DNA of 64,000 nucleotides from Collinsella tanakaei (lineage in GTDB: Bacteria > Actinomycetota > Coriobacteriia > Coriobacteriales > Coriobacteriaceae): contig NZ_JAUDCO010000002.1 in assembly GCF_030373545.1 (NCBI RefSeq), positions 62,001 to 126,000 on the forward strand, written 5' to 3'. The notes under the pieces were generated by a model. The model was not told the DNA's origin, did not search any database, and saw only the letters and a program-made list of their open reading frames with translations. This document shows positions 1 to 64,000 of the stretch, one piece after another. Positions within the stretch are counted from its first letter, which is position 1. Each line of letters starts with the position of its first letter. A program made the position numbers and the translations under genes.

Positions 1-31
1 AGCGGGTTTGGGGCAGGTACCGAGTACGCAG

Positions 32-1456
32 CTATGCGAGCTTCGAGCAGGGGAGCTCGCCGCGCTCGATCTTGGCGCAAAACAGCTTGTAGTCTGCCTC
101 GTTCTGGTCGGCGTACGCCTGCGCGAACTCCCACAGGGCGTCGTCGAAGGCATCGCTGTCGCCCAGATAGGCCGCGATGGCCACACCGTCTCCGGTGCGC
201 GCGTGCGCGTGGGCGAGCGCCCAGGCGCACAGCCTTGCCGTGCTGGCAAGACCCTCCTCGCCGATGTTCTCCAGATCGATCGAGCCCTTGCCGTTCCACA
301 GCTGGCGGACATAGTAGTCGCGCGTGCCGCCGCCGGGCCGCTCGATGCTCGTCCAGCCGAGCAGGATATCGCTTGTCGATTGGATGAGCCGCTGGCCCTG
401 CACCACGCGCTCGCCTTGGGTTGCAAAGGGCGCCGCGCGATAGACGCGCTCGACGACCGAGGTGCTCGCCTCCTTCATCTGGAGCACGAGCGGGTCGTCC
501 TCGTCCTTGCCGTGCATGAGCGCCACCCAAGCGCGCGTGCCCACGCTGCCCACGCCCACGACCTTGCGCGCGATGTCGTCGGGGTGGTAGCGGTTGACCA
601 GGCAGCGCTTGTCGTACGAGAGGCTGTCGATGTAGCTCGCGTACAGCGCGCCGATGCGCCGTCCCAGCTCGTCGGCCTCGATTCCCTCAAACGACCCGAG
701 CTCGCGCAAGGGCACGAGTTCGGGTGGCACGCAGCGAAACCGCGCGCTGCCGTCGGCGTCGCGATAGGCGAGCTTGTCCGCCGCGCGTACGTTGTCCTTC
801 GTGCGGGCTTTCTCGACGGCGCGCCTGAGCGTCTTGCTCTGCTTGCCGTCGAGTTCGTCCTCGAAGCCCTCGATCGTCTGCTCGACGTCGAGATGCGCAT
901 ACCAGATGTCCAGCTCGCTCATCTGGGCGAATCGGTTCATGTTCTTGCGGTACGCCTTGGCGCATGCTCGCACCGCGCGCTCCCGGGCGCTCGCCTTGAA
1001 GCCGCGGTCGCGCCCGCAGATCTCGACGCTCGCGACGAGGCGCTTGATGTCCCATTCCCACGGGCCGGGCGCGGTCTCGTCGAAGTCGTTGATATCAAAG
1101 ACCAGGTGTCGGGTAGGGCTCGAGAAGATGCCAAAGTTGGCGATGTGGGCATCTCCCACGCATTGCACCTCGATGCCCGTGCACGGCGTGGCCGCAAGGT
1201 CGTGCGCCATGATGAGGGCGCTTCCGCGATAGAAGGTGAAGGGCGAGACTCCCATGCGCGCGTAGCGAAGGCCGATCAGTTCCTGGACGCGCGTGCGAGA
1301 CTGCTCTTCCAGCAGCGCGATGACCTCCTCGCGTCCCTCGCGGACGGTCCAGCTGCCATGTGCCGACCGCGGACATGCGCTGCGGGCGGCGCGTCCGCGC
1401 TCGCGACGGGAAAGGTCGCCTCCGCGCTGGCGGCGGTCGGGGGTGGGTTTAGGCAC
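32..1456 (-). CDS. DUF2252 family protein
   Basis: The 474-aa product matches the DUF2252 family, which has a kinase-like fold but no firmly assigned reaction. The hallmark segments are CVGDAHIANFG near residue 100 and FDINDFDET near residue 120, reminiscent of the catalytic and metal-binding loops of aminoglycoside/homoserine-type kinases. I chose a GTG start at 1456 because AAGGAG lies about 6 bases upstream. The frame stays open to 1591, but that extra stretch has no ribosome-binding site and low-complexity Arg-rich residues. It is divergent from the ATP-grasp gene. Family assignment is fairly sure; substrate is unknown. Confidence 0.85.
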   Translation of the reverse strand: MPKPTPDRRQRGGDLSRRERGRAARSACPRSAHGSWTVREGREEVIALLEEQSRTRVQELIGLRYARMGVSPFTFYRGSALIMAHDLAATPCTGIEVQCVGDAHIANFGIFSSPTRHLVFDINDFDETAPGPWEWDIKRLVASVEICGRDRGFKASARERAVRACAKAYRKNMNRFAQMSELDIWYAHLDVEQTIEGFEDELDGKQSKTLRRAVEKARTKDNVRAADKLAYRDADGSARFRCVPPELVPLRELGSFEGIEADELGRRIGALYASYIDSLSYDKRCLVNRYHPDDIARKVVGVGSVGTRAWVALMHGKDEDDPLVLQMKEASTSVVERVYRAAPFATQGERVVQGQRLIQSTSDILLGWTSIERPGGGTRDYYVRQLWNGKGSIDLENIGEEGLASTARLCAWALAHAHARTGDGVAIAAYLGDSDAFDDALWEFAQAYADQNEADYKLFCAKIERGELPCSKLA

Positions 1457-1629
1457 GGCGTCTCCTTCACGGTTCGTAGCGTCGTTCCTATTGTGGCACA
1501 CGCATGCACGTTGACGGCTGAGGTCGATGTGGAGGGGTGCCGCGAATGCGCTCTTGCGCCCGATGGCATTTCCTACCTGCGGTATACTCAACCAGTTAGC
1601 GATAATCGACCGTATGGAGGCATAGACCC
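1457..1629. promoter_or_regulatory. Divergent intergenic region between DUF2252 and ATP-grasp genes
   Basis: This 173-bp gap must carry both outward promoters. A GGTATACT box near 1580 is a plausible -10 element for the rightward gene, and TATGGAGG just before 1630 supplies its ribosome-binding site. No convincing -35 pair or operator palindrome was found. Confidence 0.35.
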
Positions 1630-2643
1630 ATGGGCCGTCTCGGATATATCTTCCGCTGCATTGCGCATATGGATTACGGCGCGCTGTTCGATACCGTCGG
1701 CCGCGTTCACGAGAAGAGCGGCAAGAACCGCGTGTGGCTCTTCTTCGACGTGGTCAAGTGCGGCTTCAAGTTCGGTGCCGGCTACAAGGACTATGACCTG
1801 CTCGAGTTCTACAACATGGACGATGCGCACCGCGCCACCTTCGTCACGCGCGGCGTGAACAACACGATCGTGCGCATGCTCAACGATCCGTCCTACTACC
1901 ACATCGTCGACAACAAAAACGAGTTCTATACCGTATTCGGCGAGTACCTGCATCGCGAGTGGCTCCACTTCTCCCAGAGCTCCAAGGAGGATTTCATCCG
2001 CTTCATGGAGGGCAGGGACCAGATCATCGCGAAGCCGAGTGACGCGTCGTGCGGCCAGGGCGTCGAAAAGCTCTCCCGTGCCGATTTCGATTCGCTCGAC
2101 GACATGTACGACCACCTGAAACGTGCGGGCATCGACCTTGTAGAGGACGTGGTCATCCAGCATCCCGACATGGCTGCCATCAATCCGGGGTCCGTCAACA
2201 CGATCCGCGTCTACACCATTCTGGCCGACGGCGAGCCCCATGTGATCTATGCCTGCATCCGCATGGGCAACTCCGACCGTCCCGTGGACAACATCAACGC
2301 GGGCGGCATGTACTCGGTGGTCGATCTTGAGACCGGCAAGATCGCCGGTCCTGCCTGCGACAAGAACTACCATGTCTACGAGCGCCATCCGAGGACCGGC
2401 ACGCTGCTCACCGGCTACCAGATTCCCCTGTGGGACAGCGTCATGGCGCTGTGCCTCGAGGCCGCCAAGAAGATCCCCCAGATGGGGTACGTCGGCTGGG
2501 ACGTCGCCATCACCGAGGACGGACCGCTGTTCATCGAGGCCAACAACCTTCCCGGACACGACGCCTTCCCGCAGATGCCCTCGCAGGCTCCCGACCATAT
2601 CGGCTTCAAGCCCGAGTTCCAAAAGTACCTCAAGGGCCTGTAG
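1630..2643 (+). CDS. ATP-grasp family protein (sugar-transfer associated type)
   Basis: The 337-aa protein resembles the ATPgrasp_ST family, ATP-dependent carboxylate-amine/thiol ligases often found near surface-sugar genes. The ATP-grasp core is visible as IIAKPSDASCGQGVEKL (ATP-binding lysine and Gly-rich loop, around residue 135), VEDVVIQHPDMAAINPGSVNTIRVYT in the middle, and YVGWDVAITEDGPLFIEANN (metal-binding D/E/N residues, around residue 290). The start is supported by GGAGG about 8 bases upstream. It is monocistronic, ending at a strong terminator. The substrate cannot be told from sequence. Confidence 0.85.
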   Translation: MGRLGYIFRCIAHMDYGALFDTVGRVHEKSGKNRVWLFFDVVKCGFKFGAGYKDYDLLEFYNMDDAHRATFVTRGVNNTIVRMLNDPSYYHIVDNKNEFYTVFGEYLHREWLHFSQSSKEDFIRFMEGRDQIIAKPSDASCGQGVEKLSRADFDSLDDMYDHLKRAGIDLVEDVVIQHPDMAAINPGSVNTIRVYTILADGEPHVIYACIRMGNSDRPVDNINAGGMYSVVDLETGKIAGPACDKNYHVYERHPRTGTLLTGYQIPLWDSVMALCLEAAKKIPQMGYVGWDVAITEDGPLFIEANNLPGHDAFPQMPSQAPDHIGFKPEFQKYLKGL

Positions 2644-2668
2644 TCTTTGTCGCTCGATTGCGCACGTG

Positions 2669-2710
2669 CCGCCCTTCGCATCGTCTACGGACCATGCGAA
2701 GGGCGGTTTT
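2669..2710 (+). terminator. Intrinsic terminator after the ATP-grasp gene
   Basis: A perfect 13-bp stem (CCGCCCTTCGCAT at 2669-2681 with ATGCGAAGGGCGG at 2694-2706) is followed by TTTT. Confidence 0.85.
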
Positions 2711-2814
2711 CCATGTGGCGCTTCGTTTGCCCCGTCTGCCGCCGTGCGTCCGTGGGTGCTCCCGCCCTTTGATACGATGGCTCCAACGTCAACCTGACGA
2801 GGGAGGGAGGCGCC

Positions 2815-4257
2815 ATGGCCAAGTACCGGTGCCCCATGTGCGGATGGGTTTTCGACGAGGAGGCGGAAGGGACTCCGTTCTCCGATTTGGAGCGCTGCCC
2901 CATGTGCGGCGTTCCGGCAGCCGAGTTCTACCTCGTATCGGATGACGGGGTGACGCCGGTCGACATGAAGGCGGCCTTAGAGCCCACAGGGACTGCTTCG
3001 ACGACCGATGAGCCGCTTGCCGCATCCGACGACCTCGGGATCCCCGCCGAGCTGCGTCGCAGCGACCCCTCTGTGCGTCATATGGACACGGTTCACCGTC
3101 TTGCCGAGCACGGTTCGTTGCCCGACGGTGCCATGGCGACCACGTTGCCGCTGCCAAGCTGGGATGATATCTTGGTGCTCGGCGCCCAGCTCGATCCTAT
3201 GCCGCTTGCCGACGATTCCGAGGTCGATATCTCCTGCACGATCGGACCTGCCGCAGACCGACCGCTTGTGCTGGGAGGCCCTGCGTTCGTGTCCCACATG
3301 TCGTTCGGGGCGCTCTCCCGCGAGGCGAAGGTCGCCCTTGCTCGCGGTGCCGCGGCGGCGGGGACGGCGACCTGCTCGGGCGAGGGGGGCGTGCTGCCCG
3401 AGGAGCTCGCCGCGGCGCGTTCCGGTTACATCTTCGAGTTCGCCCCGCTGCGCTATTCGGTGACCGACGAGAACCTCCGTGCAGCGTCAGCGGTCGAGAT
3501 CAAAATCGGTCAGGGTACCAAGCCCGGCATGGGCGGCCATCTGCCCGGCGAGAAGGTGACCGAGGAGATCGCGCGCATCAGGGGACGGCGCGTGGGGGAG
3601 GACATCATCTCGCCCTCGACCATACCGGGTGTCGAGACGCCGGCCGATCTCGCCGCCCTCGTCGACGAGCTGCGCGAACGGAGCGAGGGGGCGCCGATCG
3701 GCATCAAGCTCGCCGCCGGCCATATCGAGCGGGACGTGGCTGCCGCCGTCGAGGCGGGTGCCGACTTCATCACCATCGACGGCCGCGGGGGAGCTACCGG
3801 CGCCTCGCCGGTCATGCTGCGCGATGCGTCATCGATCCCGACCATCTATGCGCTCGTCCGTGCGCGCCGTTGCCTGGATGCCATGGGGTCCGACGCGAGC
3901 CTCATCATCACGGGAGGGCTCCGTGTCGCCTCCGATATCATCAAGGCGGTCGCGCTGGGCGCTGACGCCGTGGCGCTCGCGAGCTCGTCGCTTATGGCGC
4001 TCGGGTGCCAGCAGTATCGAATCTGCGGCAGCGGAAAATGTCCCATGGGCATCGCTACGCAAGACCCGGAACTGCGCAAACGGTTGGATATCGAGCGCGG
4101 TGCCCGTCGCGTCGAGAACTTCTACCGCGCCACGTTCGACGACCTTCGCATGTTCTGCCGTGTGACGGGGCATACGCGTATCTCCGGCTTCACGGTGGAT
4201 GACCTCGCGACCGTCGATGCCGCCCTGGCCGAGCGCTGCGGCATTCCGCGCGCGTAG
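2815..4257 (+). CDS. Rubredoxin-fused glutamate-synthase-like FMN oxidoreductase
   Basis: The first ~45 residues form a short rubredoxin-type iron site with two CPMCG knuckles (Cys6/9 and Cys28/31), spaced as in rubrerythrin-type rubredoxins. The rest (about residues 90-480) is a GltS-like TIM barrel: HMSFGALSREAKVALARG, GQGTKPGMGGHLPG and the FMN/phosphate-binding segment DGRGGATGASP. The [3Fe-4S] cysteines follow in CQQYRICGSGKCPMG, with C-x5-C-x4-C spacing as in glutamate synthase. The amidotransferase domain is absent. Known relatives are annotated as glutamate synthase (ferredoxin) or FMN-binding glutamate synthase family, but the true substrate is uncertain. The start has GGGAGG upstream. 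It probably acts as an anaerobic electron-transfer flavoprotein (inference). Confidence 0.88.
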   Translation: MAKYRCPMCGWVFDEEAEGTPFSDLERCPMCGVPAAEFYLVSDDGVTPVDMKAALEPTGTASTTDEPLAASDDLGIPAELRRSDPSVRHMDTVHRLAEHGSLPDGAMATTLPLPSWDDILVLGAQLDPMPLADDSEVDISCTIGPAADRPLVLGGPAFVSHMSFGALSREAKVALARGAAAAGTATCSGEGGVLPEELAAARSGYIFEFAPLRYSVTDENLRAASAVEIKIGQGTKPGMGGHLPGEKVTEEIARIRGRRVGEDIISPSTIPGVETPADLAALVDELRERSEGAPIGIKLAAGHIERDVAAAVEAGADFITIDGRGGATGASPVMLRDASSIPTIYALVRARRCLDAMGSDASLIITGGLRVASDIIKAVALGADAVALASSSLMALGCQQYRICGSGKCPMGIATQDPELRKRLDIERGARRVENFYRATFDDLRMFCRVTGHTRISGFTVDDLATVDAALAERCGIPRA

Positions 4258-4323
4258 CCGCCAGCGGCCTTACACGTTCCGTACGCAGCGCTTGTCTGAA
4301 GATGGCGCGAGAAGGGGAATAAT

Positions 4324-4359
4324 GGTCACGTCGCGCCTACCGTGCGACGTGACCTTTTT
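4324..4359 (+). terminator. Intrinsic terminator between GltS-like and LOG genes
   Basis: A perfect 11-bp stem (GGTCACGTCGC at 4324-4334 and GCGACGTGACC at 4344-4354) is followed by TTTTT. It ends only 18 bases before the start of the next gene, so LOG transcription either reads through it or starts very close by. Confidence 0.8.
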
Positions 4360-4377
4360 CGGTATCAGGAGTTGTTT

Positions 4378-5181
4378 ATGGCTGAAGATACGCTTGATGA
4401 GATAGTGGACGAGACCGGGCATGACGAAGGGGGAGACGAGCGCGAGACGACGGCCTACGCGTCGACGTATCACAAGGGCCCTGTTATCCTGCGCGGTCCG
4501 CTCATTCCCGCTCAAACCACAACCGAGAACCTGCTGGCCAGCGAGGACTCCACGGACTGGCTCCATATGGATCCCTGGCGCGTCATGCGCATACAGGCGG
4601 AGTTCGTCGACGGTTTCGGCGCATTAGCCGAGCTCGGTCCCGCCGTGGCGATATTCGGGTCGGCTCGAACCCACAGGACCGATCCCATGTATCGAGCCGC
4701 TCGTCGCGCGGGAAAGCTCATCGCCCATGCCGGCGTGGCGGTCATCACCGGCGGAGGCCCCGGCATCATGGAGGCCGCGAATCGAGGGGCCGCCGTCGGG
4801 GGAGGGACGTCGGTTGGACTCGGCATCGAGCTTCCCCATGAGCAGGGCATCAACCCGTGGGTCAATCTTGGCATGACGTTTCGCTATTTCTTCGTGCGCA
4901 AGACCATGTTTGTGAAGTACTCCTCGGGCGCCATCGTCTTTCCCGGAGGCTTTGGCACGCTTGACGAGCTGTTCGAGCTGCTGACGCTCGTGCAGACCCA
5001 TAAGGTCAAGCGCATGCCCGTGGCGCTCATGGGCGTCGATTACTGGCAGGGCCTGTTCGATTGGATCGGTGGGACGATGGTCGATTCGGGCTACATCTCA
5101 AAGCTCGATCCCAAGCTCGTCCACATCACCGACGATGTCCAGGAGGCCGTTTCGGTCGCTCTGTCGGGAATCGAGCGGTAG
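4378..5181 (+). CDS. LOG family protein (TIGR00730-type nucleotide phosphoribohydrolase)
   Basis: The 267-aa protein carries the LOG signatures: GGGPGIMEAANRGA near residue 120 and PGGFGTLDE near residue 182, which form the nucleotide-binding and catalytic site. Characterised members hydrolyse (cytokinin) nucleoside 5'-monophosphates to free base and ribose 5-phosphate; older annotations wrongly say lysine decarboxylase. A ~75-residue acidic, poorly conserved N-terminus precedes the core, longer than in the minimal family. ATG at 4378 is preferred because CAGGAG lies 5-6 bases upstream. Confidence 0.87.
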   Translation: MAEDTLDEIVDETGHDEGGDERETTAYASTYHKGPVILRGPLIPAQTTTENLLASEDSTDWLHMDPWRVMRIQAEFVDGFGALAELGPAVAIFGSARTHRTDPMYRAARRAGKLIAHAGVAVITGGGPGIMEAANRGAAVGGGTSVGLGIELPHEQGINPWVNLGMTFRYFFVRKTMFVKYSSGAIVFPGGFGTLDELFELLTLVQTHKVKRMPVALMGVDYWQGLFDWIGGTMVDSGYISKLDPKLVHITDDVQEAVSVALSGIER

Positions 5182-5203
5182 CCCCTCCGCATAGACGATG
5201 TCT

Positions 5204-5245
5204 GAAACGGCTCCTTCGTTCTGTGGACGAGGGGGCCGTTTCTTC
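5204..5245 (+). terminator. Terminator after the LOG gene
   Basis: GAAACGGCTCC (5204-5214) pairs with GGGGGCCGTTTC (5231-5242) with one wobble, and is followed by a short T-rich tail. Confidence 0.65.
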
Positions 5246-5266
5246 TGCTGGGATCGATGGGGTCGC

Positions 5267-5326
5267 TTGACAACGTCGTGCAGCACAATTAGTTTGTATA
5301 CGAACAGTTGCAATACAAACTAATTG
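5267..5326 (+). promoter_or_regulatory. Promoter with a 14-bp inverted-repeat operator for the MarR operon
   Basis: A consensus -35 TTGACA (5267-5272) is followed after 17 bp by a -10-like TAGTTT (5290-5295). A perfect 14-bp inverted repeat overlaps the -10 region and reaches the ribosome-binding site: CAATTAGTTTGTAT at 5286-5299 and ATACAAACTAATTG at 5313-5326. A second near-palindrome lies at 5292-5305. The placement suggests autorepression by the MarR protein encoded next. Confidence 0.75.
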
Positions 5327-5335
5327 GAGGAATGC

Positions 5336-5806
5336 ATGGAGGAGATCGCTGGAAGCGCGGTGCCGGGGGAGAGTCGCGTGGATACCATCCACCATCAGCT
5401 GCTCGTGGCATTCAGTCATTCCAACCGTGCGATGCTCGGTCACACGCGCGGTGAGGGGCTTATGCCGGGCCAACCCAAGGTGCTTGAATATCTGGCGGAG
5501 CATGATGGCTGCAACCAGCGCGCGATCGCGCGTGCATGCGTGATGGATAAGTCGACGGTGACGAGCGTGCTGGCCCGCATGGAAGAGGGCGGGCTCATCG
5601 AGCGCCGCACGGATCCGCGCGACCGCCGCGGCATATCGGTGGTCCTCACCGAGCGCGGTCGTGCGGCGGCGATGCGCGTGTGCGCGTTTGGCGACGAGGT
5701 GGATGAGGTCGCCCTTGCCGGGCTGTCCGATGGGGAGCGGATGCGCCTCCAGGAGCTGCTCGCTCGGGTTATCGGCAATTTCGAGCGCGCGGAGGGGAAT
5801 CGGTAG
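5336..5806 (+). CDS. MarR family transcriptional regulator
   Basis: The 156-aa winged-helix protein fits MarR length and motifs. The recognition region reads QRAIARACVMDKSTVTSVLARMEEGGLIER, followed by the wing RRTDPRDRRGISVVLTERG. I start at ATG 5336 with GGAGG five bases upstream, rather than the in-frame TTG at 5324 inside the operator. The stop abuts the ATG of the YczE-like membrane protein, so the pair is an operon. Dimer binding to the 14-bp inverted repeat upstream and release by an unknown small ligand is the expected mechanism (inference). Confidence 0.92.
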   Translation: MEEIAGSAVPGESRVDTIHHQLLVAFSHSNRAMLGHTRGEGLMPGQPKVLEYLAEHDGCNQRAIARACVMDKSTVTSVLARMEEGGLIERRTDPRDRRGISVVLTERGRAAAMRVCAFGDEVDEVALAGLSDGERMRLQELLARVIGNFERAEGNR

Positions 5807-6502
5807 ATGGGATACTCCGTGGGACACAAGCGGCGCCTTGCGCTGCGCTACCTGTTTTTCGTGCTCGGTGTGGCAATCAACTCGTTCGGCATCGCACTTA
5901 TCACCAAGGCGGCCCTCGGCACCTCACCCATCACAAGCGTTGCCTACGTGTTCGATCTCGCCTTCCCGCCCACGCTCGGCGAGTTCACCTTCGTGATGAA
6001 CCTCGTGTTCATCGGCTCCCAGATTGTGCTGCTGCGCCGCGACTTCCAGCCCATCCAGCTGCTGCAACTGGTCGTCAACGTGGTGTTCAGCGCCCTGATC
6101 GACGTCAGCATGTCGCTGCTCGATATGCTGGATCTGACGAGCGTCGTCTCCCAGGCCGCAGCGTTGCTCGCCGGCTGCACGGTGCTCGCCTTCGGCATCG
6201 CCGTTGAGGTCGCGCCCAACGTGATCACCGTGCCGGGCGAGGGCCTGGTGCGTGCGATCTCGTCGGTTACGCGCCGGCCGTTCGGCAGCTGCAAGGTGGC
6301 GTTCGACGTGTCGCTCGCCCTGCTCGCGCTCGTGTGCTCCTTTGTGTTCTTCGGTGAGGTCAGGGGTCTCGGCGCAGGCACCGTGGTGTCCGCGCTCCTC
6401 GTGGGGCGCATCGTGAACCTGTGCAATCGGCACATTCCGTTTCTGAAGAGCATTGCGGCCTTGTCGCGCGATGAGGCGGGTGCGCCTGAGGGTGCCATCT
6501 AG
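5807..6502 (+). CDS. YczE/YitT-like integral membrane protein
   Basis: The 231-aa protein has about five hydrophobic segments and the start typical of the YczE/YyaS (DUF6198) group: YLFFVLGVAINSFGIALITKAALGTSPI. A second signature, EVAPNVITVPGEGLVRAIS, follows near residue 140. The molecular function of this family is unknown; some members sit beside regulators of surfactin or drug-related genes. It begins immediately after the MarR stop codon with no gap, so it is translationally coupled and controlled by the same operator. It may export or sense whatever ligand the MarR protein binds (inference). Confidence 0.87.
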   Translation: MGYSVGHKRRLALRYLFFVLGVAINSFGIALITKAALGTSPITSVAYVFDLAFPPTLGEFTFVMNLVFIGSQIVLLRRDFQPIQLLQLVVNVVFSALIDVSMSLLDMLDLTSVVSQAAALLAGCTVLAFGIAVEVAPNVITVPGEGLVRAISSVTRRPFGSCKVAFDVSLALLALVCSFVFFGEVRGLGAGTVVSALLVGRIVNLCNRHIPFLKSIAALSRDEAGAPEGAI

Positions 6503-6586
6503 GGGTCCGACACGCGAGCGGTCTTCGGGCGGAAATCCTGCCCCTTCACGGGGCAACCGATCCCGTCATCCATTCCCGACTCCGCG

Positions 6587-8104
6587 CTACTGACGGGGGA
6601 GGATCGGACCATCCGCTGCGGCGAGCACGCCGGTGGTGTCGAACGCCGGGGTGAAGCTCTCGCTCACCGCGCCGCCCTCCTGCCAGAACATCGTCGTGAA
6701 TCCCAGTTCGTCTGCATGGTCGAGCACCTGCTCGTATTCCTCATCCGTGACGGCGCGCGCGAGCTCGCCGCCCGCGGCGCGCATGGCGTCGTTGGGCGTG
6801 TACTGATTCATGACGGAAATCGGTATGTCGCCTGCGATATCCCAGATGAGGTCGAGCACGCGGCACGAGTCGTCCGCATGGCCTGGCAGCACGAGGTGGC
6901 GCACGATGATGCCCTGCTGCATGGTGCCGTCGCCGTCGTACATGATGCCGCCGCGCCGATCGACCTGTGCGACCATCCGGGCGAGGGCACGTGCGGCGCG
7001 ATCGGGGTAGTCCGCGACGTGCGAGAGGTCGCGCGCGAGCGCGGCGTCGGCGTACTTGAAGTCGGTGAGCCAGACGTCCACGATGCCCTCGAGCTCGCGA
7101 ACGGCACGTTCACGCTCGTAGCCGCCTGTGTTGTACACGATGGGAACGAAGAGCCCGCGCGCCCGGGCGGCTTCGACGGCTGCAGGCAGCAGATGCGCGT
7201 AGTGGGTCGCCGTCACGAGGTTGATGTTTAGGGCGCCTTGATATTGCAGCTCGAGCATGATCTCGGAAAGGCGGTCAGCGTCGACTTCGATACCGAAGTT
7301 TCCGGTTGAGATCTCATGGTTTTGGCAGTAGACGCACTTGAGGGGGCAGCCGCTGAAGAAGATCGTGCCCGAACCGGTATCGCCGGAGATGGGCGGCTCT
7401 TCCCACAGGTGCAAGGCGGCACGCGCGAGTTTGAGCGAAGCGGTTGCTCCGCAGACGCCCGACTCGCCCGAGGCGCGGCGGGCATGGCAGCGGCGGGGGC
7501 ATAGCTCGCAGGAGGCGGGTGACGACGGCGTCAGAAGCGTGCGGGCGCCGCATACGGTTTCGGTCGAAACGAGGTCAAGCTCCATGAGGTGGGCGGGCAT
7601 GACAAGGCCGCCGCCGTAGTCGAGGGTGAAGATACCGAGGTCGACGAAACCGCAGCTGCGGTACAGATTGACGGCGGGGTCGTTGTTGGCGACGACATCA
7701 AGGCGAATGGCGCGCTTGCCGCGCACGCGTGCGATACGGGCGGCGGCATTCACGAGCGCGGCGCCGATATGCAGACCGCGGACGGTGGGGGAGACGGCAA
7801 GCAGGTGGATGACCGCGACCTCGTCATCCGACGCTGCGACGGACCAAGAGGCTTGCGTGTAGCCCGCATCCTGCTCGTCATCGAGGACGAAGGCGCCGTA
7901 GATCCTCGGGGACGTATAGGGCTCGCCGTCTGTGGCGACGAAGAGATTGCCTGCGGCGATGGCTGCGCGCAGTCCATCGGCGGTGGGGTGGAATGCCATA
8001 TCCCAGCGCGCGTCGAAGGGGGTATCGCGCATGGCGTTTACGACGCATTCATACAGGGCGACGACGGAGGGCGCTTCGTATTGCGCGGCGAGGCGAATGA
8101 TCAT
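6587..8104 (-). CDS. GNAT acetyltransferase fused to a PflX-type radical SAM protein
   Basis: Residues about 1-165 are a GNAT domain: LLAVSPTVRGLHIGAALV is the acetyl-CoA loop, and NNDPAVNLYRSCGF is typical of the C-terminal half. Residues about 180-505 match COG1313/PflX radical SAM proteins. They begin with the cysteine motif CELCPRRCHARRASGESGVCG and continue with EEPPISGDTGSGTIFFSGC, CVYCQNHEIS (the CxxxCxxC-type SAM-cluster site) and VNLVTATHYAHLLP. PflX-type proteins resemble pyruvate formate-lyase activases but have no proven substrate. The ATG at 8104 has AAGGA 8 bases upstream. The fusion is unusual; the frame is continuous. Confidence 0.88.
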   Translation of the reverse strand: MIIRLAAQYEAPSVVALYECVVNAMRDTPFDARWDMAFHPTADGLRAAIAAGNLFVATDGEPYTSPRIYGAFVLDDEQDAGYTQASWSVAASDDEVAVIHLLAVSPTVRGLHIGAALVNAAARIARVRGKRAIRLDVVANNDPAVNLYRSCGFVDLGIFTLDYGGGLVMPAHLMELDLVSTETVCGARTLLTPSSPASCELCPRRCHARRASGESGVCGATASLKLARAALHLWEEPPISGDTGSGTIFFSGCPLKCVYCQNHEISTGNFGIEVDADRLSEIMLELQYQGALNINLVTATHYAHLLPAAVEAARARGLFVPIVYNTGGYERERAVRELEGIVDVWLTDFKYADAALARDLSHVADYPDRAARALARMVAQVDRRGGIMYDGDGTMQQGIIVRHLVLPGHADDSCRVLDLIWDIAGDIPISVMNQYTPNDAMRAAGGELARAVTDEEYEQVLDHADELGFTTMFWQEGGAVSESFTPAFDTTGVLAAADGPILPRQ

Positions 8105-8240
8105 GTTCCGCATCCTTACCATATGAAAAAAGCGCCGGTCAGGCGCTTAAAGAGCTGAAAAACAGGCGTGTGCTTCCATCTTCCATCACACATCGACACA
8201 AGTCAAGACTGGTAATGCGAACGGCAGGCTCTAATATAAA

Positions 8241-8390
8241 GGTGTCCCGCCCCACGCGGAGCAACTGGGTGAACCGTCGCGTTTATTTAGGGAGCCCACA
8301 CAGTCGTGCCTACTACAGGTATCCTTCGTTGTTAAGGACGCTGGAACGGACGATGAGGGCACCCACCTTGTTGAGGTGGGTTCATTTTCG
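8241..8390 (+). ncRNA. Candidate structured non-coding RNA (6S-like location and size)
   Basis: A ~150-nt stretch with no credible ORF lies after a TAATAT box (8232-8237). It ends at an intrinsic terminator-like hairpin, ACCCACCT TGTTG AGGTGGGT, followed by TCATTTT. The 5' end (GGTG-T-CCC) can pair with GGG-CACC just before the terminator, giving a closing stem around the whole RNA, as in 6S RNA. An internal hairpin TCCTT/AAGGA sits near 8321-8337. I could not recognise any Rfam signature with confidence, and no clear -35 element precedes the box. A tRNA leader or unrelated small RNA is also possible. Confidence 0.3.
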
Positions 8391-8427
8391 TGAAGCGTGG
8401 GGCGGCCCTTTTTTGACAAGATTCCTG

Positions 8428-8455
8428 TTGACAGCAAACGAGAGCTTGCTATCAT
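8428..8455 (+). promoter_or_regulatory. Promoter of tRNA-Ala
   Basis: TTGACA at 8428-8433 and TATCAT at 8450-8455 are separated by 16 bp. The tRNA begins 14 bp downstream. Confidence 0.75.
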
Positions 8456-8468
8456 AATCACTTGTCCT

Positions 8469-8544
8469 GGGGACGTAGCTCAGCTGGGAGAGCGCTGCCG
8501 TCGCATGGCAGAGGCCGAGGGTTCGATTCCCTTCGTCTCCACCA
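8469..8544 (+). tRNA. tRNA-Ala(CGC)
   Basis: A complete 76-nt cloverleaf. The acceptor GGGGACG pairs with CGTCTCC and includes the G3-U70 wobble that identifies alanine tRNAs. The anticodon stem CTGCC/GGCAG encloses the loop GTCGCAT with anticodon CGC, the T arm reads GAGGG TTCGATT CCCTT, and CCA is encoded. The last 18 nt plus 10 downstream bases are duplicated exactly at 8715-8742. Confidence 0.95.
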
Positions 8545-8742
8545 CAGGATCTGATAGGGCGTCCACCGAGGTGGGCGCCCTTTTTGTTGCCCGCGCGGGG
8601 AATCGAACCCGCAGGGCGCGGAGCCGAGGAAATGCGCCGAGCATTTCCCGGCGGAGCGCGCAAGGGGGCCGGAGGCCCCCGCAGCGGCCCCGGCCGCCCC
8701 GGGCGGCCGGGGACTTCCCTTCGTCTCCACCACAGGATCTGA
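8527..8742. repeat. 28-bp direct repeat of the tRNA-Ala 3' end bounding a hairpin-rich 160-bp segment
   Basis: Positions 8527-8554 (3' end of tRNA-Ala plus 10 bp) recur without mismatch at 8715-8742. The segment between them holds the tRNA terminator, then a stretch GGGGAATCGAACCC (8597-8610) that reads as a tRNA T arm on the other strand. Next come a hairpin GGAAATGC/GCATTTCC (8629-8648), a hairpin GGGGGCC/GGCCCCC (about 8664-8681) and a very GC-rich palindromic tail. The arrangement resembles an att-type target duplication at a tRNA end, but there is no room for an integrase. Confidence 0.7.
8556..8586 (+). terminator. Terminator of tRNA-Ala
   Basis: AGGGCGTCCACC (8556-8567) pairs with GGTGGGCGCCCT (8570-8581) apart from one G-U wobble and the tight loop, and is followed by TTTTT. 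Confidence 0.8.
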
Positions 8743-8745
8743 CAT

Positions 8746-8776
8746 TGGGAAAATGGGAACTGTCCCCATTTTCCCA
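8746..8776. repeat. Isolated 12-bp-arm palindrome
   Basis: TGGGAAAATGGG (8746-8757) and CCCATTTTCCCA (8765-8776) form a perfect 12-bp stem with a 7-nt loop. It sits between the tRNA-end duplication and the next gene, and there is one copy in this window. The form is like short palindromic repeats mobilised by RAYT transposases elsewhere, but this is only a resemblance. Confidence 0.6.
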
Positions 8777-8849
8777 CGTCAAACAGGTATACTTCTGCAG
8801 ATATGCATAACCCCGGCACCCGCCGGATGAGATCGATCGGAGGCCAATT

Positions 8850-9242
8850 ATGGCCGACCAGCAAACCGCTCCCTTGACCGATGAGGAGCGCGCCGAGCTC
8901 GAGGCCCTGCGCGCCGAGAAGGCCGCCCGCGAGCAGGCCGAGCGCGCCCGCCGCGAGCGCGCCGAGCTCGAGGCCCTGCGCGCCGAGGCGAAGGCCGCAG
9001 AGCAGCCCGCGCCTGCGTCCGCGCCCGTGGCCAAGCCTGCTCCGCGCGCCGACGAACGTCCGCCCGTCGTCGATCCGGATAACCTCACGTTCGGGCAGCG
9101 CATGGTCATGACGCCCAAGACGGACGACCCTGACGATATTCCCGGCATGCCCCCCGCCCAGAAGATCATCATCGCCATCGTGCTGCTGGTTGCGGTGGGA
9201 GGCGGTATCTGGATCGCCCTTTCGAACGCCGGGATGGTATAA
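8850..9242 (+). CDS. Small tail-anchored membrane protein with charged repeat
   Basis: The 130-aa protein is not one I recognise. Residues ~10-52 are highly charged and predicted coiled coil, with RAELEALRAE present twice in tandem. A Pro/Ala linker follows, then a segment DPDNLTFGQRMVMTPKTDDPDDIPGMPP, then one transmembrane helix (IIIAIVLLVAVGGGIWIAL) at the C-terminus. This suggests a cytoplasmic coiled coil anchored to the membrane. GGAGG lies 8 bases upstream of the ATG. It stands alone between the tRNA-Ala locus and pncB. Confidence 0.75.
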   Translation: MADQQTAPLTDEERAELEALRAEKAAREQAERARRERAELEALRAEAKAAEQPAPASAPVAKPAPRADERPPVVDPDNLTFGQRMVMTPKTDDPDDIPGMPPAQKIIIAIVLLVAVGGGIWIALSNAGMV

Positions 9243-9263
9243 CCCGCACAGTATTGGTAGTAC

Positions 9264-9289
9264 GGACGCCGGCCGGTATGCCGGCGTCC
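9264..9289 (+). terminator. Hairpin between the small membrane protein and pncB
   Basis: GGACGCCGGC (9264-9273) pairs perfectly with GCCGGCGTCC (9280-9289). There is no U-run, so it is a weak terminator or a 5' UTR hairpin of pncB, which starts 24 bases later. Confidence 0.5.
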
Positions 9290-9312
9290 TGTCCATTCGG
9301 TAAGGAGTAGCT

Positions 9313-10824
9313 ATGGCTTTGACAGACGCCACGCGACCGACCGATATCGCCATGCTCACCGATCTCTATGAGCTGACGATGGCCCAGGGCCTTTGGGAAA
9401 ACGACAAGCAGGACGAGCAGGCGTGCTTCACGGCGTTCTACCGTGACCATCCGTTCGGCAGCGAGTATGCGGTCATGTGCGGCACCGCCGAGCTTGCCGA
9501 GCTCGTCGAGAACATGCGCTTCACGGACGAGGACATCGCCTACCTCGCCGGCCTCTCTGCGCCGGCGGGCGGAAGCCTGTTCAGCCCCGCTTTCTTGGAC
9601 TACCTGCGTCAGTTCCGTCCCCATGTGGATATCGACGCGGTGCCGGAGGGCGAACTCGTCTTCCCGCGCGAGCCCATGGTGCGCGTGACCGGGTCGATCC
9701 TCGAGTGCCAGCTGCTCGAGACCGCCTTGCTCAACATCATCGGATTCCAGACGCTTGTCGCCACCAAGACGGCGCGCGTGGTCGCAGCGGCGAAGGGGCG
9801 TCCCGTCGCCGAGTTCGGCCTGCGTCGCGCCCAGGGCCCCGACGGCGGCATGGCCGTCGCGCGCGCGAGCTATGTGGCAGGCTGCGCCTCGACCTCCAAC
9901 GTTCTCGCCGGCCGCAAGTACGGCATCCCGGTTTCGGGCACCCATGCTCACAGCTGGGTCATGTCCTTCGATTCCGAGCTCGAGGCCTTCCGCGCCTTCG
10001 CGAGCTCGAGCCCCAAGAACTGCACCCTGCTCATCGACACCTATGATGTGCGCGAGGGCGTCGAGAACGCGATCACCGTCGCGAAGGAGATGGAGGCGCG
10101 CGGCGAGCGCCTGGCGGGCATCCGCATCGATTCGGGCGACCTTGCGAAGCTTTCCACCTACGTGCGCGGTCGCTTTGACGAGGAGGGGCTCGACTACGTC
10201 AAGATCGTCGTGTCCAACGACCTCGACGAGTACACGATTCAGTCCCTGTTGAACCAGGGCGCTCCGGTCGACAGCTTCGGCGTGGGCACCAAGCTCGCCA
10301 CGTGCTTCGATCAGCCGGCGCTGGGATGCGTCTACAAGCTTGCGGCGCATCGCTCTTCTGCCGAGGAGCCCTGGACGCCGGTCCTCAAGCTTTCAGAGCA
10401 GCCCTACAAGCGCACGATCCCCGGTATCCAGCAGGTGCGCCGCTACGTCGACGAGACCGGCAGCCCGGTGTGCGACATGATTTACGACGAGGCATATCTG
10501 CAGGGGGAGGGCGATGAGCGGGGCACCACGCTCGTCGCCGTCAACGACGCGGCGCTCGTCGCGAGCGTGGCGGGCCTGTCCTTCCACGAGCTGCTCGTTC
10601 CCGTCGTGCGCGACGGTTCGGCGGTCGCGCCTCGCGAGTCCATCGAGGACGCGCGCCAGCGCTGCGCCACCGCGCTCGCCTCGCTCGATCCGGTGTACAA
10701 GCGCTTCCTGTACCCCCAGTCGTACATGGTCGGCATGGAGACCGGTCTTGCCCGCGTGCGCGACGAGCTGGTACGCGAGCGCATGGCGACAAGCAGCGCG
10801 GCCATTCCCTGGAAGCGCATCTGA
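9313..10824 (+). CDS. pncB: Nicotinate phosphoribosyltransferase
   Basis: The 503-aa product is a full-length NAPRTase, which joins nicotinate to PRPP with ATP use to give nicotinate mononucleotide for NAD salvage (cytosolic). The N-terminal LTDLYELTMAQGLW, the central FGLRRAQGPDGGMAVARASYVAGCASTSNVLAG and GTHAHSWVMSF, and the phosphate-binding IRIDSGDL and DSFGVGTKL are classic family landmarks. TAAGGAGTAGCT precedes the ATG. It appears monocistronic, with proB following about 100 bp later. Confidence 0.95.
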   Translation: MALTDATRPTDIAMLTDLYELTMAQGLWENDKQDEQACFTAFYRDHPFGSEYAVMCGTAELAELVENMRFTDEDIAYLAGLSAPAGGSLFSPAFLDYLRQFRPHVDIDAVPEGELVFPREPMVRVTGSILECQLLETALLNIIGFQTLVATKTARVVAAAKGRPVAEFGLRRAQGPDGGMAVARASYVAGCASTSNVLAGRKYGIPVSGTHAHSWVMSFDSELEAFRAFASSSPKNCTLLIDTYDVREGVENAITVAKEMEARGERLAGIRIDSGDLAKLSTYVRGRFDEEGLDYVKIVVSNDLDEYTIQSLLNQGAPVDSFGVGTKLATCFDQPALGCVYKLAAHRSSAEEPWTPVLKLSEQPYKRTIPGIQQVRRYVDETGSPVCDMIYDEAYLQGEGDERGTTLVAVNDAALVASVAGLSFHELLVPVVRDGSAVAPRESIEDARQRCATALASLDPVYKRFLYPQSYMVGMETGLARVRDELVRERMATSSAAIPWKRI

Positions 10825-10926
10825 CGATAACGGCACATCGCGCCCGCGCGTGCGGGTCTTATCCGGTCACGCCGAGCGTCCGTCGTCCTGAGGGACGATG
10901 CGGGAGCGGCGCCCGAAAGGATAGTC

Positions 10927-12051
10927 ATGACGCAATCACGTAAGACCATGGTGGTAAAGATCGGTTCCTCGACGCTCGTGGGACCCGACGGCGAGCTTCG
11001 CCGCGAGTTCATCGCCAATCTTGCACGTCAGGCCTCCGAGCTTGACGCTATCGGCTGGTCGCTTGTCGTGGTGAGTTCCGGCGCGATCGCGTGCGGGGCG
11101 CCCGTTCTCGGCTTCGCGCGCCGTCCTGCCGATATGCCCAGCCTTCAGGCATGTGCCTCGGTGGGCCAGTGCGTCCTGTCCGCCGTCTACGACGAGGAGT
11201 TCCGAGCGCGTGACCTGCTCACCTCGCTCGTGCTGCTCACCCGCCACGACACGGCGCGTCGCACCTCCTATCTTCATGCACGCGATACGCTGACCCGTCT
11301 GGTCGAGCTCGGCGTCGTGCCCATCGTCAACGAAAACGACACGGTCACCGTCGACGAGATTCGCTTCGGCGACAACGACACCCTTGCGGCGCTGGTGAGC
11401 TGCCTGGTCTCCGCCGATTTGTGCGTCACCCTGTCCGATATCGACGGCCTGTACACGGCCAACCCCATGGAGGACCCCACGGCGCGTTTCATTCCTCGCG
11501 TGGACAAGATCGATGAGGCGATCGTCGCCTCGGCAGGTGATTCGTCCACCTCGGTGGGAACCGGCGGCATGATCACCAAGATCCGTGCGAGCCGCATCCT
11601 CATGACCGCGGGCATCGCGAGCGTCATCTGTTCGGGCGCGGAGGCGGATGCGCTTGTGCGACTGGCGCTCGGAGAGGCGGTGGGCACGCTGTTCGCCCCT
11701 TCGGCGACCAGGTCCGATATCGCCCCTCGCAAGCTTTGGATCGCGCTCGGCGATTCGTCGCACGGATCGGTCACGGTCGATGCGGGGGCTGCCGAGGCGC
11801 TGGTCAAGCGCGGCTCGTCGCTGCTGCCCGTGGGCATCACGGCTGTGGAGGGTGACTTTACGGCGGGGGATACGCTCGATGTGCACGGTCCCGACGGGTT
11901 CACCATCGCGCGCGGCCTGGCGCAGGCGGGTTCCGATGAGCTCAGGCTCGCCGCCGGTCGCCATCAGGACGAGATCGCCTCGAATCGCCTGCTCTCTGCG
12001 TTGGCGGGCAAGCCGGCGATCCATCGTGACGAGCTGATTGTCTTCGCCTAG
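10927..12051 (+). CDS. proB: Glutamate 5-kinase
   Basis: The 374-aa protein has the amino-acid kinase domain (VVKIGSSTL at the N-terminus, VVVSSGAIACG, PIVNENDTV, GTGGMITKI). A C-terminal PUA domain follows from about residue 280, as in full-length bacterial ProB. It phosphorylates L-glutamate, the first step of proline synthesis, and is normally feedback-inhibited by proline. CGAAAGGATAGTC provides the ribosome-binding site. The partner proA lies 1.7 kb downstream on the same strand, separated by a reverse-strand peptidase. Confidence 0.95.
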   Translation: MTQSRKTMVVKIGSSTLVGPDGELRREFIANLARQASELDAIGWSLVVVSSGAIACGAPVLGFARRPADMPSLQACASVGQCVLSAVYDEEFRARDLLTSLVLLTRHDTARRTSYLHARDTLTRLVELGVVPIVNENDTVTVDEIRFGDNDTLAALVSCLVSADLCVTLSDIDGLYTANPMEDPTARFIPRVDKIDEAIVASAGDSSTSVGTGGMITKIRASRILMTAGIASVICSGAEADALVRLALGEAVGTLFAPSATRSDIAPRKLWIALGDSSHGSVTVDAGAAEALVKRGSSLLPVGITAVEGDFTAGDTLDVHGPDGFTIARGLAQAGSDELRLAAGRHQDEIASNRLLSALAGKPAIHRDELIVFA

Positions 12052-12067
12052 GCATACCGAAAATAGC

Positions 12068-12105
12068 GGGCGGCCCCGGTCGACGTGCATCGACCGGGGC
12101 CGCCC
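12068..12105. terminator. Bidirectional hairpin between proB and the proline iminopeptidase-like gene
   Basis: A perfect 16-bp stem (GGGCGGCCCCGGTCGA at 12068-12083 with TCGACCGGGGCCGCCC at 12090-12105) lies between convergent genes. It has no strong U-tract in either direction. Confidence 0.7.
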
Positions 12106-12127
12106 GTCCCTCAAGCGCCTTCAGGGC

Positions 12128-13540
12128 TTAGCTCACGTGGCCGGCGGCGCGCGCCTCCTCGTAGAGATGGCCGAACACGGTATCGCCGTGCAGCCCGTCA
12201 TGTTCGAATTCGTTGGTGACCCACGGGTGCGCGTTGCCCACGTGCGAGAGCGTGTCGAGCTGGAGGCCCGAATCCACGTACATATCGTCGAAATACACGG
12301 CGGCATGCAGCGGCACCTCGTTTGCGGCAAGGCGTGCGGGGTCGTACGCCCGGTCGAACTCGATGTCCTCCATGAGCAGCTCCATGGCATGGGCGAAAGG
12401 TGCAAGCTCGGGCATCTGCTCGAACATCCAGGGGAAACAGGCTTCGCCGGTAAACAGAAGCGGCCGTGCGGCAGGGTCGAATTCGGGCCGGCGCGCCTTC
12501 TCGGCGGCCGCCGCCCAACGGATGGGCGAACAGGTGCCATCTGCGTAGATGAACTCCTGCAACGTCCAGTACAGCGGATTGGCGCGCGTGGTCGTACGGT
12601 CGAGAACCCCCATGAGGAACGCGTCGGTGAGCTCGGGGGAGGTACCGTCCAACGCGCCGTCTCCGTCCTCGAAGGCGGTGTCGAGCAGCCAGTGCATGCG
12701 CTCGAAGCTCGGCTTCATGCCAAAGTCGCTGCCCAGCAGCTGGAGGCGCTCGACGGTCAGCGGGCTTGCGTCGGGGAGCATGATCTCGCGTTCGCCCACG
12801 AGATCCGCGACGGCGGCGACACGCTCGATATCCTGCGGATAGCGCTCGTAGTAGGCGCGCGTTTTGGCAGCCATGCGCGGAAAGGTGTGCGCGTACACCT
12901 CGGCAGCGCTCGCGGGCAGATGCGGGACGCCGCCGCAGATAAAGGCCTGCGCGATGCCGGTCGGATAGGTCGATAGGTAGCTCAAGGTGATAAAACCGCC
13001 GTAGCTTTGGCCGAGCGTCGTCCACGGCCGCCCGCCGAACTGCGTGATGCGCAGGTATTCGAAGTCCTTCACGATGGATGGCGCAAGGTAGCGCTTGAGG
13101 AGGTCAGCTTGGGCGCGCGCCGAGTCGGCACCGGATGCGGCGGCCGCCCGGCCCAGCTGCTCGATGCCGCGACCGCTCAGACGCGAGCTGCGGCCGCAGC
13201 CGCGCTGGTCGGGGAGGATAACGCGATAGTGCTTGATGGCCTCGGCGATCCAGCCGTCGTCTGCGGGAGACAGAGGGCGCGGGCACGATCCGCCCGGACC
13301 GCCCTGGAAGTACACGAGCAGCGGTAGGTCGTCGTGGGCATGCTGCGGATCGCAGACAACCCGGTAAAACAATTTGATGCTCTCCGGCGCCCCGGGTATC
13401 GGGGGAGGGAAGGCGCCCGCGCGCATCGTCATTCCCATCGCAAGCAAGGCGGGCTCGAGCCCGCGCCAGTCGAGGGGCACGTCGATGGCGTGGTCTTCGA
13501 CATAGAGTCCGGGTACATGGTAGCTGGCGAGCTTCGTCAT
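12128..13540 (-). CDS. Proline iminopeptidase-like alpha/beta hydrolase (peptidase S33)
   Basis: The 470-aa protein is an alpha/beta hydrolase: oxyanion segment LVYFQGGPGGSCP, then LPDQRGCGRSS, nucleophile elbow GQSYGG around residue 180, and a late Asp/His region. This order is typical of S33 prolyl aminopeptidases, which release N-terminal proline from peptides. No signal peptide is evident. It lies on the opposite strand between proB and proA, so its likely product (proline) matches its neighbours' pathway. The start has GAGGAGCCGCC upstream. Substrate preference is inferred from family only. Confidence 0.87.
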   Translation of the reverse strand: MTKLASYHVPGLYVEDHAIDVPLDWRGLEPALLAMGMTMRAGAFPPPIPGAPESIKLFYRVVCDPQHAHDDLPLLVYFQGGPGGSCPRPLSPADDGWIAEAIKHYRVILPDQRGCGRSSRLSGRGIEQLGRAAAASGADSARAQADLLKRYLAPSIVKDFEYLRITQFGGRPWTTLGQSYGGFITLSYLSTYPTGIAQAFICGGVPHLPASAAEVYAHTFPRMAAKTRAYYERYPQDIERVAAVADLVGEREIMLPDASPLTVERLQLLGSDFGMKPSFERMHWLLDTAFEDGDGALDGTSPELTDAFLMGVLDRTTTRANPLYWTLQEFIYADGTCSPIRWAAAAEKARRPEFDPAARPLLFTGEACFPWMFEQMPELAPFAHAMELLMEDIEFDRAYDPARLAANEVPLHAAVYFDDMYVDSGLQLDTLSHVGNAHPWVTNEFEHDGLHGDTVFGHLYEEARAAGHVS

Positions 13541-13763
13541 GGCGGCTCCTCGGAATCAACGCTCGTGGTGCTTCGTCATGAAACAGGGTAGCGGCAAGAC
13601 GGCAATAGCGACAAGATGGTGCCGGGTACAAACTTGTCGCTTGGCGGCGAGGCAGATTCGCCTCGATGCTTCCAACGTGTGTCGCCCGGTCCTTTCCGGA
13701 GCGGGTATACGCGATATCGGGTAGCATGGATGCAGCGAACACATGCGAGCAGGGAGGTGCCCT
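13541..13763. promoter_or_regulatory. Divergent region between the peptidase gene and proA
   Basis: The 223-bp gap carries both promoters. It contains a 9-bp inverted repeat (AGCGACAAG at 13607-13615 and CTTGTCGCT at 13633-13641) that could be an operator. AT-rich GGTATACGCGATATC around 13702-13717 may contribute -10 elements. I could not fix a -35/-10 pair. Confidence 0.35.
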
Positions 13764-15050
13764 ATGGCGCAGGATGTCAAGGCATACGTGGGGCAGCTGG
13801 CGGCTGCCGCCAAGGAGGCGTCGCGCCCCCTTGGGTTTGCAAGCGATGAGGTGCGGCAGGCCGCTGTCCGCGCCATGGCCGCTGCCCTTCGGGAGCACGT
13901 CGACGACATCCTGGACGCCAACGCCCAGGACATGGCTGCCGCGCGCGAGGTGGGGACAAGCGACGGGTTGCTCGACCGCCTGCTGCTCACCGGCGAGCGC
14001 ATCGAGGGGATGGCGGCAGGCCTGGAGAAGCTCGCCGAGCTGCCCGACCCCGTGGGGCGCGTGCTCGAGCACCGCACGATCGATCAGGGTCTCGACCTGC
14101 AAAAAGTGAGCGTACCGCTGGGTCTGGTGGCCATGGTGTACGAGGCGCGCCCCAACGTCACCGCCGATGCCGCGGGCATCTGCATCCGCACCGGCAACGC
14201 CTGCATCCTGCGCGGCGGGTCGCTCGCCCAGCGCTCGTGCGTGGCCATTGCGCATGCGCTGGCCGACGCCGTCGAGGCCTCGGGTTTCCCGCGCCAAGCC
14301 GTGACCATCATCGAGACCACCGACCGCGCTGCGACCGGAGCGCTCATGAGCCTGCGCGGCGTGGTGGACGTGCTCATTCCGCGCGGCGGCGCGGGTCTCA
14401 TCCAGCGGTGCGTGCGCGAGTCGCTCGTGCCGGTCATCGAGACGGGTACGGGCAACTGCCATATCTACGTGCACGCCAGCGCCGATTTCTCCAAGGCGCG
14501 CCCCATCGTGATGAACGCCAAGACGCAGCGGGTGGGTGTGTGCAACGCCTGCGAGTCGTTGCTTGTGGACGCCGCGGTCGCCGCTGCCTTCCTGCCCGAT
14601 ATGCTTCGCGAGCTTTCGTGTGCGGGCGTGCTCATCCATGGCGACGAGACGGCCTGCGAGGTCTGCCGCGAGCTCGGCCTTGCCGAGGGCGAGGCCTTCG
14701 TGCCCGCGATGCAGGAGGATTGGGGCCGCGAGTACCTGGCCATGGAGATCTCGGTGAAGTGCGTGAGCGGCCTCGACGAGGCGATCGCGCATATCAATCG
14801 CTACGGCACCATGCACTCGGAGGCCATCATCGCCGAAGACGGGCAGGCATGCGAACGGTTCTTGCGCGAAGTGGACGCGAGCTCGGTCTACGCGAACGCG
14901 AGCACCCGCTTCACCGACGGCGGCGAGTTCGGCCTGGGTGCCGAGATCGGCATCTCGACGCAGAAGCTGCACGCGCGCGGACCGTTTGCCGCCGAGGCGC
15001 TGACCACGTATAAATACGAGATTCGCGGCGACGGACAGGTCCGTCCGTAG
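13764..15050 (+). CDS. proA: Gamma-glutamyl phosphate reductase
   Basis: The 428-aa protein is a full-length ProA of the aldehyde dehydrogenase fold. It reduces glutamyl-5-phosphate to glutamate-5-semialdehyde with NADPH, the step after ProB. Seen are KVSVPLGLVAMVYEARPNVTADAAG, LRGGSLAQRSC, PRGGAGLIQRCV and the catalytic-Cys region RVGVCNACESLLVD. The ATG at 13764 has AGGGAGG six bases upstream; the in-frame ATG at 13743 lacks one. Confidence 0.95.
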   Translation: MAQDVKAYVGQLAAAAKEASRPLGFASDEVRQAAVRAMAAALREHVDDILDANAQDMAAAREVGTSDGLLDRLLLTGERIEGMAAGLEKLAELPDPVGRVLEHRTIDQGLDLQKVSVPLGLVAMVYEARPNVTADAAGICIRTGNACILRGGSLAQRSCVAIAHALADAVEASGFPRQAVTIIETTDRAATGALMSLRGVVDVLIPRGGAGLIQRCVRESLVPVIETGTGNCHIYVHASADFSKARPIVMNAKTQRVGVCNACESLLVDAAVAAAFLPDMLRELSCAGVLIHGDETACEVCRELGLAEGEAFVPAMQEDWGREYLAMEISVKCVSGLDEAIAHINRYGTMHSEAIIAEDGQACERFLREVDASSVYANASTRFTDGGEFGLGAEIGISTQKLHARGPFAAEALTTYKYEIRGDGQVRP

Positions 15051-15146
15051 CGTCAGCCACATCGCCTTGCCCATGCGGCCTCCCGGCAGCTCGCCGAGAG
15101 GTCGCATCTGCATATATTCGAATATGCGTTGGGGGGCTATCATGTG

Positions 15147-15162
15147 GTGGTATCGATATCAC
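15147..15162. promoter_or_regulatory. Possible operator palindrome upstream of fructokinase
   Basis: GTGGTATCGATATCAC is a 16-bp palindrome with one mismatched pair, 23 bp before the fructokinase start. Just upstream (about 15113-15126), ATATTCGAATAT is a 12-bp perfect palindrome. Either could be a regulator site; no regulator gene is adjacent. Confidence 0.35.
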
Positions 15163-15184
15163 ATTGCTTCGAAAGGCGGGCAGC

Positions 15185-16138
15185 ATGGTTGACGTGACGG
15201 CGCTGGGCGAGGTTCTCATCGATTTCACCGAGGCGGGGACCTCGGAGAACGGCATGTCGCTGTTCGAGCGAAATCCCGGCGGCGCGCCGGCAAATGTGCT
15301 CGTGGCGCTCGAGCACCTGGGGCACGCCACGGCGTTTCTGGGCAAGGTGGGCGCCGATATGCACGGCGACTTCCTGCGCGACGTGCTCGAATCCGAGGGC
15401 ATCGACTGCTCGGGCCTGATACGCGACCCTGCGTTTTTCACCACGCTCGCCTTCGTGGCGCTCGCGCCCACCGGCGAGCGTGCGTTCTCCTTCGCCCGCA
15501 AGCCGGGCGCCGACACGCAGCTTGCCCCTGCTGACCTCGCCTGCGATACGATCGAGTCCTCTAGGGTGTTCCATGTGGGCTCGCTGTCGCTGACCGATGA
15601 GCCGGCGCGCTCGGCGACGCTTTGTGCCATCAAGATCGCGCGCGAGGCGGGCTGCGTGCTGTCATACGATCCCAACTACCGTGCGAACCTGTGGCCATCG
15701 GCCGAGGCTGCGTCTATCCAGATGCGCTCGATTGTGACCGACATGGACCTCATGAAGATCTCCGACGAGGAATGCGAGCTCATGACCGGCCATGCAGATC
15801 CCGCCGAGGCGGCGTCGGCGCTCCTCGCGCAGGGTCCGAAGATCGTCGCGGTGACGCTCGGCGGGTCCGGCGCCCTGGTCGCCTGCGCCGACGGCATGCG
15901 CGAGGTCCCCGGCTTTCCCGCCGATGTCGTGGATACCACGGGTGCCGGCGACTCCTTCTGGGGAGGTTTTCTTGCGGCGTTCGTCGAAAGCGGCCTTGCT
16001 CCTGAAAAGGTTCGCATCGACGACGCCGCGGGCTTCGCACGCATGGGTAACGCCGTGGCGTCGCTGTGCGTGCGCGGTCGCGGCGGCATCCCCTCGATGC
16101 CTTCGCGTGAGGCGGTCATGGAGCTGCTCAAGGCGTAA
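15185..16138 (+). CDS. PfkB-family carbohydrate kinase, probable fructokinase
   Basis: The 317-aa protein has the PfkB/ribokinase fold: ALGEVLIDF at the N-terminus, NPGGAPANVLVALEHLG (sugar and Gly-rich motif), and the signature DTTGAGDSFWGGFLAAF with the catalytic Asp near residue 260. Sequence details are those of ScrK-type fructokinases, which convert fructose to fructose 6-phosphate. The ATG at 15185 follows AAAGGCGGG. A 2-keto-3-deoxygluconate kinase activity cannot be excluded. Confidence 0.88.
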   Translation: MVDVTALGEVLIDFTEAGTSENGMSLFERNPGGAPANVLVALEHLGHATAFLGKVGADMHGDFLRDVLESEGIDCSGLIRDPAFFTTLAFVALAPTGERAFSFARKPGADTQLAPADLACDTIESSRVFHVGSLSLTDEPARSATLCAIKIAREAGCVLSYDPNYRANLWPSAEAASIQMRSIVTDMDLMKISDEECELMTGHADPAEAASALLAQGPKIVAVTLGGSGALVACADGMREVPGFPADVVDTTGAGDSFWGGFLAAFVESGLAPEKVRIDDAAGFARMGNAVASLCVRGRGGIPSMPSREAVMELLKA

Positions 16139-16173
16139 GCCCGACGCTGCTTCGAAGGAGGCTCATCTGACAC

Positions 16174-16215
16174 AGCGCGCCCCCGGTCGGCTGCGATGCC
16201 GGCCGAGGGCGCGCT
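16174..16215. terminator. Hairpin between fructokinase and the HD-domain gene
   Basis: AGCGCGCCC (16174-16182) pairs with GGGCGCGCT (16207-16215), with a further inner stem around CGGTCGGC/GCCGGCCG. It lies between convergent genes. Confidence 0.55.
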
Positions 16216-16261
16216 CGTGCGTGAAATCGCGTCAGACGCTGTTTCACATGAGGCGGTGAAC

Positions 16262-16876
16262 TTAAGCCTCCTGGCTGTCCTTGCCGAAGGTGTCGCGGTC
16301 GGGGGCGAAGGACTGCATGGCTTCGATGGTACGGGCGAACAGCTCATCGAGTTCCCAGCCGAGCTTCTCGGCGCCGGAGCGGATCACGTCGCGCGAGACG
16401 CCGGCGGCGAAGCGCTTGTCCTTGAATTTCTTCTTGAGCGACTTCACGTTGAAGTCCATGACGCTCTTGGAGGGGCGCATCACCACAGCCGCGCCGATAA
16501 GGCCGGTGAGCTCCTCGGTCGCAAAGAGGATCTTCTCCATCTGGTGCTCGGGCGCCGGCAGCGACGTGTTCCAGTCGCTCGTGTGGCTCTGGATGGCGCG
16601 GATGAGCTCGGGCGTGCCGCCCGCTGCCTCGATATCCTTCGCGGCGTAGATGGTGTGGTTGTCCGGATCGTCGGCATGCTCCTCCCAATCCAGGTCGTGA
16701 AGCAGTCCCACGATGCCCCAGAACTCCTCGTTCTCGGGGTCGTACTCACGGGCGAAATAGCGCATGGTCTGCTCGACCGTCTCGCCGTGCTCGATATGGA
16801 AGGGGTCCTTGTTGTGCTCGTTGAGCAGCGCGAACGCCTGCTCGCGCGTCATGCCTGCCGAAAGCTTCGTTGCCAT
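16262..16876 (-). CDS. HD-domain protein (putative phosphohydrolase)
   Basis: The 204-aa protein contains an HD-type metal site: FHIEHGETVEQTMRYFA around residue 30, and GLLHDLDWEEHADDPDNHTIYAAKDI around residues 58-85. HD enzymes hydrolyse phosphate esters or nucleotides; this subgroup (often annotated 'HD domain-containing protein', ~200 aa) has no known substrate. AGGAGGGACCTC precedes the ATG. Its 145-nt leader carries competing hairpins ending in a U-run, suggesting attenuation-type control. Confidence 0.88.
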   Translation of the reverse strand: MATKLSAGMTREQAFALLNEHNKDPFHIEHGETVEQTMRYFAREYDPENEEFWGIVGLLHDLDWEEHADDPDNHTIYAAKDIEAAGGTPELIRAIQSHTSDWNTSLPAPEHQMEKILFATEELTGLIGAAVVMRPSKSVMDFNVKSLKKKFKDKRFAAGVSRDVIRSGAEKLGWELDELFARTIEAMQSFAPDRDTFGKDSQEA

Positions 16877-16915
16877 GAGGTCCCTCCTGTTCCGCCGCGG
16901 ATGCTCCGCGTCCGA

Positions 16916-17021
16916 TAAACAAAAAGGTGCCGCGACCCTGCCTTATAGCGCTGCGCGCCGTACCTGCGGTCAGAATCGGGCACCTTGGTTCCCCCAACCG
17001 GTGTCGGGGGAGGTGAAAACT
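16916..17021 (-). promoter_or_regulatory. Switch-like attenuator leader of the HD-domain gene
   Basis: Read on the minus strand, the leader first forms a hairpin: CACCT + CCCCC (17006-17015) with GGGGG + AGGTG (16981-16995). The same AGGTGCC segment (16979-16985) is fully complementary to GGCACCT at 16925-16931, which runs into TTTTTG (to 16920). The two pairings exclude each other, as in a riboswitch or attenuator. No short leader ORF rich in one amino acid was seen, and no known riboswitch class was recognised. Confidence 0.55.
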
Positions 17022-17027
17022 GATGAT

Positions 17028-17056
17028 GGTATACCATGCGAACGCCCGGCGGTCAA
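17028..17056 (-). promoter_or_regulatory. Promoter of the HD-domain gene leader
   Basis: On the minus strand TTGACC (17051-17056) and TATACC (17028-17033) are separated by exactly 17 bp. Transcription would start near 17021, giving a ~145-nt leader. Confidence 0.7.
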
Positions 17057-17101
17057 CGTCCGGCGCGCGCCCTGTGCGCTCGTTCGGGGCGTATGGTTCG
17101 C

Positions 17102-17132
17102 ATGTAAAAAAATCCCTAGGGTGATTTTACAT
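17102..17132 (+). repeat. 31-bp palindromic repeat, copy A (REP-like)
   Basis: Outer arms ATGTAAAA and TTTTACAT flank the palindromic core CCCTAGGG; spacers are AAAT on the left and TGA on the right. It is identical to copy C (30080-30110). It begins 6 bp after the carD stop codon, so it is also part of the carD 3' UTR. Confidence 0.9.
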
Positions 17133-17138
17133 TGGGTG

Positions 17139-17642
17139 TCAGTTGTCGGGGATTTCGCCTGCCTGGACTGCGGCCGCGTGCAGGCGGTCGTCAGCGTCCT
17201 CTTCGCTCACGTCGAGCGCGACGGCGAACTCCTCGATGGAACGCCTGCGCGCTTCTTTGAGGATGCGCGTGTAGTAGCTGCTCGGCTTCTTGGCGCGCTC
17301 CTGTGCATCGCGGATGCGCCGGCGCATGGTCTTGACGACGCGCAGGGTCTCGGGTGCACCGAGTTTGAGCTGCTTTTTGAAATAGCTCTCCTCAAGCGAG
17401 CTGTTGCGCTCGGTGTACGGGTCGCATTCGAGGGCGGCGTACCCAGCGATAAGGGCCTCTGCCTGTTCTTTATCTATGCAGGCGTGCAGACGGTCGGCTT
17501 GGGATACGGGATATAGCAGGCGGGTCTTGGCGTGGCCGGAGCGGGCTTCCAGGACGATCATGGGCGATGGGCCATCTTCGAAGCCCACGACGGTGCAGAC
17601 GCCTTGGCCCGGATGGATGACGTGCTCTCCGATACGAAACAT
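17139..17642 (-). CDS. carD: CarD-family transcriptional regulator
   Basis: The 167-aa protein begins with the RNA-polymerase-interacting domain of the CarD/CdnL/TRCF family (MFRIGEHVIHPGQGVCTVVGFED), followed by a helical DNA-binding C-terminal half. CarD proteins bind the RNAP beta subunit and stabilise open promoter complexes, and are global regulators in actinobacteria. The start at 17642 has GGAGGAAGC directly upstream; the frame is open further upstream but without a ribosome-binding site. Copy A of the 31-bp palindrome follows the stop. Confidence 0.9.
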   Translation of the reverse strand: MFRIGEHVIHPGQGVCTVVGFEDGPSPMIVLEARSGHAKTRLLYPVSQADRLHACIDKEQAEALIAGYAALECDPYTERNSSLEESYFKKQLKLGAPETLRVVKTMRRRIRDAQERAKKPSSYYTRILKEARRRSIEEFAVALDVSEEDADDRLHAAAVQAGEIPDN

Positions 17643-17717
17643 GCTTCCTCCAACTGATGAGCTCTCAACTGTTGATAGAATACCACTTCTACGTGCAGGT
17701 TTGCCTAATATAGCCAC

Positions 17718-18194
17718 AAAAGCGGCATATTTGGGGGTCGTTTGCGCCCGTCCGACTGCGCGCGTGCGCTCGCCGCCGGGGGGGGTGCACGGCGACCGAC
17801 AGGGACCTCCGACAACGAGCCCGGTTGATCGAAAGAGTCTGCGCGCGCATTACCGCTGGGCGGTCTGTGGCTACCGTCTGCGAACCCGTTTGCCACTCGC
17901 CCCGATGCGAAGACCGTCTGGCGAAGGTCGAAAAAGGGTGAGCGGTCCTTGTTTAAGCTGTGGGTAGATGAATAGTATTCATCTAAAAATGCATACTGTT
18001 GTAGAGCATTTTACAGAGTTGGAACGTGTCGGAAACAGGGGCCGCATAGACTTTACTAAACTAAAGAACAGGCAATCTGCTGATTAACTAGTTATCTTAC
18101 CGTATTGTCGCGCAGGTCTCGAACGGGGGAGGTGGTAAGCGTAAAAGTGAATAAATCGCTTAACCAGTCGTACAGGTAACAGAAGGGAGATCAG
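17718..18194. other. Large intergenic region with promoter-proximal palindrome
   Basis: No credible ORF lies in these 477 bp. The left half is GC-rich with a run of eight G near 17779-17786. The right half (from about 17960) is AT-rich and probably holds the promoter region of the M14 peptidase. The perfect 21-bp palindrome at 17965-17985 (arms TAGATGAATA and TATTCATCTA around a central G) is the best operator candidate. AAGGGAGA at 18183-18190 is the ribosome-binding site for the gene at 18195. Confidence 0.55.
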
Positions 18195-21100
18195 ATGAGC
18201 ATGAAGATGAGAGCGTCCATCGCCGCGACTGCCGGCCTTGCGTTCGCGCTCGCCCTGACCGGCTGCTCTGGCGGCAGCTCGGGCACCATCACGTTTGCAA
18301 ACGTGACCGAGGGGGCGGGCGAGGAAGCCGCCGACGTGATCTCGATGACCGAGGCGCGCAGCTTTGAGGCGACGCTTCCGGTCAGCGGCAAGAGCACCGA
18401 CGACCTGCAGGCCCTCATCGACGAGGGCAAGGTGAGCTGGTCGCTCAGCCGCGAAGAGGGCGCACAGGACGCCGAGGCGTTCCCGTACCAGTATCTGGGC
18501 GGCGCGCTCGAGGAGTGGCAGACGGTCGGGACCTCCGAGCAGCCGCAAGGGGAGTTCTTCACCAATATCCAGACCACGGCCGCCGAGGTCGATGGCTCCG
18601 CCGCGCTCAAACTGACCTTCGACAGCACGACGATGTTCGGCTATGACGGCATCGACAACCGCGACCGCTCCCAGGTGCGCGACACCATCCTCGATTACAC
18701 CGGCACCTATGACCTCACCTGCACGCTCGACGGCGAGACCGTCGGCACCGCCGAGGTCGACGTGCGCCCCTACGATCAGTACCGCACGCAGGCCGAGCTC
18801 GACGCCGAGCTGCCCGAGCTGGCCGAGCAGGCCAAGGAGAACGGCCTGTACGCCGAGGTGACCGAGATCGGCCAGTCCGCTGAGGGCAGGCCCATCAACG
18901 CCATCTTCGTCGCCAAGGAAGAGGCCGACCTCGACGAGTACCTCGAGCTCACCGAGCGCATGGAGACCGAGCCTGCCGCCGTGCAGGAAGAGGTCGAGGC
19001 CGGTACGCTCGAGTACAAGGTGCCCGTCGTCTACAGCAACATCCACGCGGACGAGATCATCGGCTCCGACGGCGTCATGGAGTTCCTGCGCGCCCTCGTG
19101 AAGAACGAGCCGATCGAGTACAGCACCGTCGAGAGCCTGACCGACGAGGGCAAGGCCACGCTCGAGCAGGAGATGAAGTCCGACGGCACCGCTTGGTCCG
19201 AGCTCATCGCCGATGACGTGACGGGCGTGGGCTATATCCAGGGCAAGGGCGAGATGAATCCCACCGATGACCCCGAGGCCAACCCCGATGCCGCGGTCGA
19301 CATGACCGAGGAGCAGTTCGAGTCCTACTACAACGTCGAGGACCGCACCCTCGATCCCGAAGAGATTCTCGACGACGTGTTCTTCATCATGGTTCCCAGC
19401 GAGAACGTCGACGGCCGCACCTACAACGTGCGCACGGGCGGCAACGGTCTGGACCTCAACCGTGACAACACGTATCAGACGCAGCCCGAGACCCAGGCCA
19501 TGACCGAGCTCATCGCCACGTGGAACCCGATCTCGCTGCACGAGATCCACGGCTACTACACGCAGTTCCAGGTCGAGCCCTGCTCGCCGACGCACGACCC
19601 CAACAACGAGTACGACCTGTTCATCGACACGGCCATGCAGCAGGGCGAGGCGTTCGCCGCCGCCGCGATCTCGAACAACGACTCGATCAACAGCGTGCAG
19701 ATCCCCATGCGCGACTACCTCAAGGTGGCCGATGACGGCAGCCTCGAGTGGGTCCCGTTCGATGACATGTCCTCGAGCTACACGCCGCAGTACGCGATGC
19801 TGCACGGCACGAACGCCTACACCGTCGAGCTGCCCTACGGCTCCCAGGACGCTGTGGTCGCGGTGAAGTACGGCTTCGTCGGCAACGCCGAGTTCGTGTC
19901 CGAGAACAAAGACGAGATGTTCCTGAACCAGCTCGAGCGCTACGAGCGCGGCATCGAGAACATCGATCCCGACGAGATCCGTCCCTACTACGTGAGCCAG
20001 TCCGACGAGCCGGGCGCCGAGGCCGACGTTTTCCGTCCGCGCTATGAGGAGAACAACAACTTCTTCCCCGAGTACTACGTGATCCCCGTCGACGCTACTT
20101 CCCAGCAGGATCGTGCCGCTGCCGCCGAGATGGTGGAGTACCTGCTGCGCAACGATGTCAGGCTCGCACAGCTGTCCGAGGACTTCAAGGTGGGCGATAC
20201 GACCTATGCCGCCGGCACGGTCGTGGTCGACATGCACCAGGCCAAGCGCAACATGGCCAACGCCGCCCTGTACAAGAACATGGTCATCGACGACTGGACC
20301 TCGCTGTACTCCGAGCCCGTCACCAACTTCCCCGATCAGCGCGGTTTCGACACGGACATCATCACCACGCCGGGCGCCTTCGATGACGCACAGCTCGCCG
20401 ACCTGACCGAGCCCCTCGAGCTCGCAACCGAGGTCGACGGCGAGGGCGATATCGTCCGCATCGAGAACAGCGGCGTCGAGGCCATCCGCGCCGTCAACGC
20501 CATGCTGAACGACGGCGTGAAGGTCGGTCTCGTGACCGGCGGCGACGCCGAGGGCGACTACGTCGTGGCCGCTTCCGACTTCGACGCGATCAAGGACGAT
20601 TACGTGCTCGACGCCCACAAGGTCTCCGAGGCTCCCGAGGCCAAGGTCATCAAGACCGAGATCAAGGTCTACGTGCCCGGCGCCGTGCCCGAGTTCATGA
20701 CGACCGAGGACGGCACGGAGTACGGTCTTAAGGACTACCAGAACCGCCTCAACACGACCTACAACATGGATATGTTCTCGCTCGGCCAGCAGATGGGCTT
20801 CACGCTCGTCGATTCCGCCGATGAGGCCGATATCATCGTGGGCAACCAGGCGCTCACCGAGGAGGAGGGCAAGCTCGTTGCCGAGGGCAAGCCGTACGTG
20901 GGCTACACCGCCAACGCGCTCGAGTCCGTCGCCTCGCTCGGCGTCGACCTCACCTACAACGCCGATGCCATGATGTCCTACGACGCGCTCACCACCGTCG
21001 AGTTCCCGGAGGAGAGCATCGTCACGGCGACCTATGTCGGCGAGGGCGACGACCTCATGTACGGCTACGGCGGAACGTTCATCACCGGTGTTCCCGAGGG

Positions 21101-21332
21101 CGCCAAGGTCCTCGTGAAGACCACCGATGACGATCCGATCGAGGGCTTCATGAGCTCCGATCACATCGCCAAGTACAAGGGCACCATCCAGGCCATCGAC
21201 TACCAGCAGGACGGCTACAACATGACGCTGTTTGCGAACACCTTGACCAACAAGGCGCACCAGCAGGATGAGTACCGCTTCCTGACCGCGGCCGTCTACA
21301 GCAAGCTGCTCGGTGACGACTTCACCGCATAG
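18195..21332 (+). CDS. Large secreted lipoprotein with M14 zinc carboxypeptidase domain
   Basis: The 1045-aa protein starts with a lipoprotein signal peptide whose lipobox is ALTGC (Cys about 24), so it should be membrane-anchored outside the cell. The M14 catalytic set is visible: zinc ligands HADE near residue 284 and His in SLHEIHGYY near 449, substrate-binding GLDLNRDNTYQ, and the general base in YTVELPYG near 545. About 450 residues follow without a recognised domain. M14 enzymes trim C-terminal residues or act on peptidoglycan peptides. Its size is well above typical M14 enzymes. Nearby palindrome suggests regulation. Confidence 0.9.
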   Translation: MSMKMRASIAATAGLAFALALTGCSGGSSGTITFANVTEGAGEEAADVISMTEARSFEATLPVSGKSTDDLQALIDEGKVSWSLSREEGAQDAEAFPYQYLGGALEEWQTVGTSEQPQGEFFTNIQTTAAEVDGSAALKLTFDSTTMFGYDGIDNRDRSQVRDTILDYTGTYDLTCTLDGETVGTAEVDVRPYDQYRTQAELDAELPELAEQAKENGLYAEVTEIGQSAEGRPINAIFVAKEEADLDEYLELTERMETEPAAVQEEVEAGTLEYKVPVVYSNIHADEIIGSDGVMEFLRALVKNEPIEYSTVESLTDEGKATLEQEMKSDGTAWSELIADDVTGVGYIQGKGEMNPTDDPEANPDAAVDMTEEQFESYYNVEDRTLDPEEILDDVFFIMVPSENVDGRTYNVRTGGNGLDLNRDNTYQTQPETQAMTELIATWNPISLHEIHGYYTQFQVEPCSPTHDPNNEYDLFIDTAMQQGEAFAAAAISNNDSINSVQIPMRDYLKVADDGSLEWVPFDDMSSSYTPQYAMLHGTNAYTVELPYGSQDAVVAVKYGFVGNAEFVSENKDEMFLNQLERYERGIENIDPDEIRPYYVSQSDEPGAEADVFRPRYEENNNFFPEYYVIPVDATSQQDRAAAAEMVEYLLRNDVRLAQLSEDFKVGDTTYAAGTVVVDMHQAKRNMANAALYKNMVIDDWTSLYSEPVTNFPDQRGFDTDIITTPGAFDDAQLADLTEPLELATEVDGEGDIVRIENSGVEAIRAVNAMLNDGVKVGLVTGGDAEGDYVVAASDFDAIKDDYVLDAHKVSEAPEAKVIKTEIKVYVPGAVPEFMTTEDGTEYGLKDYQNRLNTTYNMDMFSLGQQMGFTLVDSADEADIIVGNQALTEEEGKLVAEGKPYVGYTANALESVASLGVDLTYNADAMMSYDALTTVEFPEESIVTATYVGEGDDLMYGYGGTFITGVPEGAKVLVKTTDDDPIEGFMSSDHIAKYKGTIQAIDYQQDGYNMTLFANTLTNKAHQQDEYRFLTAAVYSKLLGDDFTA

Positions 21333-21367
21333 CCTGCGTGCCGCATAGGCCCAGCGGGTCCCCTTCG

Positions 21368-21405
21368 CGCGGCCGGTCCCGGACACGATGTCGGGGCCGG
21401 CCGCG
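21368..21405 (+). terminator. Hairpin after the M14 peptidase gene
   Basis: CGCGGCCGGTCCCG (21368-21381) pairs with CGGGGCCGGCCGCG (21392-21405) apart from a G-U wobble. There is no U-run, so this is probably a weak or Rho-assisted terminator. Confidence 0.6.
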
Positions 21406-21582
21406 TCGCCATGCGATACGTCGCCGCGCCCCGGGTGTCCGTTCTGCATGAAGTCTCACAAAAATCGCATGTTCTCGCGGTATAAATCGAGAAAGACCCT
21501 CTTCGGTGTGATAAAGTACCGCTTATGTCTGGACTCACATCCCGCCGGCGGAAGAAGCGGGACCGTTCACCGAGGAGGATTC

Positions 21583-23427
21583 ATGCCCGAGAAGATCGAA
21601 GAGCTGGTGCGCGCTGCCCTCGCCGCAGCGGTTGAGGCGGGCGAGGTGCCCGCGTTCGAGTTGGAGGACTGCGGCATCGAGCGACCTGCGGACACTTCTC
21701 ATGGTGAGTGGACCTCCACGATGGCGCTCAAGTCCGCCAAGCTGGCCCACTGCGCTCCGCGCAAGATCGCTGAGGCCGTCGTGGCCCACCTGCCCGAAAG
21801 CGAGATCGTCGACCACGTCGAGATCGCCGGCCCCGGCTTCATCAACTTTTACCTGTCCGTCGTCGCCAAGAACGCCGTGTTCGCCGAGGCGCGCGAGCAG
21901 GGGATGGACTTCGCCCGCTCCAACGTCGGTGGCGGCGTGAAGACCCAGGTCGAGTTCGTGTCCGCCAACCCCGTCGGCCCCATGCACGTGGGCCACGGTC
22001 GCTGGGCCGCGCTGGGCGACTCCATGTGCCGCGTGATGGAGCACGCCGGCTACGATATCGAGCGCGAGTTCTGGATCAACGACTACGGCAACCAGATGAA
22101 CACGTTCGGCAACTCCATCTCCAAGCGCTACATGCAGCTTGCTGACATCATGGAGAAGCAGGGCTGCGACATCGACGCCGCCCGCGACTTCCTCGCCAAG
22201 GATCGCGACAACTACGTGCAGGACGAGGCCGACGAGCATCCCGATAGCCACCCCTACATGGATGAGTTCACCGCCGATCTGGGCAAGGATTCCTACGGCG
22301 GCACCTACATCATCGACGAGGCCGCTGCCTTCTGGAAGAGCGACGGCGACCAGTGGGTGAACGCCGATCCGCAGGAGCGTATGCTTTCCTTCCGTGAGCG
22401 CGGCTATCAGAAGATGCTCAAGGACATGAAGGACACCTGCCACGACGTGCGCTGCGACTTCGACGTGTGGATGAGCGAGCGCACCATGTACCAGAAGGAC
22501 TGGACGGGCACCTCGCCGGTCGAGCGCGCCTACGCCAAGCTGGACGAGATGGGCTACCTCTATCGCACCGACGACGGTGCGCTGTGGTTCAAGTCCACCG
22601 CCTTCGGCGACGACAAGGACCGCGTCATCCAGAAGACCAACGGCGACTATACCTACTTCTCGTCCGACATCGCCTACCACTGGAACAAGTTCCAGCGCGT
22701 CGACCTCGTTCTCGACATCTGGGGCGCCGACCACCACGGCTACATCGCCCGCGTCAAGGCCGTCTGCGACGCCTTGGGCTACCCCGGACAGTTCGAGGTG
22801 CCGCTGGGCCAGTTCGTGAACCTGCTGCGCTCCGGCAAGCCGGTCCGTATGTCCAAGCGCAAGGGCACGATGATCACGTTCCGCGAGCTCATCGACGAGG
22901 TCGGTGCCGACGCCGCCCGCTACACGCTCGTCTCTCGCTCCTCCAACCAGACCATCGACTTCGATATCGATGCCGTCAAGGAGAAGAGCCAGTCCAACCC
23001 CGTCTACTACGTGCAGTACGCGCATGCCCGCATCTGCTCCATCCTGCGCAAGGCCGCCGGCGTCACGCCCGAGCAGGCCGACCTCATGGGCATGGAGAAC
23101 GTCGCCGTCAAGGCCATCTACGGCGATGTCGACTACGCGCTGCTCACCGATCCCACCGAGCTTGCGCTCGCCCGTAAGCTCTCCGAGCTGCAGGACCTCA
23201 TCGCCGGCGCTGCCCGCGACCGCGCTCCGTTCCGCATCACGCACTACGTCGAGGAGCTTGCCTCCGCGTTCCACAGCTTCTACGCCGCCTGCCAGGTGCT
23301 GCCGAGCGAGGGCCATCCGGTCGACCCCGAGCTCGTTCGCGCGCGTCTGGCCGCGTGCGACGCCGTTCGCTCGGTGATCGCCCTGTGCCTGTCGCTGATC
23401 GGCGTGTCCGCGCCGACGCGCATGTAG
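21583..23427 (+). CDS. argS: Arginyl-tRNA synthetase
   Basis: The 614-aa class I synthetase charges tRNA-Arg. The N-terminal additional domain is followed by the HIGH-type motif in NPVGPMHVGHGRW (near residue 134). The KMSKS-type motif RMSKRKG lies near residue 421, and an anticodon-binding all-helical C-terminus (HYVEELASAFHSFYAAC) completes the protein. I start at ATG 21583, which has GAGGAGG just upstream; the open frame extends to 21388 without a ribosome-binding site. It ends in a strong terminator and is monocistronic. Confidence 0.95.
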   Translation: MPEKIEELVRAALAAAVEAGEVPAFELEDCGIERPADTSHGEWTSTMALKSAKLAHCAPRKIAEAVVAHLPESEIVDHVEIAGPGFINFYLSVVAKNAVFAEAREQGMDFARSNVGGGVKTQVEFVSANPVGPMHVGHGRWAALGDSMCRVMEHAGYDIEREFWINDYGNQMNTFGNSISKRYMQLADIMEKQGCDIDAARDFLAKDRDNYVQDEADEHPDSHPYMDEFTADLGKDSYGGTYIIDEAAAFWKSDGDQWVNADPQERMLSFRERGYQKMLKDMKDTCHDVRCDFDVWMSERTMYQKDWTGTSPVERAYAKLDEMGYLYRTDDGALWFKSTAFGDDKDRVIQKTNGDYTYFSSDIAYHWNKFQRVDLVLDIWGADHHGYIARVKAVCDALGYPGQFEVPLGQFVNLLRSGKPVRMSKRKGTMITFRELIDEVGADAARYTLVSRSSNQTIDFDIDAVKEKSQSNPVYYVQYAHARICSILRKAAGVTPEQADLMGMENVAVKAIYGDVDYALLTDPTELALARKLSELQDLIAGAARDRAPFRITHYVEELASAFHSFYAACQVLPSEGHPVDPELVRARLAACDAVRSVIALCLSLIGVSAPTRM

Positions 23428-23453
23428 CGCTCGCGATACCACATGTCGCTGTG

Positions 23454-23484
23454 AGGGCCCCGCGCATGACGCGGGGCCCTTTTT
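23454..23484 (+). terminator. Intrinsic terminator of argS
   Basis: AGGGCCCCGCG (23454-23464) pairs perfectly with CGCGGGGCCCT (23470-23480) and is followed by TTTT. Confidence 0.9.
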
Positions 23485-23729
23485 ATGCCGATCGCCCCGC
23501 GCGCGGGGCGTCCGTCCGTCGCATTTTGACCGCCTCCGGCCGGTTGCGAGGCGAAACTGTGATATAGTGGCCTTGCCTTCTGGGCATCCTTTGTACAATC
23601 CACGTGTTGTCCGCCTTGATACGTTTGCAGGCGGCGTGTTTGCCTATCGCATGCGAAGCGTTTTTCGCGTTTACTCTCCAAAGTTGGGTATGGGCCGCAT
23701 AGGGCGGCTTTCCATAAGGAGGTATAGGA

Positions 23730-24413
23730 ATGAAGTTCTTCATCGACACTGCTGATCTTGACGAGATTGCCGAGGCTAAGAGCTGGGGCTGCCTTGCCGG
23801 CGTTACCACCAACCCCTCGCTGTACGCTCGCACCGGCGGCAAGCTCGCCGATTTCGAGCCGCATATGCTCAAGATCGCCGAGCTGTGCGAGGGCCTTCCC
23901 GTCTCCGCCGAGTCGACGGCGACCACCGCTGAGGGCATGATCGAAGAGGGCCGTCGCCTTGCCGGTCTGGCTCCCAACATCGTCGTCAAGCTTCCCGTGT
24001 GCGAGGCCGGTCTGGCCGCATGCCGCGCGCTTGCTGACGAGGGCGTCCGCATCAACATGACGTTGGTCTTCTCCGCTCCCCAGGCCCTGCTCGCCGCCAA
24101 CGCGGGCGCTCGCTACATCTCGCCGTTCGTCGGTCGCTTCGACGACATCGCCGAAGATGGCATCTCCCAGCTCGCCGACGTCATCGCGTGCATCAAGAAC
24201 TACGACTGGACGGGCAAGAATGTCGACGACCAGGTGGAGATCATCACCGCATCGGTGCGTACCCCCAACCATGTGACCCAGGCGGCGCTGCTCGGCGCAG
24301 ATATCGCGACCGTTCCGTTCGGTGCGCTCAAGAAGTGCGTCAAGCATCCTCTGACCGATCAGGGTCTCGCTTCGTTCGAGGCCGACTGGAAGAAAGTAGT
24401 TGAGCAGGCATAG
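23730..24413 (+). CDS. fsa: Fructose-6-phosphate aldolase / transaldolase-like protein
   Basis: The 227-aa single-domain protein belongs to the small transaldolase (FSA/TalC-like) subfamily: MKFFIDTADLDEI at the start, GVTTNPSL, the Schiff-base lysine in NIVVKLPVCEAGL near residue 90, and ARYISPFVGRFDDI. Members either cleave fructose 6-phosphate to dihydroxyacetone and glyceraldehyde 3-phosphate or act as transaldolases in the pentose phosphate pathway; sequence alone does not decide. AAGGAGG precedes the ATG. Its last base is the first base of the rho start codon, so the two genes are translationally coupled. Confidence 0.93.
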   Translation: MKFFIDTADLDEIAEAKSWGCLAGVTTNPSLYARTGGKLADFEPHMLKIAELCEGLPVSAESTATTAEGMIEEGRRLAGLAPNIVVKLPVCEAGLAACRALADEGVRINMTLVFSAPQALLAANAGARYISPFVGRFDDIAEDGISQLADVIACIKNYDWTGKNVDDQVEIITASVRTPNHVTQAALLGADIATVPFGALKKCVKHPLTDQGLASFEADWKKVVEQA

Positions 24414-26593
24414 TGGCAGAAGAGAAAAACGAGCTCCCTACCAACGAGTCCGTAGACGCTCCCGAAGCTGACGCGGCGCTTCCCGCGAAGGATTCCGCGC
24501 CGCGGCGTCGGGGACGTAAGCCCAAGGCGGAGGCGGCCGATGCCGCCCCCGCCCCCTCTGAGGACAAGCCGGCCCGTCGCACGCGCACGAAGCGCACGAC
24601 CGCCAAGAAGACCGCGGACGCCCCCGACGTGTCATCCGAGGTCGCCCAGGCACGCGCCCTCGCCCAGATTTCCCAAGCACAAGTCGTTCGTCGTCAGCGC
24701 CAGGAGGCCGACGCGGCCGCCGAGCTCATCGCCGAGCCCGCGCCGAAGCGCCCGCGCGCCAAGAAGAAGTCGACCGACGAGGCGCCCGCAGCGGACGTGA
24801 AGGCTGCCGAGGCCGCACCGTCCGCGACGGCGGAGATTCCCACTGTCGATCCCGCGTTGCGCCCGCATCGTCGCGGCAGGAAGCCCAAGGCCTATGTCGA
24901 AGCCGAGCGCGCCGCTGCCGCTGCGGCCGCCGCCCTGGCGGCCCAGCGCGACGCCGATGCGGAGGCCTCCGCTGCAGATGCGCCCACCCCTGATGCCGCT
25001 GAGCGCGATGACGCGAAGCCCAAGGCGCGCAAGCGCCGCGAACGCGCCTCGGCTAAGGCCGACTCCACCGAGGCGGCCGCTGACGCATCCGAGGGCAAAG
25101 ACGAGCAGGCATCGTCTAAACCCGCCGACGACAAGCGTACGTCCGCTGACGGCGAGCAGCGTGCGGAGGGCGCGCGCGAGCGCCGCACCCACGCCACGCG
25201 CCACGGGGAGCGCACGTCGCGCAACCAAGATCGCAACGATCGGCGCGGCAACGCGAAGGCCGAGCGCAACGGGCGGGGAAACAAGCGCTCCAACCGCTAC
25301 AACAGCGTTCCGACCGAGCCGAGCCTGACCCGCGAGGAGCTCGCGTCCTATAAGGTTGCCGAGCTGCGCGAGAAGGCCCACGAGCTCGATCTGGACACCA
25401 CGGGCAAGAAGAAAGCGGAGCTTGTCGAGGAGATCTATGTCGCCGCGGCGCACGCTGAAGGGTTCCGCGACATCGAGGGCATCCTCGAGATCACCAACGA
25501 GGGCTTCGGCTACATCCGCGCGCACGGCTATATGCCCAGCCGTGACGACGCATTCGTCCCCGCGAACCTCATTCGCGCCGCGCGCCTGCGCACCGGCGAC
25601 TATATCGTCGGCACGCTTCGTCCGTCGCGCGCCAACGACAAGTTCCCGGGTCTGTCCAAGATCGCCTCGGTCAACGGCGTCGACCCCGAGCAGATTCGCA
25701 TGCGCCCCAAGTTCGCCGAGCTCACGCCCGTCTATCCGAATGAGCGGCTCAAGATGGAGCACGGGCGCGATTCCATCACCGGCCGTGCGATCGACATCGT
25801 CTCGCCGATCGGCAAGGGCCAGCGCGGCCTGATCGTCTCGCCCCCCAAGGCGGGTAAGACGACGGTCCTGAAGCACATCTGCCAGTCCATCGCGGTCAAT
25901 AACCCCGAGGTCCATCTCATCTGCCTGCTGGTTGACGAGCGCCCCGAGGAAGTTACCGACATGGAGCGCTCCATTCGCGGCGAGGTTGTCGCCTCGACCT
26001 TCGATATGCCGGCCGACAACCATACGCGTGTCTCCGAGCTGGTTATCGAGCGCGCCAAGCGCATCGTCGAGATGGGCGGGGACGTGGTCGTCGTGCTCGA
26101 CTCCATCACCCGTCTTGCGCGCGCCTACAACCTGACAGCCCCCGCATCGGGCCGCATCCTGTCCGGCGGCGTCGACTCCGCCGCCCTCTATCCGCCCAAG
26201 CGCTTTTTGGGTGCCGCCCGCAACATCGAGAACGGCGGCTCGCTCACCATTCTCGCCTCGGCGCTCATCGACACCGGCTCCAAGATGGACGAGGTGATCT
26301 TCGAGGAGTTCAAGGGTACGGGCAACATGGAGCTCAAGCTCGACCGCGACCTCGCCGACCGCCGCATCTTCCCGGCTATCGATCCGGTGGCGTCCGGCAC
26401 GCGCAACGAGGACCTGCTCATCGACGAGAACATGCGTCCGTTCGTGTGGGGCATCCGGCGCATCCTGGCCAATATGAACAACACCGAGCGCGCTGCCGCC
26501 TCGTTCATCAAGGGCCTGAAGGGCACCAACTCCAACGACGAGTTCCTCATCAGGACCGCCAAGAAGGCCGCCGAACACCCCGAGGCGCTGTAG
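24413..26593 (+). CDS. rho: Transcription termination factor Rho with long N-terminal extension
   Basis: The 726-aa protein starts at a GTG that overlaps the fsa stop by one base. Residues 1 to about 300 are low complexity (Ala, Lys, Arg, Glu, then an Arg/Asn-rich basic stretch), as in actinobacterial Rho. The Rho N domain starts at LTREELASYKVAELREKA. The RNA-binding fold (FGYIRAHGYMPSRDDAFVP), Walker A SPPKAGKTT near residue 478 and Walker B VVVVLDSITRLARA follow. Rho is a hexameric RNA helicase that ends transcription. The ~300-aa extension more than explains the excess over the ~420 aa of E. coli Rho. Confidence 0.95.
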   Translation: MAEEKNELPTNESVDAPEADAALPAKDSAPRRRGRKPKAEAADAAPAPSEDKPARRTRTKRTTAKKTADAPDVSSEVAQARALAQISQAQVVRRQRQEADAAAELIAEPAPKRPRAKKKSTDEAPAADVKAAEAAPSATAEIPTVDPALRPHRRGRKPKAYVEAERAAAAAAAALAAQRDADAEASAADAPTPDAAERDDAKPKARKRRERASAKADSTEAAADASEGKDEQASSKPADDKRTSADGEQRAEGARERRTHATRHGERTSRNQDRNDRRGNAKAERNGRGNKRSNRYNSVPTEPSLTREELASYKVAELREKAHELDLDTTGKKKAELVEEIYVAAAHAEGFRDIEGILEITNEGFGYIRAHGYMPSRDDAFVPANLIRAARLRTGDYIVGTLRPSRANDKFPGLSKIASVNGVDPEQIRMRPKFAELTPVYPNERLKMEHGRDSITGRAIDIVSPIGKGQRGLIVSPPKAGKTTVLKHICQSIAVNNPEVHLICLLVDERPEEVTDMERSIRGEVVASTFDMPADNHTRVSELVIERAKRIVEMGGDVVVVLDSITRLARAYNLTAPASGRILSGGVDSAALYPPKRFLGAARNIENGGSLTILASALIDTGSKMDEVIFEEFKGTGNMELKLDRDLADRRIFPAIDPVASGTRNEDLLIDENMRPFVWGIRRILANMNNTERAAASFIKGLKGTNSNDEFLIRTAKKAAEHPEAL

Positions 26594-26624
26594 GCCTCGA
26601 GCCGCGCGTCCACATGGCACGTAA

Positions 26625-26654
26625 AGGCCTCCGCAGGCAATCCTGCGGAGGCCT
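26625..26654. terminator. Terminator hairpin between rho and the SDR gene
   Basis: AGGCCTCCGCAGG (26625-26637) pairs perfectly with CCTGCGGAGGCCT (26642-26654) around loop CAAT, between convergent genes. Confidence 0.75.
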
Positions 26655-26706
26655 GTTCGTCTGATGGGCGAGCGGCGCACCGGCGAACGGTGCGCCGTGA
26701 AGTGCG

Positions 26707-27483
26707 CTACAGAATGCCGAGGGCGCGCTGGATCGCGACGGTCGCTCGGTAGGGGAGCACGTGCGATGCGAGGTAGAGCGCCTTCATGTCGCATGAGGGG
26801 ATGCACAGGCTGCGCCCCGCGTTCGCGGCGCGAAGTGCGGCATGCGCCACGTCGTCTGCCTGCTCGAACCCGATCGCGCACATCTTGGCCGCCGCGGCGG
26901 CATCGCCCGGCGCATCGAGGAACTCCGTCTTCATGAACTTGGGGCACACGGCGGTCACGTGGATCCCCGCATCGCCCAGCTCGGCGTCGAGCGAACGCGA
27001 CAGGTCGAGTACGAAGCGCTTGCACGCGGAGTAGACCGCGAGCTTCGGCTGGGGTATGAATGCCGCGACGCTCGCCACGTTGACGATGCGCGAGCCGGGC
27101 CTCATGAAGGGGAGCGTGCGGTAGATGAGCTCGACGGGGGCTTTGACCAGAAGGGAGAGCATGGAGTCGGCTGCAGACCGCTCGATGTGGGCGAAGCTGC
27201 CGAACGCGCCGGCTCCGGCGTTGTTGACAAGGAGCGACACGCTCGCTGCGGGCGTCTCGGACAGCGCGGACTCCAGGATGCTGAAGGACACAGGATCGGT
27301 TAGGTCCATGCAGAAGGGGCGCACGGTGACGGACGTGGTCCGCACGAGCGAGTCGAGCCGTTCGGCGCGGCGGGCAACGACCCAGATCTCATCGATGGGG
27401 CCGGCCTCTCCGGCGTCGATGCGGCGGACGAATTCCCTTCCGAGGCCCGAGGAGGCGCCGGTGACGATGGCGATGGACGGCAT
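26707..27483 (-). CDS. Short-chain dehydrogenase/reductase (SDR)
   Basis: The 258-aa protein is a classical SDR: nucleotide-binding TGASSGLGREF at the N-terminus, NNAGAGAFG, catalytic Ser in RIVNVASVA, and YSACK holding the catalytic Tyr and Lys. The substrate is unknown; close annotation would be an NAD(P)-dependent oxidoreductase. ATG at 27483 has AAGGAGCTCCC directly upstream, and the longer open frame to 27606 has no support. It is convergent with rho and transcribed alone. Confidence 0.9.
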   Translation of the reverse strand: MPSIAIVTGASSGLGREFVRRIDAGEAGPIDEIWVVARRAERLDSLVRTTSVTVRPFCMDLTDPVSFSILESALSETPAASVSLLVNNAGAGAFGSFAHIERSAADSMLSLLVKAPVELIYRTLPFMRPGSRIVNVASVAAFIPQPKLAVYSACKRFVLDLSRSLDAELGDAGIHVTAVCPKFMKTEFLDAPGDAAAAAKMCAIGFEQADDVAHAALRAANAGRSLCIPSCDMKALYLASHVLPYRATVAIQRALGIL

Positions 27484-27817
27484 GGGAGCTCCTTTATGCG
27501 ACGACAGACGACACAATACGTCTTGTTCCCCAAAACGCGACGCCTCGTGCGGTCGATTTGGCGCCAGGGCCGCTGTTTTCCGTGGGCGTACCCGTTCAAG
27601 ACGCAATTGAGTCTACCTTGCATTTGTGCAGGTGTTCTCGCATAATAGCTGCTAACGGTCGCGACGGTAAACGCAGATGAATCGAACCACATCCGTTGCT
27701 TGGTACCACATCGCCCAAGCTTCACAATCGACGTTTCCCGCGAACGCCCCGGGGGTGAACTCGGCTTCTGCCGCGTTTACCTCGGCTGTTGTGCATCAAG
27801 AGATGGAGGAGACGGCA

Positions 27818-28999
27818 ATGGAGGCTTCCATGCATACGCATCGTGCGCTCACGGCGGGTCTGTCGGCGGGTGCAGGGTTGGCGATTTCCGCTGCGGCGTT
27901 TGCGGCGACCATGCCCTTCGAGCGTGTTCACAGCGTCATCGGGTCCGCCGCCGTTCCCTTTGCCGTCGGCTCCGTCGCGGGCGTGGGGCTGTTCGCCATC
28001 GGTCTCGGTATCGCCGACATCGCAACCGCTCACCGCGATGAGGGCTACCAGGCGAAGGTCCGCAAGGCAAACGCCGACGCCGAAGCCTACCGGCGCTCCC
28101 GCCAGCGCACCGCAGCGCCCAAGGGCGTGCCGGTGATCGCCCGCGCCTCCGACGCTCTGAGCGAGGAGGAGGCATGGGCGGATATCGATGAGCTGCTGAG
28201 AAGCGATTCCCCGGTCAGCTGCGACCCTGCGCGCTCCAAGGATATCTACGAGATCGCCCTCGAGGAGATGTCCGCCGGTGCGGCGGCGTCCTCGTCGACA
28301 CATGCCGGGTATTCTGCTTCCGCCGCCGAGCCCGTGGTCGACCCCTTCGCCTACACGCCTCAGCCCGATGATGCCTACGGAGTGTGGGCATCTCAGGCTT
28401 CTGCCGATGTCACCTCGCAGATCTACGCGCAGGCGCCCGCCGACGTCACGGCGTCGACCTATACGCCGAGCGGAGCCGTCACGGGTCAGGGGTTCCAGCA
28501 GGCAGCGCAGGCTGCGGACAGCACGAACGTCTACATGGCCGCGGCGGGCTACCAGGCTGCCGCTCCCTCGCCGCAGGTGGCGGGTTTCGATCTCGACCTG
28601 GACGAGCCCTCTGTGGACTACTTCTCCGAGGTTCCCGTCGCGCCTGCAGCCGAGGCCGTCGCGGAGCCTGCGGTCGCGTCGGTCCCCATGGCGGACTATT
28701 CCGGCCATGAGGATATGTGGGCCGCGGCCCTGGCGATTCTCGCCGAGCCGGATGATGCGGGTGCAACCGCGTTCGCTTCGACGGCGAACCTGGGCAACAC
28801 CGACCCGCTCGCCGCGACCCGTATGAGCGCCTTTGCCGAGGGCGCCCAGCAGACCGGCAGGCATACGCGCGTCAACGAGATCCTCGAAGAGGAGTTCGAG
28901 CGCGTTCCCTCTCAGAGCGTCCGCCGTACGAGCCGCGAGTACCTGCGCGTCATCCAGGGCGGAACCCAGGCGCTCCCGCGCATGACGGTCGAGGCGTAA
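27818..28999 (+). CDS. Membrane protein with long low-complexity cytoplasmic region, unknown function
   Basis: I do not recognise this 393-aa protein. Two hydrophobic helices lie in the first ~65 residues (LTAGLSAGAGLAISAAAFAA and AAVPFAVGSVAGVGLFAIGLGI). A short basic stretch, an acidic block (SEEEAWADIDELL) and a ~200-residue Ala/Pro/Ser/Tyr-rich, probably disordered stretch follow. The C-terminus is more conserved-looking: RVNEILEEEFERVPSQSVRRTSREYLRVIQGG. ATG 27818 follows GGAGGA by 7 bases; upstream codons in frame lack a site. It may be a scaffold or cell-envelope protein (weak inference). Confidence 0.75.
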   Translation: MEASMHTHRALTAGLSAGAGLAISAAAFAATMPFERVHSVIGSAAVPFAVGSVAGVGLFAIGLGIADIATAHRDEGYQAKVRKANADAEAYRRSRQRTAAPKGVPVIARASDALSEEEAWADIDELLRSDSPVSCDPARSKDIYEIALEEMSAGAAASSSTHAGYSASAAEPVVDPFAYTPQPDDAYGVWASQASADVTSQIYAQAPADVTASTYTPSGAVTGQGFQQAAQAADSTNVYMAAAGYQAAAPSPQVAGFDLDLDEPSVDYFSEVPVAPAAEAVAEPAVASVPMADYSGHEDMWAAALAILAEPDDAGATAFASTANLGNTDPLAATRMSAFAEGAQQTGRHTRVNEILEEEFERVPSQSVRRTSREYLRVIQGGTQALPRMTVEA

Positions 29000-29005
29000 C
29001 GCACG

Positions 29006-29494
29006 TTGAGCTTCAGATGTAACCGTACGCATTCGGGCATATCTGTGCCCTGGCTGATCGCGTCCGTCGCGATGGTTGCCCTGATATGGGGAAATTCGCT
29101 TGTGCCGGGGGAGGGGAGCTCATCTGTCAGCATGGCGGTCGTCGATGCCGTGCGCGCCGTGCTCGATGGGTGCGGCATCCCGAGTGCATGGGTCACCAAT
29201 TTTCTTGTGCGCAAGACGGCTCACTTCACCGAATACGCCATCTTGGGAATCCTGATCGCGCAGGCGCTTGATCACGACGGACGGGCGCCGCAGGCCCGCC
29301 TGCTCACCATCGCCGCCCTGCTCGTCTTGGTCCCGTCGGTCGATGAGGGGATCCAGCTGTTCGTGAGCGGGAGGTCAGGCCAGGTGAGCGACGTACTGCT
29401 CGACTGCTGCGGAGCCGCGACGGGCGTGGCTGTACGCCATCTGATCAGGTTCGGCATTCGGCGCGGGAAAGCATCGGACGGCGGCGGCGGCTGA
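29006..29494 (+). CDS. VanZ-like family membrane protein
   Basis: The 162-aa protein has four hydrophobic segments and the VanZ-like landmarks: LIWGNSLVPG, VRKTAHFTEYAILGILIAQAL (the conserved K-x-x-H-x-x-E-Y), and SVDEGIQLFVSGRSGQVSDVLLDCCGAATG. The teicoplanin-resistance protein VanZ names the family, but most members are of unknown role. The start is uncertain: TTG at 29006 lies six bases after the preceding stop, and GTG at 29045 is the alternative. Either way it is closely coupled to the upstream gene. Confidence 0.8.
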   Translation: MSFRCNRTHSGISVPWLIASVAMVALIWGNSLVPGEGSSSVSMAVVDAVRAVLDGCGIPSAWVTNFLVRKTAHFTEYAILGILIAQALDHDGRAPQARLLTIAALLVLVPSVDEGIQLFVSGRSGQVSDVLLDCCGAATGVAVRHLIRFGIRRGKASDGGGG

Positions 29495-29551
29495 CGTTTT
29501 CTGCGGGTTGTCGTGCTTTCTACACAGGGCAAAGTTTTTCGAAGAAAATGC

Positions 29552-29580
29552 TTGCACCACCGGCATGCGGCGTGCATAAT
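29552..29580 (+). promoter_or_regulatory. Promoter of the tRNA-His/Lys/Lys cluster
   Basis: TTGCAC (29552-29557) and CATAAT (29575-29580) are spaced by 17 bp, 28 bp before the tRNA-His gene. Confidence 0.7.
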
Positions 29581-29608
29581 ATACAACGCGCTTTGCAAGA
29601 GGCCACAT

Positions 29609-29686
29609 GGTGGGTGTAGCTCAGTTGGCTAGAGCGACGGGTTGTGGTCCCGTAGGTCGAGGGTTCGAGTCCCTTTACCCACCCCA
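29609..29686 (+). tRNA. tRNA-His(GTG)
   Basis: The cloverleaf has acceptor GTGGGTG/TACCCAC, plus the extra G at -1 (29609) that faces the C discriminator, the identity mark of histidine tRNAs. The anticodon loop is TTGTGGT with anticodon GTG. CCA is encoded. Confidence 0.95.
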
Positions 29687-29712
29687 TTCCCTCTTGTGCG
29701 CTTCGGTTGCAT

Positions 29713-29789
29713 GGACCGTTAGCTCAGCTGGCTAGAGCAGGGGACTCTTAATCCCAAGGTCCAGGGTTCGAATCCCTGACGGTCCACCA
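29713..29789 (+). tRNA. tRNA-Lys(CTT), first copy
   Basis: A 77-nt cloverleaf with acceptor GGACCGT/ACGGTCC, anticodon loop CTCTTAA (anticodon CTT) and an encoded CCA. It lies 26 bp after tRNA-His. Confidence 0.95.
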
Positions 29790-29811
29790 TCAACCACGCC
29801 CTACGGCACTC

Positions 29812-29885
29812 GGACCGTTAGCTCAGCTGGCTAGAGCAGGGGACTCTTAATCCCAAGGTCCAGGGTTCGAATCCCTGACGGTCCA
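29812..29885 (+). tRNA. tRNA-Lys(CTT), second copy
   Basis: Identical to the first tRNA-Lys through the discriminator base and the following CC, but the next base is C, so CCA is not encoded and must be completed enzymatically. The 22-bp spacer separates the tandem copies. Confidence 0.93.
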
Positions 29886-29898
29886 CCCATTCGCAACG

Positions 29899-29921
29899 AA
29901 GCCCCGACAAGGGGCTTTTTT
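29899..29921 (+). terminator. Terminator of the tRNA cluster
   Basis: AAGCCCC (29899-29905) pairs with GGGGCTT (29911-29917) and runs into a T-tract. Confidence 0.85.
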
Positions 29922-29936
29922 CATATCTGTTCACCT

Positions 29937-30001
29937 TGCGGGGGATTCGAACCCGAAGGGCCCCATGCTGCGACGAACGCGTGAGCGTTCGCCAGCATGG
30001 G
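29937..30001. repeat. T-arm-like segment plus strong hairpin downstream of the tRNA cluster
   Basis: GCGGGGGATTCGAACCCG reads as a tRNA T arm on the minus strand. It continues AAGGGC into a hairpin: CCCATGCTG (29962-29970) with CAGCATGGG (29993-30001), and inside it CGAACGC/GCGTTCG. The same layout (T-arm complement, then AGGGC, then hairpin) occurs after tRNA-Ala at 8595-8655. No intact tRNA is encoded on either strand here. Confidence 0.6.
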
Positions 30002-30005
30002 TCGT

Positions 30006-30036
30006 ATGTAAAATTACCCTAGGGATTTTTTTACAT
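30006..30036 (-). repeat. 31-bp palindromic repeat, copy B (REP-like, inverted)
   Basis: Same outer arms and CCCTAGGG core as copy A, in the opposite orientation (right spacer read on its own strand is TAA instead of TGA). With copy C it forms an inverted pair; ACGT-containing flanks extend the complementarity by 5 bp. Confidence 0.9.
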
Positions 30037-30079
30037 GACGTTCAGCAGGGCTGCTATCGCCCGATTCGGCCCACACGTC

Positions 30080-30110
30080 ATGTAAAAAAATCCCTAGGGT
30101 GATTTTACAT
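30080..30110 (+). repeat. 31-bp palindromic repeat, copy C (REP-like)
   Basis: Identical in all 31 positions to copy A. It faces copy B across a 43-bp spacer; the immediately adjacent bases ACATGACGT and ACGTCATGT are also complementary. Confidence 0.92.
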
Positions 30111-30236
30111 GCAATTCGCTGCCGTTCGCCGAATCATGCGTGACGCTTTCGCGCTAAAATGGTCACGCATGTCAGTGTCCGAAATGTGTACTTCGCCAGT
30201 ACGCGTTCGGGATTGATCACGAAAGAGAGGAGAGGC

Positions 30237-30971
30237 ATGCAGTACACAGCAGAAGTGGAGAACATGTGCCCCGTCGCCAAGGGCGCATACCACGGCCCCG
30301 CGCCCATCCCCGAGGAGGGTCAGTGGATCCAGGCCAAGGAGATCTCCGACATCTCCGGCCTTACGCACGGCGTGGGTTGGTGCGCTCCCCAGCAGGGTGC
30401 GTCCAAGCTGACGCTCAACGTCAAGAACGGCATCATCGAGGAGTGCCTCGTCGAGACCCTCGGTTGCTCCGGCATGACTCACTCCGCCGCCATGGCTTCC
30501 GAGATCCTTCCCGGTAAGACCATCCTCGAGGCCCTGAACACCGACCTCGTCTGCGACGCCATCAACGTTGCCATGCGCGAGATCTTCCTGCAGATCGTGT
30601 ACGGTCGCAGCCAGACCGCGTTCTCCGAGGGCGGCCTGCCCGTCGGCGCCTCCCTTGACGACCTCGGCAAGGGCCTGCGCTCCCAGGTCGGCACCATGTT
30701 CGGCACCAAGGCCAAGGGCGCTCGTTACCTCGAGCTCTCCCAGGGCTACGTCACCCGCATGGCGCTGAACGACAAGAACGAGATCATCGCGTTCGAGTTC
30801 CTGAACCTCGGTAAGTTCACCGACGCCCTCAAGAAGGGCGCCACCCCCGAGGACGCCATCGCGGGCGCCATGGGTCACTATGGTCAGTGGGAGGCCGCTG
30901 CCAAGTACATCGATCCTCGTACCGACGAGGAGACCCACACCGTCGAGTCCGTGTTCCCGGTTCACGAGTAG
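30237..30971 (+). CDS. NifU/IscU-like iron-sulfur scaffold protein partner of GGGtGRT protein
   Basis: The 244-aa protein resembles the IscU/NifU N-terminal scaffold fold: a Cys in LTHGVGWCAPQQGASKLTLNVKNGIIEECLVETLGCSGMTHSAAMASEIL, with GWCAPQ and GCSGM at the positions of scaffold cysteines. The C-terminal ~120 residues are specific to this subgroup. Such proteins are habitually encoded next to GGGtGRT proteins in anaerobes; no reaction is established. ATG 30237 follows GAGAGGAGAGG. It is distinct from the SufU encoded at 35753. The two-gene operon is preceded by palindromes B and C and followed by D. Confidence 0.82.
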   Translation: MQYTAEVENMCPVAKGAYHGPAPIPEEGQWIQAKEISDISGLTHGVGWCAPQQGASKLTLNVKNGIIEECLVETLGCSGMTHSAAMASEILPGKTILEALNTDLVCDAINVAMREIFLQIVYGRSQTAFSEGGLPVGASLDDLGKGLRSQVGTMFGTKAKGARYLELSQGYVTRMALNDKNEIIAFEFLNLGKFTDALKKGATPEDAIAGAMGHYGQWEAAAKYIDPRTDEETHTVESVFPVHE

Positions 30972-30989
30972 AAAGGGAGGGAAAGAACA

Positions 30990-31994
30990 ATGGCTGTTAG
31001 CTTCGAAGGTTACGAGCGCCGCATCGACAAGATCAACGCGTGCCTCGCCGAGAACGGCATCTCCTCCCTCGAGGAGGCCCTGCAGATCTGCCAGGACAAG
31101 GGCATCGACCCGCGCGCGATCACCGAGGACGTCCAGTCCATCGCGTTCGAGAACGCCAAGTGGGCCTACACCCTCGGCTGCGCGCTCGCCATCAAGAAGG
31201 GCGCCAAGAGCGCCTCTGAGGCCGCCGCTATCATCGGCGAGGGCCTGCAGGCCTTCTGCGTGCCCGGCTCCGTCGCCGAGGACCGCAAGGTCGGTCTGGG
31301 CCACGGCAACCTGGGCGCCATGCTGCTCGGCGACGACACCGAGTGCTTCGCGTTCCTGGCCGGTCACGAGTCCTTCGCGGCCGCTGAGGGCGCTATCGGC
31401 ATCGCGATGAACGCCAACAAGGCCCGCAAGAAGCCGCTGCGCGTCATCCTGAACGGTCTTGGCAAGGACGCCGCCCAGATCATCGCCCGCATCAACGGCT
31501 TCACCTACGTGAAGACCCAGTTCGACTACTTCACCAGCGAGCTCAAGATCGTCGAGAAGATTCCGTACTCCGATGGTCCGCGCGCCGAGGTCAACTGCTA
31601 CGGCGCCGACGACGTCCGCGAGGGTGTCGCCATCATGTGGCACGAGAACGTCGACATCTCGATCACCGGCAACTCCACCAACCCCACGCGCTTCCAGCAC
31701 CCCGTCGCGGGCACCTACTTCAAGGAGCGCGTGCTGGCCGGCAAGAAGTACTTCTCCGTCGCTTCCGGCGGCGGTACCGGCCGTACCCTGCACCCGGACA
31801 ACATGGCCGCCGGCCCTGCCTCCTACGGCATGACCGACACCATGGGCCGCATGCACTCCAGCGCCCAGTTCGCCGGCTCCTCCTCGGTGCCTGCGCACGT
31901 CGACATGATGGGCCTCATCGGCATGGGCAACAACCCCATGGTCGGCTGCACCGTCGCGTGCGCCGTCGCCGTCAACGCTGCGCTCAACGAGTAG
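30990..31994 (+). CDS. GGGtGRT protein
   Basis: The 334-aa protein contains the family-naming motif in VASGGGTGRTLHPDNMAAGPASYGMTDTMG, then a Gly/Met/Cys-rich C-terminus (GLIGMGNNPMVGCTVACAVAVNAALNE). The family is conserved in anaerobic bacteria and archaea, usually beside the NifU-like gene found here, but its function is unknown. AAAGGGAGGGAAAG precedes the ATG, 18 bases after the upstream stop, so the pair is cotranscribed. High codon bias suggests strong expression (inference). Confidence 0.9.
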   Translation: MAVSFEGYERRIDKINACLAENGISSLEEALQICQDKGIDPRAITEDVQSIAFENAKWAYTLGCALAIKKGAKSASEAAAIIGEGLQAFCVPGSVAEDRKVGLGHGNLGAMLLGDDTECFAFLAGHESFAAAEGAIGIAMNANKARKKPLRVILNGLGKDAAQIIARINGFTYVKTQFDYFTSELKIVEKIPYSDGPRAEVNCYGADDVREGVAIMWHENVDISITGNSTNPTRFQHPVAGTYFKERVLAGKKYFSVASGGGTGRTLHPDNMAAGPASYGMTDTMGRMHSSAQFAGSSSVPAHVDMMGLIGMGNNPMVGCTVACAVAVNAALNE

Positions 31995-32031
31995 TCGCGT
32001 GAAATAAGACAGAGGTATTCATCTCTGCGCA

Positions 32032-32065
32032 CCGCCGTCCGGTTCCGTTCCGGGCGGCGGTTTTT
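32032..32065 (+). terminator. Terminator of the GGGtGRT operon
   Basis: CCGCCGTCCGG (32032-32042) pairs with CCGGGCGGCGG (32050-32060) with one wobble and is followed by TTTTT. Copy D of the palindrome starts at the next base. Confidence 0.88.
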
Positions 32066-32096
32066 ATGTAAAATAACCCTAGGGATTTTTTTACAT
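32066..32096 (-). repeat. 31-bp palindromic repeat, copy D (REP-like) in the RAYT leader
   Basis: Same arms and core as copies A-C, inverted orientation (spacer TTA when read on its own strand). It abuts the U-run of the preceding terminator on one side and the AGGGAGGG ribosome-binding site of the RAYT gene on the other. Confidence 0.92.
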
Positions 32097-32107
32097 AGGG
32101 AGGGATC

Positions 32108-32866
32108 ATGCCGACCGTACCTCGTCGTATCTCAGAATCCGGGCTGTACCATGTCGTCGCGCGTGGGAACGGCCGTCAGCTCATCTTTACCGACGATGGG
32201 GATAGGGAGGCCTTCCTCGAGCGTCTGGAGCACGCCGTGAGGGAAAACGAGTTGACCGTCATCGCGTGGTGCCTCATGGACAACCACGTGCATCTCGTGG
32301 TGCAGGATGACTCCCAGCGCTTCGCCCCCGTTATCGGCAGCTTGCTGGGCGCGTATGCGAAGTATTTCAACCGGAAGACCGGTCATGTGGGCAGCGTGTT
32401 CCAGCAGCGGTTTTTCAGCGAGCCGATCGAGGACGATGAATACCTGCTCGCATCCGTCCGCTACGTTCATATCAATCCGGAGAAGGCCGGAATATGCCCA
32501 GCGCCCGAATATCGGTGGAGCAGCTACCGCGCGTATGCGACAGGTGACGGCGACGGCCTGTGCGCGACCGGGCTCGTGCTCGACCTGCTCGATGGGCCGA
32601 AGGGCTTTGTCGAGCTGTGTGACGGCGTATCGGTGAAGGACGTGGGCTTCGAGGGGGCCATAAAGGTGGCTGACGACGAGGCGCTCAAGATGGCGAACGA
32701 TATCGCGCGGGCCTTTGGATATACGGACGCCTCCGTCGTGAAGGGCCTGCCGATCTCGCAGCGCAACGCCGTTGTGGCTTCGATGCGGGGAAACGGTCTC
32801 ACGATCAGGCAGGTCGAGCGCCTGACGGGGCTGGGCACCGGTGTCATCGCCCGCGTTCGGATGTAG
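32108..32866 (+). CDS. REP-associated tyrosine transposase (RAYT, IS200/Y1 family)
   Basis: The 252-aa protein has the Y1 transposase/RAYT layout: GLYHVVARGNGRQLIFTDDGDREAFLERL at the N-terminus, the HUH metal site in MDNHVHLVV (His60, His62), the catalytic Tyr in LLGAYAKYFNRKTGHVGSVFQQRF (about Tyr83), and YVHINPEKAGI. A C-terminal HTH-like segment follows (GLTIRQVERLTGLGTGVIARV). RAYTs cut single-stranded REP hairpins and are usually single-copy, domesticated-looking genes. It lacks the terminal ends of an autonomous IS. AGGGAGGG precedes the ATG, directly next to palindrome copy D. Confidence 0.93.
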   Translation: MPTVPRRISESGLYHVVARGNGRQLIFTDDGDREAFLERLEHAVRENELTVIAWCLMDNHVHLVVQDDSQRFAPVIGSLLGAYAKYFNRKTGHVGSVFQQRFFSEPIEDDEYLLASVRYVHINPEKAGICPAPEYRWSSYRAYATGDGDGLCATGLVLDLLDGPKGFVELCDGVSVKDVGFEGAIKVADDEALKMANDIARAFGYTDASVVKGLPISQRNAVVASMRGNGLTIRQVERLTGLGTGVIARVRM

Positions 32867-32937
32867 CGGACCTGCCGAAGCTCCAAGGTGCGCGGAAACA
32901 ACCTCGCCTGATCGCCTACGGAATAGCTGGCTGCGTG

Positions 32938-32972
32938 AAAACCCTTCCGCACATGGTCTGCGGAAGGGTTTT
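32938..32972. terminator. Terminator after the RAYT gene
   Basis: AAAACCCTTCCGCA (32938-32951) pairs with TGCGGAAGGGTTTT (32959-32972); the A and T flanks let it work in both directions. Confidence 0.85.
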
Positions 32973-33076
32973 CCACCGTAAAGGGCACGGGAACCCTGGC
33001 ATGCGTACCATGGGGCGGACCATGCCGCATGGATAGGATGAAATCGGTTCGATATCCTTGGAGAAAGGGGTTTTCC

Positions 33077-34387
33077 ATGAAGGTCACCAAGGGCGGCACC
33101 GTATCCAAGCTGCTTGCCGGCGTCGAGATTCCCGAGATGTTCCACGCGCGCCAGACCTTCCCGCGCGAGAGCATCTCCGCCGAGCAGATTCCCGCAATCG
33201 TCGAGGAGCAGATCGCCCAGCCTCAGTTCTCCGAGAAGATCAAGCCCGGTATGAGCATCGCCATCACGGCGGGCAGTCGCGGCATCCGCAATGTCGACAT
33301 CATCACGAAGGCTGTCGTCGACGCCGTCAAGCGTCGCGGCGCCAACCCGTTCATCGTGCCGTCCATGGGCAGCCACGGTGGCGCCACGGCCGAGGGCCAA
33401 AAGGAGATGCTCGCCGGTTTCGGCATCACCGAGGAGGCCATGGGCTGCCCCATCAAGAGCTCCATGGAGGTCGTCGAGCTCGGGTACTCGAGCCTCGGCA
33501 AGCGCGTCGTGCTCGACCGCAACGCCTACGAGTCCGACGGCATCATCGTCTCCTGCCGCCTCAAGCCGCATAACGCCTTCCGCGGTACGCACGAGTCCGG
33601 CCCCTGCAAGATGATGACCGTGGGCCTGGGCAAGCAGGTGGGCGCGCAGACCGTCCATTCCGACGGCATGGGCAAGATCGGGCAGAACATCCCCACCATG
33701 GCCGAGGTGGTGCTCGAGAAGGCGCCGATCCTGTTTGCGATTCCCTGCATCGAGAACGCTTACGACGAGACGGCCATGATCGAGGCGATCCTTCCCGAGA
33801 ACATCCTGGCGCGCGAGGCGGAGCTGCTCGAGGTCGCCAAAGCCAACATGCCGTCGCTCATCGTGGGCGAGGGTGACGTGCTCGTGGTCGACGAGATCGG
33901 CAAGAACTACTCCGGCACGGGCGTGGACCCCAACATCACCGGCACGTTCTCGACCGAGTACGCGCACGGCGGCATCCAGGTGCAGCGCACCGCGTTTCTG
34001 AACCTGTCCGAGATCTCCCACGGCAACGCGCTGGGCGTCGGCCTGGCGAGCGCCATCACCTCCAAGATCTTCGACGTCATGGACATCGAGGCCATGTATC
34101 CCAACTGCCTGACCTCCACGGTGCTCAAGAGCGCCTGCATCCCGTGCGTCGTGGCCACCGACAAGGAGGCCATCCAGCTGTGCATCCGTACCTGCAACGG
34201 CATCGAGGGCAAGCCGGTGCGCATGGTGCGCATCGCCAACAGCCTGCATATCGGCCAGATCATGCTGTCTGCCGCGTACTACGAGGACGTCAAGGCGGGC
34301 AAGTACCCCGGTATCGAGGCACTCGACGAGCCGGCGCCGCTCGAGTTCGACGCTGACGACAACGTGGTGACGCCGGTCGCGCTGTAA
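33077..34387 (+). CDS. LarA-like (lactate racemase domain, DUF2088) protein
   Basis: The 436-aa protein matches the LarA N-terminal/DUF2088 family. Seen are IKPGMSIAITAGSRGIRNVD, FIVPSMGSHGGATAEGQ (position of the first Ni-pincer histidine in true LarA), KPHNAFRGTHESGPCKMMTVGLGKQVGAQ and GEGDVLVVDEIGKNYSGTGVDPN. Characterised LarA racemises lactate with a nickel-pincer cofactor made by LarB/C/E, none of which is in the window. This subgroup may act on another 2-hydroxyacid. GAGAAAGGGG precedes ATG 33077. Confidence 0.82.
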   Translation: MKVTKGGTVSKLLAGVEIPEMFHARQTFPRESISAEQIPAIVEEQIAQPQFSEKIKPGMSIAITAGSRGIRNVDIITKAVVDAVKRRGANPFIVPSMGSHGGATAEGQKEMLAGFGITEEAMGCPIKSSMEVVELGYSSLGKRVVLDRNAYESDGIIVSCRLKPHNAFRGTHESGPCKMMTVGLGKQVGAQTVHSDGMGKIGQNIPTMAEVVLEKAPILFAIPCIENAYDETAMIEAILPENILAREAELLEVAKANMPSLIVGEGDVLVVDEIGKNYSGTGVDPNITGTFSTEYAHGGIQVQRTAFLNLSEISHGNALGVGLASAITSKIFDVMDIEAMYPNCLTSTVLKSACIPCVVATDKEAIQLCIRTCNGIEGKPVRMVRIANSLHIGQIMLSAAYYEDVKAGKYPGIEALDEPAPLEFDADDNVVTPVAL

Positions 34388-34443
34388 CGACCCTCCATGT
34401 GATGGCACGTCACGTGACAGGACGTCAGACTTCTTTCACCCAT

Positions 34444-34478
34444 GGGACGGAACAGCCTGCCTGTTCCGCCCCTTTTTT
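34444..34478 (+). terminator. Terminator of the LarA-like gene
   Basis: CGGAACAG (34448-34455) pairs with CTGTTCCG (34461-34468), extended by GGG/CCC, and is followed by TTTTTT. Confidence 0.88.
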
Positions 34479-34596
34479 CATGACTGTGGCAAAAAACGTG
34501 TTCTGCAACCGAAACGCAACCGCAAGGTGGTGGTGCTACCGAGGCGCAACCCGCAGGATGAGGGCATAAGGAAAGCGTCAAGCGAAGGGAGCTATC

Positions 34597-35145
34597 ATGG
34601 GCTTTTCCGAAAACCTCTACCATCTGCGTTCGAGCCGTAACATGACACAGGAGCAGCTCGCGATGCTCATGGGGGTGAGCAGGCAGGCGATTTCGAAGTG
34701 GGAATCGGGGAGGGCGTATCCCGAGATGACCAAACTGGTACGTCTGTGCGGCATCTTCGAATGCGATCTGAACGATCTGGTGCGCGGGGATATGACGGAG
34801 ATCGAGGCAAGGCCGGCCCTCGTGATACCCGGCGGCGCATTGCCGACGGACGTGTGCGGATACGACCGCCATATGCGCTCACGCGCGCTTTTGGTCGCCT
34901 GCGCGATCGGAGTTCCCCTGCTGTCGATCGCCGTGTTTTCCGGCACCTCGCCGACGTCGCTTGTCGTCATTGAGGCGGGAGAACCCGTGCCCTCGTTTCT
35001 GTCACGCTGCACCTATGGATTGCCCGCGCTTGTGATCGGGTTGCTTACGGGCCTGTTGCTTGCCACCGCGGCGGTCTTCCAGCATCTGGGTTTTCGCGGC
35101 CGCTATCCGTACGTGGAGGACTTCTATACCGACGAGCAGCGCTAG
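34597..35145 (+). CDS. XRE-type HTH regulator with membrane domain, N-terminal part (ends at in-frame TAG)
   Basis: The 182-aa product has a Cro/C1-type HTH at residues ~7-62 (MTQEQLAMLMGVSRQAISKWESGRAYPE) and then two hydrophobic helices. It ends with YPYVEDFYTDEQR and an amber stop. Proteins of this architecture in Firmicutes and Actinobacteria commonly continue past an EDFYT-type segment into two more helices, and exactly such a sequence follows in the same frame. So this is probably the front part of a 344-aa protein. GAAGGGAGC is the ribosome-binding site. It could still act alone as a membrane-bound repressor. Confidence 0.8.
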   Translation: MGFSENLYHLRSSRNMTQEQLAMLMGVSRQAISKWESGRAYPEMTKLVRLCGIFECDLNDLVRGDMTEIEARPALVIPGGALPTDVCGYDRHMRSRALLVACAIGVPLLSIAVFSGTSPTSLVVIEAGEPVPSFLSRCTYGLPALVIGLLTGLLLATAAVFQHLGFRGRYPYVEDFYTDEQR

Positions 35146-35151
35146 ACGACT

Positions 35152-35631
35152 TTGGCGCTCGTGCGTCGCGCCCGAGTTATAGCGGGCGTGTCAGGTGCCA
35201 TCGCGCTTGTCGCCTGCGGCATCAAGGCGGGTCCGCTGTTCCATGTGAGCGGCGGGCTGTGCTCGCTGTTCGCATGGGGTGCCGTTGCGGTGTGGTCGTC
35301 GGTCTGGGCGGCGCTTATGCGGGCTCGCCTGAACGTTGCGCGCTATAACGAGCGAAACGCCGCATCACTCGAGGAGCGCGAGGCGGCGGAGGCGTATGCC
35401 TCCCTTCCCGATACCCATGAGCTCGTGGCGGCCAATCCCGAGGTGCCGCGATTGGCGCAGGCATGGGTGAAGCGGCGTACCGTGGCGGTCTGCGTTGCGA
35501 TTCTTGCGGCCTTCGGCCTGCTGGGTGCGGTGCTCCTCGCACTCGATCTGGGCATCTTCTTCATTCCGCTCGTGGTGGGTGCCGTCATGGCGACGCTGGC
35601 GGGGATATTCCTGCCATACATGAGATCGTAA
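35152..35631 (+). CDS. C-terminal membrane part of the amber-split HTH regulator
   Basis: This 159-aa frame is in phase with the upstream HTH gene, separated by TAG and two Thr codons. It carries two helices near the N-terminus, a charged middle (ARYNERNAASLEEREAAEAYASLP) and two C-terminal helices. It has no ribosome-binding site of its own; possible starts are TTG 35152 or GTG 35161. It is probably the displaced second half of one protein, made only by reinitiation or stop readthrough, or not at all. Confidence 0.5.
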   Translation: MALVRRARVIAGVSGAIALVACGIKAGPLFHVSGGLCSLFAWGAVAVWSSVWAALMRARLNVARYNERNAASLEEREAAEAYASLPDTHELVAANPEVPRLAQAWVKRRTVAVCVAILAAFGLLGAVLLALDLGIFFIPLVVGAVMATLAGIFLPYMRS

Positions 35632-35671
35632 TCGTGCGATGTGAAGCCATACGATTGCGCCTGTAATCCAA

Positions 35672-35704
35672 CGGAGCCGTCTCGACAAGGCCGAGACGGC
35701 TCCG
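35672..35704. terminator. Hairpin between the HTH locus and sufU
   Basis: CGGAGCCGTCTCG (35672-35684) pairs perfectly with CGAGACGGCTCCG (35692-35704), between convergent genes; no long U-run. Confidence 0.7.
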
Positions 35705-35752
35705 CTGTGGGATGCAATATGAGCAAAATACCCCAGTTTATTGGCGCCTTGG

Positions 35753-36175
35753 CTATTCGGCGAGCATGCCGTCCAGCGTGCGCCAGGCGAGTTCGGCGCA
35801 CTTCACGCGAGCGGGCATGTGGGAGATGTCCTTCAGCTGCGCCGCTTCGTCCAGGTCCTCGTAGTCATCCTCGGAGAGCTCCTCGCCGCGGATCATCGCC
35901 AAGAACAGCCCCGAGAGCCGACGCGCCTCCTCGACGGTCTCGCCGGTGATGAGCTCGGCCATGATGTCGGCCGACGCCTGCGAGATGGCGCAGCCGTGGC
36001 CGGTGAAGCTCGCCTCCTCGATCACGCCGTCCTCCACGCGCAGCTGCAGGGTCAGCTCGTCGCCGCAGCTCGGGTTGATGCCGTCGTGCTCGTGGGTGGG
36101 GGAGTCCATCTCGTACTTGTAGTCGGGGTGCGAGTTGTGCTCCATGAAGGTGGTGGAGGTGTAAAGGTTGCCCAT
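35753..36175 (-). CDS. sufU: SUF system scaffold/sulfur-transfer protein SufU
   Basis: The 140-aa protein is SufU-like: zinc/cluster cysteines in NPSCGD, GHGCAIS and MPARVKCAELAW, with the longer spacer between the second and third Cys that distinguishes SufU from IscU. SufU accepts persulfide sulfur from SufS and delivers it to SufBCD. It is the last gene of sufCBDSU, 54 bp after sufS. Confidence 0.93.
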   Translation of the reverse strand: MGNLYTSTTFMEHNSHPDYKYEMDSPTHEHDGINPSCGDELTLQLRVEDGVIEEASFTGHGCAISQASADIMAELITGETVEEARRLSGLFLAMIRGEELSEDDYEDLDEAAQLKDISHMPARVKCAELAWRTLDGMLAE

Positions 36176-36229
36176 GCGGGTGCTCCTTGGAAATCGCGGG
36201 TGGTGGGGCGGTGACGTCTCGGCGTGGCG

Positions 36230-37480
36230 CTACGCGTTGAAGGTGGACCAGACGGCGGCGAGTCCGTCGACGAAGCGGTCGACGTCGCTCTTGTCGTTGT
36301 AGAACGCCAGGCTCGCGCGGCAGCAGGCGAGGTTCTCGACGCCGAGCCAGGTGAGCAGCGGCTGGGCGCAGTGGTGCCCGGCGCGGATGCACACGCCGCT
36401 CATGTCGAGGATGCTCGCCACGTCGTGCGGGTGGATGCCGCGGACGTTGAAGCTGATGACGCCGTGGTGGCGTGCCGCCTCGGCGGGCCCGATGATGTCG
36501 ACGTAGGGCAGCTCGGCCATGCGTTCCATCGCGTACGCGATGAGCGCCGCCTCGCGCGCTGCCACGGCGTCGTAGCCGACGGTTTCGGTGAGGTAGGAGA
36601 GGGCCACACCGGTGGCATAGATGCCGGCGGCGTCCTGCGTACCTGCCTCGAACTTTTCGGGTACCGGCGCCCAGACGGCGTCGGTCTCGGTCACCGAGTC
36701 GATCATCTCGCCGCCGGTGAGCATGGGCGGCATCTGCTCGAGCAACTCATGGCGTCCCCACAGCACGCCGATGCCCATGGGGCCGAGTGCCTTGTGGGCG
36801 GAGAAGACGTAGAAGTCCGCACCGAGCGCGCGTACGTCGACCGCCATGTGGGGCACCGACTGCGCGCCGTCGACCACGAGGTAGCCGCCCTGGGCGTGCA
36901 CGGCCTCGGCCAGCTTGGCGATGGGGTTTTCGACGCCCATCACGTTGGACACGTGACCCGCGGCGACGATCTTGGTGCGCGGTCCCACCTTGGCGGCGAT
37001 CTCGTCGTCGGTGATCGTGCCGTCCTGCTCGGGGTAGAGGTACACGAGCGTGGCGCCCGCAGCACGGCAGGCCTGCTGCCAGGGGATGAGGTTGGAGTGA
37101 TGTTCCATGATGGTGATGGCCACCTCGTCGCCCGGCTCGAGCACGCACGGGGCGAAGGACTTCGCCACCAGGTTCAGCGACTCGCTCGCGTTGCGGGTGA
37201 ACACGATGTCGCGCGCCTCCGCGCGTCCGCGCTCGTCCACCGCACCGAGCAAGCGTGCGATCTGGGCGCGCACCTGCGCGATGGCCTCGGTCGCCTCGAC
37301 CGACAGCGAGTACAGGCCGCGCAGCGGGTTGGCGTTCATCGTCTCGTAGAAGTGGCGCTGCGCATCGAGCGCGCAGGTGGGACGCTGTGCGGTGGCGCCG
37401 CTGTCCAGAAACGCGATCTCGGGCTTGCCCGCGAGCAGAGGGAAGTCTGCCTTATAGGGATTCGCCTCGATGTCGATCAT
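36230..37480 (-). CDS. sufS: Cysteine desulfurase SufS
   Basis: The 416-aa PLP enzyme has the group II desulfurase features: FLDSGATAQRP at the N-terminus, MEHHSNLIPW, PLP Lys in FSAHKALGPMGIGVLWG near residue 225, and active-site Cys in RAGHHCAQPL near 365. It removes sulfur from cysteine as a persulfide for Fe-S assembly. Its start overlaps the end of sufD by 4 bases. Confidence 0.95.
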   Translation of the reverse strand: MIDIEANPYKADFPLLAGKPEIAFLDSGATAQRPTCALDAQRHFYETMNANPLRGLYSLSVEATEAIAQVRAQIARLLGAVDERGRAEARDIVFTRNASESLNLVAKSFAPCVLEPGDEVAITIMEHHSNLIPWQQACRAAGATLVYLYPEQDGTITDDEIAAKVGPRTKIVAAGHVSNVMGVENPIAKLAEAVHAQGGYLVVDGAQSVPHMAVDVRALGADFYVFSAHKALGPMGIGVLWGRHELLEQMPPMLTGGEMIDSVTETDAVWAPVPEKFEAGTQDAAGIYATGVALSYLTETVGYDAVAAREAALIAYAMERMAELPYVDIIGPAEAARHHGVISFNVRGIHPHDVASILDMSGVCIRAGHHCAQPLLTWLGVENLACCRASLAFYNDKSDVDRFVDGLAAVWSTFNA

Positions 37481-38751
37481 GCGATCTCCTCCTCGAAATC
37501 GGCGAAGTCGTCGACGAGCGCCGAGCCCAGGCGCACCACGTTGGCGCGGATATCCTTATCGGGGGCGGAAAGCGCGGCGTCCTCCAGCTTGGCGGACACG
37601 AACAGCGCCTCGGCAGCCTCCTGCGAAAGGCCGCGGCAGCCGAGGTAGAACAGCTGCTCGGGACGCACGTGGCCGATGGTGGCGCCGTGGTTGCCCGCCA
37701 CGTCGTCCTCGTCGCACAAAATGGTCGGGACGGTCTTGTTGTCCACGCCTTGATTGGCCAGAAGCACGGTCTCGCGTTCGGAGCCTTCCGAGCCCTTGCA
37801 GCCGTGGACAAGGTCGATCGTGCCGCGCAGCACCTTCTTGGAGGTGCCGGTGAGCACGCCGTTGGCGTCCATGTTGGAGATGGTCTTGCGACCGCGATGG
37901 CGGATGATGTAGTTGAAGTCGCGCTGCTCGGCACCCGAGGCGAGGTAGCGGGTGTCGATATCCATGCGCGCGGTGTCGCCGCGCAGATCGGAGGCGAGGC
38001 CCGTGTAGGTGCGGCCGCCGCCGAGGACGATGTGGCGCACGTTCACGCGCGCGCCCTCGTCGAGCACGTAGCCGGCGTCGTCGATGGCGGTGAATGCGGC
38101 GTCAGCGGTCATGTAGACGGTGACGTCCACATGGGAGCGAGCGCCGGCGAACACGCGGAGCTCGGAGCCGATAAGGCCCGCGACATCGCTGCCGGCCGCA
38201 TTGCCGTCGAGCGATATGGTGAGATCGATGCTGGAATCGGGGGCGGCGACCACGTCGACGCTCGCGCCGGCGGCGCTGCCGGAGACGCCCGACACGCGCA
38301 CGGTCGCCGCGGCGTCCTCGCCCTGCTCGGTGGCGAGCACGACGGTGTTGCCCGCCAGGAAGTTCAGGTAGGAGCGGACATCGATGTGCACGCCGGTTTC
38401 GAACGCCGCGGCCACATCGCCCGCGATCTCCTCGAGCGTGGCGCGGCGCTGATAGGTCGACAGCGCCGGGGTGTCGAGGTCATCAAGGCTCTCCGTCTCG
38501 CGCATGGCGGCGCGCACGCAGGCACGGGTGTCCTCGGCGTCACCGCGCGCGGCGTCCAGGCGCTCCTGCAGCTCGGTCAAGGCACCCTCGAAGCTGGCGT
38601 GGTTCTCGGTGAGGTCCTCGCCGGCCTCGACGGTCACCGAGCCCTCGCGGGCGAGTTCGACCGGAATCTCGATCTTCGTGTCGTTCATGCGCAGCCAACC
38701 CCAGGTGGGTGCGGGCATGGCGCTCGCGTTGCGTATCGTCAGGGCATCCAT
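37477..38751 (-). CDS. sufD: Fe-S assembly protein SufD
   Basis: The 424-aa protein belongs to the SufB/SufD family and lies between sufB and sufS. The C-terminal part shows the family pattern (GCKGSEGSERETVLLANQGVDNKTVPTILCDEDDVAGNHGATIGHV). The N-terminal half is diverged, as is usual for SufD. It pairs with SufB and SufC to form the SufBC2D scaffold. The start codon overlaps the sufB stop and the end overlaps sufS, so translation is coupled throughout. Confidence 0.92.
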   Translation of the reverse strand: MDALTIRNASAMPAPTWGWLRMNDTKIEIPVELAREGSVTVEAGEDLTENHASFEGALTELQERLDAARGDAEDTRACVRAAMRETESLDDLDTPALSTYQRRATLEEIAGDVAAAFETGVHIDVRSYLNFLAGNTVVLATEQGEDAAATVRVSGVSGSAAGASVDVVAAPDSSIDLTISLDGNAAGSDVAGLIGSELRVFAGARSHVDVTVYMTADAAFTAIDDAGYVLDEGARVNVRHIVLGGGRTYTGLASDLRGDTARMDIDTRYLASGAEQRDFNYIIRHRGRKTISNMDANGVLTGTSKKVLRGTIDLVHGCKGSEGSERETVLLANQGVDNKTVPTILCDEDDVAGNHGATIGHVRPEQLFYLGCRGLSQEAAEALFVSAKLEDAALSAPDKDIRANVVRLGSALVDDFADFEEEIA

Positions 38752-40163
38752 TATCCGATCGCCCCTTCCATCTCGAGCTTGATCAGGTTGTTCATCTCGA
38801 CGGCGTACTCGAGCGGAAGCTCCTTGGAGACCGGGTTCGCAAAGCCGTTCACGATCATGGTGCGGGCCTCCTCCTCGGAGATGCCGCGGCTCATGAGGTA
38901 GAAGATCTTGTCGTCTCCGATGCGGCCGATGGTGGCCTCGTGCCCGATGTCCACGTTCTTGGCGCGGATGTCCATCGAGGGGATGGTGTCGGAACGGCTC
39001 TCGTCGTCGAGCATGAGCGACTGGCAGGAGACCGTGGCGGCCGAGCCCTCAGCGGCAGGCGTCGCCACGATGGAGCTGCGGAACGTCTGGATGCCGCCGC
39101 CTTTGGAGATGCCCTTCGTCTCGACGGTCGCCGTCGTCTCCGGCGCGCCGAGCACCACCTTGCAGCCGGTGTCGAGGTTCTGGCCCGCGCCGGCGAACGT
39201 GATGCCGGTGAAGCTCGACTTGGACCTGCGGCCCGCGAGCACGCTCATGGGGTAGAGGTAGCCCACGTGGCTGCCGAAGGAGCCCGAGATCCATTCGATC
39301 TCGCCCTCCTCGTCGCAGCGGGCGCGCTTGGTGTTCAGGTTGTACATGTTCTTGGACCAGTTCTCGATCGTGGAGTAGCGCAGGTGCGCGCGCTTGCCCA
39401 CGAACAGCTCCACGGCGCCGGCATGAAGGTTGGCCACGTTGTATTTGGGCGCCGAGCAGCCCTCGATGAAGTGCAGGTCGGCGTCGTCCTCGACGATGAT
39501 GAGCGTGTGCTCGAACTGGCCCGCGCCGGCGGCGTTCAGGCGGAAGTAGCTCTGCAGGGGGAAGTCGAGCTTCACGCCTTTCGGCACGTAGACAAACGAG
39601 CCGCCCGACCACACGGCGCCGTGCAGGGCCGCGAACTTGTGGTCGGTGGGCGGGATGAGCGTCATGAACTTCTCGCGGATGATCGCCTCCCACTTCGGCT
39701 CGTGGAGCGCCTCCTCGATGCCGGAGTAGACGATGCCCATCTTGGAGGCGGTGTCCTGCATGTTGTGGTACACGAGTTCGGAGTCGTACTGCGCGCCCAC
39801 GCCGGCCAGGTAGCTGCGCTCGGCCTCGGGGATGCCGAGGCGCTCGAAGGTGTTCTTGATGTCATCGGGCACGGAGTCCCAGTCGGCCTTCTGGTCGGTG
39901 TTGGGCTTCACGTAGGTGACGATGTGGTCCATGTCCAGCCCGGCGATCGATGGGCCCCAGGTGGGGTTGGGCATGCGGTTGTAGATCTCGAGGGACTTCA
40001 GGCGAAACTCGAGCATCCACTCCGGTTCGTCCTTGCGCTGGGAGATCTCGGTCACGATCTCGGGCGTGAGGCCGGCGTCAAGGCGCTCGAAGCCCTCCTC
40101 GCCATAGCGGAAATCGTAGAGGCTGCGGTCGATATCCGCGACCTCGGTGCGCTGCTTTGCCAC
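38751..40163 (-). CDS. sufB: Fe-S assembly scaffold SufB
   Basis: The 470-aa protein is a highly conserved SufB: PEWMLEFRLKSLEIY, GVWSGGSFVYVPKGVKLDFPLQSYFR (here AVWSGGSF), IEGCSAPKYNVANLHAGAVELFVG, and the C-terminal ISRGI-type segment (LMSRGISEEEARTMIVNGF). It builds the nascent cluster with SufC and SufD. It starts 11 bases after sufC. Confidence 0.96.
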   Translation of the reverse strand: MAKQRTEVADIDRSLYDFRYGEEGFERLDAGLTPEIVTEISQRKDEPEWMLEFRLKSLEIYNRMPNPTWGPSIAGLDMDHIVTYVKPNTDQKADWDSVPDDIKNTFERLGIPEAERSYLAGVGAQYDSELVYHNMQDTASKMGIVYSGIEEALHEPKWEAIIREKFMTLIPPTDHKFAALHGAVWSGGSFVYVPKGVKLDFPLQSYFRLNAAGAGQFEHTLIIVEDDADLHFIEGCSAPKYNVANLHAGAVELFVGKRAHLRYSTIENWSKNMYNLNTKRARCDEEGEIEWISGSFGSHVGYLYPMSVLAGRRSKSSFTGITFAGAGQNLDTGCKVVLGAPETTATVETKGISKGGGIQTFRSSIVATPAAEGSAATVSCQSLMLDDESRSDTIPSMDIRAKNVDIGHEATIGRIGDDKIFYLMSRGISEEEARTMIVNGFANPVSKELPLEYAVEMNNLIKLEMEGAIG

Positions 40164-40174
40164 GTCAGGCCTCC

Positions 40175-40948
40175 TTAGCGCGCCTCGGCGGCGTCGGCCG
40201 CCTCGCGCTCGAACGACTCGAAGCCGTGCTCGTCGATCCAGGGGATGAGGCTCGCGTCGTCCTCGCGCACGATGCGGCCACCGACCATGACGTGCACGCG
40301 GTCGACGGAGAGGTGCTCGAGGATGCGGGTGTTGTGGGTGATGATGATGAGCGAGCCGTCGCAGCTGGCGCGATAGGCGTCCATGCCGCGGCTGACGACG
40401 GACAGCGCGTCGACGTCCAGGCCGGAGTCGGTCTCGTCGAGGATGGCGAGCTTGGGCTGGAGCAACAGCAGCTGCAGCATCTCGACCTTCTTCTTCTCGC
40501 CGCCGGAGAAGCCCACGCCCAGTTCGCGGTTGAGGTAGGCGGTGTCCATGTCGAGCTGGGCGGCGAGCTCCTTCACGCGACGGCGGAACTCCTTGCCGCG
40601 CATCTCGAGGCCGGGGCGGCCGGCGATGCTCGCGCGCAGGAAGCTCGACAGCGGCACGCCGGGGATCTCGACCGGCGCCTGGAACGACAGGAACAGGCCG
40701 GCGCGACTGCGCTTGTCGCAGGACAGCTCGGTGATGTCGGCGCCGTCGAAGGCGATGGTGCCCTCGTTGACGGTGTAGACGGGGTCGCCCATGATGACAT
40801 GGCCCATGGTCGACTTGCCCGCACCGTTGGGGCCCATGAGTACGTGGGTCTCGCCGGCACGGACGCTCAGGTCGACGCCGTGCAAGATGGTCTTCTCGTC
40901 GACCGAGGCGGTGAGGTTGCTGACGCTGAGCAGCGCTTCTGTTGACAT
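40175..40948 (-). CDS. sufC: Fe-S assembly ATPase SufC
   Basis: The 257-aa ABC ATPase has Walker A GPNGAGKST, signature FSGGEKKKVEMLQ and Walker B LAILDETDSGLD. The glutamate-rich D-loop region ETDSGLDVDAL is typical of SufC. It powers conformational change of SufBC2D. It is the first gene of the operon, with GGAAGGACACCC upstream, divergent from the Rrf2 regulator. Confidence 0.96.
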   Translation of the reverse strand: MSTEALLSVSNLTASVDEKTILHGVDLSVRAGETHVLMGPNGAGKSTMGHVIMGDPVYTVNEGTIAFDGADITELSCDKRSRAGLFLSFQAPVEIPGVPLSSFLRASIAGRPGLEMRGKEFRRRVKELAAQLDMDTAYLNRELGVGFSGGEKKKVEMLQLLLLQPKLAILDETDSGLDVDALSVVSRGMDAYRASCDGSLIIITHNTRILEHLSVDRVHVMVGGRIVREDDASLIPWIDEHGFESFEREAADAAEAR

Positions 40949-41001
40949 AGGGTGTCCTTCCTCCAGCTGTTCGGGTAAACCCTAGGAATTCTCTCGGGAT
41001 A

Positions 41002-41029
41002 AGGATAAGATGTAGCGGAAAAGAGTCAA
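41002..41029 (-). promoter_or_regulatory. Promoter of the suf operon
   Basis: On the minus strand TTGACT (41024-41029) and TATCCT (41002-41007) are spaced by 16 bp. The flanks AACCCTAGG near 40978 and TTAGGGTT near 41055 are partly complementary and could be part of the Rrf2 site. Confidence 0.6.
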
Positions 41030-41155
41030 GGTTATTCCGAGCAATTCACTAAGATTAGGGTTGCGATTCTTCGTTACCGGGGTCGCGGCGCGCGAGAAGC
41101 CTTCGGTCCGACGTGTTCGCACAGCCCTGTCCGCTCGACTTCGGGAGGCACATCG

Positions 41156-41602
41156 ATGCTCATTTCCTCTAAAGGCCGCTATGCGCTGCGCCTCATGATC
41201 TATATCGCCGCCTTCGGTGACGAGGAGGGCAAGATCGCCCTGCGCGAGGTCGCGGAGCGCGAGAGTATCTCGCTCAAGTATCTCGAGCAGCTCGTGCGTC
41301 CCCTCATGCAGGCGGGGCTTCTGAAGAGCGTGCGCGGCAAGGGCGGCGGCTACATGCTCGCCCGACCGGCCGAGGAGGTCAGCGCCGGCGATATCCTGCG
41401 CGCCGCGGAGGGCGCGACGGCGCCCGTCGCCTGCGAGGGGCTCGAGGGCTCCTGCGTGCGTTCCGACCTGTGCTCGACGGTGAAGTTCTGGCAAGGGCTC
41501 GAGGCCGCCATCGACGAGTACGTCGACGGCGTCACGCTTGCCGAGCTCGCGCGCGTGCCCGAGCTCAAACTGGACGTCGATCTAGCTAGTATCGAAGTCT
41601 AG
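41156..41602 (+). CDS. Rrf2-family (IscR/SufR-like) Fe-S-responsive regulator
   Basis: The 148-aa winged-helix protein begins MLISSKGRYALRLMIYIA and carries the Rrf2 recognition segment ISLKYLEQLVRPLMQAGLLKSVRGKGGGYMLA. Three cysteines in CEGLEGSCVRSDLC (C-x6-C-x5-C) match the cluster-binding loop of IscR. It is divergent from sufCBDSU and probably represses the operon when holding a cluster, releasing it on iron or oxidative stress (inference from family). Confidence 0.92.
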   Translation: MLISSKGRYALRLMIYIAAFGDEEGKIALREVAERESISLKYLEQLVRPLMQAGLLKSVRGKGGGYMLARPAEEVSAGDILRAAEGATAPVACEGLEGSCVRSDLCSTVKFWQGLEAAIDEYVDGVTLAELARVPELKLDVDLASIEV

Positions 41603-41701
41603 CTAGGATATTGACGCGCTCGGTGCGATAATCCTGTGACGGCAGGGAAGGTTCCGCTCGCACGCGGGCGGGATTTGATGAGACATCACGAAGGAGAGCA
41701 C

Positions 41702-42589
41702 ATGGGCGATTACCTGATTTCCTGCGAGTCGACGGCGGATATGCCGCTGGAGTTCTATCGAGAGCGCAAGGTCGGCTACGTTTGCTTCCACTATGAGATG
41801 AACGGCGAGACCTATGTGGACGATATCTATCAGTCCACGACGCCGCAGGAGTTCTTCGGCAAGCTCAAGGCCGGCGCGCAGGCTAAGACCTCGCAGGTCA
41901 GCACCGGCGATTACGTCGATTTCTGGGAGCCGTACCTCAAGCAGGGCATCGACATCCTGCACGTCTCGCTGTCCACGGGCATCTCGGGAACCTACAACTC
42001 CGCCTGCCTTGCCGCCGAGACGCTGGCCCCGAAGTATCCCGAGCGCAAGATCCGCGTGATCGACTCGCTGTCGGCGTCCGCCGGTTTCGGCCTGCTGGTC
42101 GAGCTCATGGCCGACAAGCGCGACGAGGGCATGGGCTTCGACGAGCTGGTCGAGTGGGCCGAGACCAACAAGATGTATGTCAACCAGTGGTTCTTCGTCT
42201 CCGACCTCGATTGCCTGAAGCGCGGCGGCCGCGTGTCCGCCACGAGCGCGCTGATCGCCACCGCGCTCAAGATCTGCCCGCTCATGAACGTCAACTTCGA
42301 GGGCAAGCTCATCCCGCGCGAGAAGATCCGCACCAAGAAGAAGGCGATCGTGCGCCTGGTGGACGCCATGATGGACCACGTCCAAAACGGTGCGAACTAC
42401 AACGGGCGCTGCACGATCTCGCATTCCGACTGCCTGGACGACGCGCTCGAGGTCGCGCGCCTCATCGGCGAGAAAATCCCGGCGCTCGACGGCAAGATCG
42501 AGATCAGCGATATCGGCGGCGTCATCGGCGCCCATACCGGCCCGGGCACGGTCGCGCTGTTCTTCATGGGCGACAAGCGCGTGGACTGA
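41702..42589 (+). CDS. DegV family fatty-acid-binding protein
   Basis: The 295-aa protein matches DegV: ISCESTADMPLEFY at the N-terminus, the lipid head-group loop KTSQVSTGDYVDFW, LSTGISGTYNSACLAAE, and GGRVSATSALIAT in the middle. DegV/FakB proteins bind a fatty acid and, with FakA kinase, feed exogenous fatty acids into phospholipid; no fakA is in the window. ATG 41702 follows GAAGGAGAG. Confidence 0.93.
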   Translation: MGDYLISCESTADMPLEFYRERKVGYVCFHYEMNGETYVDDIYQSTTPQEFFGKLKAGAQAKTSQVSTGDYVDFWEPYLKQGIDILHVSLSTGISGTYNSACLAAETLAPKYPERKIRVIDSLSASAGFGLLVELMADKRDEGMGFDELVEWAETNKMYVNQWFFVSDLDCLKRGGRVSATSALIATALKICPLMNVNFEGKLIPREKIRTKKKAIVRLVDAMMDHVQNGANYNGRCTISHSDCLDDALEVARLIGEKIPALDGKIEISDIGGVIGAHTGPGTVALFFMGDKRVD

Positions 42590-42631
42590 TCGCCCGCATC
42601 TGATACGCCATAGATTCGGCGAGATACCTGG

Positions 42632-42678
42632 CGCCGCCTGCGACCATCGAGATCGGTTGGTCACAGGCGGCGTTTCTT
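42632..42678 (+). terminator. Terminator of the DegV gene
   Basis: CGCCGCCTG (42632-42640) pairs with CAGGCGGCG (42664-42672), extended by GACC/GGTC, and is followed by TTTCTT. Confidence 0.75.
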
Positions 42679-42823
42679 GTACGGTCCCGATGCCGCGCGT
42701 CTTGCGCTCGTGGTGGGCCCCTGTTCTTTTGCGTCACGTCGCCTAGACGGCGTGCGCCTTTGGTAATCTGGAACCAGATATCACCACCCGGGTACCGGGT
42801 TTTCTTGATAAGGCTGTGAGGAC

Positions 42824-43012
42824 ATGGGAGACATCCTGGACATCATCGTCCCCGTGGGGATCTGCATCGCCGCCATCGTCGCCGCCGCGATCGTCTACTG
42901 CATCGTCGTGGCCGTGAAGAGCCGCAGGGCGACCAAACGCGAACAGGAGGCGTGGCGCGAGCAGCGCGCCGGCGGGAAGGGCCGCGCACGCGACGATGCC
43001 GACAGGCGATAG
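42824..43012 (+). CDS. Small single-helix membrane protein
   Basis: The 62-aa ORF has a hydrophobic N-terminal half (IIVPVGICIAAIVAAAIVYCIVV) and a very basic tail. GTGAGGAC precedes the ATG. Its TAG stop directly abuts the reversed stop of the methyltransferase gene, so the two converge with no gap. Function is unknown; the composition would fit a small membrane protein of the type found in many actinobacteria, but a spurious ORF is possible. Confidence 0.55.
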   Translation: MGDILDIIVPVGICIAAIVAAAIVYCIVVAVKSRRATKREQEAWREQRAGGKGRARDDADRR

Positions 43013-43969
43013 CTAACGCGTTTTGCGCGTACGGCGCTTGATGTGCGCCATGTAGAAGCCCTCGAACTCGCGGGTGGGGCACACGGCGAGCGTGCCCTCA
43101 AGCCGTGTCGCCATGCGGGGGATGGCCAGATCGCCCTCGGCGCCGCCCTCGATCGCGATGGGCTCGATGACGCAGTCGCGATGGCGCTTGAGCGCCGCGG
43201 CGACGATCTCCTCGTTTTCGGCGGGTAGAACCGAGCATGTGGAGTACACAAGCGTACCGCCCGGCTTGAGGACGGTGAGCGCGCGGTCGATGAGCGCCCG
43301 CTGGGAACGCGTCACCTTGTCGAGAAGCTGCTGGGTGACGCGGCGCGCCGCCTTCTCGTCGCCGCCGTGCACGGTGCCCGATCCGGTGCAGGGGGCATCG
43401 AGCAGAATCTGATCGAACGAGAAGAACGTATCGAGCTTGCGTGCATCGCAGCGCATGACCTGAATGTTTCTCGCGCCGAGCTTGGCCAAGTTGTATTCGA
43501 GCCTCTCGGCGCGCGGCCCGTTGAGCTCGCAGGCCGTGATGCGTGCCGCGCCGCCTGCGAGCGCCGCCATCTGGCTGGTCTTGCCGCCGGGCGCGGCGCA
43601 CATGTCGAGGATGTCGGCGCCTGCGCGCGGAGCGAGGGCGAGCGGCGGCAGCATGGATGAGAGGCTCTGCAGATAGACCTCGCCGTTGCGGTAGATATCG
43701 AGGTCCCAGACATCGCGCTCGCGCGCACCCGCCAACACGAAGGCGTCCGGGTACCACGGGGTGCGCGCGTATGCGATGCCGGCGTCGTCCAGAGCGCGCG
43801 CGACGGCCTCAGCATCGCTTTTGAGCGTGTTGGCGCGCAGGGTCACGGGTCGATCGGCCGCCGCGCGCAGGCCGTCGAGGATGCGTGCGGCGTCGGTGGC
43901 GTTATAGGACGCCTCGACGCGCTCGATGATAAACGCCGGCAGGGTGCGCGGTTCTGTCTGGTCAGCCAT
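43013..43969 (-). CDS. RsmB/NOP2-type RNA cytosine-C5 methyltransferase
   Basis: The 318-aa protein has the m5C-methyltransferase motifs: SAM-binding DMCAAPGGKTSQMAAL near residue 120, DAPCTGSGT near 190 and YSTCSVLPAENE near 240, the latter two containing the release and catalytic cysteines. An N-terminal part (VTLRANTLKSDAEAVARAL) precedes the Rossmann core. RsmF/RsmB-type enzymes modify 16S rRNA, but the target here is unproven. It lacks the NusB-like domain of full RsmB. Confidence 0.92.
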   Translation of the reverse strand: MADQTEPRTLPAFIIERVEASYNATDAARILDGLRAAADRPVTLRANTLKSDAEAVARALDDAGIAYARTPWYPDAFVLAGARERDVWDLDIYRNGEVYLQSLSSMLPPLALAPRAGADILDMCAAPGGKTSQMAALAGGAARITACELNGPRAERLEYNLAKLGARNIQVMRCDARKLDTFFSFDQILLDAPCTGSGTVHGGDEKAARRVTQQLLDKVTRSQRALIDRALTVLKPGGTLVYSTCSVLPAENEEIVAAALKRHRDCVIEPIAIEGGAEGDLAIPRMATRLEGTLAVCPTREFEGFYMAHIKRRTRKTR

Positions 43970-44120
43970 GGTGTGCTCCCGGTTGCAAAAAGGTTGTTCG
44001 GCCTCCCATTGTCCTCGATTTCCACCGACGGTGCAAAACGGGGGAGCACAGCGCTTTGCCTATCGCGCCTATGAGGGCCAAGCGGGCGGGCAACCGTGCT
44101 GTTATGCCCTCCTGCTCCAT

Positions 44121-44242
44121 GAAGTGAGTGCTTCATTTCGGAACCGTTTTGTATACCGCGTCGGCAGCAATTTCTGTACCAGCGGCTTTGCGTGTCGGAC
44201 GCGCATGTCCACATGGGCATTCCGAATCGAAGCACTCACTTC
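44121..44242. repeat. 122-bp element with 23-bp inverted ends
   Basis: The left end (44121-44143, starting GAAGTGAGTGCTTC) and right end (44220-44242, ending GAAGCACTCACTTC) are inverted copies with two mismatches in 23 bp. The 76-bp interior has no ORF. It lies in the 328-bp gap between ecfT and the methyltransferase gene. It has the shape of a miniature inverted-repeat element; a terminator or a paired operator is the alternative. The rest of this gap holds nothing I recognise. Confidence 0.65.
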
Positions 44243-44297
44243 GCGACCTATAAGGCAAGATGGGCCAGGCGTCGTGGTCTGAGCGCCGCTCGCGGCG

Positions 44298-45044
44298 CTA
44301 CAGCACGAAGCCGAGCGCGATGAGGGCCACGCAGACGACGAGCGTGACGACGTCGCGACCGACGATGGGGTAGCGCTTGTAGGAGCTCGCGCGGGTGCGC
44401 AGGTAGAAGCCGCGCTGCTCGGCGGCGAGCGCCGTGGCGTCGGTCTTGCTCACGCTCGAGATGAGCAGCGGTACGCACAGCGGCAGCATGAGCTTCATCT
44501 TCTTGAAGGGGTTGTTCGTGTCGTAGGCCACGCCGCGGGCGGTCTGCGCCTCGATGATGGCGTTCATCTCCTGCGAGAACACCGGCACGAAACGCAGGGC
44601 GGTCGTGAAGGTGAAAGCGTACTTGTAGGGGAGATGCAGCTGCTCGACGCACGCGTTGGCCAGATCGTTGAGCTTGGTGACCATGAGCATGAGCACGAGC
44701 GGGAGCGCCACTCCGAGCAGGCGCAGGCAGGCCTTGCCGCCGGTGACAAGGCCCGCATCGGTCACGAAGGCGAACAGCGTCTCGCCGCTGCGGACGAAGA
44801 TGAGCTGCAGGACCAGCATGATGAGCGCGACGGGCACGAGCAGCTTGAGCAGGCGGGCGAGGCGGCCGAACACGCCGGCGTAGACGGCGAGCAGCAGCGT
44901 GAAGGCGAGCAGGCCGACAAGCGCGGCATAGGTGTCGGACAGGAAGGTGGCGATGATGATCGCCGCGGCGAGCGCCAGCTTGGTGACGGGGTTCAGGCGA
45001 TGCAGCAGGGTGTCGCCGGGTACGTAGTCGATCACGTTAAGCAC
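44298..45044 (-). CDS. ecfT: ECF transporter transmembrane component EcfT
   Basis: The 248-aa protein has about five to six helices and the coupling-helix signatures AQTARGVAYD (A-R-G motif) and LAAEQRGFYLR. EcfT links the ATPases to S components. It is the last gene of the operon, and its start overlaps the ecfA end by 8 bases. Confidence 0.93.
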   Translation of the reverse strand: MLNVIDYVPGDTLLHRLNPVTKLALAAAIIIATFLSDTYAALVGLLAFTLLLAVYAGVFGRLARLLKLLVPVALIMLVLQLIFVRSGETLFAFVTDAGLVTGGKACLRLLGVALPLVLMLMVTKLNDLANACVEQLHLPYKYAFTFTTALRFVPVFSQEMNAIIEAQTARGVAYDTNNPFKKMKLMLPLCVPLLISSVSKTDATALAAEQRGFYLRTRASSYKRYPIVGRDVVTLVVCVALIALGFVL

Positions 45045-46794
45045 GGCCCATCAGCTCCTTCACGGTCCGGACGATATCGCTGACCTCGGTGATGTGGGAG
45101 AACGCGGGGGAGACGTCGTGCGCCAGGCGCTGTGCGAGGTCGATGACCTGCGGGGGCGTGACGCTCGAGCGCGCCATGAGGTCGCGGTCGGCGAACAGGT
45201 CGCTCGCCGGTCCGCGGCCCAGGATGCGCCCGTCCGCCATGACGACGATGCGCTCGGCGAAGTCGCTCACGACCTCCATGTCGTGGCAGACCATCACGAC
45301 GGCGCTGCCGTGCTCGGCCATATCGCGCACGGTCTCCATGACCGTCATGCACTCGCGGTAGTCGAGACCGCTCGTGGGCTCGTCGAGCACGACGATATCG
45401 GGCTCCATGACGACGACGCCGGCGAGCGCGACCATCTGGCGCTGCCCGCGCGACAGCGAGAAGGGCGCTTCGGTGGCGGGCAGGCCGAACCGCTTGATGA
45501 CGCGCCGTGCGCGCTCGCGCGCCGCGGACGGATCGACGCCGGTGAGCTCGAGGCCGAAGGCGACCTCATCGAGCACGGTGTTCTTGCAGATCTGCCGGTC
45601 GGGGTTTTGGAACAGCGTCGCCACATGGGCGGCGATGGTCGACACGGGCGTGTCGCGCGTATCGAGCCCGGCGATGCGCACCGCGCCCTGCGAGGGGCGC
45701 AGCAGGCCGTTCAGCAGCTTGGTGAGGGTGGTTTTGCCTGCGCCGTTCTGACCCACGATGCCCACGAGCTCGCCCGGATAGACGGTCATGGACAGGTCTT
45801 GCACGCTCGCGCCGCCGTTGGGGTAGGTGAAGCCCACGTCGCGCAGGGTGAGCACGGGCTCGGCGCCCTCGGCGTGCGGGCGCGCGGGCACATGGGGGGA
45901 CGGCTCGGGTTCGTCCGCGGCGCGCTCGCCGATGCCGGGCACCGTCGAGAGCGTGTCACGGATGAGCCGGTAGGCCTCCTCGACGTTTAGGCAGGGTTCC
46001 GTGGGCACAGCGAGGCCGTCGCGCGCCAGGCTGTTGGAGATGCGGACCGTGCGCGGGCTGTCGACGCCGATGGCGCGCAGGCGATCGCCGTGGGCGAACA
46101 CCTCGTGCGGCGTCCCCTCGAGCTCGAGTCTGCCGGCGTTCATCACCAGCATGCGGCTGCAGTACTCGGACAGCAGCGCGACCTTCTGCTCGATCACGAT
46201 GACGGTGATCTTCTTGGTGCGGTTGAGCTCGCGCAGGATGTCGAAGACCATGCGCGAGCTCACGGGATCGAGCGCGGCGGTGGGCTCGTCGAGCACCAGC
46301 ACGCGCGGGGCGAGCGCCAGGATGGCGGCGATTGCGACCTTTTGCTTCTGCCCGCCGGACAGCGTGGCGATCTCGCGGTGGCGCAAATCGGCGATGCCGA
46401 CGGCGTCGAGCGCCTCGCTCATGACGCGCTCGATATCAGCGTGGTCGACGCCAAAGTTCTCCAGGCCGAACAGCAGCTCGTCCTCGACGATTGAGGCGAC
46501 CATCTGGGCGTCGATGTCCTGGTTGACGCTGCCCACGATGCGCGCAATGTCGGTGAGCGTCACCTCGCAGGTATCGGTGCCGTCGATGCGCGTCGCGCCG
46601 AACAGCTCGCCGGTGAAATGGTGGGGGATGGCGCCTGACAGGCACGCGGCGAGCGTGGACTTGCCTGCGCCCGACGGGCCGATGACGCCCACGAAATCGC
46701 CCGCCTCTACGCGCAGGGAGATGTCGTCGAGCGCGTGCTCGGCCTCCGATCCGTATGAGAACGAGACGCTCTCCATCTCGATGATCGCTGCCAT
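45037..46794 (-). CDS. ECF transporter ATPase with two fused ABC domains
   Basis: The 585-aa protein carries two complete ABC domains in tandem, replacing separate EcfA and EcfA'. Domain 1 has Walker A GPSGAGKST (residues 39-47), signature LSGGQKQKVAIAA and Walker B LVLDEPTAALDP. Domain 2 has GQNGAGKTTLTK, LSRGQRQMVALAG and VVLDEPTSGLD. A ~50-residue Pro/Glu linker separates them. ATG 46794 follows AAAGGTTCCC. Fused EcfAA' proteins are known in actinobacteria. Confidence 0.94.
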   Translation of the reverse strand: MAAIIEMESVSFSYGSEAEHALDDISLRVEAGDFVGVIGPSGAGKSTLAACLSGAIPHHFTGELFGATRIDGTDTCEVTLTDIARIVGSVNQDIDAQMVASIVEDELLFGLENFGVDHADIERVMSEALDAVGIADLRHREIATLSGGQKQKVAIAAILALAPRVLVLDEPTAALDPVSSRMVFDILRELNRTKKITVIVIEQKVALLSEYCSRMLVMNAGRLELEGTPHEVFAHGDRLRAIGVDSPRTVRISNSLARDGLAVPTEPCLNVEEAYRLIRDTLSTVPGIGERAADEPEPSPHVPARPHAEGAEPVLTLRDVGFTYPNGGASVQDLSMTVYPGELVGIVGQNGAGKTTLTKLLNGLLRPSQGAVRIAGLDTRDTPVSTIAAHVATLFQNPDRQICKNTVLDEVAFGLELTGVDPSAARERARRVIKRFGLPATEAPFSLSRGQRQMVALAGVVVMEPDIVVLDEPTSGLDYRECMTVMETVRDMAEHGSAVVMVCHDMEVVSDFAERIVVMADGRILGRGPASDLFADRDLMARSSVTPPQVIDLAQRLAHDVSPAFSHITEVSDIVRTVKELMGRA

Positions 46795-46903
46795 GGGAAC
46801 CTTTCCGATGTCAATCGCTGGATGCACCCGTCGTCTGCGCGCGATGCGCGGATGGGGTGGGGGATGTCGCTTGAGTGCGGCAGCATCCCATGATACCCGA
46901 GTT

Positions 46904-47461
46904 CTAGCGCTTCAGCGCGGCGCGAAGCGGCAGATAGAGCGCCTGCACCACGAACGCGTTGAACACCGCCGTGCCGAGCACGAGCGGGACTTTGACGAGG
47001 GTGGCCTCGAGGGCAAAGCCCGAGATGACCGTACCGGCGACGGCGAACAGCGCGCCGGAGACGAGTGTAGCGACGAAGGCGGCGACGAGCGGCGTCACGC
47101 TGCGGCCGGCGATGCGCACGTCGAGGCGGATGAGGGCGGCCATGGCAAGCGCGCCGGCGACCTCGGTGGCAAAGTTGAGCCCGGGGATGGACGTGCTAAT
47201 CTGGATGACGGCGGCGGACACGAGGCCGAACACGGCTGCCTGAGCAAACGAGCTGCGCGTGATCAGGATGGCGAGCGCGTAGGCCGCGATGATGAACTGC
47301 GGCTTGATGCCAGTCATGGCCAGCGCGTTGCCGAGCGTCATGTTGAGGATGAGGCCGGCGGCAAGCAGCACGGCGAGCAGGATGAGCGAGGAGATACCGG
47401 TCGTGCCGGCGTGGGAGGTCGGGGCGGTCACGGTGCGGGCGACGGTGTCGTTCGAGCGCAT
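46904..47461 (-). CDS. ECF substrate-binding (S) component, second copy
   Basis: The 185-aa membrane protein has about five to six helices and is paralogous to the gene at 47591. Shared landmarks are LLAVLLAAGLILNMTLGNALAMTGIKPQFIIAAYALAILI and GLVSAAVIQISTSIPG. The IKP-F/SA-IQ-STS-PG pattern is like that of TrpP-type tryptophan S components. It lies between S component 1 and ecfA. AAAGGACGCCTCCC precedes the ATG. Substrate (tryptophan or a related indole) is inferred from the leader peptide. Confidence 0.85.
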   Translation of the reverse strand: MRSNDTVARTVTAPTSHAGTTGISSLILLAVLLAAGLILNMTLGNALAMTGIKPQFIIAAYALAILITRSSFAQAAVFGLVSAAVIQISTSIPGLNFATEVAGALAMAALIRLDVRIAGRSVTPLVAAFVATLVSGALFAVAGTVISGFALEATLVKVPLVLGTAVFNAFVVQALYLPLRAALKR

Positions 47462-47590
47462 GGGAGGCGTCCTTTCGGTATGAGGGATGGGCCCGTCGGG
47501 ATGACGGTGCGGCAGCGTCGGGTATGGAGGTTGGATCGCGGGCCTGCGCGGCCCTTGAGGAGGCGGGTGCGGCCTCGGGCCTCAAGGGTG

Positions 47591-48166
47591 CTAGTCGTTG
47601 AGCTTCAGGGCCTTCTTGATGGGCACGTACAGCGCGCCGACGAGCACGGCGTTGAAGACGGCGGTGAGCGCGACGACGGGCAGCATGGCCGCGGCGATGG
47701 ACATGTCGAACTGCATGAGCGCCATGCGGATGAGCATGAAGATGAAGCCGGAGACGAACGTCGTCACGAAGGTGCCGAGGGTGGGGATGACGGCGCGAGC
47801 GCCGGTCTTCATGCCGGCGTTGACGATCGCGGCCATGAGCATGGCGGCGATGCCCTCGGCGACGAAGTCCGCGCCGGGCAGGCTCGTGGTGAGCTGGATG
47901 ACCGCTGCCGAGACGAGGCCGATGATGAGCGCCTGGCCGATGTTCGGACGCACGACGAGGATGGTGATGCAGAACGCCGAGATGATGAACTCGGGGGCGA
48001 TGGTGCCGCCGGAGATGCTCGAGATGGGCTTGCCGACGGTCATGTTGAGGATGAAGCCTGCCGCCAGCAGGATGGCGAGCAGGACGAGCGCCTTGATATC
48101 GAGCTTGCCGCGGTCTGCGGAGGTGACGGTGCGGGCGCGGGAGGTGTCGGTGCTGTTCTGGGACAT
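47591..48166 (-). CDS. ECF substrate-binding (S) component, first copy (probable tryptophan uptake)
   Basis: The 191-aa protein has a polar ~20-residue N-terminus, then LLAILLAAGFILNMTVGKPISSISGGTIAPEFIISAFCITILVV and GLVSAAVIQLTTSLPGADF. It resembles TrpP-type S components, which bind the substrate and toggle in the membrane for EcfT/EcfA. It is the first gene of the operon, 70 bases after the attenuator terminator. AAAGGAACGCACC precedes the ATG. The Trp-rich leader upstream is the main reason for the substrate call. Confidence 0.86.
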   Translation of the reverse strand: MSQNSTDTSRARTVTSADRGKLDIKALVLLAILLAAGFILNMTVGKPISSISGGTIAPEFIISAFCITILVVRPNIGQALIIGLVSAAVIQLTTSLPGADFVAEGIAAMLMAAIVNAGMKTGARAVIPTLGTFVTTFVSGFIFMLIRMALMQFDMSIAAAMLPVVALTAVFNAVLVGALYVPIKKALKLND

Positions 48167-48235
48167 GGTGCGTTCCTTTCGGGAAATGGCGAGGTGAAAA
48201 GGGAAGGGGGGCTGCGTGATACGAGGGGGCCGACG

Positions 48236-48267
48236 AAAAAAGGCCCCCGGTCAAACCGGAGGCCTTT
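48236..48267 (-). terminator. Attenuator terminator in the ECF operon leader
   Basis: On the minus strand AAAGGCCTCCGG (48256-48267) pairs with CCGGGGGCCTTT (48239-48250), with one wobble, and runs into six T. It stands between the Trp leader peptide and the first S component. The GGCCTC of its first arm can alternatively pair with GAG-CC just after the leader peptide codons, forming an antiterminator. Confidence 0.85.
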
Positions 48268-48296
48268 CGCGCGCTGAATCTATAGGCGCGATGGAC

Positions 48297-48365
48297 TCAC
48301 CGTCGACCGAACGGATTCGCATCACGCCACCACCAGTTGTTGAGGGAAGCGATGGACTTCTTCAT
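48297..48365 (-). CDS. Trp leader peptide of the ECF operon attenuator
   Basis: A 22-codon ORF with ATG at 48365, AAAGGAG 8 bases upstream and TGA at 48297. The middle reads NNWWWRD, with three consecutive TGG codons. Immediately after them GGCGTGATG can pair with CATCGCGCC (region 1:2); CGCGC of region 2 can pair with GCGCG (region 3) to form an antiterminator that runs into the terminator arm. Stalling at the Trp codons when charged tRNA-Trp is low would free region 2 and turn the operon on. It was too short to be found by length-based gene calling. Confidence 0.85.
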   Translation of the reverse strand: MKKSIASLNNWWWRDANPFGRR

Positions 48366-48418
48366 CCCGGTGGCTCCTTTCGAGTGGTCGCGGTTCGCAC
48401 GCATCGTGCGTTGAGGGC

Positions 48419-48447
48419 ACTATACCATAGTGGAGCGCACGCAGGAA
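48419..48447 (-). promoter_or_regulatory. Promoter of the ECF operon leader
   Basis: On the minus strand a -10 TATAGT (48419-48424) has a weak -35 TTCCTG (48442-48447) 17 bp upstream. The palindrome CACTATACCATAGTG (48418-48432) covers the -10 box and could be a repressor site. Confidence 0.55.
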
Positions 48448-48571
48448 AGGCGCTCCCCATGATTGTTTCGCATGCGTTTCATCGATCCGGCCTGACGGCA
48501 GGAGGTTTGGCGGGGAAGGCAGACCCGACGAAGGGTGCCCCCGGCCGTCAGATTCCTGTCGCCCAATCGCC

Positions 48572-49492
48572 TCAGCGGGGGTTCAGCTTGGAGAAGTCGT
48601 CGACGATGACGTCGAGGCAGCCCGGCAGCACCCGTGCGCCGAAGACGCCCGAATTGTTGGGGATCAGCTCGCCGTCGAACTGCATGCCGAGCGACGGGGT
48701 GCACGTGATGCGCGCCTCCTTGGCCTGGAGCATCTTGAACTGGGGGCGTCCCAGGCCCTTGCCGGCGGGATCGAGCACGCCGGCAAGCAGCGTCGGCAGC
48801 AGCTCCACGGTCTTCGCCGGCTCGATGACGGTGATGTCGATGAGGCCGTCGTCCATGCGGCAGTCGGGGAACAGGTTGATGTCGTTTTGGATGACGGCGG
48901 TGTTGCCCACCATGCAGCCGATGCCGTCGAACTCGTCGATGCACCCGTCGTGCTCGATGGTGAAGTGCGCCACAGGGGGTTCGGGGGTCGCGAGGGCGGC
49001 GAGCGCATAGGCGATCTCGCCGATCTCGCCTTTGCTCGGCGCCGCCTTCTCCATAATGGCGGCGTCGAAGCCGGAGCCCGCGATGATGATGAAGCCGTGC
49101 CGTTGAATCCTGCCCGCCTCGTCTTTCCAGAACAGCTCGCCCATATCGACGCTGGCGGTGCGTCCGCGCCGGCAGGCGGAGGCGAGCGCTGCCGCCTCCG
49201 GCGCGTTGCCGATGTTGTTGAAGAACAGGTTCGCGGTTCCCGACGGGAAGATCAGCACGGGAACGTGCGTGTCGCGCAGGCAGTCGAGGACGTTGGACAC
49301 CGTGCCGTCTCCACCGGACACCACGACGCGGTCGAAATCGCGCGCGTCTGCCACCGCCTCGCGCGCCTCCATGCCCGGGCCGATGAAGCGCATGCAGATC
49401 TCGTCGCCCGTGCGCGCCAGGGCGCGGGCGAATGCGAAGATCTCGTCCGATTGCGGTCCAGATGCGGTGTTATGGACGATGAGGTGGCGCAT
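48572..49492 (-). CDS. Diacylglycerol/lipid kinase family protein
   Basis: The 306-aa protein has a DAGK catalytic domain: HNTASGPQSDEIFAFARAL, the nucleotide loop VVVSGGDGTVSNVLDCLRD and FPSGTANLFFNNIGNAPE, then a C-terminal beta-rich lid (PSLGMQFDGELI). Such YegS/DgkB-like enzymes phosphorylate diacylglycerol or related lipids at the inner membrane face. I start at ATG 49492 with the homologous region; the open frame to 49615 is unsupported. It is divergent from rnd. Confidence 0.9.
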   Translation of the reverse strand: MRHLIVHNTASGPQSDEIFAFARALARTGDEICMRFIGPGMEAREAVADARDFDRVVVSGGDGTVSNVLDCLRDTHVPVLIFPSGTANLFFNNIGNAPEAAALASACRRGRTASVDMGELFWKDEAGRIQRHGFIIIAGSGFDAAIMEKAAPSKGEIGEIAYALAALATPEPPVAHFTIEHDGCIDEFDGIGCMVGNTAVIQNDINLFPDCRMDDGLIDITVIEPAKTVELLPTLLAGVLDPAGKGLGRPQFKMLQAKEARITCTPSLGMQFDGELIPNNSGVFGARVLPGCLDVIVDDFSKLNPR

Positions 49493-49557
49493 GTGTTTCC
49501 CGTTCGAGCAAAGCCGAGTATAGTTACGATGTCGTAATCCTACCCTCACGCCGAGGG

Positions 49558-50715
49558 ATGAACCAAAACGCACGGGTGAGTATGTACATCTCCACAACTT
49601 CGGACCTGAGGGCACTCTGCGAGCGCGCGTCGACCCACGACGCGGTGGCGATCGATACCGAGTTCTTGCGCGAGCGCACCTATCATCCCCGCCTGTGCCT
49701 CGTCCAGGTGGCGACCCCCGATGAGTGCGCGGTCGTCGACCCGCTCGCCATCGAGGACCTCTCGCCGCTCGCCGAGCTCATGGCCGACGCGAGCGTGCTC
49801 AAGGTGTTCCATGCCTGCTCGCAGGATATGGAGGTCCTGCTCAACAGCTTGGGCGTGCTGCCCGCCCCCATATTCGACACCCAGGTCGCCGCCGCGTTTT
49901 TGGGGGAGCGCACGCAGATCTCGTACAACGGGCTCGTCCACGCGTTCTGCGGCGTCACCCTGCCTAAAAGCGAGTCGCTGACCGACTGGTCGCGCCGCCC
50001 GCTCACCGAAAGCCAGCTCGAGTATGCCGTCGACGACGTGCGCTACCTCATCGACGCCTACGCGGTCATCCGTGTGCGCCTCGTGGAGCAGGGCCGTCTG
50101 TCGTGGGTTGTCGACGAGATGGGGCCGCTGACCGATCGCTCCCATTACGAGCCCGATTCCCGCCAGGCATATCGCCGCGTCAAGCGCATCAGCTCCTGCA
50201 CGCGGCGTCAACTGGCCGTCGCCCGCGAGCTCGCAGCATGGCGCGAACGCCGCGCCGAGCGCCAGGACGTTCCCCGCAAGTGGGTGATGTCCGACGAGGT
50301 TCTGCTTGCGCTCGTCAAGCGGATTCCGCGCGATGTGGGCGACCTGCGGCGCATTCGCGGCACCGAGCAGCTGTCCGAGCGCGACGCCGAGGCCGCGCTG
50401 CTCGCCATCGACCGTGGGCGCAGCTGCCCGACCGACCGTCTGCCCAGTATCGGGCGCGCCCACCGCACGCCGACCCCCGAGTCGGAGAGCGTTTGCGACC
50501 TTATGTACGCCCTGCTCCGCATCGTCTCGGAGCGCTCGGGCGTCGCCACGACGGTCATCGCCGGCAGGGACGAGCTCTACGATTACATCGACCATCCGGA
50601 ACGCAGCCCGCTGCGGGAGGGGTGGCGGTTCGAGCTCGTGGGCTCGCTGCTCGACGATCTTTTGTCGGGCAACATGGGGCTGACGGTCAAAGACGGTTCC
50701 GTCGAGATCCTCTGA
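49558..50715 (+). CDS. rnd: Ribonuclease D
   Basis: The 385-aa protein has the DEDD 3'-5' exonuclease residues in VAIDTEFLRE, FHACSQDMEVLLNSLG and LEYAVDDVRYLIDAY, followed by HRDC-type helical domains (RRQLAVARELAAWRERRAERQDVPRKWVMSDEVLLAL). RNase D trims 3' ends of tRNA and other stable RNAs. The start is uncertain between ATG 49558 and ATG 49582; the homologous part begins at the latter. Confidence 0.92.
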   Translation: MNQNARVSMYISTTSDLRALCERASTHDAVAIDTEFLRERTYHPRLCLVQVATPDECAVVDPLAIEDLSPLAELMADASVLKVFHACSQDMEVLLNSLGVLPAPIFDTQVAAAFLGERTQISYNGLVHAFCGVTLPKSESLTDWSRRPLTESQLEYAVDDVRYLIDAYAVIRVRLVEQGRLSWVVDEMGPLTDRSHYEPDSRQAYRRVKRISSCTRRQLAVARELAAWRERRAERQDVPRKWVMSDEVLLALVKRIPRDVGDLRRIRGTEQLSERDAEAALLAIDRGRSCPTDRLPSIGRAHRTPTPESESVCDLMYALLRIVSERSGVATTVIAGRDELYDYIDHPERSPLREGWRFELVGSLLDDLLSGNMGLTVKDGSVEIL

Positions 50716-50804
50716 TGGCGCACACGGCGCCCGACGCGCCGGTGCAAGGTGGGTACAAGATGTCGTATCGGCGCTGACGGGGCGCCGTCGATAAAGGAGT
50801 GAAC

Positions 50805-51503
50805 ATGTTTCCCTACTACGGTTTCGGATATGCGCTCGATCCGTCCTACCTGCTGCTGGTCGTCGTGTCGCTCGTGCTCGGTCTGGCCACGCAAAGCTAT
50901 ATCAACTCCACGTACCGCACGTGGTCCAAAGTGCCCTCCGACGGTGCTTCCGGCGCCGATGTCGCGCGCCGGATGCTCGATGCCAACGGTTGCTCCCGCG
51001 TCGGGATAAAAAGCGTCGCGGGTCATCTGACCGATCACTATGATCCTCGCGACAACAACCTCTATCTGTCCCGCGACAATCTTGTCGGAGGCTCGGTCGC
51101 GAGCGTGGCGGTGGCCTGTCACGAAGCGGGCCATGCCGCCCAGCGCGAGCAGGGATACGCCATGATGCGCGTCCGTACCGCGCTCGTGCCCGTCGTCAAC
51201 CTCTCCCAGAGCCTGTGGATGATCGTGTTCATCCTCGGCGTTGCGATGAACATCGCCGGTCTCACGACCCTGGCGATCATCCTGTTCGCGTTCTCCGTTC
51301 TGTTCCAGGTGGTGACGCTGCCCGTCGAGATCGATGCGAGCCGTCGTGCAGTCGCCTACATCCAGGCGTCCGGCATGAGCGAGGTCAACGTCCGCGGCGC
51401 CCGCAAGGTGCTGACCGCCGCCGCGCTCACCTACGTCGCCGCCGCGCTCACCTCGATTCTGCAGCTCGTGTACCTGCTGGGGCGCACGGGCCGAGACGAG
51501 TAG
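50805..51503 (+). CDS. YugP-type membrane zinc metallopeptidase
   Basis: The 232-aa protein matches the Zn_peptidase_2 (YugP) family: N-terminal helix, NSTYRTWSKVPSDGASGADVARRML, DHYDPRDNNLYLS, the zinc motif ACHEAGHAAQ near residue 105, then three more helices. Its physiological role is not established. ATG 50805 has AAAGGAG five bases upstream. Confidence 0.92.
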   Translation: MFPYYGFGYALDPSYLLLVVVSLVLGLATQSYINSTYRTWSKVPSDGASGADVARRMLDANGCSRVGIKSVAGHLTDHYDPRDNNLYLSRDNLVGGSVASVAVACHEAGHAAQREQGYAMMRVRTALVPVVNLSQSLWMIVFILGVAMNIAGLTTLAIILFAFSVLFQVVTLPVEIDASRRAVAYIQASGMSEVNVRGARKVLTAAALTYVAAALTSILQLVYLLGRTGRDE

Positions 51504-51578
51504 GGTTGCGTGCGCACCGCGTGTCCGCGCGGTGCGCTACAGTGGTCACGTTGTCGTCGAGAGGGTAAGGAGGCCTGC

Positions 51579-52967
51579 GTGTCCGGTTGGAATCTGACGG
51601 GTCGGGCGGACGGTGCCGCCCGCGTCGCGGGCGCTGACGATGCGCTGTCGGTGTCGCAGGCCGTCGAGCTCGCGGCCGGCGCGCTCGAGGCCCTGCCGCA
51701 GCTCGTGGTCCTCGGCGAGGTGACGGGTTTCCGCGGGCCCAACGCCCGCAGCGGCCACTGCTACTTCCAGATTAAGGACGATTCCTGCGCGGTCGACTGC
51801 ATCATCTGGCGGGGGAGTTACGCCAAGCGCTCCTTCGATCTGCGCGACGGGATGCAGGTGCACCTGACGGGCAGCTTCAACTTGTACAAGGCTACCGGGC
51901 GCATGAGCTTCGTCGCCCGCTCCTTCTCGCTTGCGGGCGAGGGCCTGCTGCGCCAGCAGGTCGCCGCGCTTGCCGAGAAGCTCAGGCGCGAAGGGCTCAT
52001 GGATGCGTCCCGAAAGCGGCACATCCCGGTGTTCTGCACGCGCGTGGCGGTGGTCACCTCCCTGTCGGGCGCGGTGATCGATGACGTCAAGCGCACCCTG
52101 CGCCGTCGCAACCCGCTCGTCGAGATCGTCTGCGTCGGTTCGAAGGTGCAAGGCGAGGGCGCTCCCGCCGAGCTGATCGAGGGCCTCGAGCGCGCCGCCG
52201 CGCTCGATCCCGCGCCCGACTGCATCCTGCTCGTGCGCGGCGGCGGGTCGTTCGAGGACCTCATGACCTTCAACGACGAGGCGCTCGCCCGCGCTGTCGC
52301 GGCCTGTCCCGTGCCGGTCGTCACGGGTATCGGACACGAGCCCGACAACTCGATCTGCGACATGGTGAGCGATCGGCGCTGCTCGACGCCGACCGCCGCC
52401 GCCGAGTCCGTGGCGCCCGCCATGGGCGATCTTGTGGATGTGCTCGACGCGCGCGAGCGCCGTATGGCCACCGCGCTGTCCGGTTCGCTGCGTTCCCGCG
52501 TCGATGCGCTGGACGGCGCGCAGGAGCGCTCGGCGCGGGCATGGCGCACGCTGATCGAGCGGTTCGAGCTCTCGCTTGCCGCCGCCGCGGCCCGCCCCTG
52601 CCTGGCCGACCCCTCATGGATGGTCGAGCGCAGGATGGCGGACCTCGAGCAGACGGCAGAGCGCCTCGCCGCGAGCACCTCCGGGTTCGCCGCGAAGCGC
52701 CATCGGCTCGAGATGGCCGGCGCGCGCATCTCCCAGCAGGGGAGAGCGCTCGTGGCAAGCAGGAAGGGCGAGCTCGCCGCGCGCGCGGCGTCGCTCGACG
52801 CCCTGTCGCCCCTCAAGGTGCTCTCGCGCGGCTATTCCATCGCCTATGGCGCAGACGGCGTGGAGACGAGCGCCGCGCGCTTTGCCGTCGGTGACGACGT
52901 GCGCGTGCGTTTCGCCGACGGCACGGTGAGCGCCGAGGTCACGGGCGTCGCGGTCGATGATTCCTAG
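51579..52967 (+). CDS. xseA: Exodeoxyribonuclease VII large subunit
   Basis: The 462-aa protein has an OB-fold N-terminus (VVLGEVTGFRGPNARSGHCYFQIKDDSCAVDCIIWRG), the nuclease core (VVTSLSGAVIDDVKRTLRRRNP, LVRGGGSFEDLMTFNDEALARAV, PVVTGIGHEPDNSICDMVSDRRCSTPTAAAE), a helical region and the C-terminal SPLKVLSRGYSIA. With XseB it degrades single-stranded DNA. GTG 51579 follows AAGGAGG by five bases. Confidence 0.95.
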   Translation: MSGWNLTGRADGAARVAGADDALSVSQAVELAAGALEALPQLVVLGEVTGFRGPNARSGHCYFQIKDDSCAVDCIIWRGSYAKRSFDLRDGMQVHLTGSFNLYKATGRMSFVARSFSLAGEGLLRQQVAALAEKLRREGLMDASRKRHIPVFCTRVAVVTSLSGAVIDDVKRTLRRRNPLVEIVCVGSKVQGEGAPAELIEGLERAAALDPAPDCILLVRGGGSFEDLMTFNDEALARAVAACPVPVVTGIGHEPDNSICDMVSDRRCSTPTAAAESVAPAMGDLVDVLDARERRMATALSGSLRSRVDALDGAQERSARAWRTLIERFELSLAAAAARPCLADPSWMVERRMADLEQTAERLAASTSGFAAKRHRLEMAGARISQQGRALVASRKGELAARAASLDALSPLKVLSRGYSIAYGADGVETSAARFAVGDDVRVRFADGTVSAEVTGVAVDDS

Positions 52968-53020
52968 GACCTTCGTTTCGACATTCGTCAGTCAAGATGC
53001 TCTACGGTAAGGAGAATGCC

Positions 53021-53287
53021 ATGGCCGATCGCAAACCCGTCGAGGACCTCACCTACAAAGAGGCGTCGACCGAGCTCGAGCTCATCATCCGCAACCTCGA
53101 ATCGGGTGACATGGAGCTCGAGGAATCGCTCGAGAGCTACACGCGCGGCGTGGAGCTGCTGCGCAGCCTGCGCGCGCGACTCGAGGACGCCGAGCAGAAG
53201 GTGAGCGTGCTGCTCAAGGACGTGGACGGCACCGACCGGCTCGTTCCCGGCGAGGCCGCTGACACCTCTGATACCCTGAACCTGTAG
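53021..53287 (+). CDS. xseB: Exodeoxyribonuclease VII small subunit
   Basis: The 88-aa helical protein has the XseB signature LTYKEASTELELIIRNLESGDMELEESLESYTRGVELL. It assembles along the helices of XseA. It begins 53 bp after xseA with AAGGAGAATGCC upstream, so the pair is an operon. Confidence 0.95.
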   Translation: MADRKPVEDLTYKEASTELELIIRNLESGDMELEESLESYTRGVELLRSLRARLEDAEQKVSVLLKDVDGTDRLVPGEAADTSDTLNL

Positions 53288-53389
53288 GACATGGCATACG
53301 GGGCTCGGCCTCGTCGCGTCTGCGCGGTTCGCGCCTCGGGGCGCGGCGGCCCGCTTCGCCCCGTTGCCGCTCGAGAAGGAGAGAACACC

Positions 53390-53725
53390 ATGGACGACTG
53401 CATTTTCTGCAAGATCGCCGCTCACGAGATCCCTTCGACCGTCGTGTACGAGGACGACCAAGTTATCGCCTTCGATGACCTGAATCCTCAGGCGCCGGTG
53501 CACACGCTCGTCATTCCCAAGCGTCATTACGCGAACATCGTCGACGGCGTTCCCGCCGAGACGCTTGCCGCCATGACCCATGCGATCGACGAGGTGGCGC
53601 GCGCGAAGGGCCTGACCGAAGGGTTCCGCGTCATCGCCAACACCGGTGCGGCGGCAGGCCAGACGGTCATGCATTTCCATATGCACGTGCTGGGCGGCAC
53701 GGATCTGGGTGAAAACCTCCTGTAG
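53390..53725 (+). CDS. HIT family nucleotide-binding protein (HinT-like)
   Basis: The 111-aa protein begins DCIFCKIAAHEIPSTVVYEDD and ends with the histidine triad HFHMHVLGG, both typical of HinT-like nucleoside phosphoramidases. GAAGGAGAGAAC precedes ATG 53390. It follows xseB closely and may be in the same transcript. Confidence 0.94.
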   Translation: MDDCIFCKIAAHEIPSTVVYEDDQVIAFDDLNPQAPVHTLVIPKRHYANIVDGVPAETLAAMTHAIDEVARAKGLTEGFRVIANTGAAAGQTVMHFHMHVLGGTDLGENLL

Positions 53726-53894
53726 GGGGTTGTTCTGCATAACGTCCCAATTGCATATGCCAGGGGTTCGGGTACCCGAAATTGTCCTGTCGGTGGTTCT
53801 TTTATTCCGTCCCGGCATGATTGGGCGTATGATAAACGTTGTTGTGAATCCGTCGGGTCATACCGGGGGACAGAATCCATGAGATGGGAGATCC

Positions 53895-55061
53895 ATGAAC
53901 GTTCTCGTTGTCAACGCAGGCAGCTCCAGCCTTAAGTACCAGCTGCTCAACACCGACACCCGCGAGGTCTTCGCCAAGGGTAACTGCGAGCGCATCGGCA
54001 TCGACGGTTCCTTCATCGGCCATGAGGAGAATGGCGTCAAGAGCAAGCTCGAGGTCGCTCTGCCCGACCACAAGACGGCCATCTCGCACGTCTTCGAGAT
54101 CCTGAAGACCGTCGATCAGCCCATCGAGGGCATCGGCCACCGCGTCGTTCAGGGCGGTTGGTACTTCCCCGAGTCCGCGGTCGTGACTGACGAGACCCTC
54201 GGTTGGGTCCGCGAGGTCGCCCCGCTGGCGCCGCTGCACAACTACGCCGAGGCCGACGTCATCGAGATCTGCCGCGACATGTTCCCCGAGCTCGGCAATG
54301 TCATCGTGCCGGACACCGCGTTCCACTACAACATGCCCGAGCAGGCCTGGCGCTATGCCATCCCGCGCGACATCGTCGACAAGTACCACGTGCGCAAGTA
54401 CGGCGCCCACGGCACCAGCCACCGCTTCATCTGGCGCACCGTGCACGAGGTGATGGGCGACAAGACCCATAAGCTCGTCTCCTGCCACCTGGGCTCCGGC
54501 GCCTCCCTGTGCGCCATCGAGGACGGCAAGTGCATGGACACCACCATGGGCCTGACCCCGCTCGACGGCCTGATCATGGGCACCCGCTGCGGCACCGTCG
54601 ACCCCGCCACTGTGTTCTACCTCAACCGTGTCGCCGGCATGAGCATCGACGAGATCGACACCATGATGAACAAGCAGTCCGGCCTGCTGGCCGTCTCCGC
54701 CAAGTCCTCCGACTCCCGTGATATCGAGGAGGGCGCCAACGCCGGCGACGCCAACTGCCAGATGGCCATGGATATGTTCTACTATCGCACCTCCCAGCTG
54801 TTCGCCGAGATGGCTGCGTCCATGGAGGGCGTGGACACCATGGCCTTCACCGCTGGCATCGGCGAGAACTCCGTCACCATGCGTGCCGGTGTGGCCGACC
54901 GCCTCGCTTGGATGGGCGTCAAGATCGACCCCGAGCTCAACAAGATTCGCTCCGACGAGCCGCGCGTCATCTCCACGCCCGACTCTGCGATCACGGTTCT
55001 CGTGGTTCCCACCAACGAGGAGCTCATGATCGCCCTCGACGTCGAGGAGCTGCTGGGCTAA
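53895..55061 (+). CDS. ackA: Acetate kinase
   Basis: The 388-aa protein is complete: VVNAGSSSLKYQLLN (phosphate-binding), GHRVVQGG, DTAFHYNMPEQAW, KYGAHGTSHRFI, CHLGSGASLCAI and MEGVDTMAFTAGIGENS. It makes ATP and acetate from acetyl phosphate in fermentation. GATGGGAGATCC precedes the ATG. The gene converges on pta, its partner, rather than forming the usual pta-ackA operon. Confidence 0.96.
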   Translation: MNVLVVNAGSSSLKYQLLNTDTREVFAKGNCERIGIDGSFIGHEENGVKSKLEVALPDHKTAISHVFEILKTVDQPIEGIGHRVVQGGWYFPESAVVTDETLGWVREVAPLAPLHNYAEADVIEICRDMFPELGNVIVPDTAFHYNMPEQAWRYAIPRDIVDKYHVRKYGAHGTSHRFIWRTVHEVMGDKTHKLVSCHLGSGASLCAIEDGKCMDTTMGLTPLDGLIMGTRCGTVDPATVFYLNRVAGMSIDEIDTMMNKQSGLLAVSAKSSDSRDIEEGANAGDANCQMAMDMFYYRTSQLFAEMAASMEGVDTMAFTAGIGENSVTMRAGVADRLAWMGVKIDPELNKIRSDEPRVISTPDSAITVLVVPTNEELMIALDVEELLG

Positions 55062-55089
55062 TTCGCCAAGCGCGGATGACCGTCGCTGA

Positions 55090-55129
55090 AGCGCCCCTCG
55101 CGGACACGGTGCCGCGAGGGGCGCTTTTT
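55090..55129 (+). terminator. Intrinsic terminator of ackA
   Basis: AGCGCCCCTCGCGG (55090-55103) pairs perfectly with CCGCGAGGGGCGCT (55112-55125) and continues TTTT. Confidence 0.92.
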
Positions 55130-55252
55130 GCTGTGCGACCAGCTCATGGGGGAGCCGGGGTCGATTCGAATCATGTGATAGGCAAGCTCGCCCGCCCGGC
55201 CTTGCATCCCCGCAGCTAGCCGAGCGTCTCGCGTCAACTGTGCAAACGCAAA

Positions 55253-55332
55253 AAGCCCCGGGAGGTTCCCTCAGCGCGCAATCCTGCAACCGCGAAGCGG
55301 CGAGGACGCGCGGGCGGGACCTCCCGGGGCTT
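55253..55332 (-). terminator. Long-loop terminator of pta
   Basis: On the minus strand AAGCCCCGGGAGGTCCC (55316-55332) pairs with GGGAACCTCCCGGGGCTT (55253-55270) apart from one bulged base and is followed by TTTGC. The loop is 45 nt and contains its own short GC-rich hairpin, which is longer than usual for an intrinsic terminator. Confidence 0.7.
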
Positions 55333-55358
55333 CCGATCGGGTCGGAGCAGTGCGGAGG

Positions 55359-56345
55359 CTACTCGGCCATCTGGGCCTGGACGGCGGTGATGGCGACGAC
55401 GCCCACGATGTCGTCAGCGGAGCAGCCGCGGGACAGGTCGTTCACCGGCTTGGCGATGCCCTGCAGGATGGGGCCATAGGCCTCGGCCTGGCCGAAGCGC
55501 TGGACGAGCTTGTAGCCGATGTTGCCGCACTCGAGGTTGGGGAACACGAGCACGTTGGCGTGGCCGGCGACCTTGGACTCGGGGGCCTTCAGCGCAGCGA
55601 CGCTCGGCACGATAGCGGCGTCAAGCTGCAGGTCGCCGTCGACGGCGAGCTCGGGCGCCTTCTCCTTGGCGAACGCGGTGGCCTCCTGGACCTTCTTGGC
55701 GGTGTCGCCGCCGGCGGAGCCCATGGTGGAGTAGGAGAGCATGGCGACCTTGGGCTCGACGTCGCCCATGAAGGTCTTGAAGGAGTTGGCCGACGCGATG
55801 GCGATCTCGGACAGCTCATCAGAAGTCGGGTCGATGTTCAGGCCGCAGTCGGCGAACACGAGGGTGCCGTCGACACCGAACTCCGGGGTCTTGGTGCACA
55901 TGACCATGAAGGCAGAGACGAGCTTGGTGCCCGGGGCGGTCTTCAGGATCTGCAGCGCCGGGCGCAGGGTGTTGGCGGTGGAGTGGCAGGCGCCGGAGAC
56001 CAGGCCGTCGGCGTCGCCCATCTTGACCATCATGGTGCCGTAGTAGGTGGCATCCATGACCTGGGCGCGGGCCTGCTCGATGGTGACGCCCTTCTTGGCG
56101 CGGAGCTCGGCGAACTTCTGCGCGTACTCCTCATGCTTGGGCGCGTCGGGACTGGTCGGATCGATGACGGTGACGCCCTCGATGTCGATCTCGTCGGGGT
56201 TGCCAAGGATGACGAGATTGGCGAGGTCCTCCTCGACGATCTTCTTGGCAGCCTCGATGGTGCGCGGATCCTCGCCCTCGGGCAGGACGATCGTCTTCTT
56301 GTCGGCCTTTGCCGCGGCCTTCATACGGTTCAGGAAATCGCTCAT
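55359..56345 (-). CDS. pta: Phosphate acetyltransferase
   Basis: The 328-aa protein is the short, single-domain Pta: KKTIVLPEGEDPRTIEAA at the start, MVKMGDADGLVSGACHSTANTLRPALQI, VFADCGLNIDP, and the C-terminal SKVAGHANVLVFPNLECGNIGYKLVQRFG and GPILQGIAKPVNDLSRGCS. It converts acetyl-CoA and phosphate to acetyl phosphate for AckA. GAGGAGAATC precedes ATG 56345. Confidence 0.96.
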   Translation of the reverse strand: MSDFLNRMKAAAKADKKTIVLPEGEDPRTIEAAKKIVEEDLANLVILGNPDEIDIEGVTVIDPTSPDAPKHEEYAQKFAELRAKKGVTIEQARAQVMDATYYGTMMVKMGDADGLVSGACHSTANTLRPALQILKTAPGTKLVSAFMVMCTKTPEFGVDGTLVFADCGLNIDPTSDELSEIAIASANSFKTFMGDVEPKVAMLSYSTMGSAGGDTAKKVQEATAFAKEKAPELAVDGDLQLDAAIVPSVAALKAPESKVAGHANVLVFPNLECGNIGYKLVQRFGQAEAYGPILQGIAKPVNDLSRGCSADDIVGVVAITAVQAQMAE

Positions 56346-56508
56346 GATTCTCCTCAAGACGTCGGCTCGACGCGTGCATGCACGTGTTGAGCATTCCTTG
56401 TGTGGCAGGCTTCATTATAGGATTTGCGCGCTATAATCCATAAAACATTTTGTCGCGGAGCTGTGCCGCGTGTGTGTTTTGTTATAGGGACCCGAAAAAG
56501 GAGTTTCG

Positions 56509-57711
56509 ATGCAGGCCACGTCCGGTCTACCAGAGTCGTTCAACCCCGATCGGTACGATATGATCGTCGTCGGAGCGGGTTATGCGGGAGCCGTCTGCGC
56601 CCGTCGCCTCGCCGAGACCTCGGGCTTCCGCGTCGCCGTGCTCGAGCGCCGCAGCCACATCGCCGGCAACGCCTACGATTGCCTCGACGATAACGGCATC
56701 CTCATCCACGAGTACGGCCCGCATATCTACCACACCTTCAACGAGCGCGTGCACAATTTCCTGTCGCGTTTCACCGAGTGGACCGACTACCAGCACAAGG
56801 TTCTGGCAAACATCCACGGCACGCTCATGCCGGTGCCCTTCAACCACAAAAGCCTTTTGCTGGCGTTCGGCGAGCAGCGCGGCGAGCAGCTCTACCGTAA
56901 GCTCGTCGACACGTTCGGGGAGGGCAAGAAGGTTCCCATCATGGAGCTTCGCGCCAAGAACGACCCCGAGCTCGCCGAGGTCGCGGACTACGTGTACGAG
57001 AACGTCTTCCTCCATTACACGATGAAGCAGTGGGGCCAGACGCCCGACCAGATCGATCCCTCGGTCACCGGGCGCGTGCCCATCTTCGTCGGCGATGACG
57101 ACCGCTACTTCCCGCAGGCGCCCTATCAGGGCATGCCCGCCGAGGGCTACACCCGCCTGTTCGAGAACATGCTCGATCACGACCTGATCGACGTGTTTCT
57201 GGATGTCGACGCCCGCGACATCTTCGAGATCGGGGAGACCACGGTCTCGGTCTGCGGCAAGGTGTACGGCGGCGAGATCGTCTACACCGGTCCGCTCGAT
57301 GAGCTGTTCGGCCTCGATCTGGGCGCCTTGCCGTACCGCACGCTCGACATGAAGTTCGAGACCTACGATATGGACCAGTTCCAGCCCGTGGGCACGGTGA
57401 ACTACACCACGAGTGAGGACTTTACCCGTATCACCGAGTTTAAGAACATGACCGGTCAGGTCGTTCCCGGCAAGACCACGATCATGAAAGAGTACAGCCA
57501 CGCCTACGAGCCCGGCAGCGGGCAGACGCCGTATTACGCGATTCTCGATCCCGAGAACCGCGCCCTGTACGAGCGCTATCTCGACCGCGTGGTCAACCTC
57601 ACCAACTTCCATCCGGTGGGCCGCCTGGCCGAGTACCGCTACTACGACATGGATGCCGTGACGGACTCCGCGCTCACCCTGTCCGATGAGATCATTTCCT
57701 GTCATGGTTGA
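56509..57711 (+). CDS. glf: UDP-galactopyranose mutase
   Basis: The 400-aa FAD enzyme has the nucleotide fold VVGAGYAGAVCARRLAE, the substrate-region ERRSHIAGNAYD, HEYGPHIYHTFN, and conserved VPFNHKSLL and MKEYSHAYEPGSGQTPYYAI. It interconverts UDP-galactopyranose and UDP-galactofuranose for surface glycans. CGAAAAAGGAGTTTCG precedes the ATG. It overlaps the following glycosyltransferase by 8 bases. Confidence 0.95.
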   Translation: MQATSGLPESFNPDRYDMIVVGAGYAGAVCARRLAETSGFRVAVLERRSHIAGNAYDCLDDNGILIHEYGPHIYHTFNERVHNFLSRFTEWTDYQHKVLANIHGTLMPVPFNHKSLLLAFGEQRGEQLYRKLVDTFGEGKKVPIMELRAKNDPELAEVADYVYENVFLHYTMKQWGQTPDQIDPSVTGRVPIFVGDDDRYFPQAPYQGMPAEGYTRLFENMLDHDLIDVFLDVDARDIFEIGETTVSVCGKVYGGEIVYTGPLDELFGLDLGALPYRTLDMKFETYDMDQFQPVGTVNYTTSEDFTRITEFKNMTGQVVPGKTTIMKEYSHAYEPGSGQTPYYAILDPENRALYERYLDRVVNLTNFHPVGRLAEYRYYDMDAVTDSALTLSDEIISCHG

Positions 57712-58750
57712 TTCTGCTGCGCACAAAGTGGTGACCTTCGGCATTCCGTCGTATAACGCGGCTGCCGATATGGATCGCTGCATCACATCCATCCTCGAAG
57801 GTTCCGGCTATGCGTCGGATATCGAGATCATCATCGTCGATGACGGCAGCGTGGACGACACGCCGGCCAAGGCCGACGAGTGGGAGGCTCGCTATCCCGG
57901 CATCGTCCGCGCCGTCCACCAGGAGAACGGCGGTCACGGCATCGCCGTTCTGTCCGGTCTGCGCGAGGCGCGCGGGACCTACTACAAGGTCGTCGATTCC
58001 GATGACTGGCTCGACGCGTCGGCGCTCTCCACGATGCTGACCATCCTGCGCGGGTTCGAGGAGCGCGGGACGCGCGTGGACCTCTTCATCTCGAACTACG
58101 TGTACGAGAAGGTGCATGAGGGCACGCACACGGCGATCGGGTACCGCAGCGCCCTTCCGCGCAAGCGCGTGTTTACCTGGGACGAAGTGGGCCGTTTCCG
58201 TCCTGACCAGAACCTGCTCATGCACAGCCTGTGCTACCGCACCGACGTCCTGCGCTCGGCCGACCTGCCGCTGCCCGCGCATACGTTCTACGTGGACAAC
58301 ATCTACGCGTATGTGCCGCTTCCGCGCTGCAAGACGCTGTACTACGCCGATGTCGACCTGTACCGCTACTTCATCGGCCGCGAGGGCCAAAGCGTCAACG
58401 AGGCCACGATGGTCAAGCGCTTGGACCAGCAGTTCCGCATCACGCGCATCATGATGGAGGCCTATCACCTGTACGATGACGTCGAACCGGTTCGTCTGCG
58501 CTCGTACATGATGCACTACTTCACGATGATGATGTCCATCTGCTCGGTGTTCTCCAAGCTGTCCGACAATCCCGAGGCGAAGACGTGGCTGCACGATCTT
58601 TGGGCCGATCTTAAGGCCTACGATGAGCAGATGTACCGTCATGCGCGCTACGGCCTGATGGGTGTCGGCACGAACCTGCCCAGCCGCGTCGGCGAGAAGA
58701 CGACCATCGGCTTGTATCATCTGGCGAGCAAGATCTTCAAGTTCAACTGA
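57704..58750 (+). CDS. Family 2 glycosyltransferase
   Basis: The 348-aa protein has the GT-A fold: FGIPSYNAAADMDRCITSIL, EIIIVDDGSVDDTPA, NGGHGIAVLSGLREARGTYYKVVDSDDWLD (DxD-type VDSDD). No transmembrane helix is evident. Coupling to glf by an 8-base overlap suggests transfer of galactofuranose or a neighbouring sugar in a cell-surface polymer (inference). It ends in a strong hairpin. Confidence 0.92.
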   Translation: MVDSAAHKVVTFGIPSYNAAADMDRCITSILEGSGYASDIEIIIVDDGSVDDTPAKADEWEARYPGIVRAVHQENGGHGIAVLSGLREARGTYYKVVDSDDWLDASALSTMLTILRGFEERGTRVDLFISNYVYEKVHEGTHTAIGYRSALPRKRVFTWDEVGRFRPDQNLLMHSLCYRTDVLRSADLPLPAHTFYVDNIYAYVPLPRCKTLYYADVDLYRYFIGREGQSVNEATMVKRLDQQFRITRIMMEAYHLYDDVEPVRLRSYMMHYFTMMMSICSVFSKLSDNPEAKTWLHDLWADLKAYDEQMYRHARYGLMGVGTNLPSRVGEKTTIGLYHLASKIFKFN

Positions 58751-58772
58751 TCGCACGGCGTTCAGCCGATCG

Positions 58773-58812
58773 CATCGCCGGGGTCGCGGCTTACGCCGCG
58801 ACCCCGGCGATG
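58773..58812 (+). terminator. Perfect 18-bp hairpin after the glycosyltransferase gene
   Basis: CATCGCCGGGGTCGCGGC (58773-58790) and GCCGCGACCCCGGCGATG (58795-58812) pair without mismatch around TTAC. The 3' side has only a short T stretch. Confidence 0.75.
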
Positions 58813-59122
58813 TCCGTTTGGGGCGCTGCGACCACGAGCGGCGTGTCGCAAGCTCCGTAGCGCCGCCATGTCCGGTTCGTTTTCGCTCATGTGGTCACGG
58901 GGAGCCGATTCCTGTCATCTCTTACCGCTCGGAAGGGGTCTTGAGAAGAGCCTTCCGCTCTTCGAGGTCGGAAGGTCTGCCTGACGCATCATCTTATATA
59001 TCGTCTTCCGGTCAAGGAGCCTTTATTCGGCTTGGTGCCGCCAAGAACGGGCCGTCATGTTGCAGGAATCGTCCTCTCGTGACCACGAGGACGAAAACGA
59101 ACCGCACAAGACGATGGAATCG
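58813..59122. other. Intergenic region between convergent glycosyltransferase and serpin genes
   Basis: No convincing ORF is present in these 310 bp. A hairpin GAAGAGC (58945-58951) with GCTCTTC (58957-58963), flanked by GGAAGG/CCTTCC repeats, probably serves as the serpin-side terminator. Nothing else is recognised. Confidence 0.5.
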
Positions 59123-60517
59123 CTACGCGTCGCCCAGATACGTGCCGAGAAACAGCGGCGTGCTCGTGCGCGTGTCCACGATGAGGTAGATAAAGGGGCG
59201 GTCAAGGCGTACGGTCTTTACCTCGGCTTGTTGCGCGGGGCCGGATGCCCCTGCCCTCATCTCGACGACGGTCGCCGCCGCAGCGCTCGTGCCCTCGCGA
59301 TCGACATCGATATGGGCCTGATGGATCACGCTCGAGAGGTAGAGCGGGACCGTTGTGCTTATGCCGCCAAAGTTCGCGCGCACAGGGTCGAACGCCTCGG
59401 CCATTCCCAAGGATTCCAGCTGTTTGGCCAGGTCGGTCCGGTAATCGTAGCTGAAGCTCGGCAGGTAGGCGTCGACCGGGTTCGAGCGGGGAGCGTCGAG
59501 TATCGACGCGAGCGTCGTCCCGGAAAGCCGCTCGACGAAATCGGCGATGGATATCCCCTCAGGCGGCAGCAGCGCCACGAAGGCGAACGATCCGCCTTGG
59601 TAGCGCTTGAGAAATCCCGTGATGCGGTTGGCATCGTCGACGGCAAGCGGCTGTTGGTCGTCGACGGCGACACGACCGCTTGCAAGGTCCGCCTCAAAGT
59701 AGGTGCCCTCGAAGCTATACATCAGCTCGACGTCATGCTGCGTCCCATCTTCACAGGTAAACGGCGCTGTCGAGACGAGCGCATCGTCGTAGGGGGTCTC
59801 CCATGCGCCCTCAAACGCAAGGGCGTTCACGAGATAGACCATAGCCTCGTCGGGCAACGCTTCGCGCTCGTCGAGCAGCTGATCGAGCATGCCATCGGTT
59901 TCGTAACGCACCCATTCGTTGATATCACGGGCTGTCGTCGTATCGAAGGGGGCGCTGAAGATCGAGGCGCCATACCATGTTTCTGCGGTCTGGAGAAACG
60001 GGGTCTCCACGGTCAGCTCGGGCATGTAGCGCAGCCAGATGGAATTGGAGATACGTACGGACGGGTCGCCATCTTGCTCATCTAAACCGGGCAGGCCCGC
60101 GCGCTGTGCGTTCAGGTACTCGTTGAGGGAGGCGACGTCGAGGCCGAGTATCGTCTCCATCTGCTGGCGGGTCGATCCTTGTGCGCCGTTTGCGGTCATG
60201 GCGAGCGCTTCGGCGACCGAAAGCGGTGAGACGAGAGCGCTTCGGCCCGTTTTCACCGCTTCGTTTTCCTTCAGCAGTTCGATGGCGAGCTCGGTGAGGG
60301 CGTGAGCGCCCTGCTCGTCGTTGGAGGTGTCAGCAGCGGGGGATTGCGCCGCCGCGGCCGTCGTCAGTTCTCTCGCCGTGAGGCCGGGGCGAGCGGGACC
60401 CGCCTGCTGTCCGAATCTCTGCAGTAGAAGGATGCCTGCGGTGAGGACGACCAGAGCTCCTGCGAACAGCAGGGCCCTGGCGAGATGCGATCGATTGCGC
60501 TGTTGCTGGGAGTCCAT
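59123..60517 (-). CDS. Membrane-anchored serpin (serine protease inhibitor)
   Basis: The 464-aa protein has an N-terminal signal anchor (ALLFAGALVVLTAGILLL) after a short basic cytoplasmic tail, a ~40-residue linker, and a serpin fold. It shows SALVSPLSVAEALAMTANGAQGSTRQQMETIL, ISNSIWLRY, VYLVNALAFEGAWETPY, LPSFSYDYRTDLAKQLESLGM, and the C-terminal signature LDRPFIYLIVDTRTSTPLFLGTYLG. The reactive-loop hinge REGTSAAAAT (small residues P12-P9, Thr at P8) is of the inhibitory type. It would face outward and trap host or bacterial serine proteases. GAGGAGGCGCC precedes the ATG. Confidence 0.94.
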   Translation of the reverse strand: MDSQQQRNRSHLARALLFAGALVVLTAGILLLQRFGQQAGPARPGLTARELTTAAAAQSPAADTSNDEQGAHALTELAIELLKENEAVKTGRSALVSPLSVAEALAMTANGAQGSTRQQMETILGLDVASLNEYLNAQRAGLPGLDEQDGDPSVRISNSIWLRYMPELTVETPFLQTAETWYGASIFSAPFDTTTARDINEWVRYETDGMLDQLLDEREALPDEAMVYLVNALAFEGAWETPYDDALVSTAPFTCEDGTQHDVELMYSFEGTYFEADLASGRVAVDDQQPLAVDDANRITGFLKRYQGGSFAFVALLPPEGISIADFVERLSGTTLASILDAPRSNPVDAYLPSFSYDYRTDLAKQLESLGMAEAFDPVRANFGGISTTVPLYLSSVIHQAHIDVDREGTSAAAATVVEMRAGASGPAQQAEVKTVRLDRPFIYLIVDTRTSTPLFLGTYLGDA

Positions 60518-60682
60518 GGCGCCTCCTCGGTTCGAGCCTTCGACGGGGCCTGCCCGACATCGGGTGCGCTCGGGCGGCCGCTCGTCTTATTCGCTATACG
60601 AGGTGGACGGGCAGGTCGTTTCATCGGGCGGGTGCGGCGCGCGCCAAGGCGGCTGAAGCTCCGTCCTCTGCATGACGGCACG

Positions 60683-62152
60683 CTAGATGGTGATGGCTCC
60701 TGTGACAAGCATGACGACGGCGGCGATAGCGGCCACGGCGATGACGATGGCGATGATCTTCTCGCGTCCGGTCAGGATGATCGTCTCGCCGTATTCGCGG
60801 CGCGCATGGGCGTAGAACACGATGCCCGGCACGTAGGCGATGCAGCACAGCATGAGCTGGTAGATTCCCGACAGCGTGATGGCGACCACGAGGAACGCGG
60901 TCGCGAAGGCTCCGAGCAAAAACGAGCCCAGCATGCCCTGTTGTCCCTCCTGACGGCACGTCCATGCATAGCGCGCCATGTATGCCGCCGCAAGGCCCCA
61001 CGAGATGACGATCGAGGCGGTGCACAGCGAGTAGGCAAACTGGTAGGCGGCTTCCGAGAACAGCATGACGATGGAGAGCACCTGAATCATCGCGCCGGTC
61101 GTGATGAGGCAGGCGGTGGGGGCGCCAAAGGTGTTGAGGCGGGCGAAGATGCGCGGCAGCAGCTGCATCTGCGCCATCTCGTGCATGGCCTCGGATGCCA
61201 GGATGGTATAGGACAGCCAGGCTCCGAAGATGGAGACGATGAGGCCGGCGGAGATGAACGCGCCACCCCACGATCCCACCGCATGCTGGAAGATGTAGGG
61301 CATGGACGGGGAGTCGAGGGCCATGAGCTCCTCGCGCGACAGGTAGCCGTAGGGCAGCACCGAGGCGGCGACATAGATGATCACGAGTGCGGTGCAGCCC
61401 AGGATGGTCGCGCGCGAGACGTCGCTTTTCTTGCGCGCGCGGTGGCCGAGCACGCTTGCGCCCTCCATGCCCACGAACACCCACATCATGACCATGAAGC
61501 AGTTGATGATCTGGATGGTGACGCTGCCCGGTGCCCGCTCGCCGCCCAGGTTGTTGGCGACGTTGCCCCAGAAATCCGCGGTGAACAGGGCAGGGTCGAA
61601 CAGAATCGCCATCGTCACGATGAAGGTGAAGATGGGGATGAGCTTGCAGGCCATGACGATGGCGTTGATGACCGAGGCCTCCTCGACGCCGCGGTTGACC
61701 AACAGGATGATGATCCAGTTGAGCACCGAGATGAAGGCGACCGCCCCGACGGTCAAAGGACCGGAAAACGGCGGGAAGAAATAGCCGATGGCGGTGGCAA
61801 GCATCACACCGAACGCGACGTTGCCGATCCAGATGGACAGCCAGTATCCCCACCCCGAGACGAAGCCCACGAACGGCCCGAATCCCTCTTTCGCATAGGC
61901 GACGATGCCGTTGAGGTCGGGGCGCACGATGGAGAGGCGACCGAAGGACGTGGCGAGCGCCATGAAGCCGATGCCGCTGATGGCCCATGCGATGAGCGCC
62001 GGGCCGGGCGCTGCGGCGGCGGAGATGTCGGTCGACAGGGCGAACACGCCCGAGCCGATCGACGAGCTGACCACAAGGGAGATCAGGCCGAATAGCCCGA
62101 TGCCCTTCTTGGCGTTCGTGGCGGATGGGGCGGTGCTCGTGTCCTGCGACAT
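60683..62152 (-). CDS. Basic amino acid/polyamine antiporter (APC family)
   Basis: The 489-aa protein has about twelve helices and the APC landmarks LISLVVSSSIGSGVFALS and WGYWLSIWIGNVAFGVML, with VMMWVFVGMEGASVLGHRARKKSDV, typical of the APA (ArcD/YdgI-type) subgroup. These exchange arginine/ornithine or lysine/cadaverine, or take up basic amino acids. No deiminase genes lie nearby to fix the substrate. AAGGAGCTACCC precedes the ATG. It lies upstream of the serpin gene on the same strand, 165 bp away. Confidence 0.92.
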   Translation of the reverse strand: MSQDTSTAPSATNAKKGIGLFGLISLVVSSSIGSGVFALSTDISAAAAPGPALIAWAISGIGFMALATSFGRLSIVRPDLNGIVAYAKEGFGPFVGFVSGWGYWLSIWIGNVAFGVMLATAIGYFFPPFSGPLTVGAVAFISVLNWIIILLVNRGVEEASVINAIVMACKLIPIFTFIVTMAILFDPALFTADFWGNVANNLGGERAPGSVTIQIINCFMVMMWVFVGMEGASVLGHRARKKSDVSRATILGCTALVIIYVAASVLPYGYLSREELMALDSPSMPYIFQHAVGSWGGAFISAGLIVSIFGAWLSYTILASEAMHEMAQMQLLPRIFARLNTFGAPTACLITTGAMIQVLSIVMLFSEAAYQFAYSLCTASIVISWGLAAAYMARYAWTCRQEGQQGMLGSFLLGAFATAFLVVAITLSGIYQLMLCCIAYVPGIVFYAHARREYGETIILTGREKIIAIVIAVAAIAAVVMLVTGAITI

Positions 62153-62294
62153 GGGTAGCTCCTTGAGCTCTTGTGAATAAAAGCAAACACGTCATGCATG
62201 CAGGCAGGTTCTTATGCGCTGCATGTTTACGCGCCCTGTGCCACATTGTGCATATTTTTGTACAGAGAACACCCGAGAATTCCCTTTACGGCAG

Positions 62295-62349
62295 GGCGGG
62301 CGACGCCAGCGGGCAGTCGCACGAAGGATGCTCGCCGGCGTCGCCCGCC
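62295..62349 (-). terminator. Hairpin after the P1 peptidase gene
   Basis: GGCGGGCGACGCC (62295-62307) pairs perfectly with GGCGTCGCCCGCC (62337-62349), and the 29-nt loop folds further. It lies between the P1 peptidase stop and the permease promoter region. Confidence 0.7.
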
Positions 62350-62372
62350 GGTATGCGCCGACCGCCGCGCAA

Positions 62373-63374
62373 TCAGCTCAAGTCGCGGTGAGCGGGCAGG
62401 CCGTGCAGTCCTTCGGCTTCCGTGCAGCCGGCGACAAGTGCGGCCTCGAGGGCGCGCGTCGCGACGAGGGCGATCAGGTCGAGGGGGTAGTCGGGGGCGT
62501 CGTCGCCGATCGTCCCGGAGGCGAGCACGTAGATCGTGTCCCCGTCGTTCGTGGTGTGCGTCGGACGGATGACGTGGGCGTATGCGTCGGCGGCGATCTG
62601 AGCGACCTTGGTCGCCTGGGCCTTCGTGAGCCGCGCGTTGGTGACGATGCACGAGATGGTGGTGTTCGTGCGGTCGAGCGGCATGGCCAGCCCGGCACCG
62701 GACGCAAGCATGCCCTCCTCGATGTCCACGATAGTCGAGCCGTCCGCCGCGTCGCGCGCCCCGGCGATCGGCGCGAGGGTGCGCGGGTCGACCACGTTGC
62801 CGCAGGCGTTGACGGCGGCGACGGCGCCGACGCGCAGGGCACCGAGTTCGTACGCGCGCGCACCGAGGCCGCCCTTCATGGCGCGCTCGGCGCCCAGCAG
62901 CTTGCCGACGGTGGCACCCGTCCCCGCGCCGACGCTGCCCTCCTCGAGCGGGTATCCGTCGCCATCGAGTGCGGCGCGCACCGCCGCGATGCCCGCATCC
63001 AGCCCCGGGCGCGTGTGCGCGTCGCCGAACGCGAGGTCGAACAGGCAACTGGAGCAGACGATCGGAACGCGGGTGGGGCCGACGTCGAGCCCGATGCCGC
63101 GCGCCTCAAGCTCCCGCGCAACGCCTGATGCCGCTTCCAGTCCGAACGCCGAGCCGCCGGACAGGCACACGGCGTGGACCTGCTCGACGGTGTTCTCCGG
63201 CCGCAGCAGGTCGGTCTCGCGCGACGCCGGCGCGCCGCCGCGGACGTCCACGCCGCCGGTTGCCCCCTCCGCCGCGACGATGACGGTACAGCCCGTCGCC
63301 GCCTCGCGATCGGTCGTGTGGCCGAAGGAGAAGCCTGCGATATCGGTGATAAAGATCGGATTGAGCGAACCCAT
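62373..63374 (-). CDS. P1 family (DmpA-like) aminopeptidase
   Basis: The 333-aa protein matches family S58/P1: ITDIAGFSFGHTTDREAATGCTVI, CLSGGSAFGLEAASGVARELEARGIG, GSVGAGTGATVGKLLG, and the self-cleavage region DRTNTTISCIVTNARLTKAQ. The precursor is cut before a Ser/Thr that becomes the N-terminal nucleophile. Members hydrolyse N-terminal amino acids or D-/beta-amino acid peptides. AAAGGACG precedes the ATG. It follows maf by 30 bases and is probably cotranscribed. Confidence 0.93.
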   Translation of the reverse strand: MGSLNPIFITDIAGFSFGHTTDREAATGCTVIVAAEGATGGVDVRGGAPASRETDLLRPENTVEQVHAVCLSGGSAFGLEAASGVARELEARGIGLDVGPTRVPIVCSSCLFDLAFGDAHTRPGLDAGIAAVRAALDGDGYPLEEGSVGAGTGATVGKLLGAERAMKGGLGARAYELGALRVGAVAAVNACGNVVDPRTLAPIAGARDAADGSTIVDIEEGMLASGAGLAMPLDRTNTTISCIVTNARLTKAQATKVAQIAADAYAHVIRPTHTTNDGDTIYVLASGTIGDDAPDYPLDLIALVATRALEAALVAGCTEAEGLHGLPAHRDLS

Positions 63375-63404
63375 GGTAGGTCGTCCTTTCGCTTCGTGGA
63401 GCCG

Positions 63405-64000
63405 TCAGCGCGCCCGCGCGTCTTCGCGGTGCCCAAACGCATCGAGCTCGCGTGCCACGCGGGCTATGGGAAGGCCGACGACGTTGTAGAAGTCGCCGTC
63501 GATGCGGCGCACGAGCATGCGCCCGCCGACGCCTTGGATGCCGTAGGCACCCGCCTTGTCGAACGGCTCGCCGGTGGCGATATAGGCATCGATCTGGTCG
63601 TCGGAGAGGGGGTAGAACTCCACGTCGGTCACCGTGACGAAGGCGCGCGCATCGTCTGATGCCTCCGCGCCGCCGCGGGCGATGCAGACGCCGGTGGCAA
63701 CCTGGTGGGTGCGCCCGGACAGATGCTCGAGCATCGCGCGGGCCTCAGCGGCGTCGGTGGGTTTACCGAGCAGCTGGCCGTCGATCGCGACGATGGTGTC
63801 CGCGGCGACGACGAGCTCCCCGTCGCGTGCCGAGGCGTGCGCGACGGCGGATGCCTTGGATGCGGCGAGCCGCTCGACGAGCTCGAAGGGCGTCTCGTGG
63901 GCGCGCGGGGTCTCGTCGATGTCCGCGGGCTCGATGCGGAAGTCATAGCCCGCCTCGCGCATGAGCTCGATGCGGCGAGGCGACTGGGAGGCGAGAATCA
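63405..64000 (-). CDS. maf: Maf family nucleotide pyrophosphatase (5' end cut by the window)
   Basis: The open frame runs past the right edge. Just inside the edge ILASQSPRRIELM marks the Maf N-terminus, so only a few residues are missing. Further on ADTIVAIDGQLLGKP, MLEHLSGRTHQVATGV and EPFDKAGAYGIQGVGGRM are characteristic. Maf proteins hydrolyse (mis-)modified or canonical nucleoside triphosphates and influence septum formation. About 198 residues are visible of a usual ~195-210. Confidence 0.94.
   Translation of the reverse strand, partial: ILASQSPRRIELMREAGYDFRIEPADIDETPRAHETPFELVERLAASKASAVAHASARDGELVVAADTIVAIDGQLLGKPTDAAEARAMLEHLSGRTHQVATGVCIARGGAEASDDARAFVTVTDVEFYPLSDDQIDAYIATGEPFDKAGAYGIQGVGGRMLVRRIDGDFYNVVGLPIARVARELDAFGHREDARAR

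Follow-up and report, generated by a model that had tools for sequence, protein, structure and literature searches.

What does the ECF transporter encoded on the minus strand of this region carry, and what is the role of the short reading frame with three tandem Trp codons that lies in front of its operon? The window (the whole stretch of DNA that was analysed, 64,000 nucleotides) lies within contig 12 of a 2.2 Mb genome that is 99.96% complete and has Collinsella as its closest named relatives. The S, A, A' and T genes all stand in one operon, so that the ECF transporter has dedicated A, A' and T components:

47591–48166, minus strand: S1, ECF substrate-binding component, TrpP-like, 191 aa, no Trp
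46904–47461, minus strand: S2, second TrpP-like S component, 185 aa, no Trp
45037–46827, minus strand: fused A-A' ATPase of the ECF transporter, 596 aa, no Trp
44298–45044, minus strand: T component (CbiQ family), 248 aa, no Trp

We argue that the sequence in front of S1 is very probably a ribosome-mediated transcription attenuator: responding to charged tRNA-Trp, it would govern tryptophan import by an ECF transporter in an organism that cannot make this amino acid. That the ribosome stalls, that polymerase reads through and that tryptophan is transported are steps that we infer from conservation, covariation, gene context, gaps in the genome and calculated structures.

The preliminary description of this DNA had reported a −10 box TATAGT, a ribosome-binding site AAAGGAG, a 22-codon ORF with three TGG codons, downstream pairings and a terminator with six T, and all of these are found on the minus strand where it had placed them. 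Between 48424 and 48236, the −10 box, the Shine-Dalgarno (SD) site, the ORF, a helix and a strong terminator follow one another in order:

48419–48424, minus strand: promoter −10 box TATAGT, with TGG in front (extended −10 type)
48374–48380, minus strand: Shine-Dalgarno site AAAGGAG of the leader ORF
48297–48365, minus strand: leader ORF MKKSIASLNNWWWRDANPFGRR, 22 codons plus TGA
48327–48335, minus strand: three tandem Trp codons TGGTGGTGG, the predicted stall site
48320–48328, minus strand: region 1 GGCGTGATG, predicted to be masked when the ribosome stalls on the Trp codons
48285–48293, minus strand: region 2 CATCGCGCC, partner of region 1 or else part of the antiterminator
48293–48309, minus strand: antiterminator 5' strand CGGTCGACGGTGAGTCC (last leader codons, stop codon, next bases)
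48248–48264, minus strand: antiterminator 3' strand GGCCTCCGGTTTGACCG (terminator 5' arm, loop, start of 3' arm)
48236–48267, minus strand: intrinsic terminator, six T at 48236–48241, hairpin of about −24 kcal/mol

The terminator thus stands between the leader ORF and the first gene, S1, whose start is at 48166. In a comparison of 55 non-redundant leaders, a TAYAGT −10 box lies upstream of 42 (vs 3.6% of shuffles), no good −35 consensus was seen upstream of the leader ORF, and an SD-like sequence is present in 54. The leader RNA folds with a z of −3.6 relative to dinucleotide shuffles. The sequence TGGTGGTGG occurs 24 times in the genome, and the copy at 48327–48335 is the only one that lies in a short ORF with a T-run after it. 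The Rfam attenuator families, including RF00513 (Trp_leader), gave no match to the leader even at E up to 10, and a Trp T-box or known Rfam element at this locus was rejected, there being no stem I specifier and no GGTGGNACCGC core. Beside the SD site, GCCACC (48369–48374) can pair with the Trp codons (48327–48335) and might couple initiation at the leader to translation; a conserved hairpin of these two elements was considered and set aside, as its −12.2 kcal/mol against −10.9 kcal/mol in shuffles is too weak to claim.

A string of Trp codons in a short ORF could in principle arise anywhere, and its weight depends on whether relatives keep it. S1 homologues occur in 64 of the family's 67 genomes, including every one of the 59 that are of good quality; the upstream regions of these homologues and of 60 further genes of the same order make up 124, of which 116, mostly from two Coriobacteriales families, can be parsed as a leader by a pattern in which six codons separate the Trp codons from a Gly codon, a variable codon (usually Arg or Gln) and one further codon come next, and a stop codon and then a terminator follow. 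The Trp codons of homologous leaders, whose conservation had been proposed as a check, read WWW in 113 of the 116, WW in two (L072 and L138) and WAW in one (L082). L132 has a WWW leader whose T-run was missed by the parse pattern, the leader of L142 lies just beyond the fetched stretch, L027 is cut by the contig end, and L143–L145 carry a T-box in place of the leader. In L136 and L137 the leader ORF is lost, and a terminator with a similar hairpin, CTCCCGGGTTGACCGGGAG, still stands before the ECF operon. A covariance model built from 53 leaders matches this genome once (E 1e-19), 66 of the 67 genomes of the family with one strong site each, and 134 of the 298 genomes of the order; in the rest of the phylum sample its matches are weak only. 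The reading of the ORF as a chance WWW string ahead of an ordinary terminator is refuted by conservation over two families and about 27 genera, together with one strong site per genome in nearly all, and its probability is negligible.

The RNA downstream of the Trp codons is conserved as structure. Immediately past the Trp codons lies region 1 (GGCGTGA...), and its partner, region 2 (...TCGCGCC), lies beyond the stop codon; at this locus they pair as GGCGTGATG with CATCGCGCC in 9 bp with one G-U. Across the 53 leaders, standard pairs fill 81% of region 1:2 cells, compared with 26–53% when the partner is slid, and both sides have changed in five of the seven pairs. Covariation of the alternative stems had also been put forward as a check, and in region 1:2 two-sided changes occupy 26 cells against 9.7 in shuffles, a count reached by none of 500 shuffles, while native pairs do better than swapped ones (p = 5e-5). 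Leader conservation and covariation thus support the proposal that a trp attenuation layout stands ahead of transporter genes, as far as comparative sequence can indicate.

The antiterminator had been described incompletely. The CGCGC:GCGCG pairing (48286–48290 with 48268–48274) is present, and is only the inner part of a longer hairpin, the decisive part of which joins the end of the ORF and the stop codon to the 5' arm and loop of the terminator. With a stalled ribosome modelled and the transcript ending at GACCG, this hairpin has a calculated energy of −27.6 kcal/mol, its outer strand 5'-CGGUCGACGGUGAGUCC-3' (last leader codons and stop codon) pairing with 5'-GGCCUCCGGUUUGACCG-3' (terminator 5' arm and loop) and the inner pairing sitting within it. 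The outer five pairs are formed in 99.2% of cells. The outer helix has no covariation of its own, and its swap test reaches only p = 0.05 because both strands are nearly invariant; in L081 and L141 both strands have changed. Codon choice in the leader is a further record of this strand: its Gly codon is GGT in 54 of 55 leaders, whereas in eight nearby genes GGT makes up 12 of 210 Gly codons and GGC 173; the next codon is CGA in 36 of 55 leaders, compared with 2 of 166 Arg codons in the same genes; and the native helix has a mean z of −2.5 against synonymous recoding. We read the antiterminator 5' strand as held by RNA selection, not by peptide selection.

This bears on the proposal that the leader peptide itself works, whether while still nascent or as a small protein, and that conservation of the RNA is a by-product. 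The motif NWWWRDxxxxGR is strongly conserved, as such a peptide would be; however, the N-terminal half varies freely, the rare codons GGT and CGA are retained, and the peptide stops early while the RNA bases are kept both in L133 and L135 and in the leaders of relatives that we take, from sequence matches and general knowledge, to be Slackia. We regard a peptide function of this kind as very improbable and return to the attenuator.

The logic of regions 1 to 4 together with tandem Trp codons is that of the E. coli trp leader, and applied to the Coriobacteriales leader it predicts the following course. When tryptophan is ample, the ribosome would reach the leader stop codon and cover the end of the ORF and the following bases, the terminator would form, and transcription would end before S1. 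When tryptophan is absent, the ribosome would stall on the three UGG codons and cover region 1. The emerging 5' arm and loop of the terminator could then pair with region 2, the stop codon and the last part of the ORF, and the antiterminator thus formed would let RNA polymerase continue into S1-S2-A-T. With no ribosome on the leader, region 1 would pair with region 2, favouring termination.

Folding of the 55 leaders with the ribosome modelled by masking the bases that it covers, either at the second Trp codon (stall) or at the stop codon, is largely in keeping with this course. As long as the 3' arm is unfinished, the modelled stall places the terminator 5' arm in the antiterminator (P > 0.5) for 54 of the 55 leaders. 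With the ribosome at the stop codon, 6 of the 55 exceed this value, and every one of the 55 full transcripts folds into the terminator. By calculation, then, the antiterminator excludes the terminator and is masked once the ribosome reaches the stop codon. At equilibrium, 48 of the 55 full transcripts prefer the terminator even with the ribosome stalled; since for most leaders the complete terminator is the more stable of the two structures, the switch must act during transcription, a timing that is an accepted feature of attenuators. When no ribosome is present, 45 of 55 leaders favour the antiterminator until the 3' arm is finished, and the protective role of the 1:2 helix therefore rests on covariation, not on the folding calculation.

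If the leader senses tryptophan, does the transporter carry it? The substrate had been given as tryptophan or an indole relative and the transporter as anonymous. The latter is not fully so, the S components appearing to be distant relatives of TrpP. Against the Pfam TrpP profile (PF17099), S1 scores 22.0 and S2 20.9 bits, both below the curated cut-off of 27.2. Of 17 homologues, 10 hit the profile with an E of 0.01 or lower, the strongest with 6e-13. The predicted fold of S1 (mean pLDDT 84.5) has ECF S components (ThiT, RibU and others) as its best PDB matches, with Foldseek probabilities of 0.96–1.00 for the first six and weak E-values. TrpP is counted among the ECF S proteins (PMC11487621), and in B. 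subtilis it is a tryptophan importer, the loss of which gives resistance to 5-fluorotryptophan (PMC13170310).

Of the two substrates, tryptophan is the likelier, as TrpP homology, the gaps among the trp genes, T-boxes with UGG, the related leaders and the Trp-free operon agree in suggesting. TrpA, TrpB and TrpB2 are all missing from this genome; a match to TIGR00263 (38 bits, cut-off 392) was rejected as TrpB, being another PLP enzyme. Indole therefore could not be converted to tryptophan here. TrpA is missing from 63 of the 67 genomes of the family, and the transporter is present in every one of good quality. An attenuator that is real while the import substrate is indole or another relative of tryptophan would fit with the related WWW leader found before trpB2 (indole to tryptophan) in a few relatives, a sign that the lineage does use indole salvage. 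Indole would be useless, however, to this genome and to most of the family, which lack TrpA, TrpB and TrpB2 and keep the transporter, and the relative with experimental support is the tryptophan importer of B. subtilis (PMC13170310); we hold the indole reading to be improbable. The second WWW leader has another ending (like AAAWWWNxxxxxLSD and stop) and is followed by a terminator (L203, L204, L206, L207, L208); it precedes trpB2 in five of the six family genomes with trpB2 over the cut-off, and WWW also stands before trpB2 in L308, from another family.

The importer of tryptophan that we favour has counterparts under other control. Orthologous ECF operons of sister families carry a T-box instead of the attenuator (L143–L145, L153–L157, L159–L161, L163–L167, L169, L170, L182), with UGG at the specifier position in 19 of 19; these are full-length model matches with E 1e-9 to 1e-15, under Rfam's curated score. 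In the Slackia type (L302–L305, L310, L311, L306), a WWW leader with an often shortened peptide is followed by the same antiterminator sequence and precedes a gene of the sodium:neurotransmitter symporter (NSS) family. In L306 the symporter-type leader lies about 1.6 kb upstream of a second leader, which precedes the ECF operon. The NSS member TnaT is a tryptophan transporter (as cited in PMC2494555).

The composition of the operon is a further pointer. The four transporter proteins (44298–48166) contain no Trp in 1,220 residues, where the composition of 46 other genes in the window would predict 10.8 (P = 2e-5), and their relatives contain 0–2. Other ECF modules of the genome have ATPases with 4 and 3 Trp and one T component with 0, so the zero of the T component is not special. 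The only Trp codons of the operon are those in the leader; encoding no tryptophan, the transporter can be produced when tryptophan is scarce.

The two S components need not share a substrate: tryptophan might go to S1 and something akin to it, for example one of its derivatives or a small peptide, to S2, which would be compatible with the explanation preferred here. They are only about 45% identical, and a search with S1 finds S2 (46904–47461) in just about a fifth of the family. Against this, both match the same TrpP profile at similar strength, and single-S operons of other families resemble either S1 or S2. A division of substrates is thus possible, if doubtful.

Attenuators of trp genes were known in other Actinobacteria before trp operons, trpB2A and trpS, the Corynebacterium and Streptomyces type standing also before trpS2 and trpB2A (PMC1262725). 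As here, those attenuators have two or three UGG codons in the leader, a GC-rich terminator with poly-U and an antiterminator that shares terminator bases (Seliverstov et al., 2005, PMC1262725). Whereas their targets are synthesis genes and a tRNA synthetase, the Coriobacteriales target is a transporter, in organisms that lack tryptophan synthesis, and the conserved pairings GGUC/GACC and GAGUC/GGCYUC belong to the Coriobacteriales group, unlike Corynebacterium and Streptomyces. In Firmicutes, Trp T-boxes stand before ABC and NSS transporters (Wels et al., 2008, PMC2494555), and there too uncharged tRNA-Trp turns on tryptophan transporter genes; T-boxes, however, bind the tRNA directly without translation, whereas the attenuator proposed here would depend on translation of the leader. 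TrpP (YhaG) of Bacillus subtilis is an S-component-like tryptophan transporter, as S1 and S2 appear to be, but is repressed at translation by TRAP, while the S genes here share an operon with their own A-A' and T genes. In the open-licence literature we found no report of an ECF transporter under a trp attenuator, nor of such an attenuator in Coriobacteriales. The mechanism is known; the target, an ECF transporter, and the lineage are new.

Across the Coriobacteriia, one attenuator design probably serves several routes to tryptophan, namely the ECF importer, the sodium symporter and, through a related variant, the indole-salvage enzyme TrpB2, and is replaced on the orthologous ECF operon of sister families by a tryptophan T-box, so that two unrelated RNA sensors would act on the same transporter. 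These operons, with a leader-peptide attenuator in one clade and a T-box in a second, offer a direct test of how RNA regulators are exchanged. The work also gives a probable substrate to an ECF transporter found in all 59 good-quality family genomes searched, in a family that includes common human gut bacteria dependent on outside tryptophan. Here classic attenuation would be applied to uptake instead of synthesis, and the predicted switch should activate the tryptophan importer only once tryptophan runs out.
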